Positions 1-64,000 are shown, counted from the first letter of the stretch. The stretch: DNA of 64,000 nucleotides from Methanosarcinaceae archaeon (GCA_020055655.1 JAIPUR010000010.1:1-64000); one strand, 5' to 3'. Translations and numbers: made by a program. The notes: a model not told the origin generated them from the sequence alone.

Positions 1-281
1 AGCCACGGATAATTATATTCGCCCACCATGGGCCCGAATACTATTAAGTTTCCACCTTTGCTGACAAATTCTTCGAGTTGTTTTCCATTGCGCTCTACGC
101 CCTTGCCCGTATTTGTATAATCGGTGTTCGCAAATCCCGTTGGTATCATAAGGCATTTACAGGCTGGCAAAAAAGGAGTTCCGATCGATTCTGAGACTAT
201 TCTCTGGCACTTTACTTTGTGTTCAACAAATAATTTCTCAAAAAGGATGGGCATGTCCCAGAGTAACATTACGTCAGTCAT
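1..281 (-). CDS. Conserved hypothetical protein, N-terminal part (runs off the window)
   Basis: An open frame starts at an ATG at 281 and continues without a stop to the window edge, giving about 93 residues of the N-terminus. The start reads MTDVMLLWDMP, followed by LFEKLF, then ACKCLMIPTGFAN and a stretch ending KGGNLIVFGPMVGEY. The alternation of hydrophobic strands and Gly-rich turns (KGGNLIVFGP) suggests an alpha/beta fold of the glutamine-amidotransferase/ThuA kind, but I cannot name a family. The ACKC pair of cysteines could be catalytic or metal-binding. It is on the same strand as the mtr operon but lies beyond the mtrH terminator, so it is probably transcribed separately. The plus-strand open frame across this region is a shadow. 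Confidence 0.6.
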   Translation of the reverse strand, partial: MTDVMLLWDMPILFEKLFVEHKVKCQRIVSESIGTPFLPACKCLMIPTGFANTDYTNTGKGVERNGKQLEEFVSKGGNLIVFGPMVGEYNYPW

Positions 282-374
282 GATGGTTAATAGCGGGTTT
301 TGGTTTAATTATTTTTCTAAAAGGGAATTTGAGCATTTTTACAAATATGCTACTTGAAGGCAGAATAAATTAAT

Positions 375-412
375 TCAAAAAAGAAAAAAAGAAAGCTGGT
401 TTAAGCCAGCTT
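375..412 (-). terminator. Terminator hairpin overlapping the mtrH stop codon
   Basis: Arms AAGCTGG (393-399) and CCAGCTT (406-412) form a 7-bp stem with a 6-nt loop containing the mtrH TAA (401-403). On the minus strand it is followed by a U-rich run (complement of A-rich 375-392). The geometry is that of an intrinsic terminator whose stem includes the last codons of the gene. Confidence 0.7.
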
Positions 413-1357
413 GTTGAGTGGGTGTTCTTCATCCATGATCTCAAGACCGAGTTCTTTTGCGGTCTCTCCGAGCATGATGTCAACCATAGCTGCTGCAGGG
501 AATACTTTGTCAGTGTTCTCTATTGGACCGAACAACAGGTAGTTGGATCCGAGGATCTGTGCTACAAGGTTAGTTCCAATATCTGTTGGCATGTAGATTG
601 CCTGCTTCTCCTCTCTTGTCTCGTACTGCTTCTTGTATGCCTTCATCCAGTCCCATGCAGATGCCATGTTGTGGTATCCACCACCAACAGGAAGGCCGAA
701 GTGGCCCTTTACTGCAATTACGTTTCTGATTGATGCACCGGAGCCAGCTCCGAGTGGGGTTGCTGCTACATCTACTAAAGGCTTTGTGATTCCACAGTCT
801 TTTGCGATATCGAGCATTCCCTTGTCCTGTCCTGTTCCACCGCTTTCAAGGATGTCTATCCTTCCTTGTACACTTGGGTCTGTTGCGTTGAATGCGAGTA
901 CAATGGAACTTGAAATGTCACTTTCCTTGATTGCCTCGATCTCTTCTGCGTGGACACTTGCGTTGATGGAGTTGTAGATCGCCCTGTCTGCGACACCGAT
1001 CTCTGTTGCGTATGCTGCTGCAGCTGCACGAACGTCACCAGCTGATGAGTCGATGAGGAATGGTGCTTTGTCATCAATCTCTACGAACCAGTCAATGTAG
1101 TTCTTGATCGCTTCTGGTGTTTCTCCGACGATCTGGTTCACAATAGGATTGCCTGTGACATCGCTCATGTCAACCATTGTCTGCCAAAGCCTGTCTGCTT
1201 CTGCTTTGTCGAAAAGTCCTTTGTCTTCATCAGTCACGATCTTGTGTCTGTTGTAGAACATTGTTCCGACAAGCACTGTTGGGTATTGTCCTGGCTGCCC
1301 ACCGAATTTTACGCCGGCAACATCGAATACTTCCTGCTTTTTGTCAAATTTGAACAT
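401..1357 (-). CDS. mtrH: Tetrahydromethanopterin S-methyltransferase subunit H (MtrH)
   Basis: MtrH is the peripheral cytoplasmic subunit that transfers the methyl group between methyl-tetrahydrosarcinapterin and the corrinoid on MtrA. The sequence shows the family signatures MFKFDKKQEVF at the N-terminus, GGQPGQYPTVLVGTMFYN, and a TIM-barrel-like (pterin-binding) body ending HPLNKLA. I chose the ATG at 1357 over the in-frame ATG at 1387, because the latter adds ten unrelated residues and overlaps mtrG, and because GAGGT lies just upstream of 1357. The product is 318 residues, normal for the family. It is the last gene of the operon. In a methylotroph the enzyme also runs in reverse to oxidise methyl groups. 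Confidence 0.97.
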   Translation of the reverse strand: MFKFDKKQEVFDVAGVKFGGQPGQYPTVLVGTMFYNRHKIVTDEDKGLFDKAEADRLWQTMVDMSDVTGNPIVNQIVGETPEAIKNYIDWFVEIDDKAPFLIDSSAGDVRAAAAAYATEIGVADRAIYNSINASVHAEEIEAIKESDISSSIVLAFNATDPSVQGRIDILESGGTGQDKGMLDIAKDCGITKPLVDVAATPLGAGSGASIRNVIAVKGHFGLPVGGGYHNMASAWDWMKAYKKQYETREEKQAIYMPTDIGTNLVAQILGSNYLLFGPIENTDKVFPAAAMVDIMLGETAKELGLEIMDEEHPLNKLA

Positions 1358-1376
1358 ATGAATAACCTCTTTATTA

Positions 1377-1607
1377 TTAGATTCCAAGTGCGGGTTTCAG
1401 GAATAATATGTATAAGAGGAACAAAACGATACCTGTTGTTGCTCCGTATAATATTCCTATATCTCTACCTACTTTCTTACCAATGCGCTGTGAAACTTCA
1501 CTGCTTACAAACTCGATCTTCTCATCTATCATATCGAGCTTTTCGATTACTGCATTAAAGTCTTCTGAGTCTGTTACTACGCTTGGTATATTATTTGCAT
1601 TGCTCAT
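1377..1607 (-). CDS. mtrG: Tetrahydromethanopterin S-methyltransferase subunit G (MtrG)
   Basis: This small 76-residue subunit of the sodium-pumping Mtr membrane complex has a charged, probably helical N-terminal part (IEKLDMIDEKIEFVSSEV) and one C-terminal transmembrane helix (about 52-72, ILYGATTGIVLFLLYILFL). It starts immediately after the mtrF stop codon, and mtrH follows by 19 bases, consistent with tight co-translation in the conserved order E-D-C-B-A-F-G-H. In the complex it is a single-span stalk subunit with no known catalytic residue. Confidence 0.95.
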   Translation of the reverse strand: MSNANNIPSVVTDSEDFNAVIEKLDMIDEKIEFVSSEVSQRIGKKVGRDIGILYGATTGIVLFLLYILFLKPALGI

Positions 1608-1835
1608 TTACATCATCCCCCAAATAGCCATTGGGAGTACGATTACCATTATCAATGCAAAGACAAATCCTGCAATAAGCCCTGATATGCCTGTTGCAGC
1701 CACACCAGAATCAAGTTTTTGGTTTCTTGCAATAAGTTGTGCTCTGTATCTGATGCTTTCAACTGTAGAGTCGATAGATCCCATTTGTGGACTAATTACT
1801 TTTGGAACTCCTTGTCCATATTCTTCGTCTGCCAT
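1608..1835 (-). CDS. mtrF: Tetrahydromethanopterin S-methyltransferase subunit F (MtrF)
   Basis: A 75-residue Mtr subunit. The soluble N-terminal part contains [18 protein letters not shown] and is related to the C-terminal half of MtrA. A single hydrophobic helix ends the protein ([22 protein letters not shown]). It directly abuts mtrG and is one base from mtrA. In some methanogens MtrF is fused to MtrA; here it is separate, as is usual for Methanosarcinales. Confidence 0.95.
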
Positions 1836-1836
1836 T

Positions 1837-2562
1837 TCAGAAACCTCCGATCAATAGTGATCCAAGTAAAGCAAGTGTTACTGCCATACCAATCATGATA
1901 CCTTCGACCTTACCAGCGTGGACACCAGAGTGGAACTTGTTAAGGTTACCAATGGTTACCATCTCCTTGTCGAGTGAAAGCATCCTGTCCTTAATTGTTA
2001 CGAGCTCAGCTGCCATTGGCTTGATTCCGCCGACTTCTTCAGCTTCTTCATCAGCACCATCGACTTCAAGGATCATTGGGTCTGCATCAAAGGCTCCAGG
2101 GTCTTTGCCTGCATACTCTTTGATCTTAGCAACGATAGCGTCCATGTCTTCAGTATCGATGAAGTCGATACATTCAACCTGTGCCTGGAATCTCTCCATA
2201 GCTGCTTCTGTCAGGTTCTCAATATAAGGTATTGCACCATTTGCACCGATGATCCTGTTATCTTTGATACCATTTGCATGAAGACTGACCATTGCCTGTC
2301 CGGTAATGTGACCTTTTACTTCAGCACCTGTTACGATGAGGTATCTGATGTTTGGGTTCGATATGATGTGTGCTACAACCTTCTCAAGACCTAGGTTCTC
2401 TGTTTTACATGGGCCAGTAACTGCTGCGCCTGCATCAAGCATTGGGCCACCAGCAAGATGGGATCCACATGTGATTACTGCTACACAGTTCTGTATGTTT
2501 CCTACGTCGTATTCGCCTTTGATATTTGGCCAGTCTGGTGCTGCATCTCTCTTTTCTGCCAT
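1837..2562 (-). CDS. mtrA: Tetrahydromethanopterin S-methyltransferase subunit A (MtrA), corrinoid protein
   Basis: MtrA carries 5-hydroxybenzimidazolyl cobamide and shuttles the methyl group between MtrH and coenzyme M. The 241-residue product has the soluble corrinoid domain (about 1-170), including [18 protein letters not shown] and the motif EVKGHITGQ. His85 in that motif aligns with His84 of the Methanothermobacter enzyme, the lower axial cobalt ligand. A linker rich in Glu (about 170-190) and one C-terminal membrane anchor ([19 protein letters not shown]) follow. It lies between mtrB and mtrF with one-base spacers. Confidence 0.97.
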
Positions 2563-2563
2563 T

Positions 2564-2887
2564 TTACATCACCCCTGCCGCGGATATTGCGCCCATGACC
2601 AGAAGTATGATTCCTGCAACTGCAAGACCAACAACTATTCCGTAGAATGTATTGCCGTAGAAACCTGCAGATAATGCAGTGTTTGCACGCCCTGGGTATG
2701 AGTTGAGTAATTCTTTATCTGGTGCGAGGGAGTTCATAAGATCGTCAGCAATCTTGTCCAACTCATCGACCTGTGCCATTATTGGATCCATGCTGTACTG
2801 TATGATGTCTTCTCTCTCTTCAGCAAGCAGACCACTGAGTGGATCCATTACCAGATTAGCTTCTGGTACTACGTGAACCATGCTCAT
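2564..2887 (-). CDS. mtrB: Tetrahydromethanopterin S-methyltransferase subunit B (MtrB)
   Basis: A 107-residue single-span Mtr subunit. It starts [16 protein letters not shown], continues with an acidic helical region (about 25-65) and ends with one transmembrane segment ([23 protein letters not shown]). Its start codon overlaps the end of mtrC by four bases, indicating translational coupling. Role in the family: structural stalk that links the soluble MtrA/H part to the MtrCDE membrane ring. Confidence 0.95.
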
Positions 2888-3681
2888 GCCAATTCCTCCT
2901 CATTAGGAAGCAATCCTGTTCCCACTACGCTGAAAGAATCTCTCTTTACGAGCTTGTAGAATCTGCTGAAAGCAATGTACCAGATCGCCACTCCAATGAT
3001 TATTGTTAGTGCTCCTGATGCACCTGCATTAACGGCAGCTACGATTCCTGCAATTATCATTGTAATAGCACCTTTCTCTACAGCTGTTGTGAGTGTACGG
3101 TCCTGTTTCTCATCAGGTCCGAGGTTTCCATTGAATGGGTGAAGAATTGCGAGACCACCTGCAATGAATATCACTGCAATGTATCCGGTTGCAATTACAC
3201 CGGTAAGCACATCAGCAAATGTGAATGAACCTACCATTGCGACACTAAGTCCGATGATGGTTAGTGTTCCTGCGATGGAGATCTCTGCCATGGATTGTAC
3301 CATGATAGGGATGCCCATTTTGAGTACTGTGTTTGCAAGAAGACCTACCAGAAGACCGATAAGTGCTGCAAATATCACTGCAATAACAGGTCCGGCAACG
3401 CCACCAACGGCGAGTCCGAATGTTGCTGCTACAACACCCATACCAAGTGCTATCATACCAATGGATGGTACACCGGTACCAAGTCCATAACTTGATACTC
3501 TTCTAACTGATTCTGCGCCCCATAAGATACTTGCGATGGCACCAATTCCACCGAGGAATGATGCGTATGATCCAAGGAAATGAGCTGCATATATTCCGAT
3601 GAGTGCGCCAAGTAAGCCCAGTCCAATGATGGTGTTGTGGGACATTCCTCCAGCGGCCTCTCCGCTTCCTCCAGCTGACAT
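2884..3681 (-). CDS. mtrC: Tetrahydromethanopterin S-methyltransferase subunit C (MtrC)
   Basis: An integral membrane subunit of 265 residues with about eight hydrophobic segments rich in Gly and Ala (for example [20 protein letters not shown] and GAIASILWG). MtrC, D and E form the sodium-translocating membrane part of the complex. It starts one base after mtrD ends, and its stop overlaps mtrB. The C-terminal sequence [10 protein letters not shown] is polar and probably cytoplasmic. Confidence 0.95.
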
Positions 3682-4401
3682 TTATAGACCTCCAATTGCG
3701 ATTACACCCATGATTGCACAGAAAAATGTTGCAGCAAGGGATGATATTACAGCTTTTGGGAATTTCTTGAATTTAGGGTCGTGGAAACCTTCGATGGTTC
3801 CTCCAATGTTGTATGAAGGAATTACTGCATTCACAAAGAATATACCCACTGCAAATATACTTGCGATACCAACTAATTCAGTAGCTGGCAAGCTATTCTC
3901 TATTATCATAAGGTAGTAGTAGACCATTGCACCGCCGATACCACCAAGCCCACCGCCGATAATACCACTTACATAAGACACTGTTGGAAGGTCGTGCCCT
4001 TCTGTACCCTGGGATACGTAGAGGTCCTGCCTGTCTTTTGTAATCGGGTCGTATTTTACCTTAGCTGATGAAGGTACACAACCTACACCGTATACATATG
4101 ACCACTGTCCTACGAGCATGGTGACTGATATCATGATCATAGCACCGATTGCACCGGATGCGAGAACAAGGAGAATGCTGTCTGTAACTCCCATCATGGT
4201 AGCTGCTGTAATAAGTCCTGTAAGACCTGCACCTGCTGCAAGCTGAACAGTACCTGTTCCAATACCTGTTGCCTGTGCCATAGCTGCTGGAGCACCACCT
4301 ACTGGTACGAAGTGAACACTCCATGAAATAAGAACACCACCGAGTGTGATAAGTAACACACTGATGATGTTATCCATTAAAGCTCCTACTATATCGATCA
4401 T
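3682..4401 (-). CDS. mtrD: Tetrahydromethanopterin S-methyltransferase subunit D (MtrD)
   Basis: An integral membrane subunit of 239 residues. Hydrophobic helices start at the N-terminus ([21 protein letters not shown]), followed by a polar loop (about 103-143, [19 protein letters not shown]) and further helices ending [17 protein letters not shown]. It overlaps the 3' end of mtrE by four bases. It contributes to the sodium channel with MtrC and MtrE. Confidence 0.95.
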
Positions 4402-5309
4402 GCTGCCACCTCTGCGTCCTGGTCTTCTTTGTATGTACCATATGCATTACGGGCTGCAACTTCAATCTTTCTGTTCCATATAGCCAGAATAATTACAATA
4501 ATGACTCCTGCTAGAACGGATTCCCATCCCATTGCTGCACTTTTTGATGCATCGAATACGGTTGTGATCCATCCGCTGAGGAACACGACCATGCCGAATG
4601 CGATTCCTGTCACTGGTCCGCCAAACTTGGCACAGAACCATGAGTTGTCGTATCCGTTTCTAACACCTGATTCTCCCTTTCTCACAATATTTCCTGAGTT
4701 TGAAGCGTTGAGTCCTGATCCAAATTCTACGTTCTGGAATTCACGTTCTGCACCATAGTGTACATCACCAGTTGATGATCCTACTGCACCAATAGTGATT
4801 CCCCATATGAATGCCAGAAGTGGCAATGGGAATGGGTGTCCGAGCACTACAACCATAAGATATGATATAACAAGTATGCATATTGTTGTGATAAACGAAT
4901 AAGCAATGATCACTGGTGTGTGACTTTTAACTATATCGAGATAAAGTGGTTGCTTGAAACGATTCTGACTTGCTATTCTTCCTAAGTGTGATGAAACTGA
5001 AAATGTTCCATGTATCATTGCTGCAACAAGGGATCCGATTGTAAGCGCAAGAATGACTGACGCATTCATGCCTAACAGAACTGTTGCTACAGTTCCACCA
5101 ATTGCACACATAAGTGCATTAGATGGTGGTTCTCCGGATATGGCTTTATTGTATATCCTATGTGGATACATCATTTGGGGTGCCAATTGCACTTGAGAGT
5201 TCGGGTTACTCTGGGATCCTACATCTGATTCAAGATCCTCAGAAGCACCAGCAATAGTTGCGGCTGCTCCCATTAGTGCTAAGACGCCCATACCTGTGAG
5301 CGGTTCCAT
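4398..5309 (-). CDS. mtrE: Tetrahydromethanopterin S-methyltransferase subunit E (MtrE)
   Basis: The first gene of the operon, coding for a 303-residue integral membrane subunit. It begins [21 protein letters not shown], has a polar loop carrying [20 protein letters not shown] (about 49-68) and then multiple hydrophobic segments; the C-terminus is soluble ([10 protein letters not shown]). MtrE is the subunit to which sodium translocation is usually attributed. The start is supported by the strong ribosome-binding site GGAGGA seven bases upstream. A long leader (about 100 bases from the likely promoter) precedes it. Confidence 0.96.
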
Positions 5310-5355
5310 ACATTTTCCTCCTTTTATTTTCTATCGGTAATCATGCCAATGCTTT

Positions 5356-5378
5356 GATATCGCTCTTGGGATATCGCT
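5356..5378. repeat. Short direct repeat in the mtr leader
   Basis: The nonamer GATATCGCT occurs at 5356-5364 and again at 5370-5378, 14 bases apart, between the likely transcription start and mtrE. The core GATATC is itself palindromic. It could be a protein or RNA-based control site, or chance. Confidence 0.35.
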
Positions 5379-5429
5379 GAATTATAATTGATATGGCGTA
5401 GACTAACGTAAGATGAAATTGATTATATT

Positions 5430-5450
5430 AAATACTTATTAAACCTTTCG
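5430..5450 (-). promoter_or_regulatory. Probable BRE/TATA promoter of the mtr operon
   Basis: On the minus strand a purine-rich BRE-like CGAAAGG is followed directly by TTTAATAA and a further AT-rich run. Transcription would start near 5411, leaving a leader of about 100 bases before mtrE. A second TATA-like run (complement of 5508-5520) lies further upstream, so the assignment is not unique. Confidence 0.45.
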
Positions 5451-5553
5451 AATCATTTCCGTCGGAGCTCCCTAATTTCCACTCCACAAAACAATAACGG
5501 GGTGAATCATAAATATATTTAACTAAAAATAAAATTGGAGGAAGTTGATCAAA

Positions 5554-5940
5554 TTACGCTCGTCGATTAAACTTAAGTATATAAATGTCAGGTCGTGGGC
5601 GTTTTCCACTTCCTTTGGCAAAATCTGCATAACATCTTTCACAAAGCAAACGGGAATTAAGGGATGCTATCTCTGCAGTACCTGGTATAAGTCTTGCAAA
5701 AAGGAAAGATGGTTCTATTTCGAGGCCTAATGAGGCATTTTCCAGTTCACTGATCATACGTTCTTCAAATACTTCAAGGTCATCCAGCTGTATTCCTCGT
5801 GTATTAATGGTGGTTCCATTACATCCACATGGCAGAGAAAAAACATCCATCTCTATTAAAAAAACTGGCTTTGCAAGCAGGTTCCTTAGTTTATTCTCCA
5901 GCTGACTACGGCCTTTTGATACTGTTTCTATTAAAGTCAT
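5554..5940 (-). CDS. Conserved hypothetical protein with two Cys pairs
   Basis: A 128-residue protein I do not recognise. It has an N-terminal helix (ETVSKGRSQLENKLRNLLA), a CGCN motif near residue 40 and a CERCYADFAKGSG motif near 100, so four or more cysteines could form a zinc or iron-sulfur site. No signal peptide or membrane segment is visible. Its ATG overlaps the stop codon of the upstream U32-like gene (ATGA), so the two are translated together and probably act together. Confidence 0.75.
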   Translation of the reverse strand: MTLIETVSKGRSQLENKLRNLLAKPVFLIEMDVFSLPCGCNGTTINTRGIQLDDLEVFEERMISELENASLGLEIEPSFLFARLIPGTAEIASLNSRLLCERCYADFAKGSGKRPRPDIYILKFNRRA

Positions 5941-6971
5941 ATTGATTCTCCGAACATATTTAATTCTTCAAGGCATTTTCCTGATCCATTATTGGAGTAA
6001 ACCTTTACTATTCTCTCTGTTAGCCTTTTGCAATATCCACATTTTACGCAGACTTTACTGCATTGCTTCCACTGATCAATGGCACTTTCCAGCTCTTTGT
6101 TGGGTATGTAGAACAGGTCCCTTATATCCTTAGGGCAGTCAAGTAAGTCCATCAGGTTACCATCATATGACTCATTACTATAGGCCTGAACATTGTTCAA
6201 TATCCAGTTTACAAAATGTGTCCGTCCTCCGATCTTGAAAGTGTCAGTAATATGTTTATACTCTTTCAGGTCTTCCGGGCGTATCCATGGGGATTTGATC
6301 AATTGTTGTGGGTCCTCGATCCTTAGTGAAAGGCATTTGTAATAGTAATAATCATCAAGTATGTTTAGTTTAGGTCCCGGTCCATTTGCATGTGAGAAGA
6401 AATTAAAGTGTGCATACCTGAATGGACACTGATAGAGACATCCTTCATTTACAAGCAATTTCAGGTCGCATGATGTGGAATCCTTGATAGCCTCAAGCTT
6501 TTGGAAATCTCTGTTTATTGCCGGATCAATGACAATCGTATCGGCTCCCAGCTCTTCATAAAACTCAGCTTTCTGGGGTGAGTCCACAAAAGATAAAACT
6601 GATACCACAACATCCATATCGAAATCTTTTGCAAGCATTTCTATGAAGTATGGTTCAGCAACTGTAACTGAATCAATTCCAATATTGTTAAGTTGTTCAA
6701 AGTACCAGTTGATCTTGTTATATCCCTGCGGGGTTAAATGTAGTCCTCCCATGCACGAACTATTGAGCACGATCTCCATCTTTACTCCCTTTTCATGGGC
6801 GTACTCTGTTTGTTCAAATATTTCCTCCAGTCCCGGAGCGCTCAGGTTCGTTCTTCCAGTCCCGACATAATCAGGAGTGCCGGCCATATATACTCCGTGT
6901 ATGTCCTTAGAATTCTCCAGCAGGTCCTCAAGTCCCTCAAGGTGCCCTATGTGTGGTGCGTATATTTTCAT
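5937..6971 (-). CDS. Peptidase U32-like protein
   Basis: A 344-residue TIM-barrel protein of the U32 (collagenase-like) superfamily. The N-terminal half shows APHIGHLEGLEDLL, GVYMAGTPDYVG and VLNSSCMGGLHL. The segment LLVNEGCLYQCPFRYAHFNF matches the cysteine-containing signature region of the superfamily. The C-terminal segment CSKVCVKCGYCKRL (about residues 307-320) is a four-cysteine cluster. Many U32 members are not proteases but work in RNA or ubiquinone hydroxylation with an iron-sulfur cluster (RlhA, UbiU/V, TrhP), so a modification enzyme is as likely as a peptidase. It is the first gene of a two-gene operon and is divergent from the TIM-barrel gene at 7060. Confidence 0.8.
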   Translation of the reverse strand: MKIYAPHIGHLEGLEDLLENSKDIHGVYMAGTPDYVGTGRTNLSAPGLEEIFEQTEYAHEKGVKMEIVLNSSCMGGLHLTPQGYNKINWYFEQLNNIGIDSVTVAEPYFIEMLAKDFDMDVVVSVLSFVDSPQKAEFYEELGADTIVIDPAINRDFQKLEAIKDSTSCDLKLLVNEGCLYQCPFRYAHFNFFSHANGPGPKLNILDDYYYYKCLSLRIEDPQQLIKSPWIRPEDLKEYKHITDTFKIGGRTHFVNWILNNVQAYSNESYDGNLMDLLDCPKDIRDLFYIPNKELESAIDQWKQCSKVCVKCGYCKRLTERIVKVYSNNGSGKCLEELNMFGESI

Positions 6972-7059
6972 TGTTACTGGTAAGTTCTAATTTAAATAAA
7001 TTTTTTGGTTAGTCTAAAAACCAAAAGTGTTATCATGTTCCAGTCATCTCCTCTAGACT

Positions 7060-7872
7060 ATGATACTCGGTGCATCTTCATTTGCCGGCACTCTGGCAGA
7101 AATCGCTTCAGAAATCTCCTCTGTGGAATTGTATATTCCAAAACTCGGTGTTTACAGGGATTCCGTTCTTCAGAAAGATGCTCTTAAACTCATTCTTGAT
7201 GAATTATCAACTTTAGATTTACATACTTCATTGCATGCTCCTTATTTTGCTGATGTGCCAACATATCCTAAAGATGTAGTTGTGGACACTGCTAATATGG
7301 GCGATAGGGAATTTAGGTTGATGGATGAATCCATCAAGCTTGCTGGCGAACTTGGTTCAAAAGCCGTGGTCTTACATCCGGGGAGAATAGGTGCTGACCA
7401 TGGGGCATCGTTTTCTCGTATGATCTCAAATCTTCAAATTCTGGCTAAAACCGCTGAAGAGTATGGTGTTATGCTGGGGCTTGAGAATAAGGAGGGTACT
7501 GACCCTGGTAATCTTTGCTGCGTGGCTTCTGAACTTATATTAGCCGTTGAATCTGTGAATTCTGATAATCTTGGGGCTACTTTTGATATTGGCCATGCTA
7601 ATTTGACCTGTGGTGGAGATGTGGTAAAGCTACGTAGTTTTGCAAAAGAGATCGCACCTTATGTAGTACATGTGCATGTGCACGATAATGCTGGCGTATG
7701 GACTGATCAATACGATGGTGATGAACACCTTGCACCTGGATCAGGTATCATTGATTACAGTGTACTTAATGAGTTGAAGGATTACCAGGGAATATTCAAT
7801 ATGGAGGTTTTCTCTATGGAAGATGCTCTGCTGGGTAAATCTACAATTGCTAATGCATTGAAAAAACAGTGA
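7060..7872 (+). CDS. Sugar-phosphate isomerase/epimerase-like TIM-barrel protein
   Basis: A 270-residue member of the xylose isomerase-like / AP endonuclease family 2 superfamily. Metal-ligand positions typical of the fold are visible: SLHAPYF, AVVLHPGR, LGLENKEG, ATFDIGHANL, VHVHVHDN and the late NMEVF Glu. These usually hold two or three divalent metals. The substrate cannot be told from sequence; endonuclease IV activity is possible but the lengths and motifs fit isomerase-like members better. It starts at ATG 7060, 88 bases from the divergent U32-like gene, so the two share a promoter region. Confidence 0.82.
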   Translation: MILGASSFAGTLAEIASEISSVELYIPKLGVYRDSVLQKDALKLILDELSTLDLHTSLHAPYFADVPTYPKDVVVDTANMGDREFRLMDESIKLAGELGSKAVVLHPGRIGADHGASFSRMISNLQILAKTAEEYGVMLGLENKEGTDPGNLCCVASELILAVESVNSDNLGATFDIGHANLTCGGDVVKLRSFAKEIAPYVVHVHVHDNAGVWTDQYDGDEHLAPGSGIIDYSVLNELKDYQGIFNMEVFSMEDALLGKSTIANALKKQ

Positions 7873-7925
7873 TGCAAAGGTTATTTCTGGCTGCTTCCAA
7901 TTTTCAATTTTTTGTAAATATTGAG

Positions 7926-8339
7926 TTATGCTTCTATGTAGTTGGGTGGAATTACAAGAACAAGGGCATCTGATAGCTTAAGCACTTTTTCAGTAACTGA
8001 TCCCACTATTTTTTTGATACCATTTCTTCCTTGTGTGCCAATTACGATTCTGTCAACTTCCATTTCTTTTGCAACTTCAACTATGCTTTCAGGTGCATTT
8101 CCATCCTTTATTACTTTCTCAATAAATTCCTGCTTACATCCATTCTCTACTAACAGCTCACAAATTTCCTCGATGATATTATTAGCGCCTTCATTGCGCC
8201 ATTTTTTTCTCTTAAGGCCTTTGTCATCTACCACGTGGAGTACGATAATTTTGTAGCTGTGACTTTGGGCAATTTTGGATGCTACCTTTGCCGCGTTCCT
8301 GGAATATACTGATCCATCAGTGGGAATAAGTATCTTCAT
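7926..8339 (-). CDS. Universal stress protein UspA family
   Basis: A 137-residue single Usp domain. It begins KILIPTDGSVYSRNAA and ends with the ATP-binding signature GTQGRNGIKKIVGSVTEKVL (G-2x-G-9x-G-S/T), so it is expected to bind ATP. It is a soluble cytoplasmic protein, presumably a dimer. It is transcribed toward the TIM-barrel gene and away from the DUF5806 gene. Confidence 0.93.
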   Translation of the reverse strand: MKILIPTDGSVYSRNAAKVASKIAQSHSYKIIVLHVVDDKGLKRKKWRNEGANNIIEEICELLVENGCKQEFIEKVIKDGNAPESIVEVAKEMEVDRIVIGTQGRNGIKKIVGSVTEKVLKLSDALVLVIPPNYIEA

Positions 8340-8444
8340 TAAAATGTGTTTTATATTGAGGTATTCTTAAATATTTGTATTTGCATTATGTATTACACTG
8401 GCTGCAATACTAAATATTGGATTATTTTTTCAAGGGTGTTTTAC

Positions 8445-8912
8445 ATGAATAAATATCAGAAATTTAAGAAAATGGATAATAAGAGTTACTCTGATGTGAC
8501 TCGTTTTTTGAAAGAGACTACGCACTTGACTGCGCGTGAATGGGTGACTGCTCGCCTCTGTGCAGATTTTAAGAATCTTTCCAACCAGTCTGAGATGACC
8601 TGGGTAGGGGAACACCTTCCTGAGATCGCACCATTCATGGACGAAGCTTATTCCAGACAGGAAGTTTCTAATGCGCGTGCATCCTTTAAGAAAAAAGTCC
8701 AACGCAGTGGCTCCACCTTTTTCTATGCATACTATGCAGGCCTTATAACCCAGGAAGAAATGCTAGCTATTATCCACAAAATAGTCGTGGATATAAAAAA
8801 ATTAATGGATACTGAAGGTAGTGAAGTTCCCGAAGAGCACGCAACAGATGTTCAGTTATTGATAGCTGATGTTCTGAGGCGGATCAACGAGTCCTTGGAT
8901 GAGGATTATTAA
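8445..8912 (+). CDS. DUF5806 family protein
   Basis: A soluble 155-residue protein. The segment QKFKKMD, followed by LTAREWVTARLCADF and then VGEHLPEIAPFM, matches my recollection of DUF5806, a euryarchaeal family of unknown function also common in haloarchaea. The open frame extends upstream to 8346, but those 33 residues are hydrophobic and unlike the family, and the ATG at 8445 gives the usual N-terminus. Helical throughout, with SFKKKVQRSGSTFFYAYYAG as the most conserved-looking part. Function unknown. Confidence 0.82.
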   Translation: MNKYQKFKKMDNKSYSDVTRFLKETTHLTAREWVTARLCADFKNLSNQSEMTWVGEHLPEIAPFMDEAYSRQEVSNARASFKKKVQRSGSTFFYAYYAGLITQEEMLAIIHKIVVDIKKLMDTEGSEVPEEHATDVQLLIADVLRRINESLDEDY

Positions 8913-8918
8913 GATAAT

Positions 8919-9176
8919 TTATCTGGAAATGCTCAGGATGTATCCTTCAAGCATTCTCATGTTGATCTCGCGCAGGTATTTTGCCTGAACTTTTGAAACG
9001 TATAGGGTGTTATTTCCAATGGATATCTTGATATCTGATTCCTTTTTAGGTGAATATGTAATAGGGACGATAACAGGCCCTCCGCATGTGGTGCGAAGTC
9101 TGAAATCAGTTTCTGCTTTACTAATAATGTCCTTTACGTCTTGATTGACCGGTATATTTCTTGGAACTTCTATCAT
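8919..9176 (-). CDS. Small conserved hypothetical protein
   Basis: An 85-residue soluble protein starting MIEVPRNIPVNQDVKDII. The middle has LRTTCGGPVIVPITYSPKKESDIKI, a beta-rich pattern. I do not recognise a family. It is convergent with the DUF5806 gene and divergent from srp19. A codon-like composition with no overlap on the other strand supports it being real. Confidence 0.65.
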   Translation of the reverse strand: MIEVPRNIPVNQDVKDIISKAETDFRLRTTCGGPVIVPITYSPKKESDIKISIGNNTLYVSKVQAKYLREINMRMLEGYILSISR

Positions 9177-9276
9177 GGAGTTTAAGCAGTTCTTTGGCTA
9201 CTTAAGTTTTATCTTTGCAATGCCTTTATTCCGGGCAAATTTAAATTGAATGAATTACAATGTATGTCCCATGTTG

Positions 9277-9576
9277 ATGAAAGAAAAAGGCAAGCTTGTC
9301 ATATGGCCTGTTTATATTGACAAGAACAAAGCTCGAAGCAAAGGACGTATCATCTCCAAAAAATCATCGGTAATTGAGCCAACTCTTAAGGAAATGGGCC
9401 TTGCGGCTGGTGAATTAGGCTTGAATCCTGAGCTTGAGGCTGATAAGTGCTATCCTAGATCGTGGTGGGAGGCAAGTGGCAGAATGCTCATTGATAATAA
9501 TGCTCCAAAAACAGCGCTTGCCAGAAAGATATCCAGCACTATCAAGAAAATGCGCTCTGAACCTAAAAACAAATAG
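9277..9576 (+). CDS. srp19: Signal recognition particle 19 kDa protein (SRP19)
   Basis: SRP19 binds helices 6 and 8 of 7S RNA and prepares it for SRP54 in membrane targeting. The product MKEKGKLVIWPVYIDKN, followed by SKGRIISKKSSVIEPTLKEM and CYPRSWWEASGRMLI, is the archaeal family; it is basic and ends LARKISSTIKKMRSE. I chose ATG 9277 because homologues begin with the MK-x-KGKLVIWP segment; ATGs at 9250 and 9271 are alternatives. The length of 99 residues is normal. The 7S RNA gene itself is not in this window. Confidence 0.92.
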   Translation: MKEKGKLVIWPVYIDKNKARSKGRIISKKSSVIEPTLKEMGLAAGELGLNPELEADKCYPRSWWEASGRMLIDNNAPKTALARKISSTIKKMRSEPKNK

Positions 9577-9641
9577 GTTCCTCTCATTTTAAAGTTAGCA
9601 CTGCTTAGTGTTTAAAAATAGAAAAAAAGAATTCAGCCTTT

Positions 9642-9827
9642 TTAGGATATTGGCCAGAATCCAAAAGATGCATTAAGTAGTAGAACTGCAAATCCAATTA
9701 CTGCGCCTGTAAGTATAACAGTTTTTGGGCTGATGTGAATTGCTTTTTTGTCCGCATCGTAATAGCGCATAAGCCCTGCGGATGACATAAGTCCGCCGCC
9801 GCCATCGCCGGTATTTTTATTAGACAT
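9642..9827 (-). CDS. Preprotein translocase subunit Sec61-beta
   Basis: A 61-residue tail-anchored protein. The Gly-rich N-terminus (GDGGGGLMSSAGLMRYYD) and the single C-terminal membrane helix (KTVILTGAVIGFAVLLLNASFGF) are diagnostic of the archaeal Sec61-beta/SecG-like subunit of the SecYE translocon. It is convergent with srp19, placing two export-pathway genes side by side. It has its own promoter region upstream (AT-rich, 9840-9925). Confidence 0.93.
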   Translation of the reverse strand: MSNKNTGDGGGGLMSSAGLMRYYDADKKAIHISPKTVILTGAVIGFAVLLLNASFGFWPIS

Positions 9828-9925
9828 TTGATCACCATGTAATTTTTTAAAGCTATGATTTAATTAATGTATTAATGGTATATTCTCTTTCCTTCATATC
9901 TCTCATGATTTAAAAGACTGTGCCT

Positions 9926-10945
9926 TCAGGCAAGAACTTCATCAATTAAGAATGGTGGATAAAATACACCTTTTTCTGTAATAATGGCCGTCACATTTTC
10001 CATGGGCGTAGCATCAAAGGCCGGATTGTAGACTCTTACATTGTCAGGAGCGATTTGAATATCCTTGAAAAAGCGCAACTCATTCTCGTCCCTAAGCTCG
10101 ATAGTAATGGTATCTTCCCATCCTTCCGGATCAAATGTGGATACTGGAGCAGCTACATAGAATGGTATCTCATGTTCCATAGCAAGTACGGAATGTGTGT
10201 ATGTTCCGATCTTGTTGAACACCGAATCTCCGGTTATCCTGTCTGCGCCAACTATCACTTTGTCTATCATGCCCTTTCTCATAACGTGTCCTGACATGGA
10301 GTCGCTGATAAGTGTTACCGGGATATTGTCCTGTATGAGTTCCCATGTGGTGATTCTGCTTCCCTGATTCAGTGGACGTGTTTCGCAAGAAACTACATTT
10401 ATTTCCTTTCCAGCTTCCACTGCAGAACGAATAACTCCAAGTGCCGTTCCCCAATCCACGCATGCCATCTTTCCTGCATTGCAGTGTGTCATGACAGTGT
10501 CTCCATCGTCCAGCAACTTGGCACCGTATTTTCCCAGCTTCTTATTTGTGGCAACATCTTCGTCTGCAATATTCTTCGCTTCTGAGAGTACAACATCCTT
10601 GATCCCCGCAAGATCATACGCGTCAGCCATTGCAGCTATAGTTCTGTTTACTCCCCATGCAAGGTTAATTGCTGTAGGTCGTGTGGCTACTATGATCTTT
10701 GCTGCTGCCTTGAGATCTTTTTCCAGGGCTTCCATGTTGTCTGCACTACTACGGGTTGCCGCAAGTGCAACACCATATGCACCTGCCGCTCCAAGTGCCG
10801 GAGCTCCTCGTACGCGCAAGGATTTGATAGCTTCACAAAGCGAACCAAGTGTTTTGCATTCGATGACCTTGTATTCCACTGGCAAAAGCGTCTGGTCTAT
10901 CATTACAATAGATTTGTTTTCTTCATTCCAGTCTATAGTTCTCAT
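9926..10945 (-). CDS. mtnA: S-methyl-5-thioribose-1-phosphate isomerase (MtnA)
   Basis: A 339-residue enzyme converting methylthioribose-1-phosphate to the ribulose form in methionine salvage. The family motifs are present: SLRVRGAPALGAAGAYGVAL near residue 42, the catalytic Cys155 in MTHCNAGKMACVDWGTALG, TRPLNQG, and Asp234 in VGADRITGD. These separate it from the closely related eIF2B-alpha and ribose-1,5-bisphosphate isomerase proteins. Methanogens also use this step to process 5'-deoxyadenosine. It appears monocistronic, 146 bases from the divergent HD gene. Confidence 0.9.
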   Translation of the reverse strand: MRTIDWNEENKSIVMIDQTLLPVEYKVIECKTLGSLCEAIKSLRVRGAPALGAAGAYGVALAATRSSADNMEALEKDLKAAAKIIVATRPTAINLAWGVNRTIAAMADAYDLAGIKDVVLSEAKNIADEDVATNKKLGKYGAKLLDDGDTVMTHCNAGKMACVDWGTALGVIRSAVEAGKEINVVSCETRPLNQGSRITTWELIQDNIPVTLISDSMSGHVMRKGMIDKVIVGADRITGDSVFNKIGTYTHSVLAMEHEIPFYVAAPVSTFDPEGWEDTITIELRDENELRFFKDIQIAPDNVRVYNPAFDATPMENVTAIITEKGVFYPPFLIDEVLA

Positions 10946-11090
10946 GTTGATCTGATTGACTTAAAAGATGAACTTAGATAAAAACATGGGGGTTTGGTAG
11001 TTATTCTTGTCCTTTTCATCTTTCATCTTGTTTTCTTTAGCAGTTCATTTTTCCAAACTTTATATATCTCAAACTACATAGTATCCGCAA

Positions 11091-12920
11091 ATGCATAAAC
11101 CTTTGATAATTCATGATCCTGTACACAAGACTATCATACTCGATGAGTTCGAGCAGATGTTACTAAATACCAGGCACGTGCAGCGCCTGCGCAACATACA
11201 GCAACTGGGTCTTGTAGATCATGTTTATCCCGGTGCTAATCATACGCGCTTTGAGCACAGTATTGGCACCATGCACATGGCATCTGTTATTGGGAAATCT
11301 TTGGGTCTTGAACCGGAGGATATTCGCAAGATCCGGGCAGCCGGACTTTTGCATGACGTTGGTCACTCCGCTTTTTCACATGCCGTTGAATATATTCTTA
11401 AAAGAGATGATTCTCTGCGACCTGTTGTTGATGGTAGAAAAATCGTCAGGCACGAGGCTTTTTCAAAACATATAATCTCTGATCTTCTTCCTCAGGACAA
11501 CTACATTTCACATTATGTGGAAAAAGAGTTTGGTGTTGAAGCAATGGACTTCTTCAGGGAAATTGCGCAAATTGCGACAGGTGATTTTCTTTCACTGGAA
11601 AAACCTTATCTTGCTCAAATAATTGCAGGGGATGTTGACGCGGATCGTATTGATTTCCTCCTGCGTGATTCGTATCATACCGGTGTTTCATTTGGTCTGA
11701 TAGATGTGGACCAAATAATTGGACATCTCATTATTGAAGATGGACGTGTTGTGTTGGGAAGCTCAGATGATTCTGGATATGGTCAGGATATGGCTCTGAC
11801 TGCAGCAGAATCTCTATTGATCTCAAGGGCACATCACTATACTGCAATAATCCACAATCCTAAAACCCAGGCTACTCGTGTGATGCTGCTTCATGCTCTT
11901 GAAGATGCCCTTGTGGACTTCAGAGCTGAATACGGTCTTGAGCATACTCAACAGGAGCTTGTGCGTTTCTTTACTGAATATAATGACAGTGATCTTCTAA
12001 ACTTTATCCGGCAGCATGCTTCTGAACGGTCCTTGCAATTATTGTCTGAACTGCGAAATGGGGATATTTATATTCCAATATCCAGATTAAGTCAGAAAAC
12101 TCTCTCCCCATCTACGCGTATGGCTCTTTCTACAATTGCACGTCATGGGGCTGCAAGTAAAAAACTTGAAACTCTGCTCACAAAAGAGCTGGGGGATGTA
12201 CTCATAGATCTGAGCGTTGCATCCGGTGTGCCCAAAAGTATGCGTATTGCAATGGGGGGTGAAGATTCATTCTTCTATGATGAATCTGCTCTTGCCAATG
12301 GCCTTGTACGTGCCATATCGCGCCAACTCTCCCTTACAGTCTTTGTGAACTCTGCAGTGCTCCCTTCAATGGGGGATGGTTCAGGATCTGATAAGCTAAA
12401 GGAGGCGGTAAATGAACTTTCTCCCAAACTGCTTCGCTTTATACGTACTGAGCAATATCTGCCTATAGAAGGAATTATACTGCTGTTTTTCGGAGTTCAT
12501 AGTACTTTTGAAAGTGAAACTGTGAACTATATCTCTATTCCGCGTTTACGGCATATAACTTGGGTCTATCGTAGTATCGTTGCTTTACATAAACTGCCAA
12601 AGTTAGTACATCTTTTTGATTACAATTTTCATGAAAGGTATGGTTTTCCTTACAGTGACAAGGTGTTTGAGGATATTCAGATACTGGTTGCCATGGGGAT
12701 TGTGGATGAGGATCTGCGCTACTATGAAAAAGGTGGTCGCTTCCGGCAGAGTTATGAATATGTGCTTACATGGGATGGCCTTGAATATGCGAAGGTTCTT
12801 GCAAATGCTTATGGGCCGGAGTTTGATGCGATCATGGAATATCTTCGGGTCAATAAACATTCGATTCCTCGGGATATAGTAACCATTCCTTTGAGTCGAT
12901 ATTCTTCTAAAAAACGCTGA
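11091..12920 (+). CDS. HD-domain phosphohydrolase (SAMHD1/dGTPase-like)
   Basis: A 609-residue protein. The N-terminal domain begins IHDPVHKTIILDEFEQMLL and shows the full HD metal site: His51 and His56 (HTRFEHSIGTMHMA), His88-Asp89 (LLHDVGHSAFSH) and the distal Asp in GDVDADRIDFLLRDSYH. This arrangement matches dNTP triphosphohydrolase-like proteins. The C-terminal 300 residues are helical and less recognisable. A role in nucleotide pool control is an inference. trmI follows by 13 bases, probably as an operon. Confidence 0.88.
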   Translation: MHKPLIIHDPVHKTIILDEFEQMLLNTRHVQRLRNIQQLGLVDHVYPGANHTRFEHSIGTMHMASVIGKSLGLEPEDIRKIRAAGLLHDVGHSAFSHAVEYILKRDDSLRPVVDGRKIVRHEAFSKHIISDLLPQDNYISHYVEKEFGVEAMDFFREIAQIATGDFLSLEKPYLAQIIAGDVDADRIDFLLRDSYHTGVSFGLIDVDQIIGHLIIEDGRVVLGSSDDSGYGQDMALTAAESLLISRAHHYTAIIHNPKTQATRVMLLHALEDALVDFRAEYGLEHTQQELVRFFTEYNDSDLLNFIRQHASERSLQLLSELRNGDIYIPISRLSQKTLSPSTRMALSTIARHGAASKKLETLLTKELGDVLIDLSVASGVPKSMRIAMGGEDSFFYDESALANGLVRAISRQLSLTVFVNSAVLPSMGDGSGSDKLKEAVNELSPKLLRFIRTEQYLPIEGIILLFFGVHSTFESETVNYISIPRLRHITWVYRSIVALHKLPKLVHLFDYNFHERYGFPYSDKVFEDIQILVAMGIVDEDLRYYEKGGRFRQSYEYVLTWDGLEYAKVLANAYGPEFDAIMEYLRVNKHSIPRDIVTIPLSRYSSKKR

Positions 12921-12933
12921 TCAGGTGTGTTAA

Positions 12934-13686
12934 ATGGAAACTGGTGAACTTGTTATGCTTAAAACTTTCCATAAGGGGAAGTTAAGGGAATTTATTGTAA
13001 CTGTGTCTGATGATGAATTACATACGGATTTTGGAAAGGTGGATCTCTCACTTCTGCTGAAATTGGATATTGGGGATCATATAAGTGCTCATAAGGGTCA
13101 GGAATTTGTAATACAACGCCCAAGGATGCCTGATTTCTTCCATCATGCAAAAAGGACCGGTGCACCAATGATGCCCAAGGATATTGGTCTTATCATTGCA
13201 TACACTGGTCTGAACAAAGGGGACTCTGTTCTTGATGCCGGCACTGGTTCCGGTATTCTTGCTATGTATCTGGGTTCTATTGCTAAAAGAGTACTGAGCT
13301 ATGAAGTTCGGGATAACTTTGCTGTTGTTGCTCGCAAAAATGTACAAAATGCCGGTCTCGATAACGTGGAAGTCCGCTTTGGAAATATCGTCGAGGAGAT
13401 CTCATCCATTGGAGAAAAATTTGATGTGGTAACTCTTGATACTCAGGATTCGAATGATGTAGTTCCTTATGTTCCTGCTATTTTAAATCCGGGTGGATTT
13501 CTGGTCACCTATTCACCATTTTTCGAGCAGACCAAAGAAATACGTGATGCCATAGAAGCTGCAAATTTCTATGATGTTCGGACAATAGAATGCTCAGAGC
13601 GTGAGATATCATTCTCAGAAAGGGGCACTCGACCTTCCACTATGCGAGTGGGGCATACGGGCTTTATAACAATAGCAAGAGCCTGA
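12934..13686 (+). CDS. trmI: tRNA (adenine-N1)-methyltransferase TrmI
   Basis: A 250-residue AdoMet-dependent methyltransferase. The N-terminal small domain contains FVIQRPRMPDFFHHAKRTGA; the Rossmann domain has the AdoMet motif DAGTGSG (residues 101-107), the acidic residue in YEVRD and the motif-IV region FDVVTLDTQD. Archaeal TrmI makes m1A57/58 in the T-loop of tRNA. The family length of about 250 residues is matched. It is co-oriented with and 13 bases after the HD gene. Confidence 0.9.
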   Translation: METGELVMLKTFHKGKLREFIVTVSDDELHTDFGKVDLSLLLKLDIGDHISAHKGQEFVIQRPRMPDFFHHAKRTGAPMMPKDIGLIIAYTGLNKGDSVLDAGTGSGILAMYLGSIAKRVLSYEVRDNFAVVARKNVQNAGLDNVEVRFGNIVEEISSIGEKFDVVTLDTQDSNDVVPYVPAILNPGGFLVTYSPFFEQTKEIRDAIEAANFYDVRTIECSEREISFSERGTRPSTMRVGHTGFITIARA

Positions 13687-13697
13687 ATTATTTTTAT

Positions 13698-14360
13698 TTA
13701 TCTTACGCCTTCACTTGTTATGGTGAACTCGCAGGTGCGGCCTTCAGGGATTGAGCGGTGTTTCCAGAGTTTTGCTCTTCTGGAGCCTTCTCCAGTTTTT
13801 TCAAATTGCACGATGGTCTTGGAAATATGCTCAATTCCGCTGCCACCAATGGGTTTCATTTTTCCTGTAACCACATCGCTGTATACTTGATTGGTGATGA
13901 CAACAATTATGTTATATTTACGTGCGATCCCATGTAAAAAGCCTATTTGGTTTGAAAGCTCTCTCCTTGTTCTGATGCTGGAGTCTTCCTGGTCCAGTTC
14001 AAATCTGTAAAATGCAGTTGCAGAATCGACTACTATTATGCCAATTTTGTCTGATATGAGCTTCTCTATCTCGTTTGTAGCTGCATACTGCTCTTCAAAA
14101 TTATGTGGCTCGAAAATAATTATATGCTGCGCGATCTCTTTTGCATTCTCTCCTGCAATTTGCTTGAATCTGTGGGGTGAGATTGCTTCAGTATCTATGT
14201 ATATCGCTTTTTTTCCTTGTTTTACGCATTCAACTGCCAGCTGGAGGCATATATTTGTTTTTCCGCTGCCTGCTTCTCCAAATATCTGGGTTACTACTCC
14301 TGCTTCAAATCCGCCTTCCAGCATTTCATCTATGGGTTGGCATCCTGATGCTAATTGCAT
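13698..14360 (-). CDS. radB: DNA repair and recombination protein RadB
   Basis: A 220-residue RecA-family ATPase, a euryarchaeal RadA paralogue that binds DNA and modulates RadA. Walker A is GEAGSGKT (28-35) and Walker B IIVVDSATAFYR. It lacks the N-terminal helix-hairpin-helix domain of RadA, which is diagnostic for RadB. It ends IPEGRTCEFTITSEGVR. It is convergent with trmI, 11 bases apart. Confidence 0.93.
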   Translation of the reverse strand: MQLASGCQPIDEMLEGGFEAGVVTQIFGEAGSGKTNICLQLAVECVKQGKKAIYIDTEAISPHRFKQIAGENAKEIAQHIIIFEPHNFEEQYAATNEIEKLISDKIGIIVVDSATAFYRFELDQEDSSIRTRRELSNQIGFLHGIARKYNIIVVITNQVYSDVVTGKMKPIGGSGIEHISKTIVQFEKTGEGSRRAKLWKHRSIPEGRTCEFTITSEGVR

Positions 14361-14724
14361 GTTTATTGTCTACACCTCTTGCACTGAACTATTGCTATAA
14401 TGGAATTCCTAATATACATCTTTTGGCAGAGATTGGTTATTTTTCTGTGCTGCGTATGAAATAAATCTAATATCAGATATGTTATCGAATATATTATCAG
14501 TTATGTTTCATATTTGATTTGTATTGTTTGGTGAATGTTATCAAATGCAGTCTGAAAAAGCATTATTAAGCAAAACTTCATTTGTATAATTTACATTATG
14601 GCGAGAGGTCTTCTATAATTTGCAATGTCTATTGATTGCGTTTTTTCAATTTATGTTGCGTGTCCTCTCTTCTGTTAGTGTAAATATACAATTATATCAA
14701 TATAATTTATGGGACGAGAGTAAC
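14361..14724. other. Long intergenic region between radB and the nrdD operon
   Basis: No convincing gene. The region is AT-rich, with promoter-like AT tracts near both ends (for radB leftward and the redoxin rightward; GTAAATATACAATTATATC near 14680). An imperfect inverted pair GAGAGGTC (near 14604) and GTCCTCTC (near 14662) lies between them. The open frame that reaches from 14620 into the redoxin gene is an N-terminal extension without family resemblance. Confidence 0.4.
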
Positions 14725-14976
14725 ATGGCTGAAATAACTATATACACAACAAAAACATGCCCGAAATGTGAACAACTCAAGAATCTTCTTGACTCAAAAG
14801 GTGTGCCTTTTAATGTATCGGACATGTCCACTCCGCAGGCCTTGACAGAGCTAAAATTCAATGGGGTATTCACAATGACTGCACCAGTTCTTCAGATCAA
14901 TGATGATTTTTTAACTCATAAGGATCTGTTCAATGGTTCTGATGTGAACCTGGAATCTTTGAGCAGTATACTTTGA
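14725..14976 (+). CDS. Glutaredoxin/NrdH-like redoxin
   Basis: An 83-residue thioredoxin-fold protein with the redox motif CPKC (TKTCPKCEQLKNLLDSKGV). It begins MAEITIYTTKTC. The ATG at 14725 follows a GACGAGAG-type purine stretch and gives a normal NrdH length, so the upstream extension to 14620 is rejected. It lies 22 bases before nrdD. In Methanosarcina barkeri the class III ribonucleotide reductase is known to take electrons from an NrdH-type redoxin fed by ferredoxin:disulfide reductase; the gene order here suggests the same role. Confidence 0.88.
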   Translation: MAEITIYTTKTCPKCEQLKNLLDSKGVPFNVSDMSTPQALTELKFNGVFTMTAPVLQINDDFLTHKDLFNGSDVNLESLSSIL

Positions 14977-14998
14977 TCTATTAGGTGGGAGAGGTGAA

Positions 14999-17407
14999 AT
15001 GATGGAATGTACTACTAAATATGGGGATAATGCTGGAAAGAGGGAATCAGAATTAGCAATATCCAAATCTAGCTCAGAGATCCAAACTCAAAGAACCGAA
15101 GATAAAGGGGATTCAATGAATTCATTAAATAGATCACATGCTATTCAGAAAACACTTGATGGTCATTCAATATCCATAATGCCAAAGGTGCGTACCACAG
15201 CAGGGCATATGGTAGACTGGGATCGTAATGTCATTATAGATCAACTGATAAAAGAGACCAAACTTGCTGAGAGGTTCCATGGAAAGATTGCCATGGGCAA
15301 GGATGAAGCTCACGAAATTGCCAGGGAAGTCGAGCGCCGTGTCAGAGCTCTTGAGCTGAAATTCCTTTCAGGACCGCTCATAAGAGAAATGGTCAACATG
15401 ATCCTTCTTGAGAAAGGTCATGTCGAATGGAGAAATGTTTCTACCAGAATAGGTACTCCTGTTTATGATGCCTGCGAAATAGATCTTGGAAGTGGCTTTG
15501 AAGCAAACGATAATGCAAACCTCCAGGAAAATGCAGAGACATCTCATAAGAAAAAGGCAGACAAGATATCCAAGGAACAATACCTCCTTCTTTTGCCTCC
15601 AAAACTTGCTGACCTGCACCTTAATGGTGACATCCATATTCATGATCTTGAATATCTCGGAACACGTGCATTTTGTCAGGATTGGGATCTGAGGTATTTC
15701 TTCTACTATGGCCTCATGCCAGATGGCTCTGGTGCAAAAGCAAGTGTTGCTGGTCCTGCAATGAAGGCAGAAGTTGCTATACTTCATGCAGTTAAGGCTC
15801 TTGGAAGTGCCCAGACCAACTTTGCAGGTGGCCAGGGATTCTATAATTTCCTGACATTCTTTGCACCATACTTCGAAGGTAAGGATTATGGGGATATAAA
15901 ACAGCTCATGCAAATGTTCGTTTATGAGATGACTCAGATGATGGTTGCGCGTGGCGGACAAGTGGTGTTCTCCTCAGTTCAGCTCTCACCTGGTGTTCCA
16001 AAGCTTTGGGTCGACAAGCCTGCTGTTTACAAAGGCCGTGTGCATGATGGTACCAATGGTACCCAGAAGCGCACTTATGGTGAATTCGAGCGTGAAGTTC
16101 GCCTGTCATTCAAGGCCCTTATGGATGTAATGATCGAAGGTGATAACTGGGGTAAGCCATTCAATTTCCCAAAACCGGAGATTTCCATTGAACCGGATTT
16201 CATAGAAGAGGATGATTTCTTTAATAGGGCACATCCTGAGCTTCCAACTTACGAAGAACTTTATGACCTGACATTTGAACTGGCTGCAAAATTCGGAACT
16301 CCTTATTTCGATAATCAGCTTCCTGAGTACAGAGGTGCAGGCGAAGGTATATCATGCTATCAATGCTGTGCATACCAATTCTCTGCAAATGCAGATGCAG
16401 ATGATAGTTTTGATGACAAGCTTGTATTCAAGGATGGGCAACATTTCTCAATGGGCTCCTGGCAGGTGGTTTCTCTTAACTGTCCAAGGGCAGCATACAG
16501 GAGCAGTGGGGAGGATGATGCGCTGTTCGCTGATCTGAAGAATCTGATGGATCAGTGTATAGACCTCTTTAAAACAAAACGTACCTGGATGGAAAGTATC
16601 ATTGAGAACAACAGAATGCCTTTTGCTACACAAAGGCCAAAGGACCCTGTTACCGGTGAGAAAGGTGCAATTGCAGTGGATATTGACGCTCTTGTATGTA
16701 CCATTGGTGTAATAGGTATCAATGAAATGGTCCAGTATCACACTGGTGCAGAAATGCATGAATCCAAGGATTCATTCAAATTTGCAATAAGGGTAATGAC
16801 CGAGATGGAAATGTATGCTAATGAGCTTAGTCAGAAACATGGTCTGGAAATAGCACTTGCACGTACTCCTGCGGAAACGACTGGCCAGAGATTTGCAGTA
16901 TCTGACTTCCTCCATGAGGAATATGCAGATTCTGTTTCAGAGGTTGTAAAGGGCGATAAGGAATTTGCAATTGCAAATCTTAAGAAGACCCATAATCTCC
17001 CTGTATACTACACCAACGGTACTCACGTACCACCAGGTGCGAACATATCTCTGATCGACAGGATCAATATCGAGCATGTCTTCTTCCCGATAGTCGATGG
17101 TGGTAACATCTGCCATATATGGATGGGTGAAGGAGCTCCTGATGCAAAGGGTCTGAAGGAATTTGCAATGAACATTGCAAAGAATACTCAGATCGGCTAC
17201 TTTGCTTTCACCAAGGATATGACTGTTTGTCTGAATGATTTCCACATAATGTCCGGACTTAAAGAGAAATGTGTGAACTGTGGCTCTGAGGATGTTGAAC
17301 AGGTTTCAAGAGTTACTGGCTATGTGCAGGCTGTAAATGGCTGGAACAATGCTAAGAAGCAGGAACTTGCAGACAGACTACGCTATGGTTCAGCAGACAT
17401 GATATGA
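14999..17407 (+). CDS. nrdD: Anaerobic (class III) ribonucleoside-triphosphate reductase
   Basis: An 802-residue glycyl-radical enzyme that makes deoxynucleotides from NTPs. An ATP-cone lies at about 60-150 (MPKVRTTAGHMVDWDRNVI). The central barrel has HIHDLEYLGTRAFCQDW and QYHTGAEMHE-like segments. The C-terminus carries CVNCG and the radical motif RVTGY with Gly774. The start at 14999 has GGTGGGAGAGG upstream; an internal Met (near 15116) begins a shorter alternative that still keeps the ATP-cone. The first 38 residues are polar and poorly conserved-looking. It is flanked by its redoxin and its activase, forming a complete operon. Confidence 0.96.
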   Translation: MMECTTKYGDNAGKRESELAISKSSSEIQTQRTEDKGDSMNSLNRSHAIQKTLDGHSISIMPKVRTTAGHMVDWDRNVIIDQLIKETKLAERFHGKIAMGKDEAHEIAREVERRVRALELKFLSGPLIREMVNMILLEKGHVEWRNVSTRIGTPVYDACEIDLGSGFEANDNANLQENAETSHKKKADKISKEQYLLLLPPKLADLHLNGDIHIHDLEYLGTRAFCQDWDLRYFFYYGLMPDGSGAKASVAGPAMKAEVAILHAVKALGSAQTNFAGGQGFYNFLTFFAPYFEGKDYGDIKQLMQMFVYEMTQMMVARGGQVVFSSVQLSPGVPKLWVDKPAVYKGRVHDGTNGTQKRTYGEFEREVRLSFKALMDVMIEGDNWGKPFNFPKPEISIEPDFIEEDDFFNRAHPELPTYEELYDLTFELAAKFGTPYFDNQLPEYRGAGEGISCYQCCAYQFSANADADDSFDDKLVFKDGQHFSMGSWQVVSLNCPRAAYRSSGEDDALFADLKNLMDQCIDLFKTKRTWMESIIENNRMPFATQRPKDPVTGEKGAIAVDIDALVCTIGVIGINEMVQYHTGAEMHESKDSFKFAIRVMTEMEMYANELSQKHGLEIALARTPAETTGQRFAVSDFLHEEYADSVSEVVKGDKEFAIANLKKTHNLPVYYTNGTHVPPGANISLIDRINIEHVFFPIVDGGNICHIWMGEGAPDAKGLKEFAMNIAKNTQIGYFAFTKDMTVCLNDFHIMSGLKEKCVNCGSEDVEQVSRVTGYVQAVNGWNNAKKQELADRLRYGSADMI

Positions 17408-17411
17408 TCCC

Positions 17412-18197
17412 ATGGAAGTAAATTACGGGAATACGATTCCTATATCTACGGTAGACTGGCACGGAAAAGTGTCAGTTGTTCTTTTTTTAAGAGGATGTCC
17501 TTTTAGGTGTCCCTATTGCCATAATCACGAACTTTTATTTGAAAATGGCAGAGTGGGTATTTCGGACATCGAAAAGGCCATCAAAAAGTCAAAACCATTT
17601 GTCAGTAGTGCGGTTCTTTCAGGTGGAGAACCTCTTGTTCAGAGAAATGCCAGCATTCACCTTGCAGATTTTGCAAAAAATAATGATATGCTTGTAGGAA
17701 TTCATACAAATGGCTTTTTCCCACAGGTCATGGATGAAATGATCCGGAAAAAACTGGTTGACAAGTTTTTCATTGATGTAAAAGCTCCTCTGGATGATGT
17801 AAGTATGTATGCGAAAGCCATTGGGTGTGATGACTTTTCATTTTCTTTGAACGCTGAAAATGTACTGGAAAATATCCTTAGGTCTATACAGCTGACTTTG
17901 AATTCAGGTGTGGACCTCGAATTGCGTACTACTGTATTCCGTGATTTCATAGGTACTATTGATAATGTTTCTAAAATATCACACTCCATTTTTGAATTAA
18001 CTGGGGCCAGGGATGTTCCTTACGTTCTTCAGCAAGGGATTCCTGACAATGCAATAGTTGAAACTATGCATTCTATGCTGCCTTATACTCGTGATGAAAT
18101 GCTTGAACTTGCCGAAGCTGCTCATGAATTCCTTGACAATGTTTATATTCGCAGCAAAGAAAAAGGCAACGAAAAAGTTAACTTCGAATCAAGTTGA
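17412..18197 (+). CDS. nrdG: Anaerobic ribonucleoside-triphosphate reductase activating protein (radical SAM)
   Basis: A 261-residue radical SAM activase that generates the glycyl radical on NrdD. The cluster motif CPFRCPYC places Cys29, Cys33 and Cys36 on the [4Fe-4S]. LSGGEPL is the SAM-binding GGE motif. FFIDVKAPL and similar strands complete the partial barrel. The length fits the archaeal NrdG2-type subgroup better than the 150-residue bacterial NrdG. It starts four bases after nrdD. Confidence 0.93.
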   Translation: MEVNYGNTIPISTVDWHGKVSVVLFLRGCPFRCPYCHNHELLFENGRVGISDIEKAIKKSKPFVSSAVLSGGEPLVQRNASIHLADFAKNNDMLVGIHTNGFFPQVMDEMIRKKLVDKFFIDVKAPLDDVSMYAKAIGCDDFSFSLNAENVLENILRSIQLTLNSGVDLELRTTVFRDFIGTIDNVSKISHSIFELTGARDVPYVLQQGIPDNAIVETMHSMLPYTRDEMLELAEAAHEFLDNVYIRSKEKGNEKVNFESS

Positions 18198-18261
18198 AGT
18201 TTAAATAATTCTTTTATATGTATGTGTCATAGTTTAGCATGTTCAAAATGGACGTGAGACT

Positions 18262-19119
18262 ATGAAACAAATATATCATTTATCTGTATTATTTCTCATA
18301 TTGCTTGGAGTAATAGCTTCCGGCTGTATGGGGGTGGAGAATCAAACTGGTCAAAGCCAGTACAAAGAAGCAATTAGCTATGATTCTGTTGATGATGGGG
18401 GGAATTATGCCATGGAAGGATCCATGGAGGAATCGCCGCGGGGTGCCGGTGAACTTTCCACTGAACGTAAGACTATAACCACTGTTGATATCTCCATAGA
18501 GGTTGATGATGCTCAAGCAACGGTTGAAACTATCGCCAAAGCCGCCCGTGATGCAGATGGGTATGTTTCCAGTTCATCGGTTTATGATAGTTACTATGAT
18601 TCAAATAGTGCCAAACAGGGATATATTACTGTAAGAGTGCCTGAGTCGGATTATCCTCAATTTATCGAGGAGCTGGGAAATCTTGGAAAGGTTACTTCTA
18701 AAAGCGAAAGTGGTAGGGATGTCACTGAAGAATACATTGATGTTACTGCTCGTCTGGAAAACCTGGAAAGGCAGGAAACACGCCTTTTTGAGATACTTAA
18801 TATGAGTGAGACTGTTGAAGAAGTGCTCAGTGTGGAAAAGGAACTTGAGCGCGTACGCGGTGAGATTGATAGTCTAACAGGTCGCCTGAACTATCTCAAT
18901 GAAAGGATCGATTTCTCCACTATCAACGTACATGTGACAGAGCCCCGTCCAATTACTCGCTCATGGGGACTCAGGGATGCCGTTTCAGAATCTGTGAATG
19001 GCTTTATCTCAATGGTCAATGCATTGATAGTAATGGTGGGATATATTCTTCCACTGGTCATTTTGCTAGTGATATTCGGTGGGGCAGGCATTGCAGTAAG
19101 GCGTAGAATGCGCAGATAG
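18262..19119 (+). CDS. DUF4349 membrane-anchored lipoprotein
   Basis: A 285-residue cell-surface protein. A signal sequence with lipobox ASGC (Cys near residue 22) is followed by a low-complexity spacer. The DUF4349 region (about 75-250) begins KTITTVDISIEVDDAQ and contains DVTEEYIDVTARLENLERQE and a coiled-coil (VEKELERVRGEIDSLTGRL). A C-terminal helix (VMVGYILPLVILLVIFGGAG) and a basic tail anchor it in the membrane. Function unknown; bacterial relatives are envelope proteins. It stands alone between nrdG and thiL. Confidence 0.85.
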   Translation: MKQIYHLSVLFLILLGVIASGCMGVENQTGQSQYKEAISYDSVDDGGNYAMEGSMEESPRGAGELSTERKTITTVDISIEVDDAQATVETIAKAARDADGYVSSSSVYDSYYDSNSAKQGYITVRVPESDYPQFIEELGNLGKVTSKSESGRDVTEEYIDVTARLENLERQETRLFEILNMSETVEEVLSVEKELERVRGEIDSLTGRLNYLNERIDFSTINVHVTEPRPITRSWGLRDAVSESVNGFISMVNALIVMVGYILPLVILLVIFGGAGIAVRRRMRR

Positions 19120-19205
19120 TCTGGAAGTTAGTTTTGTAGCTATCTTCCTTTATCTTTTTTTGAAATGAGAATCTATATCTACATAGCAGTGAAAGCAGGA
19201 AATAC

Positions 19206-20192
19206 ATGTCAGAATCCCAAAAGGTATCGGAATTGGGCGAGAGATCCCTTATTAGTGCTCTATCGCGATCGTTTAAGAATAGCACAAATCCTGATCTTGT
19301 AATAGGTCCCGGGGAGGATGACTGTGCCGTACTGGATATCTCAGACGAAGGATATCTTGTGGTGACGACAGATATGCTGCACAGAAAAACAGATTTTCCA
19401 GATCAAATGACTCCATGGCAGATCGGATGGATGTCAGCGGCTGTGAATTTCAGTGATGTTGCATCCACAGGTGCAAGGCCAATTGGTTTTCTTTCCTCAT
19501 TGGGCATCTCGCCTGATACAGATGTATCCTTTGTTGAAGAGGTATCAAAAGGAATGGCCGATTGTGCAAAAGAGTGTGGTACCTCAGTGATAGGTGGGGA
19601 TATTGATACTCATGACGAGCTAACTATTAATGGTACAGCTCTTGGAAAAGTAAAGAAACGTCATTTGCTGACAAGAAGGGGTGCACAAGTGGGAGATAAG
19701 GTCTGTGTAACCGGTTTTGCAGGCTCCGCAGGAGCAGCTCTTCACGCACTGTTCAATGATATTGAAATTCCTGCTTCTTTACTCAATACTCTTTTTGAGC
19801 CTTATCCCAGGGTTACAGAAGGGCAAAAACTTGCACAATCTCGTGCTGTAAGCTGCATGATGGATACAAGTGATGGTCTGGCTTTATCTCTACATGACCT
19901 TTCAGACCTTAATGCTGTAGGTTTCCAGATAAATGAATCCTCACTTCCTATTCAGTATGAAGTTCTGAATCACGTGACTGATGACCAGGATGAATTACTC
20001 AACTTTGCCATGTATACAGGTGGTGATTTCGAATTGCTTTTCACTGTGTCACCTGATTTGCTTAATAAAGTACAAAACATATGTTGTCTAACTGTTATAG
20101 GGGATGTAGTTGATCAAACGCTTGGTACTACTATTATACGCGGTGATGACACAATCCTGTCGATAAATCGAAAAGGTTATCTACAATTGTAA
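19206..20192 (+). CDS. thiL: Thiamine-monophosphate kinase
   Basis: A 328-residue PurM-fold kinase phosphorylating thiamine phosphate to thiamine diphosphate. Motifs: GPGEDDCAVLD (Mg-ATP site), TTDMLHRKTDF, NFSDVASTGARPIGF, GGDIDTHD, MMDTSDGLALSLHDLS and YTGGDFELLFTV. The start at ATG 19206 gives the normal ESQKVSELGERSLI N-terminus. No thiamine riboswitch is visible upstream, and no other thiamine gene is nearby. Confidence 0.94.
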   Translation: MSESQKVSELGERSLISALSRSFKNSTNPDLVIGPGEDDCAVLDISDEGYLVVTTDMLHRKTDFPDQMTPWQIGWMSAAVNFSDVASTGARPIGFLSSLGISPDTDVSFVEEVSKGMADCAKECGTSVIGGDIDTHDELTINGTALGKVKKRHLLTRRGAQVGDKVCVTGFAGSAGAALHALFNDIEIPASLLNTLFEPYPRVTEGQKLAQSRAVSCMMDTSDGLALSLHDLSDLNAVGFQINESSLPIQYEVLNHVTDDQDELLNFAMYTGGDFELLFTVSPDLLNKVQNICCLTVIGDVVDQTLGTTIIRGDDTILSINRKGYLQL

Positions 20193-20204
20193 AGTTAAGA
20201 TTAG

Positions 20205-20212
20205 CTTATATC
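20205..20212 (+). promoter_or_regulatory. Probable TATA box of the S-layer-type gene
   Basis: CTTATATC preceded by purine-rich AGATTAG sits about 25 bases before a plausible start near 20237, leaving a leader of about 36 bases that ends in the ribosome-binding site AAGGAAG. Confidence 0.4.
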
Positions 20213-20272
20213 AGATTATACTATGCTTTAATAACATCAATTTAATCAAATCATAATTAAGGAAGTTTAACA

Positions 20273-23200
20273 ATGCGAAATAGTTATAAATTCATTTTAT
20301 TCGGATTAATCTTATCCATATTATTTGTAGGTGCCACAAATGCTGCACCTGCGATAACTCCCACGCCGGGAGATGCATCGTTTACAAATGTTACAGATGA
20401 TCTGCCTTTTGAATTTAGTATCACGGTGAATGAAAGTTCTAACATAACTTGGTACTTCGATGGTTCGCTTGAACAATCATCTGCCATAAATCAAATTTTT
20501 GATTCTTATTCTAAAAGTGCTTCTGTAGGTCTATATAATGTCACGGTATTTGCAGAAAATGTAAATGGAACTGATAGTCATAAATGGGATTGGATTGTAA
20601 ATGAATCTTTGGCAATAAATGGCAATTCTCCGGGACCAAATCCAAGTACAACAGTTGGCGATGAGCAAACTTTTACAGTAGATACAAATCAATTAGCAAA
20701 TATTGAATGGTACATCGATGGAGCATTGGTTCAAACCAATGCGTCACAGACATCTGCCAGTTATACAAACAGTACTGCACCGGTTGATTCATATTCTATA
20801 AAAGCCACTGCAAACAACGTAAATGGTACTGCTGATCAGATATGGACTTGGGACGTAACGGCAATTCCAGCTCCCTCTATAACCCTCGTTGATCCTACTG
20901 ATCTAACTCCAAACGACAATACCGGAGATTCAAGGACTTTTGAAGTCAGTATAAATCAGCCAGTTAACTTGACCTGGATTATGAATGGTACTACTTTGAG
21001 AACTGATAATTCAGTTACAACTTCCTCATATGCATTTATTTCTGTTCCTGAAAACAGCAGTGGTCATAATCTTACGGTGTTTGCACAAAATGCAAATGGT
21101 ACTGATCAGGAGAAATGGGATTGGACAGTTACTGATATTCCTCTTAGTATTACTGATTCTAAACCAACATCAGATCCTGAAACCACTGTAGATGTTCCCC
21201 AGATATTCAACATAACTGTGAACAAGGTATGTGATATTAATTGGTACATTGATAGTTCACTTGTTCAGACAAATTCTTCATCCGCAGATGCAGAATTTAC
21301 AAAATCAGATGCTTCAGTTGGAAACTATAATGTAACTGTAACAGCTACAAATTCAACTGACAATGTATCGAAAAGCTGGACGTGGGATGTACGTTCTAAA
21401 ACATATTTCAGCGGTGACCGAATATGGGATGAGAATGCAGGTCAATCCACTGATTATGAATGGAATGCAAAGAGTTTCTCTGGTTTCTTCTATGACCTTG
21501 AATCTGGACTCAGTTCTGAGACACTGACAATAAGTGATATTGACAGGTCAATAGGTGATGATGATATTGTTTACGAAACCCGTCCTGTAGAGACTGATTT
21601 TGAACATAGTGAATGGGGTAAATATCAGGTCATTGGTTTTATGGCTGAGAAGTACTTTGCAGCATATACTGTAAACACAAGCATCAATGATGTTGAGATC
21701 ATAAGCATGATGTCAGACGGCCAGCTTGCAAAAGTGCTCATCGATGACGATGAAAAGGAATCCGTCTTCTCCGGTTCGTCCCTGGTCCTTGAGGAAGGTT
21801 ATGAGCTTAAGATCGTGGAAGTGGACGTAAATGGTAACAGTGTTTTTGTCAGGCTCGTAAAAGATGGGGATGAACTGGACAGTGGTGTTGTCTCTGGCAA
21901 TGAAGATTATATTTATCAGGTAGATGTGGGAGACAGTGATGATGTAGTACTCATTGCAGTTCACTTTGACAACATATTCAGTGGAACTGAATCAAATGCT
22001 GTATTCGTTGAAGGTATCTTCCAGATATCAGATGAATATACTCAGGTCGAAAACGGCGATTCTTTCGGAAAGATGGAGGTCACATCTGTAGGTGACACCA
22101 TGATACAGATGAAGAATGATGACTCAGTATCACTTTCCAAGGGCAAGACTGTAGACATCATGGGCAAGATCAAACTTATTGTTGCAGACGATGACGATCT
22201 GAGGTTCGCACCATTTGTGGATATGTCTGAACCGGGAACTTATGAGCTTCGTGGAACAGTTGCAGAAGGCTCCGAGTTGTTAACCTGGACTCCTCTTAAC
22301 TTCGAAGGATTCTACTATGATATCGATGAAGGTATTCAGACAGAAAATCTTGAAGTACTATCTATCAGTAGCAGATCTATTGATGATGATCAATTGGTCT
22401 ATACCAGTACTCCACAGGCTGTTGAGTTCGAACATTCTGAATGGAATAGCTTCAATGTAATTGGTTTCCAGGCTGAGAAATACTTTGCAGGCTATCCATC
22501 CACGGCTTTTGATAGAGGCGAGAGCGTTGATTTGATATCAGATGGCCAATTGTCCAAAGTAATTCTGGATGAGGATGAGAAGCGCTCAGTTTTCTCAGGC
22601 AGTTCACTTACACTTGGCGAAGGCTACACCCTTGATATCGTAGAAGTTGACAGGGATGGAAATCAGGTTCTTGTTGAGCTCAGCAAGGATGGGGATGAGG
22701 TCGACACGGATATAGCTTCTGCAAATGATGACTACATTTATGAGAAAGATCTCGGTGACTCCGATGATGTGCCTATCATCGTGGTTCATTTCGATGAGAT
22801 ATTCAGGGGATCTGAGAGCAATGCTGTTTTCGTGGAGGGTATCTTCCAGATATCTGATGAATACAAGGAGCTTGAAACTGGTGACACATTCGGTGAGATG
22901 GAAATAACAAGTCTCGGTGGTTCTATTGTAATGAAGAATGATGATTCCATATCTCTTTCAAAGGATAATGACATCGAGATCATGGAGAATGTTGGTATCA
23001 GGGTGGCAGATTCTGATACTGTCAGGTATTATCCATATACGGAGGTAACCACCTCTCCTGATGAGGAACTTAAAGTTACGATCAAGGATTCTGTTGCTTT
23101 GAAAGGTGAGGAATTCACCATAACAGTGACTTCACGCGGTGCTTCAGTGGCAGAGGCAAGCGTTGAAGTAGAGGGTACAAAGATAGGCGAGACTGATGAT

Positions 23201-24001
23201 GAAGGCAGGATCGATTATACTCCTACTGAAGTAGGAGTTCTGGACGTCGTTGCTGAAAAGGAAGGCTACGTTTCCGGAACTGATGAAATAGAAGTAATTG
23301 ATCCTGATGATGAGACCAGGAAGATCAGCATTGAAGTTTCACCTGAAGAGATATTTGAAGGAAGTCCAATGACCATCTATGTGCTCAAGTCCATAGGTGG
23401 GGATGCAATTCAGGGTGCCGATGTAACCTTTGATGGTAAATCACTGGGCTCGACCTCAAGCGATGGTACTATTACTTACACACCTACAGAACCAGGTATG
23501 CACAAGCTCGAAGCAACAAAGTCAGGAATGCTTGATGCTGAGCTTGATTTCAAGGTTGAAGAGCTTGCAGCTAAGTTCGAGTTTAGCAATCTTGTGATAA
23601 CTCCTGTTGGTGTCAAGCAGGGTAATGAAGCAACTTTCAATGTGGATGTAGAAAATACCGGAACTGCTGCAGGTGACTACACAGTTGAATTGAAGGTTAA
23701 TGGAACTGTCGTAGGCAGTCAGACCATCAGCATGGAAGTAGGGGACACACAGACTCTTGAATTCAAGCATGCAGAAGAGGAACCTGGTACTTACCTCGCA
23801 ATAGTAGGTGGTCTGGAGCAAACATACGAAGTAGTTGAAAAATCAAGTGTATTAATCTACGCACTTGGTGCGATCGTGCTTGCTGTTGCAGGAGGTCTTG
23901 GTTATCTATTCACAGCAGGTGGATGGACAGTTGAGATGGCCCAGGCAAAGGTCGGAGAAGCAATAGTAGCACTTAAAGAGTTAATCGGAAATGTCCGATA
24001 A
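20273..24001 (+). CDS. S-layer-type cell surface protein with duplicated Methanosarcinales S-layer domain
   Basis: A 1242-residue exported protein. Signal peptide 1-25 (cut after TNAA). Residues about 28-385 are four Ig/PKD-like repeats of roughly 90 residues, each with a W-Y-x-D-G/N-x-x-x-Q core and a closing W-x-W-x-V. Two tandem copies of the Methanosarcinales S-layer domain follow (about 390-660 and 675-935), both with EHSEW, AEKYFA, FSGSS and NAVFVEGIFQISDEY. Then two Ig-like domains (about 950-1130), a CARDB-like domain (1135-1205) and a C-terminal membrane helix (VLIYALGAIVLAVAGGLGYL). The duplicated domain is known to tile the surface in Methanosarcina. Here the extra N-terminal stalk and C-terminal Ig domains make it longer than the roughly 670-residue major S-layer protein I recall from Methanosarcina, so it may be an accessory sheath or adhesion protein. 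Confidence 0.9.
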   Translation: MRNSYKFILFGLILSILFVGATNAAPAITPTPGDASFTNVTDDLPFEFSITVNESSNITWYFDGSLEQSSAINQIFDSYSKSASVGLYNVTVFAENVNGTDSHKWDWIVNESLAINGNSPGPNPSTTVGDEQTFTVDTNQLANIEWYIDGALVQTNASQTSASYTNSTAPVDSYSIKATANNVNGTADQIWTWDVTAIPAPSITLVDPTDLTPNDNTGDSRTFEVSINQPVNLTWIMNGTTLRTDNSVTTSSYAFISVPENSSGHNLTVFAQNANGTDQEKWDWTVTDIPLSITDSKPTSDPETTVDVPQIFNITVNKVCDINWYIDSSLVQTNSSSADAEFTKSDASVGNYNVTVTATNSTDNVSKSWTWDVRSKTYFSGDRIWDENAGQSTDYEWNAKSFSGFFYDLESGLSSETLTISDIDRSIGDDDIVYETRPVETDFEHSEWGKYQVIGFMAEKYFAAYTVNTSINDVEIISMMSDGQLAKVLIDDDEKESVFSGSSLVLEEGYELKIVEVDVNGNSVFVRLVKDGDELDSGVVSGNEDYIYQVDVGDSDDVVLIAVHFDNIFSGTESNAVFVEGIFQISDEYTQVENGDSFGKMEVTSVGDTMIQMKNDDSVSLSKGKTVDIMGKIKLIVADDDDLRFAPFVDMSEPGTYELRGTVAEGSELLTWTPLNFEGFYYDIDEGIQTENLEVLSISSRSIDDDQLVYTSTPQAVEFEHSEWNSFNVIGFQAEKYFAGYPSTAFDRGESVDLISDGQLSKVILDEDEKRSVFSGSSLTLGEGYTLDIVEVDRDGNQVLVELSKDGDEVDTDIASANDDYIYEKDLGDSDDVPIIVVHFDEIFRGSESNAVFVEGIFQISDEYKELETGDTFGEMEITSLGGSIVMKNDDSISLSKDNDIEIMENVGIRVADSDTVRYYPYTEVTTSPDEELKVTIKDSVALKGEEFTITVTSRGASVAEASVEVEGTKIGETDDEGRIDYTPTEVGVLDVVAEKEGYVSGTDEIEVIDPDDETRKISIEVSPEEIFEGSPMTIYVLKSIGGDAIQGADVTFDGKSLGSTSSDGTITYTPTEPGMHKLEATKSGMLDAELDFKVEELAAKFEFSNLVITPVGVKQGNEATFNVDVENTGTAAGDYTVELKVNGTVVGSQTISMEVGDTQTLEFKHAEEEPGTYLAIVGGLEQTYEVVEKSSVLIYALGAIVLAVAGGLGYLFTAGGWTVEMAQAKVGEAIVALKELIGNVR

Positions 24002-24022
24002 CTCTTTTTCTTTTTATTTCTT
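23984..24022 (+). terminator. Terminator hairpin overlapping the S-layer gene stop codon
   Basis: Arms ATCGGA (23984-23989) and TCCGAT (23994-23999) with a 4-base loop end inside the TAA (23999-24001) and are followed by a T-rich tract with runs of five Ts. Confidence 0.65.
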
Positions 24023-24053
24023 AAATATTTAATTAGTTAATCAATATTCGTTT

Positions 24054-24575
24054 TTAGTTGATCTTTTTAGCTACATGTTCGATTGCCTCTATTAAACTGT
24101 TCTTTGGCATAATGGTGGCTACCGGTATTTTCAATATCTTTTCCACAGTAGGGCTTACAATTGGTGCACACACAAGAGCTTTTGCTCCCTCTCTTTCAGC
24201 ACGGACAGCAGCTATAATAGCTTCTTCTATTGAGGTGGCAGAATATTCTCTAATGGTGCAAAGATTGCCACATATCTTTCTTTTTGTCTCATTGATATTA
24301 TCCAGTACCGGCCTTGCAGCAATAACTGCTATGAATTCTCCCCTCTCTGAACATTCTATTGTTTTGATTGTTTTGATTATCTGGCGCAGAGTCTTCAGAT
24401 TAGGTTCACGCTTCCCGGAAAGTACTTTGTAAAGGGTGCTGGGGGGTATGTTTGCCTTTTCTGCAAAGTCAACAGCTGTGAGCTCAAGGTCTTCTTTTAT
24501 TGCTCTTGATAGTTCTTTTCTGAAACTCTCGTTCGAATCAAATATTGAATCTATTGTTTTCTCTGCAATGCTCAT
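24054..24575 (-). CDS. HTH transcriptional regulator (COG1709-like)
   Basis: A 173-residue regulator. The N-terminal helix-turn-helix is of the XRE type (TAVDFAEKANIPPSTLYKVLSGKREPNLKTL, about 31-61). The C-terminal part (about 85-173) has an alpha/beta sensor-like fold with SIEEAIIAAVRAEREGAKALVCA, reminiscent of the PrpR_N domain. I chose the ATG at 24575 because AGGA lies five bases upstream; an ATG nine codons earlier is less likely. It is divergent from the ABC importer at 24737 and probably regulates it. Confidence 0.85.
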   Translation of the reverse strand: MSIAEKTIDSIFDSNESFRKELSRAIKEDLELTAVDFAEKANIPPSTLYKVLSGKREPNLKTLRQIIKTIKTIECSERGEFIAVIAARPVLDNINETKRKICGNLCTIREYSATSIEEAIIAAVRAEREGAKALVCAPIVSPTVEKILKIPVATIMPKNSLIEAIEHVAKKIN

Positions 24576-24645
24576 TTTTCCTACACACCTGTTATACGTC
24601 AAAAATTATCCTATATGGGCAATGAATAGTTTGATATTAATACGT

Positions 24646-24702
24646 TTGGCATAAATATGCTGTAAAAGAAGGAAATGTATATAATCTATAGTATCATGCC
24701 AA
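24646..24702. promoter_or_regulatory. Divergent promoter region with inverted TTGGCAT/ATGCCAA arms
   Basis: TTGGCAT (24646-24652) and ATGCCAA (24696-24702) are perfect inverted arms that bracket the TATA-like TATATAAT (24678-24685) of the importer operon. They lie between a regulator gene and the divergent transporter, so they are candidate operator half-sites. The TATA position predicts a start near 24708. Confidence 0.45.
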
Positions 24703-24736
24703 TTGAATACATATTTTCGATAATTTAGGTGGTAAT

Positions 24737-25747
24737 TTGAACACGAAAAGAATGATCAAACCAGTTTCATTTTTACTTCTAGTAACTGTCATTATGGCTA
24801 TGGTACTTGTATCTGGCTGTACGGAAAAAGAAGAAGAAACTGAAGCACTTACAGAATTGACATTTGGTTATCAGCCAAGTACACATCAGATAGCCTATCT
24901 TACAGCAAAGGAAAAAGGCTGGTGGAATGAGGACCTTTCTCCGCTTGGCATAGAAACTATCAATGACAATCTATTCCCGACAGGTGCACCTGAAATGCAG
25001 TCTATGCTTGCCGGTGACATCGATGTTGCGTACGTTGGTGCAGCACCAGTGATATCTGCTCTTGCAAGTGGACTTGACGCTAAGATAGTTGCAGCAGTGC
25101 AGATAGAGGGATCAGACCTTGTATTGCGTAATGAGTTCCCATATGAAAGTCCGGAAGACCTCAAAGGTTTGAAACTTGCTACTTTCCCACCAGGAACTAT
25201 TCAGGATACACTCCTTAGAAATTGGCTTAAGGAAAATGGTGTTGACCCTGACAAGGATGTAGACATACTTGCCATGGGTCCAGGAGATGCAATTACTGCT
25301 ATCTCTGCTGAGCAGATAGATGGAGCTTTCCTTCCACACCCAGCACCAACTCTCATAGAAGATGGTGGTAATGCTCGCTCAATTGTTCAATCCAATGAAA
25401 TATTGGCTGAACATGCTTGCTGTGTTGTTGCAGTCAGTGGTGATTTGATTCGTGAGCACCCTGAGCTTGTGCAGCAGATCGTAGCAACTCATGTGCGTGC
25501 AACCCAGTATAATTCAGAGAATCTGAACGAAGCAGCTCAGATATTTGCTGATGACCAGGATTGGGATGTTGAGCTTGTAAAAACATCTCTTGCAGATTGG
25601 GATGGTGCATGGGTAGCTGATCCAAATCTTATAGTCGATTCAACAGTTGATTACGCTAAGGTCCAGTATGATCTTGGGTACATTTCAACAGAATTGACAG
25701 AGGATGACATATTTGACCTGAGCTTCTATGAAGCTCTGGGTCAATAA
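24737..25747 (+). CDS. ABC transporter substrate-binding lipoprotein (SsuA/TauA/NitT-like)
   Basis: A 336-residue lipoprotein with an N-terminal hydrophobic segment and lipobox VSGC. The periplasmic-binding fold begins LTFGYQPSTHQIAYLTAKEKGWW and contains MLAGDIDVAYVGAAPVISAL, typical of the NMT1/SsuA family that binds sulfonates, nitrate, thiamine precursors or similar. It starts at TTG 24737, supported by GGTGGT five bases upstream; an ATG at 24752 is the alternative. The operon continues with a permease and an ATPase. The ligand cannot be deduced. Confidence 0.87.
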   Translation: MNTKRMIKPVSFLLLVTVIMAMVLVSGCTEKEEETEALTELTFGYQPSTHQIAYLTAKEKGWWNEDLSPLGIETINDNLFPTGAPEMQSMLAGDIDVAYVGAAPVISALASGLDAKIVAAVQIEGSDLVLRNEFPYESPEDLKGLKLATFPPGTIQDTLLRNWLKENGVDPDKDVDILAMGPGDAITAISAEQIDGAFLPHPAPTLIEDGGNARSIVQSNEILAEHACCVVAVSGDLIREHPELVQQIVATHVRATQYNSENLNEAAQIFADDQDWDVELVKTSLADWDGAWVADPNLIVDSTVDYAKVQYDLGYISTELTEDDIFDLSFYEALGQ

Positions 25748-25846
25748 TCCTTTTTTTTATAATAGTATCCAATAATAAATTTCAATGGCAAGAAAATCTT
25801 TTTAGCAGCGATAATGTTACTTTGGTTTTCAAAATAAGGGGGAACA

Positions 25847-26674
25847 ATGGCTCAAACTCATTTTCATAATATTAAAAGTAAAAGTGTGGAGATATTTTCC
25901 ATTCTTTCTGCTATTATAATATGGCAATTAATAGCTGTTTATTGGGTTAAGAACAGCTTTTTCCTTCCCAGTTTCACCGATGTAACATTTGCATTCTTTA
26001 CAGTGGTCACAAAGCAGGATGATTTTTTCTTATTCTCCCGGGATATTCAACTCCCTGTGTTGGTAGTTGATCTTCTTTATAGTCTTTTACATTTCTGGAT
26101 AGGTCTCTTATCTGCACTAATAGTTGGAATTCCAATTGGGATGACCATGGGCTGGTTCAAGATCGTTAATAGAATACTTGACCCATTAATAGAGATAATT
26201 CGCCCAATTCCTCCGCTGGCATGGATACCATTTGCAATTATATGGATCGGTCTTAATCCAATGGGTGCTGGATTTGTGATATTTATCGGTGCTCTATTTC
26301 CAATTGTAATTAACACATACACCGGGTTCAAGGGTGTTCCAAAGGTCTATGTAGAGGCAGCAAAGGTGCTGGGATGTAATCGCAACATTGAACTTATGAG
26401 ATACGTTGCACTTCCTTCTTCTCTTCCCTCCATTGCAGCAGGGATCAGGATTGCCATGGGTGTGGGATGGATGTGCCTGGTGGCAGCTGAGATGTTCGGT
26501 GTTAGCAGAAACGGCCTTGGATTTAAGATATGGAATCATTACTATCATCATAGCATGGATTTCGTGCTTGTTTACATGCTTATACTTGGTTTTTTGGGAC
26601 TTTTCATAGATCGTGTACTGAGGTATTATCTTGAAGCTCGGCTTCTTAAATGGCGCGCAGGAGTGATGGCATAA
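25847..26674 (+). CDS. ABC transporter permease (SsuC/TauC-like)
   Basis: A 275-residue integral membrane protein with about six helices. The EAA loop that contacts the ATPase is visible (EAAKVLGCNRNIELMRYVALP), and PIPPLAWIPFAIIWIGL is characteristic of the SsuC/NitT permease family. The start follows the ribosome-binding site AGGGGG. Its stop codon overlaps the ATG of the ATPase gene (TAATG). The 99-base gap from the binding-protein gene may hold an internal signal that adjusts stoichiometry. Confidence 0.9.
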   Translation: MAQTHFHNIKSKSVEIFSILSAIIIWQLIAVYWVKNSFFLPSFTDVTFAFFTVVTKQDDFFLFSRDIQLPVLVVDLLYSLLHFWIGLLSALIVGIPIGMTMGWFKIVNRILDPLIEIIRPIPPLAWIPFAIIWIGLNPMGAGFVIFIGALFPIVINTYTGFKGVPKVYVEAAKVLGCNRNIELMRYVALPSSLPSIAAGIRIAMGVGWMCLVAAEMFGVSRNGLGFKIWNHYYHHSMDFVLVYMLILGFLGLFIDRVLRYYLEARLLKWRAGVMA

Positions 26675-27432
26675 TGCGAAATGTTAGCTTGAGCAATATC
26701 TCTCGTAGATTTGTCAAGGAAGATGGAACTCATATGGTAGCTCTTGATGATGTAAGTCTTGAGATTGATGATGCAGAGTTTGTTTGCTTTTTGGGTCCGT
26801 CGGGATGTGGCAAAACAACACTTCTAAGGATAATTTCGGGTCTAGATCAACCGGATGAGGGTGCTGTTTTTTTACACAATGAAAAGATCACAGGTCCTGG
26901 TCCTAAGAGGGGTATGGTTTTTCAGGAATACTCTCTTTTCCCATGGAAATCAGTAATGGAGAATGTGATATTTGGCCCTTTAATGAGCGGAATGAAAAAG
27001 AAAGATGCTCTAAAAGAGGCTGAAATTTACCTTGAGCTAGTTGGTCTTGAACAATTCAAAGATAGTTTTCCCCATGAGCTTTCAGGTGGTATGAAACAAA
27101 GGGTTGCTATTGCCCGTGCCCTTGCAAATGAGCCTGAGGTACTTTTGATGGATGAACCATTTGGTGCATTGGATGCACAAACAAGGAACGTTCTTCAGGG
27201 AGAATTGCTGCAAATATGGGAAAAGAAACGCATAACTGTTCTTTTTGTCACTCATAGTGTCGATGAAGCTGTATTTCTGGCAGATCGCATAGTTATGATG
27301 AGTTCACGACCGGGCAAAATAAAAACCATTATAGATGTAAATATCCCAAGACCACGTGGCAGAACCAGTTTAGATGTAAATGTTCTAAGGGATGAGATAC
27401 TTCAGATACTATCTGAAGATAAAGAGAAGTGA
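26674..27432 (+). CDS. ABC transporter ATP-binding protein (SsuB/TauB-like)
   Basis: A 252-residue nucleotide-binding subunit. Walker A GPSGCGKTT, Q-loop VFQEYSLFPW, signature LSGGMKQRVAIARAL, Walker B VLLMDEPFGALD and switch His VTHSVDEA are all intact. The ATG at 26674 overlaps the permease stop codon (TAATG), which I prefer over the upstream frame start at 26650. The family imports sulfonates, nitrate or similar; here it completes a three-gene importer. Confidence 0.92.
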   Translation: MRNVSLSNISRRFVKEDGTHMVALDDVSLEIDDAEFVCFLGPSGCGKTTLLRIISGLDQPDEGAVFLHNEKITGPGPKRGMVFQEYSLFPWKSVMENVIFGPLMSGMKKKDALKEAEIYLELVGLEQFKDSFPHELSGGMKQRVAIARALANEPEVLLMDEPFGALDAQTRNVLQGELLQIWEKKRITVLFVTHSVDEAVFLADRIVMMSSRPGKIKTIIDVNIPRPRGRTSLDVNVLRDEILQILSEDKEK

Positions 27433-27446
27433 AAGTGAATATTGTA

Positions 27447-27890
27447 TTATTCAGAGCGAACTATAACCTTAGTTCCGGATTCAATTTCCTTTACTTCGAC
27501 CTTGCCTATTAATTCAAGTATGGTTTTAGCTTTTGCAAAACCAATATTACATCCCGGGCGAATATGCATGTCTCTTCCTGCAGTGGCAGATCCACTAATT
27601 TTTACAGAATCAAAGACATTTAGGTCATTCCCAGCTTCAACATTTCCTTTTATCTCAGATCTGGGGCCTATTATAATATCGTCAGCTTCAATATTTCCAT
27701 TTACTATAGAGCCTTTTCCAAGTTTTAATGTACCCTTTACGGCAAGGTCTCCCCAGAAATTAGCCCCGGCTCCAACAATAAAATTACCATCAATATTAAC
27801 TTCATTCTCAAAGAATGCCTTTTTTTGTGCTATGAAGGTGTTAGATTTTTCATGATATTTTATCATCTCTTCACTCATCTCATTCACCAT
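27447..27890 (-). CDS. Polymer-forming cytoskeletal (bactofilin-like) protein
   Basis: A 147-residue protein built of short beta-helix turns: GNFIVGAGANFWGDLAVKGTL, GSIVNGNIEADDIIIG, SEIKGNVEAGNDLNVFD, GSATAGRDMHIRPG. The repeated G-(N/D)-(I/L) pattern every 15-20 residues is the DUF583/bactofilin fold, which polymerises into filaments in bacteria. The archaeal function is not established. It is convergent with the importer operon, 14 bases apart. Confidence 0.82.
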   Translation of the reverse strand: MVNEMSEEMIKYHEKSNTFIAQKKAFFENEVNIDGNFIVGAGANFWGDLAVKGTLKLGKGSIVNGNIEADDIIIGPRSEIKGNVEAGNDLNVFDSVKISGSATAGRDMHIRPGCNIGFAKAKTILELIGKVEVKEIESGTKVIVRSE

Positions 27891-28117
27891 TTTATTCTAA
27901 TAGTTTTCTTGACTATAAATCTACTACATACTTGAATATTGTCATTAGCATTGGCGTACATCTGTTGGTGCAATGTTCATTTTCTTCATTTTCTAGTGAT
28001 TCATCCTGATTAGAGTAATAAACATTATATATATCTATATGTATATATTTACTATCTGTGGATATTGGAGCTACATCTAATGTATTTAGTCGGTTTTACA
28101 CGAATTAAGGTGTATTA

Positions 28118-30100
28118 ATGGTGGAAAAGAACGGATCTTGTTGCCCAGAGGGTTTAGATGCAGAAATCGCTTGTAATAATTCAGGCTCCTCGGTACTTGA
28201 TGCAGATTTTCAATTTGAGGATATTGATAAATCCAGACCCTTCTTTGATCTTATCAACTCTCCAATAGTAGTATTAGGTACTGATTCAACTGTTATTCTG
28301 GCAAATCGGAATTTTCAATCTTTTTTTGGTAATGGCGAAGCAAGATTGCAGGAAGAAGATTGGACGGATGTTTTAATTTCTTCAGGCTTCAGTTCCTTCT
28401 TTGCTGATGTAGGATCCTTGATGTCTGAAAGTACTGAATTAACCAATCCTCTGGAGTATGGATTTGTAAATAAAGCCGGAAACCTGATAGTTATCAACTG
28501 GTCGCTTACCCGACTTAAGGATAAAGCCGGCCAGTTAAAAGGGTTTGTACTGTCAGGTGCAGACGTCACGATCAAAGACAACATTGAAAAGCAGTCACTG
28601 CACGAAAAGCAAGCTATTTTTTCATTCTTAGACTCTGCAACTTATTCAATTGTACTTGCAGACTCAGGTGGCAGAATCACATTCTGGAATAAAAAATCAT
28701 CTCAATTATTTGGTTTTAGTCAGGATGATGTCCTGGGAGAACCTCTCACTATAATGATGCCAAAGCGCTATAGAAAAGCGCACGAAGGTTGGGAACACCT
28801 TATATCAATTGGTAAATCTGCAGTTGTAGGGCGTATATTTGAGGCTACGGGTCTTCGTAAGGATGGTACAGAATTTCCACTTGAGATATCAATATCCACA
28901 ACCCGGTCAAATGGCAAAGTATTCCACAGTGCAATATTGAATGATATCTCAAAGCGTAAGATGAAAGAAAGAATGATGACCATTTCAAAGAACAAGTACA
29001 GGATGATATTCGAGAAATCTCCACTTGGTATTTTCCACTTTGATGAAAATGGTATTATCACTCAGTGCAATGAAAAATTTGTTAACATAATAAAAGCTGA
29101 TGAAGAACATATCATTAGTGATATTATGGGCTTTGATCTTCTCAGCTTGAAAGAAAATTCTCTAAGAAATGCAGTAAAGAGAGTACTTAGTGGTATTCCT
29201 GCCAGATATGAGGACATTTTTGTATCACCATTCTCTGAAAAATCAATTCCTATTAAAGCAGATTTCAGCCCCGTAATTTCTGATGAAGGTAAATTGATGG
29301 GCGGTGTCTGCGTTGTAGAGGACTTTACAGAACGTAAAGCTGCTGAAAGAGAACTTAACCAGTATGCAGAAGACCTTGCAAAAGCTAATAAGGAGCTAAC
29401 ATCTCTTGATCGTATGAAAGATGAGTTCCTTTCCAATCTCAGGCATGAACTCAAGACTCCTCTTATCCCTATCAAGGGTTATAGTGAGCTCATGTTTGAT
29501 GGTGCACTTGGGGAATTGAGCGACAAGCAGAAGGATGCCATGGAAAAAGTAATGCTCAGTTCCGAAAGGTTGAAACGACTAATTGATTCACTTCTTTATG
29601 TCAGTATTACTGAAGCAGGTAATGTTGAATACAGCTTTGTTCCACTTCGGCTACCTGAAGTAATAAGCTCTGCTATCCATAACCGTTCTCCTGAAATAAC
29701 AAGCAAGAATCATGAAGTGGAAACAAATTTCCCTGATGATCTGCCTTTAATAGAAGGTGACCTTGATTATCTTGAAGATGCATTTGTCAATATCATTGAC
29801 AACGCTTCAAAGTTCACTCCAAATAGTGGAAAAATATTGATATCCGCTATCAAAGAAGATGATCGAATCCATTTAAGAATTACTGATGATGGAATTGGTA
29901 TTGCTGAAGAGCATCTTCCTCATGTATTTGAAAGATTCTATCAAATAGATGGCTCATCAACACGTAAATACGGTGGCAATGGGCTTGGCCTCTATATTTG
30001 CAAAAAGGTTATCGAATCCCATAATGGTAGTGTATGGGCAGAAAGTAAAGAAGACCTTTTCACTACGATTCATGTTGTGCTACCGATCAAAGAGCTTTAA
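28118..30100 (+). CDS. Soluble multi-PAS sensor histidine kinase
   Basis: A 660-residue kinase without membrane helices. Three PAS domains are visible: about 45-150 (FDLINSPIVVLGTD), 165-285 (SYSIVLADSGGRITFWN-like; EATGLRKDGTEFPLEISIS) and 295-405 (KSPLGIFHFDENGIITQ). The HisKA box carries the phospho-His in LRHELKTPLIPIKGYSE and the ATPase domain has IDNASKFTPNSG (N box), ITDDGIGI (G1) and GGNGLGLYICKK (G2). There is no response regulator next to it, so the partner is elsewhere. Its TAA overlaps the stop of the convergent QW-repeat gene. Confidence 0.92.
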   Translation: MVEKNGSCCPEGLDAEIACNNSGSSVLDADFQFEDIDKSRPFFDLINSPIVVLGTDSTVILANRNFQSFFGNGEARLQEEDWTDVLISSGFSSFFADVGSLMSESTELTNPLEYGFVNKAGNLIVINWSLTRLKDKAGQLKGFVLSGADVTIKDNIEKQSLHEKQAIFSFLDSATYSIVLADSGGRITFWNKKSSQLFGFSQDDVLGEPLTIMMPKRYRKAHEGWEHLISIGKSAVVGRIFEATGLRKDGTEFPLEISISTTRSNGKVFHSAILNDISKRKMKERMMTISKNKYRMIFEKSPLGIFHFDENGIITQCNEKFVNIIKADEEHIISDIMGFDLLSLKENSLRNAVKRVLSGIPARYEDIFVSPFSEKSIPIKADFSPVISDEGKLMGGVCVVEDFTERKAAERELNQYAEDLAKANKELTSLDRMKDEFLSNLRHELKTPLIPIKGYSELMFDGALGELSDKQKDAMEKVMLSSERLKRLIDSLLYVSITEAGNVEYSFVPLRLPEVISSAIHNRSPEITSKNHEVETNFPDDLPLIEGDLDYLEDAFVNIIDNASKFTPNSGKILISAIKEDDRIHLRITDDGIGIAEEHLPHVFERFYQIDGSSTRKYGGNGLGLYICKKVIESHNGSVWAESKEDLFTTIHVVLPIKEL

Positions 30101-30807
30101 TTTCCATTCTTTTTAGTGAATTGTGCAAGAGTGATGAGTGACAATGCCGTTGCTGTAACACTAGCTTCATTTTTTCCCCATGATCCGTTATGATTCATCT
30201 TCTCAAGTACCCATTCGATATCGCTGCTGAGTTCTTCATGGTATCCTGCAAGAATGAGTGCCTGTATGCATATATTGCTGGTAGCAATGGTCTTCCATGC
30301 TCCGTTTTTATCCCTCTGGCCAAGTATCCATTTAGCATGCTCATTTATGAAAGCAGAAAACTCGTCATTTTGATCAAGTTTTCCTTGCTTTATCAAGGCA
30401 TTTATTATCAGGGAATTCGTTCCGGGATATTCCCACTCAGAAGAGTAATTGTCTACAAGCCATCTACATCCCTCTAAATTGTATATTCCCATGTCTGCAA
30501 GAGCCATCAATGCATAAGTCGTATCATATACATCATTGTTCCATGCTCCATTTTCCTGCTGTGCCAGAATCCATTTCTTAGTATTCTCCTGATTTTCTTC
30601 GACCTTCGCAAGTGCAGATATGGACCTGGATGTATCTCTTATAGAATTATTCCAATGCCCATCATTTTTTTCTTCGATGAGTTTTCTGGCAAGATCAGTT
30701 TCCACATTCCATAGCTGAAATGCCAGTAAAACTCTTGATATTTCCTTGATCTTACTTATATCCTGAGACAAAAGCCAGTAAAACGATCTTTCCTTTTTAA
30801 AATACAT
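30097..30807 (-). CDS. Prenyltransferase/squalene-oxidase repeat protein
   Basis: A 236-residue alpha-alpha barrel-like protein with at least four QW-type repeats: NDGHWNNSIRDTSRSISAL, ENGAWNNDVYDTTYALMAL, KNGAWKTIATSNICIQAL and HNGSWGKNEASVTATAL, each followed by a helix. Such repeats form the terpene cyclase and prenyltransferase toroid. The short length and absence of the DXDD or DCTAE motif argue against a true cyclase. No signal peptide is visible. It is convergent with, and shares four bases with, the PAS kinase gene. Confidence 0.8.
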   Translation of the reverse strand: MYFKKERSFYWLLSQDISKIKEISRVLLAFQLWNVETDLARKLIEEKNDGHWNNSIRDTSRSISALAKVEENQENTKKWILAQQENGAWNNDVYDTTYALMALADMGIYNLEGCRWLVDNYSSEWEYPGTNSLIINALIKQGKLDQNDEFSAFINEHAKWILGQRDKNGAWKTIATSNICIQALILAGYHEELSSDIEWVLEKMNHNGSWGKNEASVTATALSLITLAQFTKKNGN

Positions 30808-30964
30808 GATGAAGTAGATGCCTTGATAGTTATTTATTTCTTTGTAGATTCCTTCTTATCTGCACACTAAAATTATGTATTTGCATTATTCATGGCGATT
30901 GCAATTAGAAAAGTAATTAATATAGTAAGTTCCATTTATTTATCAAAGTTAGGTTGGTCTAATA

Positions 30965-31660
30965 ATGAATAATCGTGAAATTGCTGAAAGAATTGTAAAG
31001 TTACTTGACCTGAAATATGATCCTGTGGCTGTCAAAGTCATAAAGGAAGGAGATTCTGTTCCTGAGGGGTTTGAGGAAACAGAGGGTAAAATAAGACATT
31101 GCCAATCTATAATGAAGGCAAGAAAAGGGGAATCATTCCTTGTTCCTTTAGACAAGCATGCATGTGTGGTAGGTGCATCAAGTCTTGGCCTGGTAGATAC
31201 TCCTGAAAAAGTTGAAGCTGGTGACTTCCATGCAAATCTGGGTATGTTTGATTGCTCAGAAGCCGCTGCAAATATGATATCTCAGCGTTCTGTACTGGAT
31301 AGTGGAAATGTTGCTACATACGTTGGCCCACTGAAAGACTTTGCTGTAGAACCTGATGTGGTCATTCTTGTAGATCTTCCTGAAACTCTTTACTGGCTTA
31401 TTCCTGCAGCTACATTCTTTGAGGGTGGCAGACAAGCTTTCAATACAGCAGCTTTTCAGGCTACATGTGTGGACTCTACGGTAATTCCTCTCCTGACTGG
31501 TAAAATGAATATGAGTCTTGGATGCTTTGGCTGCCGTAAAGCAACAGATATAGAAAATTCAGAAATGATTGCTGGAATTCCTTTTGAGAATATGGATAAA
31601 ATGCTTGAAGCTCTTGAAAAGATCCATGATGGTCCAATGGAAAAGGCAAGGAAGAAATAA
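30965..31660 (+). CDS. DUF169 domain-containing protein
   Basis: A 231-residue soluble protein. DLKYDPVAVKVIKEGDSVPE at the N-terminus, CQSIMKARKGESFLVPLDKHACVVGASSLGL and the C-terminal MSLGCFGCRKATD are the DUF169 pattern. Conserved cysteines (near 43, 64, 196 and 199) suggest metal or iron-sulfur binding. DUF169 proteins are frequent in methanogens and anaerobes and their function is unknown. It opens the metal/redox region that runs to 41 kb. Confidence 0.85.
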   Translation: MNNREIAERIVKLLDLKYDPVAVKVIKEGDSVPEGFEETEGKIRHCQSIMKARKGESFLVPLDKHACVVGASSLGLVDTPEKVEAGDFHANLGMFDCSEAAANMISQRSVLDSGNVATYVGPLKDFAVEPDVVILVDLPETLYWLIPAATFFEGGRQAFNTAAFQATCVDSTVIPLLTGKMNMSLGCFGCRKATDIENSEMIAGIPFENMDKMLEALEKIHDGPMEKARKK

Positions 31661-31720
31661 TTTCTTCCTGCTTTTTATTATTTAAGCAATCAATTTGATC
31701 TGACTTTATCTAGCTAATTA

Positions 31721-32554
31721 TTATTCACTGAATTTCTCAACGTTGTCCACGATATCACTGAAGTTTTTAGACCACTCCATATCGTTGTTCATTTCGCTGT
31801 GTACCCGGCCACTATCTTCTATTTCCGCAAGTTTAGGGTCAAGTGGTAATTCTCCCAGGATCTTTATATTGAAATCAGATGCAGCTTGCTCGACTCCACC
31901 TTTATTGAACAGTTCTATCTTTTCATCACAGTGTGGGCAGATTATTCCACTCATATTCTCTACAAGTCCTATTACGGGAACTTCAAGCACTTCTGCAAAT
32001 TTAATTGATTTTCTGACACTTACAATAGCAACATCCTGTGGTGTTGTGACAACAACTGCACCGTCAACTGTTTCGATCAATTGTGCAATGCTGAGTGGTT
32101 CATCCCCTGTACCAGGTGGCAGGTCAATGATAAGGTAGTCAAGTTTACCCCATGAAACTTCCTCCAGTAACTGCTTAATGGCTCCCATCTTTGCAGGTCC
32201 TCTCCATATTACAGGAGCATCCTTGTCAGGCAAGAGGAGTCCAACTGACATTACAAAGAGATTCTCTGTTACTGCTATAGGAACAAGCCCATTCTCATCA
32301 ACTGTTGGTTTTTGATCTTCAATACCAAACATCTTTGGAATACTTGGTCCGTGTATATCCGAATCAAGAAGGCCTACTTTGTGTCCACGTTCTGCAAGAC
32401 GCGCAGCAAGATTTGCGGCAACAGTGCTCTTTCCAACACCACCTTTTCCACTCATGACCATTATTTTATTCTTGATAGCTCTCATATTTTTGATAAGCTT
32501 TGATTCCTGTGGTTTCTTCATCAGGTCTTCAGGACTCTGGATATTTTGTGTCAT
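31721..32554 (-). CDS. Mrp/ApbC-family iron-sulfur carrier ATPase
   Basis: A 277-residue P-loop protein of the Nbp35/ApbC/Mrp type, which assembles and delivers [4Fe-4S] clusters. The deviant Walker A is SGKGGVGKST; DIHGPSIPKMFG, DLPPGTGDEPLSIAQ and the bridging cluster motif CPHC (GIICPHCDEK) are present. I chose ATG 32554, with GAGGAA upstream, over the frame start at 32587. Methanogens depend on this carrier because they lack most ISC proteins. It is transcribed in the same direction as the DUF134 gene. Confidence 0.93.
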   Translation of the reverse strand: MTQNIQSPEDLMKKPQESKLIKNMRAIKNKIMVMSGKGGVGKSTVAANLAARLAERGHKVGLLDSDIHGPSIPKMFGIEDQKPTVDENGLVPIAVTENLFVMSVGLLLPDKDAPVIWRGPAKMGAIKQLLEEVSWGKLDYLIIDLPPGTGDEPLSIAQLIETVDGAVVVTTPQDVAIVSVRKSIKFAEVLEVPVIGLVENMSGIICPHCDEKIELFNKGGVEQAASDFNIKILGELPLDPKLAEIEDSGRVHSEMNNDMEWSKNFSDIVDNVEKFSE

Positions 32555-32625
32555 TTGTATTTCCTCTGATATTATTATTATCAACAATTCTGAAATATTA
32601 CTTAAATAATGTTAAAATAACTGTG

Positions 32626-32937
32626 CTATTCTGCATCGGAGTCTACGTAATTTACACCTGCTATCTCAATGGCTTTCCCCATGGTAAGTGCTAATGCAAC
32701 TTTTCTTCTTGCATTTTGCAGATCTTCCCAGAAAGCACGTCTTGAGATCCCCATGCTAAAAGCCGCATCTTCCTGTTGCATTCCTTCAAGATCAACAAGT
32801 CGCAATGCTTCCAATTCCTCAATTGCAAGAGATATGTTTTCAAGTTCTTTGAGGGGCACACCTCTTGGTTTGAAATATAATACTTCAGGTGAGCACTGAA
32901 CTCTTCTGGGTGACTTTGGTCTTCCTCTACAGGGCAT
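32626..32937 (-). CDS. DUF134 family DNA-binding protein
   Basis: A 103-residue HTH protein: [13 protein letters not shown], followed by [35 protein letters not shown], which is a sigma-70-region-4-like helix-turn-helix. DUF134 genes typically sit with NifX-like and MinD-like genes, as here. It is the likely regulator of the island at 34-37 kb. It has an AT-rich upstream region of about 90 bases. Confidence 0.88.
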
Positions 32938-33028
32938 ATAATGCAGTCATTGTTAAAACTATTATTTACATGTTTTCCATAATTATTTATATTTATTCTC
33001 ATTTGCGTATAATTAATGGAATAAACAT

Positions 33029-33826
33029 TTAAATAAAATATGAAACTATGCTCAATAGGCCAAGACCGATGCAGAATTTCGAGAAGTCATATTTCTCAGC
33101 CATTTTTATGAATATGTCAATTGTCAGAATTCCCACTATGAACGCAAAGAATAATGCCAATATGGATGTTGCATCAATTATCAGCAGTCCCATTGCTCCC
33201 ATTCCAAGCTCAGCTACCAATACCGCAGGTATGCTCATAAGGAAGCTGAGTCTCAATGCGTCACTTGCCTGAAACTTCCCTAGAAGCAGAGTGGAAACTG
33301 TTATTCCTGATCTGCTAACACCAGGAAGTGCTGCAAATCCCTGTGTTATGCCTACAATGATGGAATCTTTCAATACAGGATCAGTTTTCATTTTAATATT
33401 TTTTGATGCCGTTATTTGCAAAATCCCGGTGAAAATAAGCAGAAATCCTATGAATGCAGTTGCCATTTTTCCTGAAAAATCTTCCCATCCTGTAGCAAAA
33501 AGAATCAATGGAAGTCCCACAAATCCTGTTAGCATAGTTGATATTATGAGAAATATTATCAAGGTATGATCTTTGTTTTGCAGATCTCTCTCTTTGACAA
33601 ATCCCGGTACTTCTTTTATTACTTTTTTTAGTTCAGCTCTGAAATAGACCATTGCTGAAAGAAGAGTTCCGGTATGCAACCATATGGCTATTGGCAGAGA
33701 CTCTGCAAGACTCTTTCCAAATACATTGATCATAACAAGAGAGGTCATTCCTTCGCTACTAATCGGTAACCATTCTGCAATTCCCTGAACAATTCCAAGT
33801 ACAACTGCTTCAAAGACTGTTAACAT
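33029..33826 (-). CDS. uppP: Undecaprenyl-diphosphatase-like protein UppP/BacA
   Basis: A 265-residue membrane protein with about eight helices. The family motifs GIVQGIAEWLPISSEGM (residues 12-28) and GFAALPGVSRSGITV (about 162-176) are intact. In archaea the substrate is presumably a polyprenyl (dolichyl) diphosphate recycled during glycan assembly. Its location in a metal/redox island is unexplained, and it is probably transcribed on its own. It starts MLTVFEAVVLGIVQG. Confidence 0.93.
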   Translation of the reverse strand: MLTVFEAVVLGIVQGIAEWLPISSEGMTSLVMINVFGKSLAESLPIAIWLHTGTLLSAMVYFRAELKKVIKEVPGFVKERDLQNKDHTLIIFLIISTMLTGFVGLPLILFATGWEDFSGKMATAFIGFLLIFTGILQITASKNIKMKTDPVLKDSIIVGITQGFAALPGVSRSGITVSTLLLGKFQASDALRLSFLMSIPAVLVAELGMGAMGLLIIDATSILALFFAFIVGILTIDIFIKMAEKYDFSKFCIGLGLLSIVSYFI

Positions 33827-33955
33827 CTTTGTTTAACTTGCTGTATTTGTATTTATAATGGGTGGTTCTTCCCTCATTATTTTCTCTTTTGGGAGTAAAT
33901 ATATTAAGTTAATTGAATATCTTTTTATATTTCCTCTCTCATGTGTACTATATGT

Positions 33956-33972
33956 CAGGTTGGGTTAACCTG
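33956..33972. promoter_or_regulatory. Palindromic operator candidate upstream of the NifX-like operon
   Basis: CAGGTT (33956-33961) and AACCTG (33967-33972) are perfect inverted arms around a 5-base spacer. A TATA-like TTTTTATATTT lies near 33921-33931, so the palindrome would sit at or just after the transcription start. It may bind the DUF134 protein encoded nearby. Confidence 0.45.
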
Positions 33973-34050
33973 TCGATATAAGGTCTATGTTTAGCAACTA
34001 CTTGTTTGCTTATGCAGCGATCGGAATTGATCTTAGAAAAGGGATATCTA

Positions 34051-34446
34051 ATGAAAATATGTGTCACAGCTACTGCAGAAGGACTAGAATCTTCCGTTGA
34101 CCCTCATTTTGGTCGATGTGTGTACTTCCTAATTGTGGATGATGGGTCAATGGATTTTGAATCAGTACCAAATGAAAGTTTTTCAGCATCTGGAGGAGCT
34201 GGTATTCAGGCAGCTCAACAGGTGCTCAATAAAGGTATAGATGTGCTTATCACTGGAAGCCTTGGTCCAAATGCATTTCCATTAATTTCATCTGAAAATA
34301 TTGAAATTTATGAGTGTGCTACAGGCTCGGTATCAGAAGCCATTGCTTCTTACAAAAACGGTTCATTAGGGCGCATCGAGGCTTCTAATTCACCTGGAAA
34401 ACAAGGTGGAAAGCAGCGCAATGGAAGTTCCCAAAAAAATAACTAA
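34051..34446 (+). CDS. NifX/dinitrogenase iron-molybdenum cofactor-family protein (first copy)
   Basis: A 131-residue RNase H-like fold protein starting MKICVTATAEGLESSVDPHFGRC, with ASGGAGIQAAQQVLNKGIDVLITGSLGPNAF. This is the NifX/NafY/ORP family that holds Fe-Mo or Mo-Cu clusters. The SSVDPHFGR motif is the family hallmark. I start at 34051 and drop 15 upstream residues of the open frame. It is the first of a run of plus-strand genes with short gaps, through 37252. Confidence 0.9.
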   Translation: MKICVTATAEGLESSVDPHFGRCVYFLIVDDGSMDFESVPNESFSASGGAGIQAAQQVLNKGIDVLITGSLGPNAFPLISSENIEIYECATGSVSEAIASYKNGSLGRIEASNSPGKQGGKQRNGSSQKNN

Positions 34447-34477
34447 TCAATAACAATACGCATGGAGATATGATATA

Positions 34478-34867
34478 ATGAAAGTAAGTGTACCCTCAAA
34501 TGGAAATGGTGGACTTGGTGATATGGTTGGTCAGCATTTTGGACAGGTTCCAAATTACACCGTCTATGACACGGAGTCAAAAGAAGTAAAGATAATCCCA
34601 AATACCAGTGAACACAATGGTGGGGTAGGTCTTCCCCCTGAACTTATGTCAAAGGAAGGTGTCCACGTAATGCTATGTGGTGGACTTGGGAAAAAAGCAG
34701 TTGATATGTTCGAGCGATATGAGGTTGATGTTTTTGTTGGTGCAAATGGCCTTGTAAAAGATGCTATCGATTCATGGAACTCTGGTAATTTAGCAAAAGC
34801 TACTAAGGATAATTCATGTAGTGGACATGACCACGATCATGATCACAGTGACGGACATTGTCATTGA
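34478..34867 (+). CDS. NifX/dinitrogenase iron-molybdenum cofactor-family protein with His-rich tail
   Basis: A 129-residue protein of the same family as the preceding gene: MKVSVPSNGNGGLGDMVGQHFGQ, SEHNGGVGLPPELMSKEGVHVMLCGGLG. The C-terminus CSGHDHDHDHSDGHCH is a strong divalent metal-binding tail, probably for Ni, Zn or Cu. The G-x-HFG motif replaces the canonical PHFGR. It lies 31 bases after the first copy and 19 before the MinD-like genes. Confidence 0.9.
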   Translation: MKVSVPSNGNGGLGDMVGQHFGQVPNYTVYDTESKEVKIIPNTSEHNGGVGLPPELMSKEGVHVMLCGGLGKKAVDMFERYEVDVFVGANGLVKDAIDSWNSGNLAKATKDNSCSGHDHDHDHSDGHCH

Positions 34868-34886
34868 TCTTTTTTGAGGTGTGGGT

Positions 34887-35741
34887 ATGAAGATTGCAAT
34901 CGCAAGTGGTAAAGGGGGCACGGGGAAGACCACAATAGCCGTCAATCTTGCTATATCACTTGGCAATGCACAATTGCTTGATTGTGATGTTGAAGAACCC
35001 AATTGTAATCTTTTTCTTAGGCACGATATGGAAGAGTTCGAAGATGTAACTCTTCCTGTTCCTCTGGTCGATAAAGAAAAATGTGATCTCTGCGGAGATT
35101 GCGCAAACTTCTGTCAATACAATGCAATTGCTTCTCTTCCTTCTGGTGTAATGGTATTTCCAAAACTGTGCCATGGATGCGGCGGCTGTGCTCTTGTTTG
35201 TCCTGAAAATGCAATTACAGAAAATACGCGTTCTATCGGAATTATTGAGCGCTCGGCAGATTGGAGTCATGTTGACCTGTGGCAGGGACTTTTGCATATT
35301 GGGGAACCTATGGCATCTCCAGTTATTCATCAGTTGCAGGAACATATATCTGAAGATAATAATGTTGCAATAATAGATTCTCCTCCTGGGACTGCCTGTC
35401 CTGTGATAGCTTCACTATCTGGGATGGATTATTGTATTCTGGTAACAGAACCCACTCCTTTTGGTCTGCATGACCTTAAGCTTGCGGTGGATGTGGTTCG
35501 TCAGCTAGGTATTCCATTTGGTGTTCTGATCAACCGAAGTGACATTGGTGATAGCAGAGTTGAAGAGTACTGTGTTTCAGAAAATATTCCTATTTTGATG
35601 AAGGTGCCAAATAACAGGGAAATAGCTGTTCTCTATTCAAAAGGAATTCCATTTGTAACAAGCTTACCAGGTTGGAATAATAGGTTTGTACATATGTTTG
35701 CTAATATATGTGAACAACTCTCTACAAGGGCGGCTGAATAA
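34887..35741 (+). CDS. MinD-type ATPase with inserted ferredoxin domain (first copy)
   Basis: A 284-residue P-loop ATPase of the Mrp/MinD superfamily with two [4Fe-4S] motifs inserted after the first strand pair: CDLCGDCANFCQYNAI (about 60-75) and CHGCGGCALVCPENAI (about 93-108). Walker A is SGKGGTGKTTI, and DSPPGTACPVIASL the switch region. The ATG at 34887 is preferred to the GTG at 34881, with GAGGTG upstream. Paired copies like this are typical of ORP/NifX-type clusters and are thought to load clusters onto the NifX-like proteins. Confidence 0.92.
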   Translation: MKIAIASGKGGTGKTTIAVNLAISLGNAQLLDCDVEEPNCNLFLRHDMEEFEDVTLPVPLVDKEKCDLCGDCANFCQYNAIASLPSGVMVFPKLCHGCGGCALVCPENAITENTRSIGIIERSADWSHVDLWQGLLHIGEPMASPVIHQLQEHISEDNNVAIIDSPPGTACPVIASLSGMDYCILVTEPTPFGLHDLKLAVDVVRQLGIPFGVLINRSDIGDSRVEEYCVSENIPILMKVPNNREIAVLYSKGIPFVTSLPGWNNRFVHMFANICEQLSTRAAE

Positions 35742-36650
35742 ATGGTGAAGCAAATTACAATAGTAAGTGGAAAGGGCGGTACTGGTAAAACCACTATTTC
35801 TTCTGCATTTGTTTCTCTTGCAAATGATCTTGTCATTGCAGATTGTGATGTTGACGCTGCTGATATGCATCTTTTGCTTGATCCGACTCTCCTGAAAACT
35901 GATGATTTTTATGGCCTAAAAGTGGCCAATATTAACACAGAGTTGTGTACTGCTTGTGGGGACTGTTTGGATGCATGCAGGTTTAATGCAATAGATGGAT
36001 CTTTTGATGTTGATATTTTTTCATGTGAGGGATGTTCGGTATGTGAATATGTCTGTCAGCAAAATGCTATATCAATGATCGAAAAGAAAGCCGGTGAGTC
36101 CTTCAGTTCAATGACTCGCTTTGGGCCAATGGCTCATGCAAAACTGGGTATTGGTGAAGAAGCGAGTGGTAAACTGGTCTCAACAGTTCGAAATAATGCC
36201 AGGGATCTTGCTGCGGAATTCAATAAGGATCTTATCATAATTGATGGTCCCCCTGGAACTGGATGTTCTGTGATAGCTGCAATAACGGGTGTTGATATGT
36301 TGCTTGTAATTACTGAACCCACTGCTTCAGGTATTCACGATCTTGAACGAGTACTCGAACTTTCCAGTCACTTCAGGATACCTGCTGCAGTTTGCATTAA
36401 CAAATACGATCTGAATGAGAGTAATACGTTGTCTATCCGGGAGCTTTGCACTGAAATGGGTGTAGATGTTATTGGCTTACTTCCTTATAGCAGAACGCCC
36501 GTTGATGCCATGTTAAATGAAAAGACAGTACTTGAATTCACAGATGATGACTTCACATCAGTTGTTCGTTCTATTTGGGATAATCTACATGACCGATTAG
36601 TTTCCAGTGCGGAAACTGTTGATATTACTTTGAAAAGCTCTCTTATGTGA
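35742..36650 (+). CDS. MinD-type ATPase with inserted ferredoxin domain (second copy)
   Basis: A 302-residue paralogue of the preceding gene and directly adjacent to it. Walker A SGKGGTGKTTI, ferredoxin motifs CTACGDCLDACRFNAI and CEGCSVCEYVCQQNAI, then DGPPGTGCSVIAAI. The two proteins probably form a heterodimer, as in the ORP complex. The identical architecture in tandem suggests an old duplication within the operon. Confidence 0.92.
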   Translation: MVKQITIVSGKGGTGKTTISSAFVSLANDLVIADCDVDAADMHLLLDPTLLKTDDFYGLKVANINTELCTACGDCLDACRFNAIDGSFDVDIFSCEGCSVCEYVCQQNAISMIEKKAGESFSSMTRFGPMAHAKLGIGEEASGKLVSTVRNNARDLAAEFNKDLIIIDGPPGTGCSVIAAITGVDMLLVITEPTASGIHDLERVLELSSHFRIPAAVCINKYDLNESNTLSIRELCTEMGVDVIGLLPYSRTPVDAMLNEKTVLEFTDDDFTSVVRSIWDNLHDRLVSSAETVDITLKSSLM

Positions 36651-36679
36651 GGTCTTAGTCCATTCTAAGGGGTATTATT

Positions 36680-37252
36680 ATGAAATGTGCACTGTGTTCT
36701 GAAAAGAAATGTCGGGAAGGTAAGGACTGTTTTGGTATAACTGAAGAAATCTCTTACAAAGGATATGACCTTGAATCAATGAAGGCTGCAGCTGCCATAG
36801 AGTCTGAATATTATATGCAAAAGACCCGGCTTGAGGAACTAATTCTCTTTTCTCAGCAAATGGGCTATGAAAAACTCGGTATTGCTTTTTGTGTTGGACT
36901 GGAAAAAGAAGCTGAGCTTATCCAAAAGATCCTTGAACAGGATTTTGATGTGTATTCTGTATGCTGCAAGGTTTGTGGGATCGAAAAGAGTGAATATGGT
37001 CTAAAAAAATTAAATCCTGATAAATATGATCCAACATGTAATCCCTTGGGTCAGGCTATGATGCTTGCAAAAAATGATACACAATTGAATATCATTGTTG
37101 GTTTATGTATGGGGCACGATATTATTTTCACACAAAATTCCAAAGCTCCGGTGACTACTTTAATAGTCAAGGACAGGGTTTTGGGTCATAACCCTGCAGC
37201 TGCGATCTATTCAGGATATCACTTGAAAAAGAGATTTGGTCTGGATAGCTGA
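36680..37252 (+). CDS. DUF1847 cysteine-rich protein
   Basis: A 190-residue protein. It starts MKCALCSEKKCREGKDC, four cysteines that can bind a metal or cluster. The rest is an alpha/beta domain with YEKLGIAFCVGLEKEAE, VCCKVCG and DPTCNPLGQAMMLAKNDTQLNIIVGLCMGHD, matching DUF1847. The function is unknown. It is last in the plus-strand operon, 29 bases after the second ATPase. Confidence 0.87.
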   Translation: MKCALCSEKKCREGKDCFGITEEISYKGYDLESMKAAAAIESEYYMQKTRLEELILFSQQMGYEKLGIAFCVGLEKEAELIQKILEQDFDVYSVCCKVCGIEKSEYGLKKLNPDKYDPTCNPLGQAMMLAKNDTQLNIIVGLCMGHDIIFTQNSKAPVTTLIVKDRVLGHNPAAAIYSGYHLKKRFGLDS

Positions 37253-37305
37253 TGCCGACTTTTGTACATTCAAATTATGTGTGAATATCACTCTGGTGTT
37301 GTTAG

Positions 37306-38328
37306 CTATGTTAAAAGTTCAGTGAGTTCTATCTCCTCGCCCATTCTCAATTGATCTCGAAGGAGGGTAATCTTCCTGTCCATCTTTTCAAGGTATTTCA
37401 GATGTTCTTTCTCATCATTTGTAGTTTTTAATCGTTTATGTATGCCGCCATTTTTTATTACCAGTCTCTGATCTGCTGACAGTGCCAGAAGGGGGTCATG
37501 CGTACTGATCAAAACGATTTTGTTATTACTTACCAGAAGCTCCAGGGACCTGATCTTATCGACTCCGGCGTTCTCTATTTCATCTATCAGCACCACGGAT
37601 GCAGGGCTGAGAAGTGCTGTATCTGCTATCATAAGGGCGCGCGATTGTCCGCCTGAGAGTTCTGTAACTGGAGTTTTTTTGCTGAAAGTCTCTCCTGCCA
37701 GAATATTTGCAGTATCATATATCTTCTGGACTGTGTGGGACAGCTCATCCGCCATACGACTCTCGGCATGCATGGTCAGAAAATCCTCGACACTAAGGTC
37801 CATAACAAAGTTCATGTTCTGTGAAAGTTGAGCGATGAAACGCCCTTCTGTTGAAAAACGCTCCTCATCGGTTGGGACCTGGCCATCCAGGAGTATTTTG
37901 CGCCCTGTGGGTGTATCTCCCTGGGCAAGGGATTCGATATCGCCCAGAAGGCGTGACTTGCCTGATCCTGTAGGGCCCACAATTGCTGTTACTTCGCCTT
38001 TTTTCAGTTCAACTGAATAAGCTTCTTTTTTGCCGTTCTTATCATGTCCGGGAACCACTTTCAGGGATTGAACTGTGAATCCATCTCCCTGCTGAAGATC
38101 TCTGACCTGTTCAATAAATAAAAAGAAACCATCTAAAAAAGCTGAATAATTACTTCCCTTTTCAATAAAATGTTCATTGCAGGGTGACGTTTCGAGTTCT
38201 TCCAGCTTCTTGTCTCCAAATTTTGCAGCATCGATAGCAAATGAGGAGAAGTATTCCTCTACCCAGGGAATTCTCTCTATGAGTTCATTTATACTCAACT
38301 CAAGCATTTCCATCTTCAATCTAATCAT
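37306..38328 (-). CDS. ABC-type ATPase with atypical N-terminal domain (third gene of the DUF1858 operon)
   Basis: A 340-residue ATPase. The first 110 residues (LELSINELIERIPWVEEYFSS ... LDGFFLFIEQVRDLQQ) are unlike any transporter domain and look helical. Walker A GPTGSGKS, signature LSGGQSRALMIAD, Walker B VVLIDEIENAG and H-loop STHD are intact; the catalytic Glu after the Asp is kept (DEIE). The nucleotide-binding domain therefore appears functional but no membrane permease is encoded. Its start overlaps the GTPase gene by eight bases. It is a soluble partner in a three-gene operon of unknown function. Confidence 0.8.
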   Translation of the reverse strand: MIRLKMEMLELSINELIERIPWVEEYFSSFAIDAAKFGDKKLEELETSPCNEHFIEKGSNYSAFLDGFFLFIEQVRDLQQGDGFTVQSLKVVPGHDKNGKKEAYSVELKKGEVTAIVGPTGSGKSRLLGDIESLAQGDTPTGRKILLDGQVPTDEERFSTEGRFIAQLSQNMNFVMDLSVEDFLTMHAESRMADELSHTVQKIYDTANILAGETFSKKTPVTELSGGQSRALMIADTALLSPASVVLIDEIENAGVDKIRSLELLVSNNKIVLISTHDPLLALSADQRLVIKNGGIHKRLKTTNDEKEHLKYLEKMDRKITLLRDQLRMGEEIELTELLT

Positions 38329-39016
38329 CTCCTCTGAAATTCATAAGCTTTGAAATGCCGATCTGTCTGTCATCCCCGATCTTTCTCTCTCCAAGACAGT
38401 ATGAACATAGAGCTCCTGGCATGGTAAAGCGAAGTATTGCTCCCTGAAGTGTTTCAATTGCAGGTGTTCTTTCCACAAGCTTTGCAAGGTAAAAACTACC
38501 TTGTCCTGTAACTCCATTGATGTGAACGATGGTGCTCCGGGGGTTGACTTGCCTGACTCTGTATGCAAAAACCTCACGCTCTGCCTGGGAAACAATATCC
38601 CCTTTAGTAATAGCAACAATATCTGCACTTTTTAACATTGGGCCTATCTTTTTTGGCGTATTGACACCACTGAGGTTATCAATAACACAAATTGCCAGAA
38701 CGTCCTTGACATGAGGGGAACATCGATTACAAAGTCCGGCACTTTCGGTGATCAGAAAATCGAAGTTTCTCTCCTTGGCCCAGCTGAGAGCTTCTTCAAT
38801 ATTACTTACAAAGAAGTGATCCGGGCATAGTCCTCCGGAAAGCCCGGTTCTGACGGGAATTCCGTGAGTGGAATAGATTTCCTCATCCTGGGCTGAGATG
38901 CAATCGAATTTAACCGCACCAATCGAAAAACCTCTGTGTTTGAGCTCTTCAATGGTCTTGATAATGATGCTGGTTTTTCCTGAAGATGGAGGGCCTGCTA
39001 TAGTAACAAGCTTCAA
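38321..39016 (-). CDS. HypB/UreG-like SIMIBI GTPase (second gene of the DUF1858 operon)
   Basis: A 231-residue P-loop protein. Walker A is GPPSSGKTSIIIKTIE, and the metallochaperone-like region is FLITESAGLCNRCSPH, where HypB has ENVGNLVCPA. The base-specificity motif is TKGD (AITKGDIVSQ). A second cysteine pair, CSYCLGERKIG, lies near the C-terminus. The fold belongs to the GTPases that insert nickel or cobalamin (HypB, UreG, MeaB), but the Cys arrangement is different from each. It overlaps its neighbours at both ends (four and eight bases). Confidence 0.82.
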   Translation of the reverse strand: MKLVTIAGPPSSGKTSIIIKTIEELKHRGFSIGAVKFDCISAQDEEIYSTHGIPVRTGLSGGLCPDHFFVSNIEEALSWAKERNFDFLITESAGLCNRCSPHVKDVLAICVIDNLSGVNTPKKIGPMLKSADIVAITKGDIVSQAEREVFAYRVRQVNPRSTIVHINGVTGQGSFYLAKLVERTPAIETLQGAILRFTMPGALCSYCLGERKIGDDRQIGISKLMNFRGDD

Positions 39017-40248
39017 AAGACACCTCCCGTAATCGTGAATTGTTTATTAAAGACCTCTGAGATATTTTTTTTCAACTGTCCTACGTCAGTATTCATCAGG
39101 AAATCCCATCCGACCCAGTAGAGTGATTCAACATCCTCAAGTTTATTCTCAACTTCCGGATTTGTTGTAGGGAAGAGCGCCTTGGCAGATATCTCGCCAA
39201 ATTCTTTTCCACAAAGGAAATCCGTGATCTCCTTTACCCTTTCAGCTCCGCTTTTTTTGACCAGCATCTGAACTGGGCTTACGATTGCACCCTCTGTTGG
39301 CATGGTGATAGTTACTCTGGACTTGTTCTGGATCTTTTTTGTGAAGAAGTAAGGCATAATGTACATGGGCGCTACGTCATCTTTTTTGCTGTCTATCATT
39401 TTAACCATCTGTGATGGATGTAGTCCTGTATACATTGATGCTGCAAGTTTTTTGATTCCTTCCATGCCATACATCTGATAGAACGGGATCAGCACGCCGT
39501 TACAGAAAAATCCGTTCTGTCCACGCATAATAACTTTGTTCTTGTATTCTTCTTTTAGAATATCTTCCCAGGATCGTGGCCTTGAATCTCCTTCCATGAG
39601 TTCGTCTATTGTAACCAGGACGAGAAGGTTTGCAGAGATCATGGTAAACTGATCCCGTGGGTCTGCAAAGTCGATATTTTCCAGATCAGGGTTCATTGGA
39701 GATGGATTCAGGTTTAGAAAATAATCCTTGCTAAGAAAGTTTTCCTGGAATGGTCTGTGGTAGAAACTGTTTATGTCAGAGCTGATGATTATATCCGGTA
39801 ATTCTTCAATTGATGTAACCGAATCCATATAGGCATAATATGACATTTCATGATTGACATTACCCTCTACAAGTGAATGGATCACATTATCCATTTGTTT
39901 GCTGTAATCGTCTGAGAAATCATCAAGTGCACGATTAAAAGGCATCTTCATACCACAGGGCAAAAGGGCAAGCATTGTCAGCTCCTTTTGTCTTTCCGGA
40001 GAATCTGCAAGCGTGAAGTCTCTCTTTTCTTCATTGTCCGAAACAGTCTGGTTCAGGAGTTCAATAAAAGCATCCTGATTGACTGATACCATCGACAGGG
40101 CAGTTTTTAATTTAAGTAGTGGGCCAAGTTTTTCGAGTATTTCACTGTTTTCGAATTTTCTCATTCCATGTTGTTTGAATGTTTTCAGTAAAAAGGGATA
40201 TTCAGTTAAGATCTTGTATATGCTCATTGTTTCATCAATTTTTTTCAT
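39013..40248 (-). CDS. DUF1858 plus solute-binding-protein-fold protein without signal peptide (first gene of operon)
   Basis: A 411-residue protein. Residues about 8-65 (MSIYKILTEYPFLLKTFKQHGM ...) resemble DUF1858, a small domain in which a Cys-free helical bundle is usually followed by redox proteins. The remainder matches a type II periplasmic binding protein (LALLPCGMKMPFNRALDDF, IIISSDINSFYHRP, NNPSPMNPD-like, VIMRGQNGFFCNGVLIPFYQ, PTEGAIVSPVQMLVKKSG). There is no signal peptide or lipobox, so it should be cytoplasmic. The ATG at 40248 has GAGGGG upstream. It is followed by the GTPase and ATPase genes with overlapping ends. Confidence 0.8.
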   Translation of the reverse strand: MKKIDETMSIYKILTEYPFLLKTFKQHGMRKFENSEILEKLGPLLKLKTALSMVSVNQDAFIELLNQTVSDNEEKRDFTLADSPERQKELTMLALLPCGMKMPFNRALDDFSDDYSKQMDNVIHSLVEGNVNHEMSYYAYMDSVTSIEELPDIIISSDINSFYHRPFQENFLSKDYFLNLNPSPMNPDLENIDFADPRDQFTMISANLLVLVTIDELMEGDSRPRSWEDILKEEYKNKVIMRGQNGFFCNGVLIPFYQMYGMEGIKKLAASMYTGLHPSQMVKMIDSKKDDVAPMYIMPYFFTKKIQNKSRVTITMPTEGAIVSPVQMLVKKSGAERVKEITDFLCGKEFGEISAKALFPTTNPEVENKLEDVESLYWVGWDFLMNTDVGQLKKNISEVFNKQFTITGGVF

Positions 40249-40649
40249 GTTTTCCCCTCTGGTACTTTTGGATAACTTGCCCCGACTTGTCTTTGAACAA
40301 TATTGCAGTCAAAAGAAGAGCTGATATCTCATTTTCGAGTGATTTTGAATTTGTATCAACCCTCGCTTTTCTGTTTCCGGGATCTTAGTTGTTCTAATGG
40401 CGATACAAACATATAAGTATTATCATATAAGAAAAACCATTCCGGCTTTTACTCTATAACTGTTCGAGAGAAGAATAAAAAGCTAAATCCTATAATCATT
40501 GATCTCTTCCGCTGCTTCAGGAAAGAAAAAAGATCTATAATTCTGTAGTATCTTACTTTTCCGGGAGATATTCTGGTAGTTTGGGGTATGCTTGATATAA
40601 AGTCGATACAAAAGGTAGCATTTTTATGCTTCTTTTGCCTATTTTTTTC
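40249..40649. other. Intergenic region between the DUF1858 operon and the MBL gene
   Basis: About 400 bases without a supported gene. It holds a direct repeat CATATAAG (40410-40417 and 40424-40431, 14 bases apart) that overlaps the likely leftward promoter (minus-strand CTTATATG runs). The leader to the DUF1858 gene would be about 150 bases. The rightward promoter of the MBL gene lies somewhere near 40560-40620 but is unclear. Confidence 0.4.
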
Positions 40650-41369
40650 ATGGTCAAACTTACAATTCTTTACGATAACCTTGCCGGATCAGGCTTGAAA
40701 GCTGCCTGGGGATTTTCATGTCTAATTGAAACCGCTGAAAAAAACATTCTTTTCGATACAGGATGGGATGGTAATCTGCTTCTTTCAAATATGGAGATAC
40801 TTGGTATTTCTCCTGATGCTATTGACATTCTTGTATTGTCGCATCAACACTGGGATCATATTGGTGGAGTGGCAACATTTCTAAATGCAAATCCTGATGT
40901 GGATGTTTATCTCCCATCTTCCTTCTCTCCCAGACTTAAACAGGAAATATCCAACATTATTTCTGCAAATAGTATCTCATCTGGAATCACTTCTGCACCA
41001 GTTCATTTCTCCAGAAATCCTCGTTTTTATGAGGTAATTTCCTCGCAACAAATCTGTGATGGAATTTACAGCACCGGGGAACTTGGAAGTGATATAAAGG
41101 AACAGTCGCTGGTACTTATATCTGCTACATCTGCCTGTATACTCTGTGGATGTGCACATCCTGGATTGCTGGAGATACTTGAAAGCGCTTCACAATTCTG
41201 TAAACCACTTAGCATTATTGGTGGTTTACATGGCAGTAAGGACTTTGAACTTCTTACAAACTTCAACTTGATCGGTGCTGGTCACTGCACAGTTCATAAA
41301 GAAGAAATTAAGGCACTGTATCCTGAAAATTTTGCTGAGATCTCAGTGGGATACTCAGTAGAGCTTTAA
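40650..41369 (+). CDS. MBL-fold metallo-hydrolase (COG1237-like)
   Basis: A 239-residue metallo-beta-lactamase fold protein starting MVKLTILYDNLAGSGL. The metal site SHQHWDHIGG is intact and IIGGLHGSKDF and GAGHCT supply the later ligands. This subgroup includes the enzyme-like proteins annotated as dihydropterin-ribofuranosylaminobenzene phosphate synthase. I chose ATG 40650 and drop eight upstream residues. Genes of this type are often close to NifX/Mrp clusters, so it may belong functionally to the neighbouring island. Confidence 0.85.
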   Translation: MVKLTILYDNLAGSGLKAAWGFSCLIETAEKNILFDTGWDGNLLLSNMEILGISPDAIDILVLSHQHWDHIGGVATFLNANPDVDVYLPSSFSPRLKQEISNIISANSISSGITSAPVHFSRNPRFYEVISSQQICDGIYSTGELGSDIKEQSLVLISATSACILCGCAHPGLLEILESASQFCKPLSIIGGLHGSKDFELLTNFNLIGAGHCTVHKEEIKALYPENFAEISVGYSVEL

Positions 41370-41797
41370 TTTTTCTTCACTCTTTTTTAATCGATTTCAG
41401 GTGGCTGAATGTTTGATTGTAACAAATCTTTATTATCATAATAAATCATGAACAATATTCTATACCTTTTTATTGTATTATGCCAGATGTTTTATCGGGG
41501 CATAATATGGTAAATTCTACAAAAGTGGCCAATAGTAATTTTGGACAAATTATAAATTCGCTATCTTACTACGCTGAAATCATTGTGGTTCTGATGGTTT
41601 TGATACTGATATCCATATCATTCGATGAGATCATAGATTTTATTGATCTCATACGGGTCTCTTTTGTATATCCTGCATCACCAGTATCTCCATGAAAATG
41701 AACTGAATTTGCTCTGGTCGTATGATCTTTTGAGCAAATATCTTATCACTCCGAAAAAACAATATTAATCTATTATTTTATTACAGGGGTTAAAACA
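41370..41797. other. Gene-poor region with a palindrome
   Basis: Between the MBL gene and the small membrane protein. A perfect 17-base palindrome TTTATTAT-C-ATAATAAA spans 41429-41445 and could be an operator, followed by AT-rich promoter-like DNA (ATTCTATACCTTTTTATTG). A possible 62-residue gene is described separately. No other coding signal is seen. Confidence 0.4.
41507..41695 (+). CDS. Possible small single-span membrane protein
   Basis: A 62-residue frame beginning MVNSTKVANSNFGQII, with one strong hydrophobic helix (YYAEIIVVLMVLILISISF) followed by acidic residues. The initiation context is weak (GGGGC at a poor distance). I do not recognise it and it may be a chance frame; the helix and the promoter-like region upstream argue that it may be real. 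Confidence 0.35.
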   Translation: MVNSTKVANSNFGQIINSLSYYAEIIVVLMVLILISISFDEIIDFIDLIRVSFVYPASPVSP

Positions 41798-42097
41798 ATG
41801 GTGGCAAAAATGCTGTTTGTAAAGAAAATAGGCCCAATATCCCTTGGTAAAATATTGGGTTTAATGTATACGATCTTTGGATTGATAATAGGTGCATTGA
41901 TTAGCCTGATCAGCATGGGAAATATGATGTATGGTGGATTTGGTGCAACCAGTATGTTTTTTGGAGTCGGTGCTATAGTCGCCTTCCCTTTATTTTATGG
42001 TGTAATGGGATTAATTTCTGGTGTGCTCATTGGCATGTTTTATAACTTCATAACAGGTTTTGCCGGTGCTTTGGAACTGGAAGTTGAAATGGAGTGA
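41798..42097 (+). CDS. Small membrane protein (DUF3566-like)
   Basis: A 99-residue protein with two to three transmembrane helices: IGPISLGKILGLMYTIFGLIIGALISL and GVGAIVAFPLFYGVMGLISGVLIGMFYNF. The IGPxSxGKI start and the Y-N-xx-xGxxGG-like end resemble the DUF3566 transmembrane family found across archaea. A GGGGTT stretch precedes the ATG. Function unknown. It is convergent with the MBL-rhodanese gene. Confidence 0.7.
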   Translation: MVAKMLFVKKIGPISLGKILGLMYTIFGLIIGALISLISMGNMMYGGFGATSMFFGVGAIVAFPLFYGVMGLISGVLIGMFYNFITGFAGALELEVEME

Positions 42098-42106
42098 TCC
42101 ATTTCA
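42085..42106. terminator. Hairpin spanning both convergent stop codons
   Basis: TGAAATGGA (42085-42093) and TCCATTTCA (42098-42106) form a perfect 9-bp stem with loop GTGA. The plus-strand TGA (42095-42097) and the minus-strand stop of the MBL-rhodanese gene (42104-42106) both fall inside it. There is no U-tract, so termination strength is uncertain. Confidence 0.5.
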
Positions 42107-43516
42107 CTCAAGTCCAGGTGCCCATGAAAGTACGCACATGGGGCATTCTGGTCCATATCCTGCCGCAGCATAACCTGTCATTCCGCCTGATGCATTGTAC
42201 ACGTTCTTAAAACCTTTTTGTTGTAGTATGCTGCACCCCATACTAGACCTGTGTCCTGAACCACATATCAGAACGATTTCCGCTTCCTTATCAAGCTCTA
42301 TGTAGCGCTCACGTAGCTCATTTACTGGAATATTAATTGAATTCTCAATATGGAACTTATCGTATTCGGAATTCGATCTGACATCAACAACAAGCAATTC
42401 ACTGCCCTCTTTACTTCGTTCATGTAATTCTACTATGGATATCTGGATAAGATGTTGCGTTTCAAGTCCTGCTGTAACCCAGCCAAACATTCCTTCTTCG
42501 AGGTATCCTGCGACATTATCAATTCCGACCCTGCGGAGCCATATATTAGCGTTAAGGGCCTGTTCATAACTGTCTGTGACCAACAATATGTCCTTTTCAG
42601 GAGGCAATAGCCATCCTGCAAAAGTAGCAAAATTACTTTTGATGTCAATACTATATGCATTTGGAATATGTTGGCCCCCAAATGATTCAAAGCAACGGAC
42701 ATCAAGGACAATATGCTTGCCTTCATTTATCAGTTCTTGAAAATCAGCGTTGTTGAAAGCTTTTAATTCCGGAAGATCATCTGTAATTATTGGTCCGTTT
42801 CCATTGGTGGCGGAACAGCGGCTGAAATGGTCGGGAGCAGCTGGCATATTGTTTGTCAGTGTCTGGACAAAGTCTTCAGGCTCGGTAATGTTCAAAGCAT
42901 AATTATATTTTTTTTCATAGCCAATAGTGCTGGTTCTTTTAGCAGACATTGCTCTGCCACATAATGAACCTGCACCATGTGCCGGGTATATTTCACAAAA
43001 TTCAGGTAGTTTGAGAAGCTTCTCATGCAGGCTTTCATACAATTGCTTTGCAAGTTGCTCGGCTTTTCCGGGGAATAGGTCTGGTCTTCCAACATCTCCT
43101 ACAAATAAGGTATCTCCGCAAAATAATGCTACAGGTTCATTGCCTCTTGAATTGTCCGTAACGACATAGGACACGTGTTCCGGTGTGTGCCCAGGTGTTT
43201 CAAGAACTTTGACCTCCATATCTTCTATGCTGAATGAATCTCCTTCTGCAACGGCTATATGATCAAAACCGCAGTTAGCAGATTTTGGTGCATAAATCTT
43301 TGCTCCAGTTGCCTTTGCAAGTTCCAGATGCCCGGATATAAAGTCTGCATGAAGGTGCGTTTCGAGTATATGTGTGATCTTCATGCCCATTTCTCTTGCG
43401 TGCTGGACGTAGGTATCTACATCTCGTCGTGGATCTATGATAGCACATGTGTTTTTTCCTCCAAGAATGTAGGAACTGTGTGCTATTCCTCCGATGAAAA
43501 ATTGTTGTATAATCAT
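42104..43516 (-). CDS. MBL-fold hydrolase with two rhodanese domains
   Basis: A 470-residue fusion. The MBL domain (about 1-240) has THLHADFISGH and FCGDTLFVGDVGRPDLFPG, the persulfide dioxygenase-like pattern. Two rhodanese domains follow. The first (about 255-355) has lost its catalytic Cys (LLVTDSYE). The second (about 365-465) keeps it in LICGSGHRSS. The C-terminus ends CPMCVLSWAPGLE, a further Cys pair. The usual proposal for this family is sulfane-sulfur transfer; oxygen-dependent activity is unlikely in a methanogen. It is divergent from the DtxR-like regulator. Confidence 0.92.
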   Translation of the reverse strand: MIIQQFFIGGIAHSSYILGGKNTCAIIDPRRDVDTYVQHAREMGMKITHILETHLHADFISGHLELAKATGAKIYAPKSANCGFDHIAVAEGDSFSIEDMEVKVLETPGHTPEHVSYVVTDNSRGNEPVALFCGDTLFVGDVGRPDLFPGKAEQLAKQLYESLHEKLLKLPEFCEIYPAHGAGSLCGRAMSAKRTSTIGYEKKYNYALNITEPEDFVQTLTNNMPAAPDHFSRCSATNGNGPIITDDLPELKAFNNADFQELINEGKHIVLDVRCFESFGGQHIPNAYSIDIKSNFATFAGWLLPPEKDILLVTDSYEQALNANIWLRRVGIDNVAGYLEEGMFGWVTAGLETQHLIQISIVELHERSKEGSELLVVDVRSNSEYDKFHIENSINIPVNELRERYIELDKEAEIVLICGSGHRSSMGCSILQQKGFKNVYNASGGMTGYAAAGYGPECPMCVLSWAPGLE

Positions 43517-43620
43517 TAATTCAACTCCCTTCTCTGATTATATTTGTCTCTGTTTACAAATAGTTTATCAGATTATTTTTGATATTGGCTTGTGAATTAT
43601 CAATTATTTCCTTCTAGATC

Positions 43621-43637
43621 TTTGGACAACATCCAAA
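43621..43637. promoter_or_regulatory. Operator palindrome 1 upstream of the metal regulator
   Basis: TTTGGA and TCCAAA are perfect inverted arms (43621-43626 and 43632-43637) around CAACA. It lies upstream of the TATA box of the regulator gene and about 30 bases (three helical turns) from a second copy. Confidence 0.6.
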
Positions 43638-43650
43638 TACAAAGTCAAAT

Positions 43651-43666
43651 TTGGAGTATGTTCCAA
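43651..43666. promoter_or_regulatory. Operator palindrome 2 upstream of the metal regulator
   Basis: TTGGA (43651-43655) and TCCAA (43662-43666) flank a 6-base spacer. It immediately precedes the TATA box TTATATAT (43670-43677), overlapping the BRE, so a bound protein would block transcription of the regulator. Confidence 0.6.
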
Positions 43667-43669
43667 TAG

Positions 43670-43677
43670 TTATATAT
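43670..43677 (+). promoter_or_regulatory. TATA box of the DtxR-like regulator
   Basis: TTATATAT, whose centre is about 26 bases before the ATG at 43700. This predicts a leaderless transcript, which supports that start. Confidence 0.5.
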
Positions 43678-43699
43678 GCTCGATTATTGTATGTTTTCC

Positions 43700-44122
43700 A
43701 TGAAGGAAATTACAGGCCTGGAGCTCTCCCCTAAAAAAGTGGAATATTTGAAGCTCCTTTTCAGGAAAGGTGGAGTTGTGAGAACTACGGATATTTCTTC
43801 CAGTTTAAAAGTTGATCCTTCTACGACAACCAAGACAATATCAGATCTTGCATCCATTGGCCTTGTAGATTACACTCCTTACCGTGGAGCAGAATTGACC
43901 GAGGCCGGGAGAAAATATGCGGAATTCCTTGTGAACCGGCATAATATATTGACTTTAATGTTGAGTCATTATGGTCTTTCTTCCGAAGAGACATGTGAGG
44001 AAGTTTCCCGTTTTGAGTCATTCGTATCTCGATCTGCAATTGACAAGATATGTTGTTCAATGGGTCACCCGTCTGTTGGCGGCTGTGGTAGGATCGATCA
44101 TGCTTTCTGTGACGTATCTTGA
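43700..44122 (+). CDS. DtxR/MntR-like metal-dependent transcriptional regulator
   Basis: A 140-residue regulator. The N-terminal winged helix reads SPKKVEYLKLLFRKGGVVRTTDISSSLKVDPSTTTKTISDL. The dimerisation part has VNRHNILTLMLSHYGLSSEETCEEVSRFE, and the C-terminus is Cys/His-rich (CCSMGHPSVGGCGRIDHAFCDVS), the expected metal site. It starts at 43700, consistent with leaderless initiation. It precedes the zinc importer by 70 bases and likely senses zinc or a related metal. Confidence 0.88.
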   Translation: MKEITGLELSPKKVEYLKLLFRKGGVVRTTDISSSLKVDPSTTTKTISDLASIGLVDYTPYRGAELTEAGRKYAEFLVNRHNILTLMLSHYGLSSEETCEEVSRFESFVSRSAIDKICCSMGHPSVGGCGRIDHAFCDVS

Positions 44123-44192
44123 AGCTTGATGTTGTTTTGTTAAATTTGGGGTATATGCAAATTATTTGGTATTAATTAAAATAGGTGTTTCT

Positions 44193-45218
44193 ATGAAGAA
44201 AATTGCGTTATTATGTACGTTGTTCATGATTGTATTTGCAGTCACGTTAAGTGGTTGCATTGATGAGAATGATGCCGATTCTGCATCATCGGAAAAAATA
44301 GTTGTTGCTGTAAGTATTGCACCACAGGCTGAATTTGTGGAAAAGGTGGCCGGGGATAATGTGGAAGTTCTTTTGATGGTTCCTCAGGGTGCGGACCCTC
44401 ATTCCTATGAGCCAACTCCAAGCCAGTTTGTAGATCTTAGTAATGCTAAAATGTATGCAATGGTAGGTTCCGGACTTACATTTGAAGATGTCATGATGGA
44501 CAAGATTGAAGACCTTAATCCTGATATGCTTGTGGTTGATTGCTCACAGGGGATTACTTTGGTGGAAATGGCAGAACACGAACATGACCATGAGGATGAA
44601 GCAGGCCACGAAGATGAGCATGAAGATGAAGTAGGCCACGAAGAAGAACATGACCATGAAGATGAAGCAGGCCACGAAGGCGAGCATGACCATGAAGATG
44701 AAGCAGACCACGAAGAAGAACATGACCATGAAGGGCTTGACCCTCACATATGGACCTCACCTGACAATGTTGAGGTAATGGTTGAGAACATTTACCAAGG
44801 ACTTGTGGAAATAGATCCTGCTAATCAGGCTACATATCTTGGGAACAAGGATGCATATCTTGCAGAACTTCAGGCACTGGACGAAAACATAAGGGATACA
44901 CTCTCCGGTAAAGAGGGAAGCAGCTTTATGGTTTATCATCCGGCATGGGGCTACTTTGCCAATCACTATGATTTGGTGCAGGTCCCTGTAGAGATAGAGG
45001 GTAAGGAGCCAAGTGTCAGGGATATGCAGGCTGTTATTGATGAGGCAAATGAAAAAGGCATTAAAGTAATTTTCGTGCAGTCAGGATTTAGTACAGTGAG
45101 TGCATCTGCTGTTGCCAGTGAGATCGGCGGCGAGGTTGTGGAAGTTGATCCTCTTGCAAAGGATTATATAGATAACCTTTCAAAAGTAGCAGAAGCGTTT
45201 GAAAAAGGACTGGCATAA
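44193..45218 (+). CDS. znuA: Zinc ABC transporter substrate-binding lipoprotein (ZnuA-like)
   Basis: A 341-residue lipoprotein (lipobox LSGC) of the cluster A-I metal-binding family. VSIAPQAEFVEKVAGDNVEV and GADPHSYEPTPSQ supply the first ligand His; DPHIWTSP and HPAWGYF are the following ones. Between them is an acidic/His-rich loop of about 60 residues (HDHEDEAGHE repeats), typical of zinc-specific members. The start at 44193 follows ATAGGTG. It is the first gene of a znuACB operon with very short spacers. Confidence 0.93.
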   Translation: MKKIALLCTLFMIVFAVTLSGCIDENDADSASSEKIVVAVSIAPQAEFVEKVAGDNVEVLLMVPQGADPHSYEPTPSQFVDLSNAKMYAMVGSGLTFEDVMMDKIEDLNPDMLVVDCSQGITLVEMAEHEHDHEDEAGHEDEHEDEVGHEEEHDHEDEAGHEGEHDHEDEADHEEEHDHEGLDPHIWTSPDNVEVMVENIYQGLVEIDPANQATYLGNKDAYLAELQALDENIRDTLSGKEGSSFMVYHPAWGYFANHYDLVQVPVEIEGKEPSVRDMQAVIDEANEKGIKVIFVQSGFSTVSASAVASEIGGEVVEVDPLAKDYIDNLSKVAEAFEKGLA

Positions 45219-45219
45219 G

Positions 45220-45969
45220 ATGGAAAATGTTATTGAGCTCAAGGATGTCTGGGTGAACTATGAGGATACTACAATCCTTGAATCTGTGGACCTGATTGTC
45301 AGGAATCATGATTTCCTGGCTATAATGGGTCCCAACGGTGGGGGAAAAAGTACACTGCTCAAAGTCATCCTGGGGCTCATCAAACCAGGCAAGGGCTCAG
45401 TAAAACTTCTGGGGGATTCTCCCTGCAAAACTCGTCAATATGTCGGCTATGTATCACAACATATTACTTCCAATCTTGATTTTCCCATAAGCGTCCGGGA
45501 TGTGGTGCTTATGGGCCGCATTAGTCATGCAGGCCCCTTTAAACGTTATAGTAAAGAGGATAGGCAAGCAGCATACGATGCCTTGAATAAAGTTGACATG
45601 CTTGAGTACAAAGACCGCCAGATAAACGAATTATCCGGTGGCCAAAAACAAAGGGTTTTCATTGCCAGAGCCCTTGTGAACAATCCTCGTTTACTTCTGC
45701 TTGATGAGCCCTCTGCAGGCATCGATGCACAAAGGCAGAAGGATTTCTATGAACTTCTGAAAAAACTAAAAGAAGAGATAGCAATAGTCATGATAACCCA
45801 TGATCTCGGTGCAGTTTCCGTTCATATTGATAAGATCGCCTGCCTGAATAAAAAACTCCATTACCATGATTCGAAAAATCTGCATGCACCTGATCTTGAG
45901 GCTGTATATGGCTGCCCTGTGGATCTGATAGCACACGGCATCCCACACAGGGTACTGGAGCAACACTGA
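45220..45969 (+). CDS. znuC: Zinc ABC transporter ATP-binding protein (ZnuC-like)
   Basis: A 249-residue ATPase. Walker A GPNGGGKST, Q-loop YVSQHI, signature LSGGQKQRVFIARAL, Walker B LLLLDEPSAGID and switch TMITHD-like MITHD are intact. The ATG at 45220 starts one base after the znuA stop, so I prefer it over the frame start at 45199. It energises the adjacent permease. The C-terminal part (HDSKNLHAPDLEAVYGCPVDLIAHG) has family-typical His residues. Confidence 0.94.
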   Translation: MENVIELKDVWVNYEDTTILESVDLIVRNHDFLAIMGPNGGGKSTLLKVILGLIKPGKGSVKLLGDSPCKTRQYVGYVSQHITSNLDFPISVRDVVLMGRISHAGPFKRYSKEDRQAAYDALNKVDMLEYKDRQINELSGGQKQRVFIARALVNNPRLLLLDEPSAGIDAQRQKDFYELLKKLKEEIAIVMITHDLGAVSVHIDKIACLNKKLHYHDSKNLHAPDLEAVYGCPVDLIAHGIPHRVLEQH

Positions 45970-45975
45970 GGTTTT

Positions 45976-46794
45976 ATGATGCTGGAAATCCTTCAATATG
46001 ATTTCATGAGAAATGCGCTTATTGCTGCCTTACTTGCCAGTGTAGCCTGTGGTATAATCGGTGTCTATGTTGTGGTGAAAAGGATAGTATTCATAAGTGG
46101 TGGAATATCCCATGCTTCCTTTGGTGGTATTGGTCTTGGCTATTACCTTGGTACCAATCCTTTATACGGACTTATACCTTTTAGCTTGCTTTCGGCCATA
46201 GTTATGGGGGTTGTGAGTAAAAGGTCGAAGGTGGCAGAAGATACTGCAATTGGTATACTGTGGTCCCTTGGAATGGCCATTGGTATTATTCTTATCAACA
46301 AGACGCCGGGATATGCCCCCGATCTGATGACCTATCTTTTTGGGAATATACTTACTGTCCCGATTTCAGATATCTATCTCATGTTGGGGCTTGATATCGT
46401 CATTATTCTGGTGGTGTATGCTTTCTATGAGGAATTCATGGCTCTCTGTTTTGATGAAGAGTTTTCAGAGGTCGCCGGACTTTCTGTAGAAAAATTGTAT
46501 ATTCTGTTGCTTTGTCTTATAGCACTGACAATTGTGCTTTTGATAAAAGTAGTCGGTATTATTCTTATAATTGCCTTGCTTACAATGCCTGCATCCTTAA
46601 GCAGGCACTATACAAGTGACCTACAAAAAATGATGTATCTGGCAATATTCTTCGGTGCCTTTTTCAGCATCATGGGTCTATTTCTTTCATACATGTTTGA
46701 TATACCTTCAGGTGCCACGATAATTCTGGTGATGTCTTCGGTATATATGCTCCATTTCTTCTACGATGGATTAAAACCAAAACTTGCAAGGTAG
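45976..46794 (+). CDS. znuB: Zinc ABC transporter permease (ZnuB-like)
   Basis: A 272-residue membrane protein with eight or nine helices, beginning [21 protein letters not shown]. The [18 protein letters not shown] segment and [18 protein letters not shown] are the family signatures. It starts six bases after znuC, with GAGG upstream; a second ATG at 45979 is possible. It completes a zinc (or Mn) uptake operon that is probably under the DtxR-like regulator. Confidence 0.94.
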
Positions 46795-46806
46795 GTGTGA
46801 ATCAAA

Positions 46807-47481
46807 CTATTGTTCCATGATGCCTTTTATTTTCTTCAGGACTTCAATGGCATCATTTCTTTTCACATCCACTTCATGATATTTGCAGAATGTAAAAAGT
46901 TCACTGGCTATTTCTTTGGAGATAGTATCCTTTTTTACAGCTTCTCTTGTTATTCCAAAATAACTTCTTTCACTGTAATGTGTTCTTTTGGCAAGGTTCA
47001 CAAGATCGTTGCATTCGTCTTCGGCAATTATTTTTTCTGCACTGGCGGCCTTCAATGTTTCCCGTATGTTGACCATGGGGCTTGATACTGCCTCAAAAGT
47101 ATCGGGATTGGTAGCAACAGCTACTTCATCATCATCTTCAAGAACTTCATCTCTATACCACTGGTATATTTTGCCAATGCCTGTCATTCCATGTATGTCA
47201 AGTTCAGAAGCACGTAATGCGCCCATGCTGCAACCACCTATGACAATTGCCCCGGACTCCATGGCTTTGATGATCTCTTTGTGGGCGACTGCTGCCCGGC
47301 TAAAGAATATGCCATCAATTATTCCTATGATATTGTACCCTTGGGAAACTGCTTTTTCAATATCTCCTCTGGATATCGGTGGCCAGTATGTTGCATCCAA
47401 TATTTTTTTAGCATCATCATGGCTAATGCTTGTTCCGGCAAATATCAAAGCTTTTTTTGATATTACTTGAACATCGCTCAT
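46807..47481 (-). CDS. tfuA: TfuA-like protein (McrA-glycine thioamidation partner)
   Basis: A 224-residue protein. ALIFAGTSISHDDAKKIL, YWPPISRGDIEKAV, IIGIIDGIFFSRAAVAHKEI and GGCSMGALRASEL are the TfuA core. The ATG at 47481 overlaps the ycaO stop (ATGA), so the longer frame from 47502 is rejected. TfuA with YcaO is required to convert Gly of McrA into thioglycine in Methanosarcina. The order here, ycaO before tfuA, gives translational coupling. Confidence 0.93.
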   Translation of the reverse strand: MSDVQVISKKALIFAGTSISHDDAKKILDATYWPPISRGDIEKAVSQGYNIIGIIDGIFFSRAAVAHKEIIKAMESGAIVIGGCSMGALRASELDIHGMTGIGKIYQWYRDEVLEDDDEVAVATNPDTFEAVSSPMVNIRETLKAASAEKIIAEDECNDLVNLAKRTHYSERSYFGITREAVKKDTISKEIASELFTFCKYHEVDVKRNDAIEVLKKIKGIMEQ

Positions 47482-48755
47482 CTTCTTGCTCTTCGTTTCC
47501 ATGGCCTTTCTTCAGGAGATAATTTTCTTTTCTTTCCGGATTTTGCTCTTATTCCTGCTCTTTCTCTATCCAGGGTATATACTTCAAAACCAGGTATGAT
47601 CACTCTTACAACAGGAACTTCTATGCTCTCTCTTGAAAGGTCTACGACAACGGCTCTCTCTGCAACTTTACCCAGTTGCTCAAGAACTACTTCAATGCTT
47701 TCTGCAGGATTGTTCTTAGATAGGTCCCTGATTTGAGCAAGACTTGTGACCTCAGCATCTTCGTACCAGTATCTATTCAAGCGTTTCATTCTGTCATATC
47801 CAAGGGTCCTAACAAATTCCTCTCGGTTAGTGTCTTCACGGGCTCCGTGTATTTGTACAACCCTCGACTGGGCCGCTTCAGTAAGTGCTCTTTTTACCGC
47901 TATCTCCGGTTTAAGGTGGGCCCCTGCCCCCATTACAAGAAGTGCAGAGTCCTTGAGTTTAACATCATCAGTGGATGCAACAACCGTTGTGATCTCTGTA
48001 TCGTGCGGCAATAGCCACAATTTTACATCAATATCATTATCCTTGAATTTCTGGAGTATTTCATAATTCTCACCATCTTCTTCCGTCAGGATAATTTGTT
48101 TTTCAGGGTATTTGTTAAATTCGGCTATGCTCAATGCATCCCTTTCAATTACTTCAAGCAGCCCATGGAAAATAGCTTCATCGATTGTATTTCCTGATGC
48201 CAGCCCGTTGGTATTGCTCCTGAATAACTTAGCTGTCTGCCCAGGAGCCTCATATGGGTGGTAAACGGCATTAACAGGTACAGCAACTTCTTCATTTTTC
48301 ATTAGGTCCCAGCCTATTATCCATTCAACAAGCTGCTCCTCTGGGTATGATTCTGGTAAAAGCAACGTATTTGGATCAATTGCCTCAATGCTCAATTTGA
48401 TACCATCGTAGGAACTAATGGTGTGTGGACTTGATACGTCATCACTGACATTTTGATTCACTCCCATTCTTTCAGCAAGACAACGTTCGAATCCTTCCAT
48501 CATTGCAGATATTCTTGCCTGACTTTCGTGACTACCCTTTCCTGAATAAACTGATATTGCACCATCGGCAGAACTGGGTCTGATGGCTGAAAAAACAGGA
48601 ATTCCTATTCTGTCAAGATCTGTGATACTGGCAATTCTTGTGACGCCAATTTTATCCAGACTAGGCTTTGTTTTCTCAAGAGTACTCTTTTCATCAAGTA
48701 CACGTTGGGTCCCATCAATAAAGGAAATTGATCTGTCAATGAGTATTCTTGGCAT
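47478..48755 (-). CDS. ycaO: YcaO protein (McrA-glycine thioamidation)
   Basis: A 425-residue ATP-dependent enzyme that activates the backbone amide. Family segments: GVTRIASITDLDRIGIPVFS, SGKGSHESQARISAMMEGFERC (ATP/Mg site), SGNTIDEAIFHGLLEVIERDA and VVDLSRESIEVPVVRVIIPG. The basic C-terminus ends RPWKRRARR. The true start is uncertain: ATG 48755 gives a normal N-terminus (MPRILIDRSISFIDGTQRV), while the frame extends to 48845. In methanogens its known target is McrA Gly465 (M. acetivorans numbering). Confidence 0.93.
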   Translation of the reverse strand: MPRILIDRSISFIDGTQRVLDEKSTLEKTKPSLDKIGVTRIASITDLDRIGIPVFSAIRPSSADGAISVYSGKGSHESQARISAMMEGFERCLAERMGVNQNVSDDVSSPHTISSYDGIKLSIEAIDPNTLLLPESYPEEQLVEWIIGWDLMKNEEVAVPVNAVYHPYEAPGQTAKLFRSNTNGLASGNTIDEAIFHGLLEVIERDALSIAEFNKYPEKQIILTEEDGENYEILQKFKDNDIDVKLWLLPHDTEITTVVASTDDVKLKDSALLVMGAGAHLKPEIAVKRALTEAAQSRVVQIHGAREDTNREEFVRTLGYDRMKRLNRYWYEDAEVTSLAQIRDLSKNNPAESIEVVLEQLGKVAERAVVVDLSRESIEVPVVRVIIPGFEVYTLDRERAGIRAKSGKKRKLSPEERPWKRRARR

Positions 48756-48863
48756 GATTAGGCAAAGTCTCATGCATCTATTATATTTCTTACGATATTC
48801 CCTCATTTTTCGTGCTGGAAACATAGTTATAGTGGATGTAGTCAATTAATAATGGGTGATGTT

Positions 48864-49364
48864 ATGAAACGAATGATATTATTGTCTTTGATTCTGATCA
48901 GTGCTGTCTTTTTGTCAGGTTGTGCGGAATCTGATGATGCAGGAGTATCTGATGAAGTTCAGGTTGAAGTTAGTGCAGATGAGCTATATTCTGAAATAAC
49001 TTCAAATGGTGGATATAAAAAATGGGCTTTGTTCCCAGGTACTGAAGAGCTTGCTCCTGGTGCAGGTGTGCATGGAGATAAGGTAAGTATCTATGTTTCC
49101 AATGATGTATCAGCAGCTATTGATGCAGGGGATACTATCATGCCTTTTGAGAGTGTCATTGTAAAAGAGGGTTTTAATTCCGAAGATCAACTTGAAGAAT
49201 TAGTTGTTATGTACAAGGTCGAAGGTTATGACCCTGACAATAATGATTGGTTCTGGGCACTCTATTCTCCTGGTGGTGCTGTTTCTGCTGAAGGTAAGGT
49301 AGATGGATGTATAAACTGTCACGAAAAGAAAGCAAGCAATGATTTCATTTTCTCAGGTGCTTGA
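48864..49364 (+). CDS. Lipoprotein with single c-type haem motif (cytochrome P460-like)
   Basis: A 166-residue lipoprotein (lipobox LSGC). The domain reads YKKWALFPGTEELAPGAGVHGD ... VMYKVEGYDPDNNDWFWALYSP ... GKVDGCINCHEKK, matching the cytochrome P460 family with its C-terminal haem-binding CxxCH (CINCH). ATG 48864 has GGTGAT upstream. It is presumably an extracytoplasmic electron carrier or a haem-binding sensor. c-type cytochromes are known only from some Methanosarcinales, and no maturation genes are in this window. Confidence 0.8.
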   Translation: MKRMILLSLILISAVFLSGCAESDDAGVSDEVQVEVSADELYSEITSNGGYKKWALFPGTEELAPGAGVHGDKVSIYVSNDVSAAIDAGDTIMPFESVIVKEGFNSEDQLEELVVMYKVEGYDPDNNDWFWALYSPGGAVSAEGKVDGCINCHEKKASNDFIFSGA

Positions 49365-49575
49365 GTATAGGGTTTTACTTTCCTATACTTTTTATTTTCT
49401 AAAGGGATCATCAAATTAGAGTTTTGGCTTAAAAACTTTTTTTCAAGGAACACGTTTTTATAATATTAATTACTACATTAATGTTTAAGCAACACAGCCA
49501 TAATAAATATTATTGATATGTATATAAAATATGCATGTGGCTGCTTTGTATTGAATAAGAGACCGGAGGTATATT

Positions 49576-49725
49576 ATGAGAGAAGCTAAAACTAGCAGTA
49601 AGTCTGATACATATGAGGGTACACGTAACTATCACTCTATTGTCAGCGGTGTCTCGGCAGACAAACTAAATGCTGAAGAAATAGACCTATATCGCTTCAT
49701 GGTAGGCGGTATGCAGGCAAAATAG
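49576..49725 (+). CDS. 49-residue small protein with strong ribosome-binding site
   Basis: A small frame translating MREAKTSSKSDTYEGT, then RNYHSIVSGVSADKLNAE and ending FMVGGMQAK. It is preceded by the ribosome-binding site GGAGGT and its stop lies in a terminator hairpin, so it is a self-contained transcription unit. It is charged and soluble with no Cys. I do not recognise it. A leader of more than 100 AT-rich bases precedes it. Confidence 0.75.
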   Translation: MREAKTSSKSDTYEGTRNYHSIVSGVSADKLNAEEIDLYRFMVGGMQAK

Positions 49726-49748
49726 CCTGCAAAACTATTTCTATTTTC
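49713..49748 (+). terminator. Terminator overlapping the stop codon of the 49-residue gene
   Basis: GCAGGC (49713-49718) and GCCTGC (49725-49730) form a 6-bp stem around a 6-base loop that holds most of the TAG (49723-49725). It is followed by an AT-rich tract with several T runs. Confidence 0.65.
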
Positions 49749-49765
49749 TAAACATACCGGCTTCT

Positions 49766-50947
49766 ATGTATGATGTCCATTCTGTCCGGGAAGATTTTCC
49801 TGTTCTAAAAGATGTTACTTACTTGGATAGCGCCGCTACAACTCAAACTCCTGTGCCGGCAGTTAAGGCCATGGAAGAATTCTTTTATAAATATGCAGGA
49901 AATCATGGCAGGGGTGCACACAGGCTTGCGCGTGAAACAACTAATCGCTATGAAGATGCAAGAGAAACTATAGCTGATTTTTTGAATGCAGATGCAGATA
50001 AAACAGTTTTTACAAGGAATGCTACTGAAAGCATCAATATTGTGTCCAGAGGTTTTCCATGGAAGGCTGGCGACAATGTTATCGTAACTCTTGTTGAACA
50101 TCACTCAAATCAACTCCCTTGGATGCGCCTGAAGGAAATGGGTGTTGAACTCAAAATAGTGAAGCCTGATATTACGGGTATTGTCGATCCTCAGGATATT
50201 GCAGATGCGATCGATGATAGGACTCGTCTTGTAGCAGCGAATCATATTTCCAATGTTTTTGGCTCTATTCAGGATATTGAGCGTGTTATAAAATTTGTAC
50301 ATAAAGAAGATGTTAAGATACTTGTTGATGGTTCTCAGTCAGCAGGGCATATGCCAACCGACCTCAAATCACTTGATCCTGATTTCTTTGTAACTCCTGG
50401 TCATAAGGGACTTCTGGGTCCACAGGGCACTGGTATTCTATTTATGAAAGACCCGGATGAGATAGAGCCTGTTTTCTTTGGTGGTGGCATGGTTAACTCA
50501 GTAACTGAATCCGGTTATGTTCCTGAGGATAGCCCGACAAAGTTTGAGGCAGGCACTCCTAATATTCCGGGTTCAATTGGACTTGGAAGGGCAGTGGAAT
50601 ATGTTCGTGATATTGGAGTATTAGACATTGAGAAACATGAAATTGCTCTTGCACGTGATGCTGCAAAGCGTCTTGATGAACTTGATGCTGTGGAGGTCTA
50701 TGGTCCTCAGGAAAGGTCGGGTGTAGTTCCGTTCAATGTTGTAGGTATGAACTCACATGATGTTGCCATGATACTTGACCAGACAAAGGCAATATGTGTG
50801 CGCAGTGGATACCATTGTGCTATGCCCGGAATTAATTTCCTTGGTGTGGATGGTACTGTCAGGGCATCTTTTGCTCTTTATAATACTGAAGAAGAGGTAG
50901 ACTTGCTGGTAGATACTGTTTCAAAGATAACATCACTTGTTGATTGA
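49766..50947 (+). CDS. Cysteine desulfurase, SufS/CsdA type
   Basis: A 393-residue PLP enzyme. YLDSAATTQTP, NATESINIV, VEHHSNQLPW, VDGSQSAGHMP and the PLP lysine in FVTPGHKGLLGPQGTG are class V aminotransferase signatures. The catalytic Cys lies in VRSGYHCAMP, in the position of SufS. Methanogens often lack a desulfurase, but Methanosarcinales frequently have one. It provides persulfide sulfur for Fe-S, thiolation or other uses. Confidence 0.9.
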   Translation: MYDVHSVREDFPVLKDVTYLDSAATTQTPVPAVKAMEEFFYKYAGNHGRGAHRLARETTNRYEDARETIADFLNADADKTVFTRNATESINIVSRGFPWKAGDNVIVTLVEHHSNQLPWMRLKEMGVELKIVKPDITGIVDPQDIADAIDDRTRLVAANHISNVFGSIQDIERVIKFVHKEDVKILVDGSQSAGHMPTDLKSLDPDFFVTPGHKGLLGPQGTGILFMKDPDEIEPVFFGGGMVNSVTESGYVPEDSPTKFEAGTPNIPGSIGLGRAVEYVRDIGVLDIEKHEIALARDAAKRLDELDAVEVYGPQERSGVVPFNVVGMNSHDVAMILDQTKAICVRSGYHCAMPGINFLGVDGTVRASFALYNTEEEVDLLVDTVSKITSLVD

Positions 50948-51097
50948 GTGTCGCTCACATATGTAAATAGTTTCAATTCTCTTCATTTTTGCAATGGCAG
51001 CAGGTGGAAGGCAAAAGCTTATTATGCGCAGATATAATTAATATAATAACTATAATATTAATCATTATTATTTATTAAACGATAAGAGGGGATTTAA

Positions 51098-52210
51098 TTG
51101 GGCAATGATATGCTTCTCTGGGATGAGACTTTATTTAAAAATGGTGAAGTACTTGAACTTGGTTATCTTCCGGATTATTTTGCTCATAGGGATTCCCAGA
51201 TCCAGTCCCTTAAATTTAGTTTAAAACCAGCAATGAGGAATATGAGGCCGGTCAACTGTCTCATAAAAGGTTCTCCTGGTACAGGAAAGACCTCAGCTGT
51301 TCTAAAAGTGCTCAAGGAAATGAAGGAATACACTGAAAATGTGGTATTTGTAAAAGTCAATTGTCAGATGGATTCCACTCGCTTTGCTGTGGTTTCGCAA
51401 ATATATGAGCAACTTGTGGGTATCAAACCGCCCACATCCGGTGTGGCTTTTAGAAAGCTATTTGAAAAAGCTGTGAAATATCTCATTGATTCCAATAAGA
51501 TCCTTGTGGTGGTTCTTGATGATATCAATTATCTGTTCCATGAAGGGCATGCAGATGAGGTGATGTATTCACTACTTCGTGCACACGAACAATATCCTGG
51601 TGCAAAGATCTCTATTATCGCAATTATAAGCGATATTGGTGTTCCCTATATTTTTGATCCTCGCGTAGGTTCTGTTTTCCTGCCTGAAGAGATTTCCTTC
51701 CCTCTATATGGCTTTGATGAAGTGCGTGATATTATAAGTAACAGGATCCAGCATGCTTTCTATCGGGATGTTATGTCTGATGAAATATGTGACAGGATTA
51801 CGGAATATGTGGATACGGCGGGTGATCTGCGTGTCGGTATTGATCTCCTCAAGCGCTCGGCATTGAATGCAGAGCGTCGTGCAAGCCGAAGCGTATCAGT
51901 TGAAGATGTGGAAAAAGCATACGAAGCTTCCAGGCTTCTTTATTTGTGCCGCAATATTCGCTCTCTTTCAAATCATGAAAAAACATTGCTTGAATTGATT
52001 GCAAAAGCTACTGATCAGCAGGCAGGCGACCTGTACAAATCCTTCCATGATATCACCGGTCTTGGATACACTCGTTTTTATGAAATAATCGGGAAAATGT
52101 CATCTTCCCAGCTATTAGATGCTGATTTTTCAGGAAAAGGTATGCGTGGAAGAACTCGTATTATTAAGTCAAGGTACGACTCAAAAGATATTATGAAATG
52201 TCTTGAGTAG
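51098..52210 (+). CDS. Orc1/Cdc6-family replication initiator
   Basis: A 370-residue AAA+ protein. Walker A is KGSPGTGKTSAVLKVL (about 57-72), Walker B VVVLDDINYLF, sensor region IIAIISDIGVPYIFDPRVGS; the C-terminal domain (about 285-370) is a winged helix. It starts at TTG 51098 with GAGGGGA upstream; ATG 51110 is the alternative. It binds origin DNA and loads MCM. The AT-rich 51030-51085 region just upstream could be a duplex unwinding element, but I found no clear origin recognition box. Confidence 0.9.
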   Translation: MGNDMLLWDETLFKNGEVLELGYLPDYFAHRDSQIQSLKFSLKPAMRNMRPVNCLIKGSPGTGKTSAVLKVLKEMKEYTENVVFVKVNCQMDSTRFAVVSQIYEQLVGIKPPTSGVAFRKLFEKAVKYLIDSNKILVVVLDDINYLFHEGHADEVMYSLLRAHEQYPGAKISIIAIISDIGVPYIFDPRVGSVFLPEEISFPLYGFDEVRDIISNRIQHAFYRDVMSDEICDRITEYVDTAGDLRVGIDLLKRSALNAERRASRSVSVEDVEKAYEASRLLYLCRNIRSLSNHEKTLLELIAKATDQQAGDLYKSFHDITGLGYTRFYEIIGKMSSSQLLDADFSGKGMRGRTRIIKSRYDSKDIMKCLE

Positions 52211-52315
52211 TAGCTATAGGACGTATTTTTATGAACAAATTCCACTAATTTTTAGTGGTGTGTACATTTCTTCAATATTCTCATATTGGATAAAATTAAG
52301 CAAAAAAAGATTTTA

Positions 52316-52335
52316 AGCGCAGAAAACTCTGCGCT
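52316..52335 (-). terminator. Thermosome terminator
   Basis: AGCGCAGA (52316-52323) and TCTGCGCT (52328-52335) form an 8-bp stem with a 4-base loop. On the minus strand it is followed by a U-rich tract containing seven Ts (complement of 52302-52308). A plus-strand T-rich tract follows too, so it may terminate in both directions. Confidence 0.75.
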
Positions 52336-52360
52336 CATTTTGTTATTTTATTTTTCAGGT

Positions 52361-54001
52361 TTACATCATGCCAGGTGGCATTCCGCCAGGTGGCATTCCA
52401 CCAGGTGGCATTCCGCCCATCATCTCAGCATCTCCTCCCTGTCTGGATGCGATGATATCATCGATCCTGAGGATCATTACTGCGGATTCTGCTGCTGCAT
52501 TAACTGCCTGTGTCTTTACTCTGAGTGGCTCAACAACGCCAGCTTCCCACATATCGATTACTTCACCGGTGTAGACATCAAGACCTGCTGTCTTTTCGCC
52601 CTTCTCGTGGTGTGCACGGAGTTCCATGAGCATGTCTATTGGGTCAAGACCTGCGTTCTCTGCGAGGGTTCTTGGTACGATCTCGAGTGCTTCAGCGAAT
52701 GCCTTAACAGCAAGCTGTTCTCTGCCGCTGAGAGTTCCTGCGTATTCCTGGAGTCTGAGTGCAATTTCAACTTCAGGTGATCCGCCACCAGCTACAAGAT
52801 TCTGGTCTTCGATCGCAACTCCAACTACTCTAAGTGAGTCGTGAAGTCCTCTCTCGACGTTGTCAATAACGTGGTCTGTACCGCCGCGGAGAAGGATTGA
52901 TACTGCCTTTGGATTGTCACAGCCGGTGATGAAGGTCATGTTGTCGCCGCCAATCTTTCTTTCCTCTGCAAGGTCTGCCTTACCAAGGTCTGCTGCAGTG
53001 ATCTCGTCAATGTTTGTAACGAGCTTTGCACCAGTTGCTCTTGAGAGCTTCTGCATGTCGCTCTTCTTTACACGCCTGATTGCAAGTATACCTTCCTTTG
53101 CGAGGTAGTGCTGTGCCATGTCATCAATACCCTTCTGGGCAAATACTACATTTGCACCACTTGCTGTAATCTTGTCAACCATGTCTCTGAGCATCTGTTC
53201 TTCCTGGTCAAGGAATAACTGAAGCTGGTCAGGGGATGTGATTGAGATCTCTGCGTCAACTTCTGTGTCTTTTAGTTCGATCGCGGAGTTAAGGAGAAGG
53301 ATCTTTGCGTTTTCTACCTTCTTTGGCATGTTGGTGTGTACACGTTCCTTGTCAATGATCATTCCTGAAATAAGCTCGGATTCCTCAATACGTGCACCGA
53401 CCTTCTTCTCGACCTTGATGTTTTCCATGTCAACCTTGCCTTCTTCATCGATGATGCTTGTGATAGCATCGACAGTGATTTTTGCAAGTATTCCCTTTGT
53501 AGCTTCTGCGCCCTTGCCGGTCATTGCTGTTTCGGAAATGTTCATGAGCACATCTCTGTCTGTCTTTGTGACTGACTTTGCAAGTGTTTCAAGAAGTTCT
53601 CTTGCTTTTTCTGAAGCCATTCTGTATCCGGATGCGATGATCGTTGGGTGCACATCGTCTTCGATAAGATCTTCAGCTTTCTTGAGGAGTTCACCAGCAA
53701 TTACTGCAGCTGTTGTTGTTCCGTCTCCGACTTCATCATCCTGTGTCTTTGAAACTTCAACGATCATCTTTGCTGCAGGGTGTTCGATATCCATTTCCTT
53801 AAGGATGGTTGCACCATCATTTGTGATAACGACATCACCAAGGCCGTCTACAAGCATCTTGTCCATACCTTTTGGGCCAAGTGTTGTTCTGACTGCTTCA
53901 GCAACAGCTTTTGCTGCCATGATGTTATTGCTCTGTGCTTCTCTTCCTCTAGTTCTCTGGCTACCTTCTCTTAATATGAAAATAGGCTGCTGTCCTGACA
54001 T
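52361..54001 (-). CDS. Thermosome subunit (group II chaperonin)
   Basis: A 546-residue chaperonin. [57 protein letters not shown] (ATP-binding and hydrolysis Asp) and [19 protein letters not shown] are intact. The C-terminal tail consists of repeated GGMPP units, as usual for archaeal thermosomes. The start has GGAGGA upstream. It folds cytosolic proteins in an oligomer with one or more paralogues. It is probably stress-induced and is transcribed alone. Confidence 0.96.
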
Positions 54002-54075
54002 ATATTTTATCCTCCTAGTAATGGTATTAGAGTGATTAATCTTTAATCAAAGCCGTTTTTTAATGATTGTAGTTC

Positions 54076-54090
54076 TATATAAACGTATCG
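54076..54090 (-). promoter_or_regulatory. Thermosome promoter
   Basis: On the minus strand CGATACG precedes TTTATATA (complement of 54076-54083). The predicted start near 54052 leaves a leader of about 50 bases ending in the ribosome-binding site. Confidence 0.55.
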
Positions 54091-54173
54091 GGTATTGTTC
54101 TAATCCCAATAAGCTGACAATTTCTAAAAAACAGCAAATAACTACTCTTAATTAATGATCATGAAAATAAAAA

Positions 54174-54203
54174 AAGATAAGGAAAGTGAGATCAACTCAC
54201 TTT
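54174..54203 (-). terminator. Terminator overlapping the DUF5350 stop codon
   Basis: AAAGTGAG (54183-54190) and CTCACTTT (54196-54203) form an 8-bp stem with loop ATCAA. The minus-strand stop (54197-54199) lies in the stem, and a run of seven Ts follows. Confidence 0.7.
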
Positions 54204-54370
54204 GCAATTGCTTTTGGTGATCTTGGAAGCCATCTTCTTTTTGAGCCGGATGACATAAATCTCTGCGCAGGGCCAGGATGTGATTTATTTGTTCTGCTTT
54301 TTGGCACCTTAATTGTTCTTCCGTTTCTACCCTTTACTTTAACCCATTCAATGCTGCCTGTTTTACCCAT
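54197..54370 (-). CDS. DUF5350 family basic protein
   Basis: A 57-residue very basic protein starting [19 protein letters not shown] and containing [13 protein letters not shown]. As I recall this is DUF5350, confined to methanogens and close relatives. The high Lys/Arg content suggests RNA or ribosome binding. I start at ATG 54370, with GAGGAT upstream, rather than at the frame start 54409. It has its own terminator over the stop codon. Confidence 0.85.
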
Positions 54371-54530
54371 TGTTAAATCCTCAGATGATTTGTAGTATGA
54401 TATTTCCAATAATATTTGATTATCGTGTATTGAGTTTACTCATAGATGTAATTCTTATTATTAAACTTTGCGGGAATATTTGACCAAATTGCTTTTATCG
54501 ACAAAAGCCATGAAACGCCTATCATAGGAG

Positions 54531-55235
54531 TTGATTGCTTTAACTGCATCTATCGAAGACCAGATCACATTTTTCAGAGGCGAGCTTAAGGGTGTTAAAG
54601 AATACTCCAACGATGAGCTTTGTTCTATTATAAAGGAAGTTGGGTTTGAGTGTGATCTCTGTGGCAGGTGCTGCACAAGGGAATTCAATGACCATGTTTT
54701 CTTACTGGAAAAAGATGTTTCTGTGATCCGGGATATAGATCCTGATGGACTTGAGCCGGCACCATATCCTGAATATTGTGATCAGAATGGGAATTTTTAC
54801 GTTTCAGGTTATGCACTGCGCGTAAAAGAGGATGGCTCATGTATATTTCTGAATGAAAATAATAAGTGTAGAATCTATAATAAGCGTCCATCTATCTGTA
54901 GTCTTTACCCATATATGTTAAACCGCGAGGCAGATGATGACGGGAATCTGGAATGGCGTCAGATAAGTGGTCTTGATCAGCATGGATGTTATCATTCACA
55001 TATAAGTGATGAAGAATGCAAAAGTATTGCATGTGATATCAAAGCCTATGAAAAAGCCTATCTTAAACAAAAGATCGCATTCCTTGACAAAATCAAGGAC
55101 TATTTCAAAAAGAACAAACTCCGTCATGTCCAGGGAGTTTATGACCGGGAAATGCGTGCATACAAAAAAGGAAAAGATATTAAGGTATTTGTCTTTTTCA
55201 ATGGTGAATTCGAAGAACACAATATTCGCCTTTGA
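54531..55235 (+). CDS. YkgJ-family cysteine cluster protein
   Basis: A 234-residue protein. The cluster FECDLCGRCCTREF (about 40-53) with GSCIFLNENNKCRIYNKRPSICSLYPY (about 100-127) is the YkgJ/CxxCxxCC motif, which likely binds a zinc or iron-sulfur site. The start is uncertain: a TTG at 54531 is directly preceded by AGGAG with almost no spacing. The C-terminal 80 residues are helical and basic. It lies 66 bases upstream of the MFS gene in the same direction. Confidence 0.85.
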   Translation: MIALTASIEDQITFFRGELKGVKEYSNDELCSIIKEVGFECDLCGRCCTREFNDHVFLLEKDVSVIRDIDPDGLEPAPYPEYCDQNGNFYVSGYALRVKEDGSCIFLNENNKCRIYNKRPSICSLYPYMLNREADDDGNLEWRQISGLDQHGCYHSHISDEECKSIACDIKAYEKAYLKQKIAFLDKIKDYFKKNKLRHVQGVYDREMRAYKKGKDIKVFVFFNGEFEEHNIRL

Positions 55236-55301
55236 TATGTCTCCAGCATTTATCAGTCACAGGTCGTTTTCAAAATACTATACAATGGGTTTGGTTTATG
55301 G

Positions 55302-56465
55302 ATGTCTGGAAAACTAACACTTCCTATTCTTTTGCTGGTGGCATTCTTTGCAATGTCCGCAGGTGCAATTGTAGCTCCTGTCCTGCCTTTTATGGTCGAG
55401 CCCCTAAATACATCCCGTGAGGCAGTAGGGCTTGTTCTTGGAATCTACACCTTCTCAACTGCATTTTTTATGCTCTTCCTTAGTATCATTATGGATCGTG
55501 TAGGCAGGAAAACCATTATTGTACCCTGTCTGCTAATTAATGGAATAATAGGTGGTGCATGCTATTTTTCACAAGACCTGAATACATTGCTCATACTGAG
55601 ATTCGTCCAGGGAATAGGTATCGCAGGCATGCTTCCTATTGTTATGACAATGATAGGTGAGCTCTATAGTGGCCTTGATCGTGTCAATGCAATGGGTATT
55701 ATGAGTATGACTACGGGTCTTGGGGGAGTTTCAGCTCCGTTAATAGGTGGAGCTATGGCACTATATGGATGGAATGTTCCATTCTTATTTTATTTCCTTA
55801 CCGTCCCACTGGCCATTATTGCTGTTCTGGCACTGCCCGAAACTAACCTGCCGGAAAAAAGGGCAAAAAATGGTGTATTCGATCTTGCAAAGAGTCTGAA
55901 AGATATCCGTGTATCATATACCATGTTCTTGGGTTTTTCAATTTTCTTCTTGCTTTACACTATGGTAATATACGTTCCTTTCATCCTGAAGGATAACTAC
56001 GGCTTTGATCCACGGGATGCAGGCCTTGCATTGGGATTTCAGGGAATTGCCATGGCAATAATGGCTTCCAGGGCAAAGAGAATGACCAAAAGATGTGGAA
56101 AACAGCTTACTGTGAGAATTGGTTTTATTGTAGTAGGTATTGCTTTAGCAGGTACTTCCCTGGCAAATTCATTGATCTTGAATATGCTCTTCATCTTCAT
56201 GTTTGGGATTGGTTTTGGTATGGCACAACCATCCCTCAACACTCTTATAACTCAGGTGGCTCCATCAAAGATGATGGGCGGTGTTGTCTCCATTTATAAT
56301 ATTATGAAATATGCCGGACAGACCGCAGCACCTCTGGTGCTCGCATTGGTACTTTTCAATTTCAGTTTACCTGTGGTATTTGTAAGTTCAAGCATCATTG
56401 CTTTTGCAGCAGCAATTTCACTTTACTTGGCAAAGGATATTTATGCAGGATTAGATGAAAATTAA
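55302..56465 (+). CDS. MFS transporter (drug exporter-like)
   Basis: A 387-residue membrane protein with 12 hydrophobic helices. The loop motif IIMDRVGRKTIIVP (motif A, G-x-x-x-D-R-x-G-R-K) lies after helix 2, and the N-terminus reads LPILLLVAFFAMSAGAIVAPVLPF. A second, less perfect motif-A-like loop follows helix 8 (ASRAKRMTKRCGKQL). The substrate is unknown. It may be co-transcribed with the YkgJ-type gene. Confidence 0.92.
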   Translation: MSGKLTLPILLLVAFFAMSAGAIVAPVLPFMVEPLNTSREAVGLVLGIYTFSTAFFMLFLSIIMDRVGRKTIIVPCLLINGIIGGACYFSQDLNTLLILRFVQGIGIAGMLPIVMTMIGELYSGLDRVNAMGIMSMTTGLGGVSAPLIGGAMALYGWNVPFLFYFLTVPLAIIAVLALPETNLPEKRAKNGVFDLAKSLKDIRVSYTMFLGFSIFFLLYTMVIYVPFILKDNYGFDPRDAGLALGFQGIAMAIMASRAKRMTKRCGKQLTVRIGFIVVGIALAGTSLANSLILNMLFIFMFGIGFGMAQPSLNTLITQVAPSKMMGGVVSIYNIMKYAGQTAAPLVLALVLFNFSLPVVFVSSSIIAFAAAISLYLAKDIYAGLDEN

Positions 56466-56475
56466 CATTAATTCT

Positions 56476-57582
56476 TTATTCCCATGTGCCTGTAACTTTG
56501 CCATTCAGTGCCATCTTTCCCATGACTTTCCTGAAGCGTTTGCTAACAGGCGCAGTCTCAACATCTGCATAAGGTGTTCCAGGTAAAGGTGTGAGGTAAT
56601 GGGAATGTACATTTCCGCCTTTTTTGCATATCCATTCAATGAGTTCAAGGCTCATGTCCTGTTCCTCCTCGGTCTCGCCGGGGAATCCCACCATGAAATC
56701 AACCATGGGTGTAAGTCCATGGTCAAAACAGAGCTCAATGCTTTGAACAACATCGTCCACAGTGTGGCCCCTTAGTATCTCTCTTAGTATACGGTCACTA
56801 CCCGACTGGGCACCAAGACTAATTTTGGTATTGCTGCAGTATTTTGTGATAAGTTCCAGTGACTCATTGCTAATGAATTCCGGTCTGACCTCAGAGGGGA
56901 ATGTCCCGAAATATATCGTCTTTCCCTCCATCTGGTCTAGGGTGGAAAGTAGTTTCTCAACCTTATCAAGACGAAGATGTATTCCATCACTGCCGTATGC
57001 AAGGGAATTGGATGATGTGAACCTCAGATCGTCATAGTTTTTTGCACATTCAACAATAGAATCAATACTTCTGTGCCTGAGTCTTCCTTTAAAAAGTCGT
57101 GGTGTCTGGCAGTATTTGCAGCGGAAAGGGCATCCGCGACTAATCTCGATAGGTGCCATGAGTATCTTTGGGTCAAAGCAGGGATATTTATCCAGGTCAA
57201 CAGGTTCACGCTTTTCGGTGAAAATGATCTTTCCATTTTGATTTTTGTAAGCAATACCCTTAATCTTGCTTACATCCTTTCCTGCTTTCAGGGCTTGGAC
57301 AAGTTCTGGTAATGTTTCTTCCCCTTCTCCCATAATCACGTAATCGAAATACTTCAATGTCTCTTCAGGTGCACCTGATGGGTGTGGTCCGCCTGAAATA
57401 AAAATAGAATTTGTGCTGGAATCAGCTACTTCTTTGAAAACAGACTCTGCCTGCCTGCTTACAAGACTGTAGATCATTATCCCGTCATGCGGTGATTTCA
57501 CTCTGAGTGTATCAGGTATCAGGGGTGCCAGTGCAGCAAGGCTGTAGGCATTTTTCTTGTTCCAGCGAAAACAGACATCCAT
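56476..57582 (-). CDS. Radical SAM protein with B12-binding-like N-domain (TIGR04013-like)
   Basis: A 368-residue protein. The N-terminal domain (about 1-115) is a degenerate B12-binding fold (FISGGPHPSGAPEETLKYFD, GEGEETLPELV). The radical SAM core has ISRGCPFRCKYCQTPRLFKG with the CxxxCxxC cluster. It resembles an archaeal radical SAM family (MJ1487-like) whose reaction is unknown. ATG 57582 is preferred; the frame extends to 57663, overlapping the AcnX small-subunit gene. It is the last gene of the minus-strand group beginning with ubiD. Confidence 0.82.
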   Translation of the reverse strand: MDVCFRWNKKNAYSLAALAPLIPDTLRVKSPHDGIMIYSLVSRQAESVFKEVADSSTNSIFISGGPHPSGAPEETLKYFDYVIMGEGEETLPELVQALKAGKDVSKIKGIAYKNQNGKIIFTEKREPVDLDKYPCFDPKILMAPIEISRGCPFRCKYCQTPRLFKGRLRHRSIDSIVECAKNYDDLRFTSSNSLAYGSDGIHLRLDKVEKLLSTLDQMEGKTIYFGTFPSEVRPEFISNESLELITKYCSNTKISLGAQSGSDRILREILRGHTVDDVVQSIELCFDHGLTPMVDFMVGFPGETEEEQDMSLELIEWICKKGGNVHSHYLTPLPGTPYADVETAPVSKRFRKVMGKMALNGKVTGTWE

Positions 57583-57607
57583 GTTCTTTTGGTTCAGGTT
57601 GTTTTGT

Positions 57608-58009
57608 TCAATCAGTGGTTTCAACAAAGCCTTCAGTTGCATCAACTTTGACAGTATCTCCATCCTTCAATATATCAAATGGGTCATGTTCCATCTTATC
57701 TACAAGAGGTATGCCTGATATGATCGCTCCAACTGCCACGATAGGTTCGGATTCTGCATTTATCATTGCAGCCGGTGCAACACCGTTCTTGATGAGCTGG
57801 TAAAGCACATAAGAACCAACGGTAGAACCTTTTCCATGTGGAAAAACAAGCACTTTGTCTTTGATATATTTCCCATAAAGCTCATGCTGTGGTTCCTCAA
57901 TAATCCCCGTTTTCGGATCAACATTACCCAAAAATGATATGGCATCGTGTGTAAGAAGAACTTCACCTTCTGCAGCTCCTCTTGAGATACTTCTGCACTT
58001 AATTCTCAT
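57608..58009 (-). CDS. Phosphomevalonate dehydratase small subunit (AcnX swivel)
   Basis: A 133-residue swivelling-domain protein (DUF126). It begins MRIKCRSISRGAAEGEVLL and includes the catalytic-loop segment GKGSTVGSYVLYQL. Together with the large subunit it dehydrates mevalonate-5-phosphate to trans-anhydromevalonate-5-phosphate in the archaeal modified mevalonate pathway. ATG 58009 has AGGTG upstream and overlaps the large-subunit gene end by eleven bases. Confidence 0.92.
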   Translation of the reverse strand: MRIKCRSISRGAAEGEVLLTHDAISFLGNVDPKTGIIEEPQHELYGKYIKDKVLVFPHGKGSTVGSYVLYQLIKNGVAPAAMINAESEPIVAVGAIISGIPLVDKMEHDPFDILKDGDTVKVDATEGFVETTD

Positions 58010-59195
58010 CGAGAACACCTGCCTCTTCTATACATTTTTCAATGCTTCCGTACTTTGCCGAGACCTTGCACATGCTTGGAACGTATGATAGTGCTTTGCC
58101 TGAATTTACCATCATGCACTGGAAATTGTTGGCTGCAGGTGAGACCACCATACATGTGTCGCAAACAACTTTAGCTCCACTTTTCTCTATGGTGTTGACA
58201 AGTTCGGGGTATCGGTCTGCAACTTCTCTCGAAGTGCATACCCACATTTCCTTTTGCAAAGTTTTTCCGTGAAGCATAGCAGCGATCTTCTGCATCTCAT
58301 CAGGTGAACAGTGCGGGCAACCTACTGTAACAATATCGGTGTCCCTGATCTCATCACCTATCATTGCCGTTTTCTCATATACTTCAAGGATATCCTCTTT
58401 TCCGACACTTAATGTTTCATCAGGTCTTTCATAATTCAGCTTAACTGCGTCAGGGCTAACTCCTTCAACATGATAAAGAGCAACTGCACCGGATGCTGCA
58501 AGTGCTGCTCCAAGTGACTTCAATTCATCTTTCGATGGTTTGGATTGCATGTAAAAAATAGGAACTCTGCTTCCAATGGTCTTGCCGGCAAGATATCCTA
58601 ATGCTCCATAATCAGAGCCCGTAAGTTCACAGTCTACATCTACTGCAATAACTGGCTCACGCATCTCATCAAGATGATATCCGAAATTAGCAGTTTTCCC
58701 AACTAGTGCTGCTGAAAGTGCAGAAGGTCCGCCCTCTCTGTTGGTTCTTGCACCCAATACGGAATTTGAGTATGATACTGCGGAAGACTCACTCCATGCC
58801 AGGTGGTCTCCGTATTTTACATCAAATCCGTCAAGGTAGTAGGGTGTGCATGTGCATTTGGTCTGAATGCCAAGCTTCTCATAGGCAGCAACGATCTCAT
58901 GCTGCTTCTTTGCAAATTCAGCATCAACTCCCATCTCTTCCCAGCGTAGCATGTCCATGCCAGCAGGATTGAGTACGGCGGGAACTTTTACCTTGCCATT
59001 CAGGTCGGATATCCATTCAAGTCCTGCATCCCCAATGGTCTTGTAGGAAACACCGGCAATTTGTGCACTCTTGATGGGTATGAGCTTATCTGCTCCGTAA
59101 ATATCTCCAAGTGCTACAAGTATCTCTATTGCTTTTTGCAGTGTTTCCCCATCTTCCCCATTCAGGGTTCTTTCTTCTTCTCTTGTAAGGTGCAT
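57999..59195 (-). CDS. Phosphomevalonate dehydratase large subunit (AcnX)
   Basis: A 398-residue AcnX-type aconitase relative. LTREEERTLNGEDGETLQKAIEIL, the cluster Cys regions (KCTCTPYYLDG, VTVGCPHCSP, VCDTCMVVSPAA) and SSAVSYSNSVLGARTNREGGP are family signatures. The [4Fe-4S] cluster carries out dehydration. I start at ATG 59195, after the ubiD stop, and reject 78 extra bases of open frame. It forms a heterodimer with the small subunit. Confidence 0.92.
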   Translation of the reverse strand: MHLTREEERTLNGEDGETLQKAIEILVALGDIYGADKLIPIKSAQIAGVSYKTIGDAGLEWISDLNGKVKVPAVLNPAGMDMLRWEEMGVDAEFAKKQHEIVAAYEKLGIQTKCTCTPYYLDGFDVKYGDHLAWSESSAVSYSNSVLGARTNREGGPSALSAALVGKTANFGYHLDEMREPVIAVDVDCELTGSDYGALGYLAGKTIGSRVPIFYMQSKPSKDELKSLGAALAASGAVALYHVEGVSPDAVKLNYERPDETLSVGKEDILEVYEKTAMIGDEIRDTDIVTVGCPHCSPDEMQKIAAMLHGKTLQKEMWVCTSREVADRYPELVNTIEKSGAKVVCDTCMVVSPAANNFQCMMVNSGKALSYVPSMCKVSAKYGSIEKCIEEAGVLDEN

Positions 59196-59211
59196 ATGAT
59201 TCGTTTCCGTT

Positions 59212-60483
59212 TTACTCGGGCATTTTAGCTCTTTCAAAAGTTTCCGCTTCGGCAAGCACCTTTGTAGCATCAATACCTACTTTGGTGGTGGTGCCGTCAG
59301 CTGACCCTCTTGGGTCAAGGGAGCTTCCGCGTACATTTGGTATTATCATAATGTCCATGTCACCTTTTACACGGGTGGCAATGGCAAATTCCACATCGTT
59401 CAGGTCGAATATATCGATGTCATCATCCACTACAACAACGTGTTTCAGGCTGGTGTGGCTGGCAAAAGCTGCCATAATTGCATTTTTCGCATCTCCTTCT
59501 GTCTGCTTCTCTATCTGGACAACAGCATGCAAATAACAGCATCCACCCTCGGTGAGCACCACGTTCTTCACGGTGGTTACTTCGCTTACTGCATTGTATA
59601 TTCTTGGCTCATATGGAATTCCCATCATAAGCAGATGTTCAGGGCCTGCAGGAAGTATTCCGTGATATATGGGTTCCTTGCGGTGTAATATTCTTGTGAT
59701 ATGGATAACTGGTTCCTGCCTGATGAGGTCGTATGTACCTGTGATGTCCACAAATGGTCCTTCGTCAACTCTTTCTGTTGGATCGATGTATCCTTCAAGT
59801 ATTATTTCAGCATGGGGTACCTTTATTCCATTACTGCACTCGAAAACTTCAACAGGTCTGCCCATGAGGGCTGCAGCATAATTGAATTCCTTTCCAGTGG
59901 GAACTCTTGTGGTGGATGCGAATGTGACTGTGGGGTCTGCTCCAAGTACGATCGCAACCGGAAGTTTTTCTCCTTTATCAGCAGCTTTTTTGTGAAGCAC
60001 ATAGGTATGTCTTGGAGCTACAAGTCTTGCTGCAATTCTTGTTTTATCAACAACAAGCATTCTGTGTATTGCAGCGTTCATGGTGCCATCGTATTCAGCA
60101 ACCACAATACCTGCTGTAATGTAAGGTCCTGCATCTTTTTCAAAATGCGTCATAACTGGAAGTTTTGTAAGGTCTACATCGTCTTCGATAACTTCCATGG
60201 TGGGGGAATTATCCACAAATACGACTTCTCCATCAGGTGTAATCTCTGAGAGTCTCTGGATGATCATGTCCTTCTCAACACCAAACATGGCAGCAAGTTC
60301 ATCTCTTGAGCCAAGAACATTCATAATGGCCTTGTTACCATCGATGTCATGGAATAATACTGGTGCAGGTGTTTTCTTTGCAATACGCGGTGCTTCAAAC
60401 ACCTTGGAAACAGGTTCTGTGATCTCGACCAGTTTGCCTGACTCTCTGAGTTTGTTGATAAATTCCCTCATATTATCATCCAT
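59212..60483 (-). CDS. UbiD-family decarboxylase, probable anhydromevalonate phosphate decarboxylase
   Basis: A 423-residue prenyl-FMN-dependent decarboxylase. The N-terminus reads MREFINKLRESGKLVEITEPV; the body has FGVEKDMIIQRLSEI, GAGPYITAGIVV-like, RLVAPRHTYVLHKKA and VDEGPFVDITGTYD. It is adjacent to the two AcnX genes, and in archaea this UbiD paralogue decarboxylates trans-anhydromevalonate-5-phosphate to isopentenyl phosphate. The start is ATG 60483 or ATG 60471. The order decarboxylase, dehydratase large, dehydratase small makes the functional link strong. Its prenyltransferase partner UbiX is not here. Confidence 0.92.
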   Translation of the reverse strand: MDDNMREFINKLRESGKLVEITEPVSKVFEAPRIAKKTPAPVLFHDIDGNKAIMNVLGSRDELAAMFGVEKDMIIQRLSEITPDGEVVFVDNSPTMEVIEDDVDLTKLPVMTHFEKDAGPYITAGIVVAEYDGTMNAAIHRMLVVDKTRIAARLVAPRHTYVLHKKAADKGEKLPVAIVLGADPTVTFASTTRVPTGKEFNYAAALMGRPVEVFECSNGIKVPHAEIILEGYIDPTERVDEGPFVDITGTYDLIRQEPVIHITRILHRKEPIYHGILPAGPEHLLMMGIPYEPRIYNAVSEVTTVKNVVLTEGGCCYLHAVVQIEKQTEGDAKNAIMAAFASHTSLKHVVVVDDDIDIFDLNDVEFAIATRVKGDMDIMIIPNVRGSSLDPRGSADGTTTKVGIDATKVLAEAETFERAKMPE

Positions 60484-60552
60484 ATAAATGTCTGGGTTAC
60501 TAATGTAAATTCCTACTTTAAATCGTTATCTTAGCCACAGGATCATCTATTA

Positions 60553-61383
60553 TTACTTACACCATGCATGATAGTATCCACCGGATTCTGAAACCTTGAT
60601 CGAAATGCCAAATAGATCAGACAGGTTCTTATCATTGAGAATATCTTCTTTTTTCCCATCTGCGAATATTTTTCCATCATTGATAAGAATAACACGCCCA
60701 ATTTCAGGGATGACATCTTCAAGGTCATGGGTCACCAGTATGATACTTTTTCCTGAAGCTGCGATTTTCCTTGTGATCTCTTTGAACTGATGGTGGCTTT
60801 TAAGGTCAAGACTGTTTGCAGGCTCATCCAGTACAAGTATGTCCGGGTCGTGTACCAGTGCCCTTGCTATGAGTAATCTACGTGCTTCTCCCGTTGACAT
60901 CTCAGATATCAATTTGTTGCGGAGCTGTGTTAATTCCAGAAACTGCATCACTTCAAAAACGGTCTCTAGCATTTCAGGTTTGACTTTATGGTTTGGGTAT
61001 ATTCCGATACTGCTGAAAAATCCTGAAAGGACCACATCAAAACCGTATATTTCCCGGGTGTATTCCTCCTGTAACCCTCCCGAGACTATTCCAAGACAAC
61101 TGCGAAGGCTGAGAAGATCCCATTTATCCTGGTCAAACATCCTAATAGATGTGTCTTCTTTTTGTAATGGCCTGTATTCTCCGGTTATAAGTTTGATTAT
61201 GGATGATTTCCCCGAGCCATTTGGTCCTATTATTGCTACATTTTCCCCTGGATGTATGCGAAGATCTATGGAATTCAGGATCATCCTGTCCTTCCTGGAT
61301 ACGCTTACATTTTGCATATCAATACTTGGATCGAGTTTATAGTCACAAGATTTTTGTTGCATTGTATTATCCTGTGATTTCAT
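60553..61383 (-). CDS. Lone ABC ATPase (ModF/YlmA-like)
   Basis: A 276-residue ATP-binding protein. Walker A GPNGSGKSS, signature STGEARRLLIARAL (STGEA in place of LSGGQ), Walker B ILVLDEPANSLD and switch VTHD are present. There is no permease or binding protein beside it. The SIGIYPNHKVKPEMLE segment resembles the YlmA/ModF-type ATPases. It may work with a permease encoded elsewhere or in a non-transport role. Alternative ATG at 61362. Confidence 0.87.
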   Translation of the reverse strand: MKSQDNTMQQKSCDYKLDPSIDMQNVSVSRKDRMILNSIDLRIHPGENVAIIGPNGSGKSSIIKLITGEYRPLQKEDTSIRMFDQDKWDLLSLRSCLGIVSGGLQEEYTREIYGFDVVLSGFFSSIGIYPNHKVKPEMLETVFEVMQFLELTQLRNKLISEMSTGEARRLLIARALVHDPDILVLDEPANSLDLKSHHQFKEITRKIAASGKSIILVTHDLEDVIPEIGRVILINDGKIFADGKKEDILNDKNLSDLFGISIKVSESGGYYHAWCK

Positions 61384-61556
61384 TCATTATATGCATTTAT
61401 TGTTTTTGGGAATTTTAAAAATGAGTGGATCTGAAAATTGGTATTGAGATATATTATATGATACTATTATATATAACTAAATTGTACTTACAACTGGTAT
61501 GCATTATTTACACAAATCGTGTATTTGATACAGTTTGCAAATTTTCCGGTAATATT

Positions 61557-63461
61557 ATGCTATCTTATAAAAAAACGTTATTCTTATGCTTAATTTGTTC
61601 TTTATTATTAACCTTTCAAGCTACAAGCATATCGGCTACATCAGAACAAAGTACTGATGAAGAGATTTCTATTCTTGTACTGCATTCATATTATCCTACG
61701 TATGAGTGGTCTAATGAGATCTCCGCCGGGATCGCAGATGTTCTTAAAGATAGCGATTACAGTGATGCAGAAGTGTATTTTGAGTTTATGGATGCAAAAA
61801 GACATTTTAGCCCGGAGTACATGGCCAGTCTGGGTGAGGTATACCGGCTAAGGTATAATGATCCCTATGAGTTTGATCTCATTGTAGTGTCTGATAATCA
61901 TGCAATTGATTTTTTGGCCTCTGAAACAGGGCTTGAAATATTCCCTGCAGATATGCCTGTTGTTTTCTGCGGAGCCAACGATTATGACCCTACATGGCTT
62001 GAGAATAGGCCAAATATGACTGGGGTGGTTGAATCTATCCAACCTGGGAACACTCTTGAACATATCCTGATGGTTCATCCGGAAACGAAGAATTTGCTTG
62101 TGTTGAGTGACAGTCGTACCCATACATCTCATATAGTCACAGAACAGACAAAACAGGAATTTGCACCTTATGAAGATCAACTGAATATCCAATATCTTGA
62201 AGATATGACGGTAACTAGGATGAATGAAACAGTTTCAAACGTATCTGATGATACTGTTATCTTCCTTCTTCTTTACAACAGGGATAGCACCGGAAAAGAA
62301 GTTACCATGACGGAATCTATTCAATTGATCGCTGAGTCTTCAAAAGTACCGGTATATTCTTCATGGAAATTCTATCTTGGGAAGGGAATTGTTGGGGGTA
62401 AACTGACAAGTGCTTATAATGAAGGAAAACATGCGGGTGAAATTGCTATAAGGGTGATGGATGGTGCAAACCCTGCAGATATTCCTGTTACTACCAGTAA
62501 GTATCATGAATTCATGTTCGACTGGGAGCAGATGCAGCTTTTTTCCATATCCGAAGATGATCTTCCTGATGGTAGTATTATTGTCAACAAAGAGCTTGCA
62601 TTTTCGGATCAATACAGAACAGAGATAAATATTGCATTTGTGGTAATGCTAGCTTTAGTATCAATGGTTGTTTTGCTTATGATGAATCGAAGAAATCTTT
62701 ATAATACTCAGATGGAACTATTAGAGGCGAAAAAAAATGCAGAACGTGCTGATCATTTAAAATCCGCATTTCTTGCCAATATAAGCCATGAATTACGCAC
62801 ACCATTGAATGGTATAATTGGCTTTGCACAAATGTTGAAATTACCAACTCTTTCGGCTGAGAAAAAAGAACAGTATGCAGATATTATTGTAACTAGTGGT
62901 AATAGGTTGCTCAATTTGATCAATGATGTCCTGGACATTTCCAAGATCGAGGCTGGGGAAATAAACATTTACAGGAATAGTTTTAATTTTAATTATTTAT
63001 TGGATGAGATGTATTCGATCTTTCAGGTTCAGCTTGAGTCAAAAAAGCCACCTATTGAGCTGAATTTGAATAAGTCTCTGGATGATGATGAATCAATAAT
63101 GGTATCCGACAGGGATAGGATGAGCCAGATACTCACCAACCTTCTGGGAAATGCAGTGAAATTTACTCATGAAGGCTCTGTTACATTTGGTTATGATCTG
63201 TTGGACAATAATACTCTGCAATTTTATGTTAAAGATACTGGTATTGGAATACCTGAGGAGAATTTCTCCAGTATATTTGCTCGTTTTCAACAGGTTGATG
63301 ATTCTCACTCCAGAAGGTATAAGGGAACTGGTCTCGGAATGTCCATATCAAAAGGTCTTGCTCAACTTCTGGGTGGGGATTTGATATTTGAATCTGAATA
63401 TGGGGTTGGCAGTACTTTCTATTTTACTATCCCTTATGTACAGGATACCGACGAAAACTGA
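61557..63461 (+). CDS. Membrane sensor histidine kinase with solute-binding-type sensor
   Basis: A 634-residue kinase. A signal/anchor sequence (residues 1-25) is followed by an extracytoplasmic domain (about 30-350) of the ABC_sub_bind (PF04392-like) type: ILVLHSYYPTYEWSNEI, DLIVVSDNHAIDFLA, PVVFCGANDYDP. A membrane helix (INIAFVVMLALVSMVVLLMM) leads to HisKA (ANISHELRTPLNGIIGFAQM) and the ATPase domain (NLLGNAVKFTHEGS, DTGIGIPEE, GTGLGMSISKG). ATG 61557 is preferred to the frame start at 61425. There is no response regulator nearby. Confidence 0.92.
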   Translation: MLSYKKTLFLCLICSLLLTFQATSISATSEQSTDEEISILVLHSYYPTYEWSNEISAGIADVLKDSDYSDAEVYFEFMDAKRHFSPEYMASLGEVYRLRYNDPYEFDLIVVSDNHAIDFLASETGLEIFPADMPVVFCGANDYDPTWLENRPNMTGVVESIQPGNTLEHILMVHPETKNLLVLSDSRTHTSHIVTEQTKQEFAPYEDQLNIQYLEDMTVTRMNETVSNVSDDTVIFLLLYNRDSTGKEVTMTESIQLIAESSKVPVYSSWKFYLGKGIVGGKLTSAYNEGKHAGEIAIRVMDGANPADIPVTTSKYHEFMFDWEQMQLFSISEDDLPDGSIIVNKELAFSDQYRTEINIAFVVMLALVSMVVLLMMNRRNLYNTQMELLEAKKNAERADHLKSAFLANISHELRTPLNGIIGFAQMLKLPTLSAEKKEQYADIIVTSGNRLLNLINDVLDISKIEAGEINIYRNSFNFNYLLDEMYSIFQVQLESKKPPIELNLNKSLDDDESIMVSDRDRMSQILTNLLGNAVKFTHEGSVTFGYDLLDNNTLQFYVKDTGIGIPEENFSSIFARFQQVDDSHSRRYKGTGLGMSISKGLAQLLGGDLIFESEYGVGSTFYFTIPYVQDTDEN

Positions 63462-63511
63462 ATTTTCTATGTGGATATAAAAGCAAAACTCTAAGCCGGA
63501 GTTATCATATT

Positions 63512-63517
63512 AAAAAA
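63512..63517 (-). terminator. T-run terminator after tRNA-Thr
   Basis: Six Ts on the minus strand, eight bases after the end of the tRNA, are the likely termination site. Confidence 0.5.
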
Positions 63518-63524
63518 GTTAGAA

Positions 63525-63597
63525 GCCCCGGGCGTGATTCGAACACGCGACCTAGTGATTACAAATCACTCGCTCTGCCGGGCTGAGCCACCGAGGC
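63525..63597 (-). tRNA. tRNA-Thr (anticodon UGU)
   Basis: The 73-base cloverleaf reads, 5'-3', acceptor GCCTCGG pairing with CCGGGGC, D-arm GCTC...GAGC, anticodon stem AGTGA/TCACT with loop TTTGTAA (anticodon TGT, reading ACA and related Thr codons), variable AGGTC and T-arm GCGTG TTCGAAT CACGC. CCA is not encoded. No intron is present. Confidence 0.95.
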
Positions 63598-63623
63598 ATC
63601 TATCGTATGATTCGCATTGTGCA

Positions 63624-63631
63624 TCTATTTA
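63624..63631 (-). promoter_or_regulatory. TATA box of tRNA-Thr
   Basis: Minus-strand ATAAATAG (complement of CTATTTAT) lies 27-34 bases upstream of the tRNA 5' end, the usual archaeal spacing. Confidence 0.55.
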
Positions 63632-63700
63632 TGCCATGCATCCCCTTACATAGCATAATAGCAGATAAATATTATGGTTATTTTCTCTTAGGTGACACCA

Positions 63701-64000
63701 ATGTGGCGTGAAATATCAAAGATAGGAAAAAAACTTGTGGATAATGGGCTGGTTGAATCACACTTTGGAAATATTAGTGTGAGGACTGGCAGCCGGATGG
63801 TAATTACACGAAGTGGTGCCGCACTCGATGAAATTAATGAGAACAGTGTCGTTGAAGTTTCAATTGAAGGTAGTAGCCCACTTGATATGATCGCCTCTTC
63901 AGAGGCCGTTGTGCACCGTACGATCTACAAAAGTAGCCCGGCACTTGCTATAGTTCATGCCCACTGTCCATTTGCCGTGACCCAATCACTTCTCGCTGAA
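63701..64000 (+). CDS. Class II aldolase/adducin-family protein, N-terminal part (runs off the window)
   Basis: The first 100 residues of an aldolase. It begins MWREISKIGKKLVDNGLVES, continues HFGNISVRTGSRMVITRSG (Gly-Asn substrate/metal region) and has the zinc-ligand motif IVHAHCPFAVTQS. The family includes fuculose-1-phosphate aldolase and the M. jannaschii enzyme that makes lactaldehyde for F420. The specific reaction here cannot be told. The ribosome-binding site is AGGTG, eight bases before the ATG. Confidence 0.9.
   Translation, partial: MWREISKIGKKLVDNGLVESHFGNISVRTGSRMVITRSGAALDEINENSVVEVSIEGSSPLDMIASSEAVVHRTIYKSSPALAIVHAHCPFAVTQSLLAE

Follow-up and report, generated by a model that had tools for sequence, protein, structure and literature searches.

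A widespread permease-free trio of genes as a candidate heterometal-delivery module for the nitrogenase cofactor

In a 64,000-nucleotide stretch of DNA from a Methanosarcinaceae archaeon (the window), three overlapping genes encode a solute-binding protein (SBP), a HypB/UreG-like SIMIBI GTPase and a soluble ABC ATPase. Based on the conserved operon, the cytoplasmic SBP, the conserved Cys/His sets, the linkage to nif, mod and vnf genes, and the phylogenetic profile, we proposed that this trio is an intracellular, permease-free heterometal-delivery module serving the nitrogenase cofactor, with molybdenum (Mo) as the cargo in the window. We judge this reading to be just on the probable side; the ligand, the direction of transfer, the physical complex and the target are those that we infer from these lines of evidence. 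The link between the trio and nitrogenase is well supported, and the set is widespread and apparently undescribed: no description of it was found in the open-access literature searched, in agreement with the sequence-only reading, which had recognized no described system with such an architecture.

All three genes lie on the minus strand. According to our own open reading frame (ORF) calls, which were used for all loci (several of them MAGs), the SBP gene (39013..40248; Pfam DUF1858 and SBP_bac_6) overlaps the GTPase gene (38321..39016; Pfam and NCBIfam) by 4 bases, and the GTPase gene overlaps the ABC ATPase gene (37306..38328; Pfam ABC_tran) by 8 bases, exactly as the sequence-only reading had described for the arrangement at 37306-40248. 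Its claim that the set lacks a permease also held, since no permease gene adjoins the trio in the window, and FecC or ModB, where present near the trio in other loci, was accompanied by its own ATPase. A FecBCD importer that adjoins the trio in one subclade likewise has its own ATPase.

The window SBP matched DUF1858 (7.8e-11) and SBP_bac_6 (2.2e-66) in Pfam, with the DUF1858-type domain forming the N-terminus (about residues 1-75). Hydropathy at the N-terminus peaked at only 0.78 (13-residue window, first 40 residues), whereas FecB lipoproteins encoded in the trio loci, which served as the positive control, had a median of 2.79; with this control, no strongly hydrophobic N-terminus was found among 78 SBPs. 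The earlier description of a DUF1858 domain joined to a type II binding fold with no signal peptide was therefore borne out, and from its sequence the SBP is predicted to be cytoplasmic. Two residues stood out in the alignment. Cys98, in the motif LLPCGMK, was near-invariant across the SBPs and present in 63/63 proteins outside the vanadium-linked subclade that had a readable residue, and His277, in the motif GLHPSQMVK, was invariant in 78/78. The AlphaFold model (pLDDT 89.5) places Cys98 directly after strand 1 of the binding domain, and the two residues would presumably face the binding cleft. The closest solved folds found with Foldseek were the FbpA/FutA ferric-binding and 2-AEP-binding proteins (E 1e-13 to 1e-10); the nearest folds bind ferric iron, phosphonates or polyamines, and molybdate binders were not among them, which speaks against the molybdenum reading. 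The single SBP sequence had no match in PDB, where a profile found just weak FbpA-type matches. The FbpA/FutA and 2-AEP-binding proteins thus resemble the trio SBP in fold at 10-15% identity, but the latter is distinguished by its predicted cytoplasmic location, its DUF1858 domain and the Cys98/His277 pair.

The window GTPase matched the cobW/HypB/UreG family in Pfam (1e-12), and its top NCBIfam model was hypB; because its score of 54.6 bits lies far under the hypB cut-off of 121.2, the protein is HypB-like but not HypB, and it fell below the UreG equivalog cut-off of NCBIfam as well. These matches uphold its assignment from sequence to the SIMIBI GTPases of the HypB/UreG kind. Its Cys/His set (C64-x2-H67, C96-x2-C99 and C204-x2-C207) was invariant in 79/79 family members, paralogues included. 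In the alignment, its CPDH and GLCNRC line up with C--HLDAH and NLICP of HypB, the first motif occupying the position of the HypB Cys/His motif and the second adjoining the HypB switch-II cysteine. The SIMIBI fold and the aligned Cys/His metal motif are therefore common to the HypB, UreG and CobW GTPases and the trio GTPase; however, the latter has the additional C96-x2-C99 and the C-terminal C-x2-C, an ABC partner throughout and in most cases an SBP too, and its genes are linked to nif, mod and vnf rather than to hydrogenase or urease. In the neighbour clusters of 80 loci, hypA and hydrogenase genes were not recurrent neighbours. We rejected nickel delivery because hyp, ure and coo neighbours do not recur among trio loci. 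The sequence-only reading had considered a molybdenum, nickel or iron-sulfur cofactor plausible; the molybdenum part gained from the nif and mod genes of the window's clade (clade C, below), and nickel found no support.

The ABC ATPase matched ABC_tran in Pfam (1e-16, residues 104-250) and carries a Walker A motif (GPTGSGKS), an LSGGQ signature and a Walker B motif (VVLIDEIEN). Its approximately 100 additional N-terminal residues accord with the odd N-terminal domain noticed previously beside intact motifs, and an hhalign comparison (probability 92%, E 7e-7) showed that this domain (38077..38328, minus strand) and the DUF1858-type domain of the SBP are homologues. Therefore, a docking-type domain would be common to two of the three proteins, and we propose that the shared domain serves in docking. 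SufC of SufBCD and component A2/AtwA are soluble ABC ATPases of metallocentre assembly; each is a permease-free ATPase driving an assembly step, as proposed for the trio ABC, but the latter comes without SufB/D or McrC and has a GTPase and an SBP as its partners. The least probable of the rival explanations is that the trio is an ordinary ABC importer whose permease was lost or is supplied in trans: although the SBP and ABC folds are importer-like, the family members examined lack a signal peptide, nearby permeases come with ATPases of their own, and the DUF1858-type N-terminal domain, the DEIEN Walker B and the constant GTPase partner of the ABC protein also speak against it. ModABC, WtpABC, TupABC and VupABC handle Mo/W/V oxyanions and share the SBP fold and the ABC ATPase with the trio, and ModABC is its frequent close neighbour; however, these systems have an exported SBP and a permease, and the trio has neither.

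Scanning GTDB genomes with the GTPase alignment yielded 495 relatives, of which the best 80 loci were read, ranked by nearness to a Methanosarcina-type homologue and not to the window. The ABC gene lay within 200 bp of the GTPase gene on the same strand in 76/80 of these best loci and within 1.2 kb in 79/80, the one remaining locus being close to a contig end; the SBP was present in 72/80, and in 57/80 the three genes stood side by side in precisely the order SBP-GTPase-ABC. Among the hosts are Clostridia, Negativicutes, Desulfuromonadia, Alpha- and Gammaproteobacteria, Spirochaetes, Fusobacteria, Bacteroidota and archaea, so the check for co-occurrence in archaea and clostridia turned out positive. 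The single match in PLSDB was a chromosome-sized Fusobacterium record.

A maximum-likelihood tree of 78 SBPs resolved four clades. Clade A has FecBCD or nitroreductase neighbours, clade B (support 100) has the hybrid-cluster protein (HCP) or a small conserved protein (c10) as neighbours, clade C (support 86) contains the window, and the small clade D has Acetobacterium and Bacteroidales members. The window SBP clusters with Methanosarcina-like sequences, and Desulfuromonadales SBPs form the sister group (SH-aLRT 99). All four of these, its nearest bacterial relatives, have nifB in their locus (L104, L112, L123 and L127), NifB being called as the best NCBIfam family at a score below the cut-off, with a match that stops before the C-terminal domain. 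The gene order is nifK-nifX-nifB-trio in L123 and L127, and nifD-nifK-nifX-trio-nifB-modA-modB-modC-nifV in L104. In clade C, moreover, L106 has the order trio-modE-modABC, Pelosinus has nifV, the trio and modABC together, and modABC, modE, ModD or nifV lie close to the trio in Pelosinus and Geobacter-type loci. An Anf-type delta-subunit gene lies approximately 7 kb from the trio in two Pelosinus loci (L074 and L080). Overall, nif or mod genes were found in the fetched flanks of 17/29 loci in clade C, 4/16 in clade A and 0/18 in clade B (clades A and C vs. B, Fisher p 2e-4). Only 3/15 clade B hosts have nifH, and several clade B genomes were observed without Moco genes; since clade B is mostly without nif and includes such genomes, the trio family is not restricted to Mo and V. 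At the window itself, the trio lies outside any nif, vnf or mod cluster, and nifH and the trio are on separate contigs in this genome, which counts against the nitrogenase reading. The NifX/MinD-ferredoxin surroundings on which the sequence-only reading had drawn are weak evidence, and better evidence comes from other genomes.

The phylogenetic profile pointed in the same direction. Within the window's class, nifH scored over the cut-off in 79/150 genomes, including 18/18 genomes with a window-type SBP (hypergeometric p 3e-6, with kinship ignored); the p value was 0.02 within the Methanosarcina-like genus alone and 0.14 within the window's genus. The latter is probably Methanolobus, and its sister, the Methanosarcina-like genus, is probably Methanosarcina. 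About a dozen genomes of the window's genus have nifH without the trio; the trio is thus dispensable for Mo nitrogenase. NifQ, the known donor of Mo, is absent from cyanobacteria (PMC4284476); among the non-proteobacterial trio genomes tested, just one had it, and the NifQ domain (PF04891) was found neither in the trio proteins by Pfam nor in the window's genome. The step proposed for the trio resembles that of NifQ, namely the passing of Mo to the FeMo-cofactor assembly line, but the proteins are unrelated. We rejected the trio as a plain replacement of NifQ because the absence of NifQ is expected outside Proteobacteria anyway and most Proteobacteria with the vanadium-type trio possess both.

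A second line of evidence came from a supported subclade of 13 clade A SBPs. An Anf/Vnf delta subunit was present in 12/12 genomes tested from this subclade, and a delta-subunit tree anchored by NCBIfam vnfG and vnfK showed a VnfG in each genome, with AnfG and VnfG identified by motif. The trio lies inside a vnf cluster in L061, L187/L050 and L188/L041, adjoining vnfK in Rhodopila (L061) and forming part of a vnf-nifV cluster in two Methanosarcina-like genomes (L187 and L188). None of the members of this subclade retains Cys98, the position being taken by V, I, M or L; since the subclade is monophyletic, this loss counts as one event and not many. A search by VnfG only, which avoided selection on the trio, covered 317 genomes of the order to which L075 (Magnetospirillum) belongs. 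VnfG scored over the cut-off in 13 of them, five of which were already known trio carriers; among the eight new genomes, three carried genes for the SBP, the GTPase, the ABC protein, an ATP-grasp protein and a nitroreductase at most approximately 15 kb from vnfK, and in five the trio was not seen in the vicinity of vnf, three of these being on contigs of 13-16 kb. The vicinity of the AnfG gene held the trio in 0/7 Fe-only controls, two of which were on very short contigs. Vanadium would be the cargo of the trio in this sister subclade. One Methanosarcina-like genome (G138) has vnfG and a trio of the Mo type only, which counts against this reading. As of 2014, VupABC was the only characterized vanadate transporter (PMC4284476), and a vanadate role was suggested for a phosphonate-type transporter located after vnfDGK in Azotobacter (PMC4465626); a transporter pair similar to the latter was observed near the trio in L057.

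The promoter region offered a further link to nitrogen and molybdenum. In Methanococcus maripaludis, the nitrogen repressor NrpR controls nif, and its control of molybdate-transport genes is predicted; the consensus site, GGAAN6TTCC, precedes nif, glnA and two operons for molybdate transporters (PMC2723118). Upstream of the window trio, an operator-like element, GGAA-N6-TTCT (40430..40443, minus strand), resembles this consensus, and a TATA-box-like CTTATATG (40410..40417, minus strand) lies downstream of it at a position conserved in archaeal trio promoters. The element GGAA-N6-TTC(C/T) was found in 18/18 archaeal trio promoters examined, just upstream of the TATA-like box: six Methanosarcina-like promoters and one from the same genus have the form ending in TTCC, and eleven from the same genus, the window included, have that ending in TTCT. 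The operator combined with a TATA-like box precedes 17/18 trio promoters; in the eighteenth, the operator is present but the box has diverged. Of 220 genes counted in the same loci, trio genes included, 19 are preceded by the combined element. The nifH gene of the window's genome lacks an exact GGAAN6TTCC site in front of it; for this reason, control of the trio by NrpR in the window's genus is suggested by these sites.

Signals of molybdenum or of metal chelation in other loci bear on an uptake-side role, in which the trio would unload or sense chelates imported by FecBCD or ModABC (metallophore processing, sorting or storage) for any use of Mo, V or W, molybdopterin enzymes included. In the Syntrophomonas locus L089, a Moco/Tuco riboswitch (RF01055, 85 bits) immediately precedes FecDBC-SBP-GTPase-ABC, and another SBP gene and a fragment of an ABC gene lie upstream; the riboswitch also counts in favour of Mo delivery to nitrogenase. 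This operon may be the seven-gene operon of S. wolfei that is preceded by three Moco/Tuco RNAs and contains predicted molybdopterin (MPT)-synthesis, molybdate/tungstate transport and unknown genes (PMC2408646). A cobalamin riboswitch in L083 was discarded as a trio element because it belongs to the next operon, and the HCP-type loci scanned had no Rfam matches at the trio. FecC was present in 18/80 of the best loci, and DUF364 proteins, described as possible heavy-metal chelation proteins with a Mo/W/V context (PMC2954201), recur as neighbours in a few loci. These observations favour the uptake-side role, as do the TonB receptor, FecBCD, ATP-grasp protein and nitroreductase surrounding the vanadium-type trio and the ModABC, ModE or ModD genes adjoining the trio in Pelosinus and Geobacter types. 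However, it leaves unexplained the position beside nifX and nifB in L104, L123 and L127, as well as the hosts that have nif and no Moco genes, and we consider it rather unlikely. Moco was rejected as a universal link of the trio, MoaC being present in just 24/40 genomes.

General iron-sulfur or iron delivery, in which the SBP would bind iron or a cluster and the module would mature complex Fe-S enzymes such as nitrogenase and HCP, seems less likely still. The FbpA/FutA-like fold of the SBP speaks for it, and so do the clade whose loci contain HCP and Crp-type regulators, a genome (G003) in which HCP is divergent from the trio, and a paralogous ABC-GTPase pair that is joined by an Fe-S protein and adjoins DUF39 and coenzyme M genes; however, the Mod genes, ModE and the Moco riboswitch indicate Mo, the Cys98 switch tracks vanadium versus the rest, and four Methanosarcina-like genomes have the trio without HCP. 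As HCP was found in 33/40 genomes and is absent from these four, it was rejected as a universal link. Very improbable, in turn, is an accessory role in corrinoid metabolism or mercury methylation, with the trio serving HgcAB or related corrinoid proteins. Genes for hgcAB (HgcA 441 bits and HgcB 115 bits in NCBIfam, confirming family membership) follow the trio at a short distance and on its strand in nine same-genus genomes, but HgcA was found in none of the four Methanosarcina-like trio genomes searched and in no bacterial locus, and hgcA of the window's genome is on a contig other than that of the trio. The HgcAB link was rejected because this synteny is confined to same-genus genomes.

We therefore return to heterometal delivery to the nitrogenase cofactor. 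The cytoplasmic SBP would capture a small Mo species (an oxo- or thio-anion or a chelate), probably via Cys98 and His277; the HypB/UreG-like GTPase would accept the metal or hand it on at its Cys/His site; and the ABC ATPase dimer would dock through the DUF1858-type domain it has in common with the SBP, its use of ATP forcing release of the metal or of a partner. Mo would then enter the FeMo-cofactor assembly line (NifB, NifX and NifEN) in organisms without NifQ, and the trio of the sister subclade would play the same role for vanadium. An ABC-GTPase pair of the same family was also found with an Fe-S protein (PF04060) in place of the SBP. In L045 and L048, this set lies between genes that, naming them by eye, we take to be cysteate-synthase-like and sulfopyruvate-decarboxylase-like; in L049, it stands beside a DUF39 gene that, again by eye, is presumably homocysteine-synthesis-like. 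This suggests that the ABC-GTPase pair is an ATP/GTP core that can be reused with different cargo subunits. A broader proposal, which we advance tentatively and with some doubt, is that these proteins form a new class of intracellular heterometal insertases, in which the SBP, GTPase and ABC ATPase jointly load Mo or V onto the nitrogenase cofactor, the residue at position 98 (Cys in the Mo type, aliphatic in the V type) partly sets the metal, and the ABC-GTPase core, with a different adaptor, serves again in the synthesis of coenzyme M and homocysteine.

If the insertase reading is true, the trio would be the missing Mo donor of nitrogen fixers without NifQ and the V donor for the FeV-cofactor, and soluble ABC ATPases and HypB-type GTPases would be united in one mechanism. 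The route of Mo to the FeMo-cofactor in the absence of NifQ, which concerns archaea, clostridia, most Desulfuromonadia and cyanobacteria, and the route of V to the FeV-cofactor both become testable, with a compact, conserved candidate that exists in Mo- and V-linked versions and has one candidate specificity residue. The trio may also be an added part for moving nitrogenase into new hosts.

The window carries an island (34006-37252) in which two genes encode NifX/NifB_C-like proteins, two more encode MinD-type ATPases that contain ferredoxin domains, and another encodes a DUF1847 protein. As in the window, NifX-like and DUF1847 genes adjoined the SBP-GTPase-ABC trio at locus L046, and a NifX/MinD-ferredoxin island was observed beside the trio of Clostridium magnum (L077). 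In nine same-genus genomes, the mercury methylation pair hgcA and hgcB (NCBIfam, 441 and 115 bits, respectively) was located a short distance 3' of the trio and shared its strand (L046:9464-10827; L056:10050-11422; L137-L141, L143 and L144); in the window's genome, hgcA was located on contig C16.

Many loci of the HCP clade, that of the hybrid-cluster protein loci, contained directly 3' of the ABC gene another gene, whose 80-residue product matched no Pfam family (L118:6984-7235; orthologues in L090, L094, L096, L099, L100, L103, L111, L116 and L135). In one same-genus genome, the trio and a hybrid-cluster protein gene were divergently arranged (L055:4645-6264), echoing the bacterial HCP-type loci.

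A paralogous ABC-GTPase pair, together with an Fe-S protein, was housed in coenzyme M-type (cysteate synthase-like/sulfopyruvate decarboxylase-like) or DUF39 homocysteine-type operons (L045:5822-9172; L048:4717-9157; L049:4250-7646); of this set, just the GTPase and DUF39 were identified in L054 (4083-6710). At the Syntrophomonas locus L089, the stretch immediately upstream of the riboswitch-led trio operon (1-2100) contained a second SBP and an ABC fragment, together with a methyltransferase.

The vanadium-type trio was flanked by a nitroreductase and by an ATP-grasp protein resembling D-Ala-D-Ala ligase (Rhodopila L061:3796-4818; also L057, L062-L064 and L075), and around some of these trios a TonB receptor and FecBCD were also present; these are possibly metallophore genes. 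In Methanosarcina-like genomes, a near-perfect palindrome with the pattern GTTATGTT...AACATAAC preceded anfH and vnfH (L187:1957-2356; L188:1120-1519 and 9926-10325) and might be a ModE-type site.
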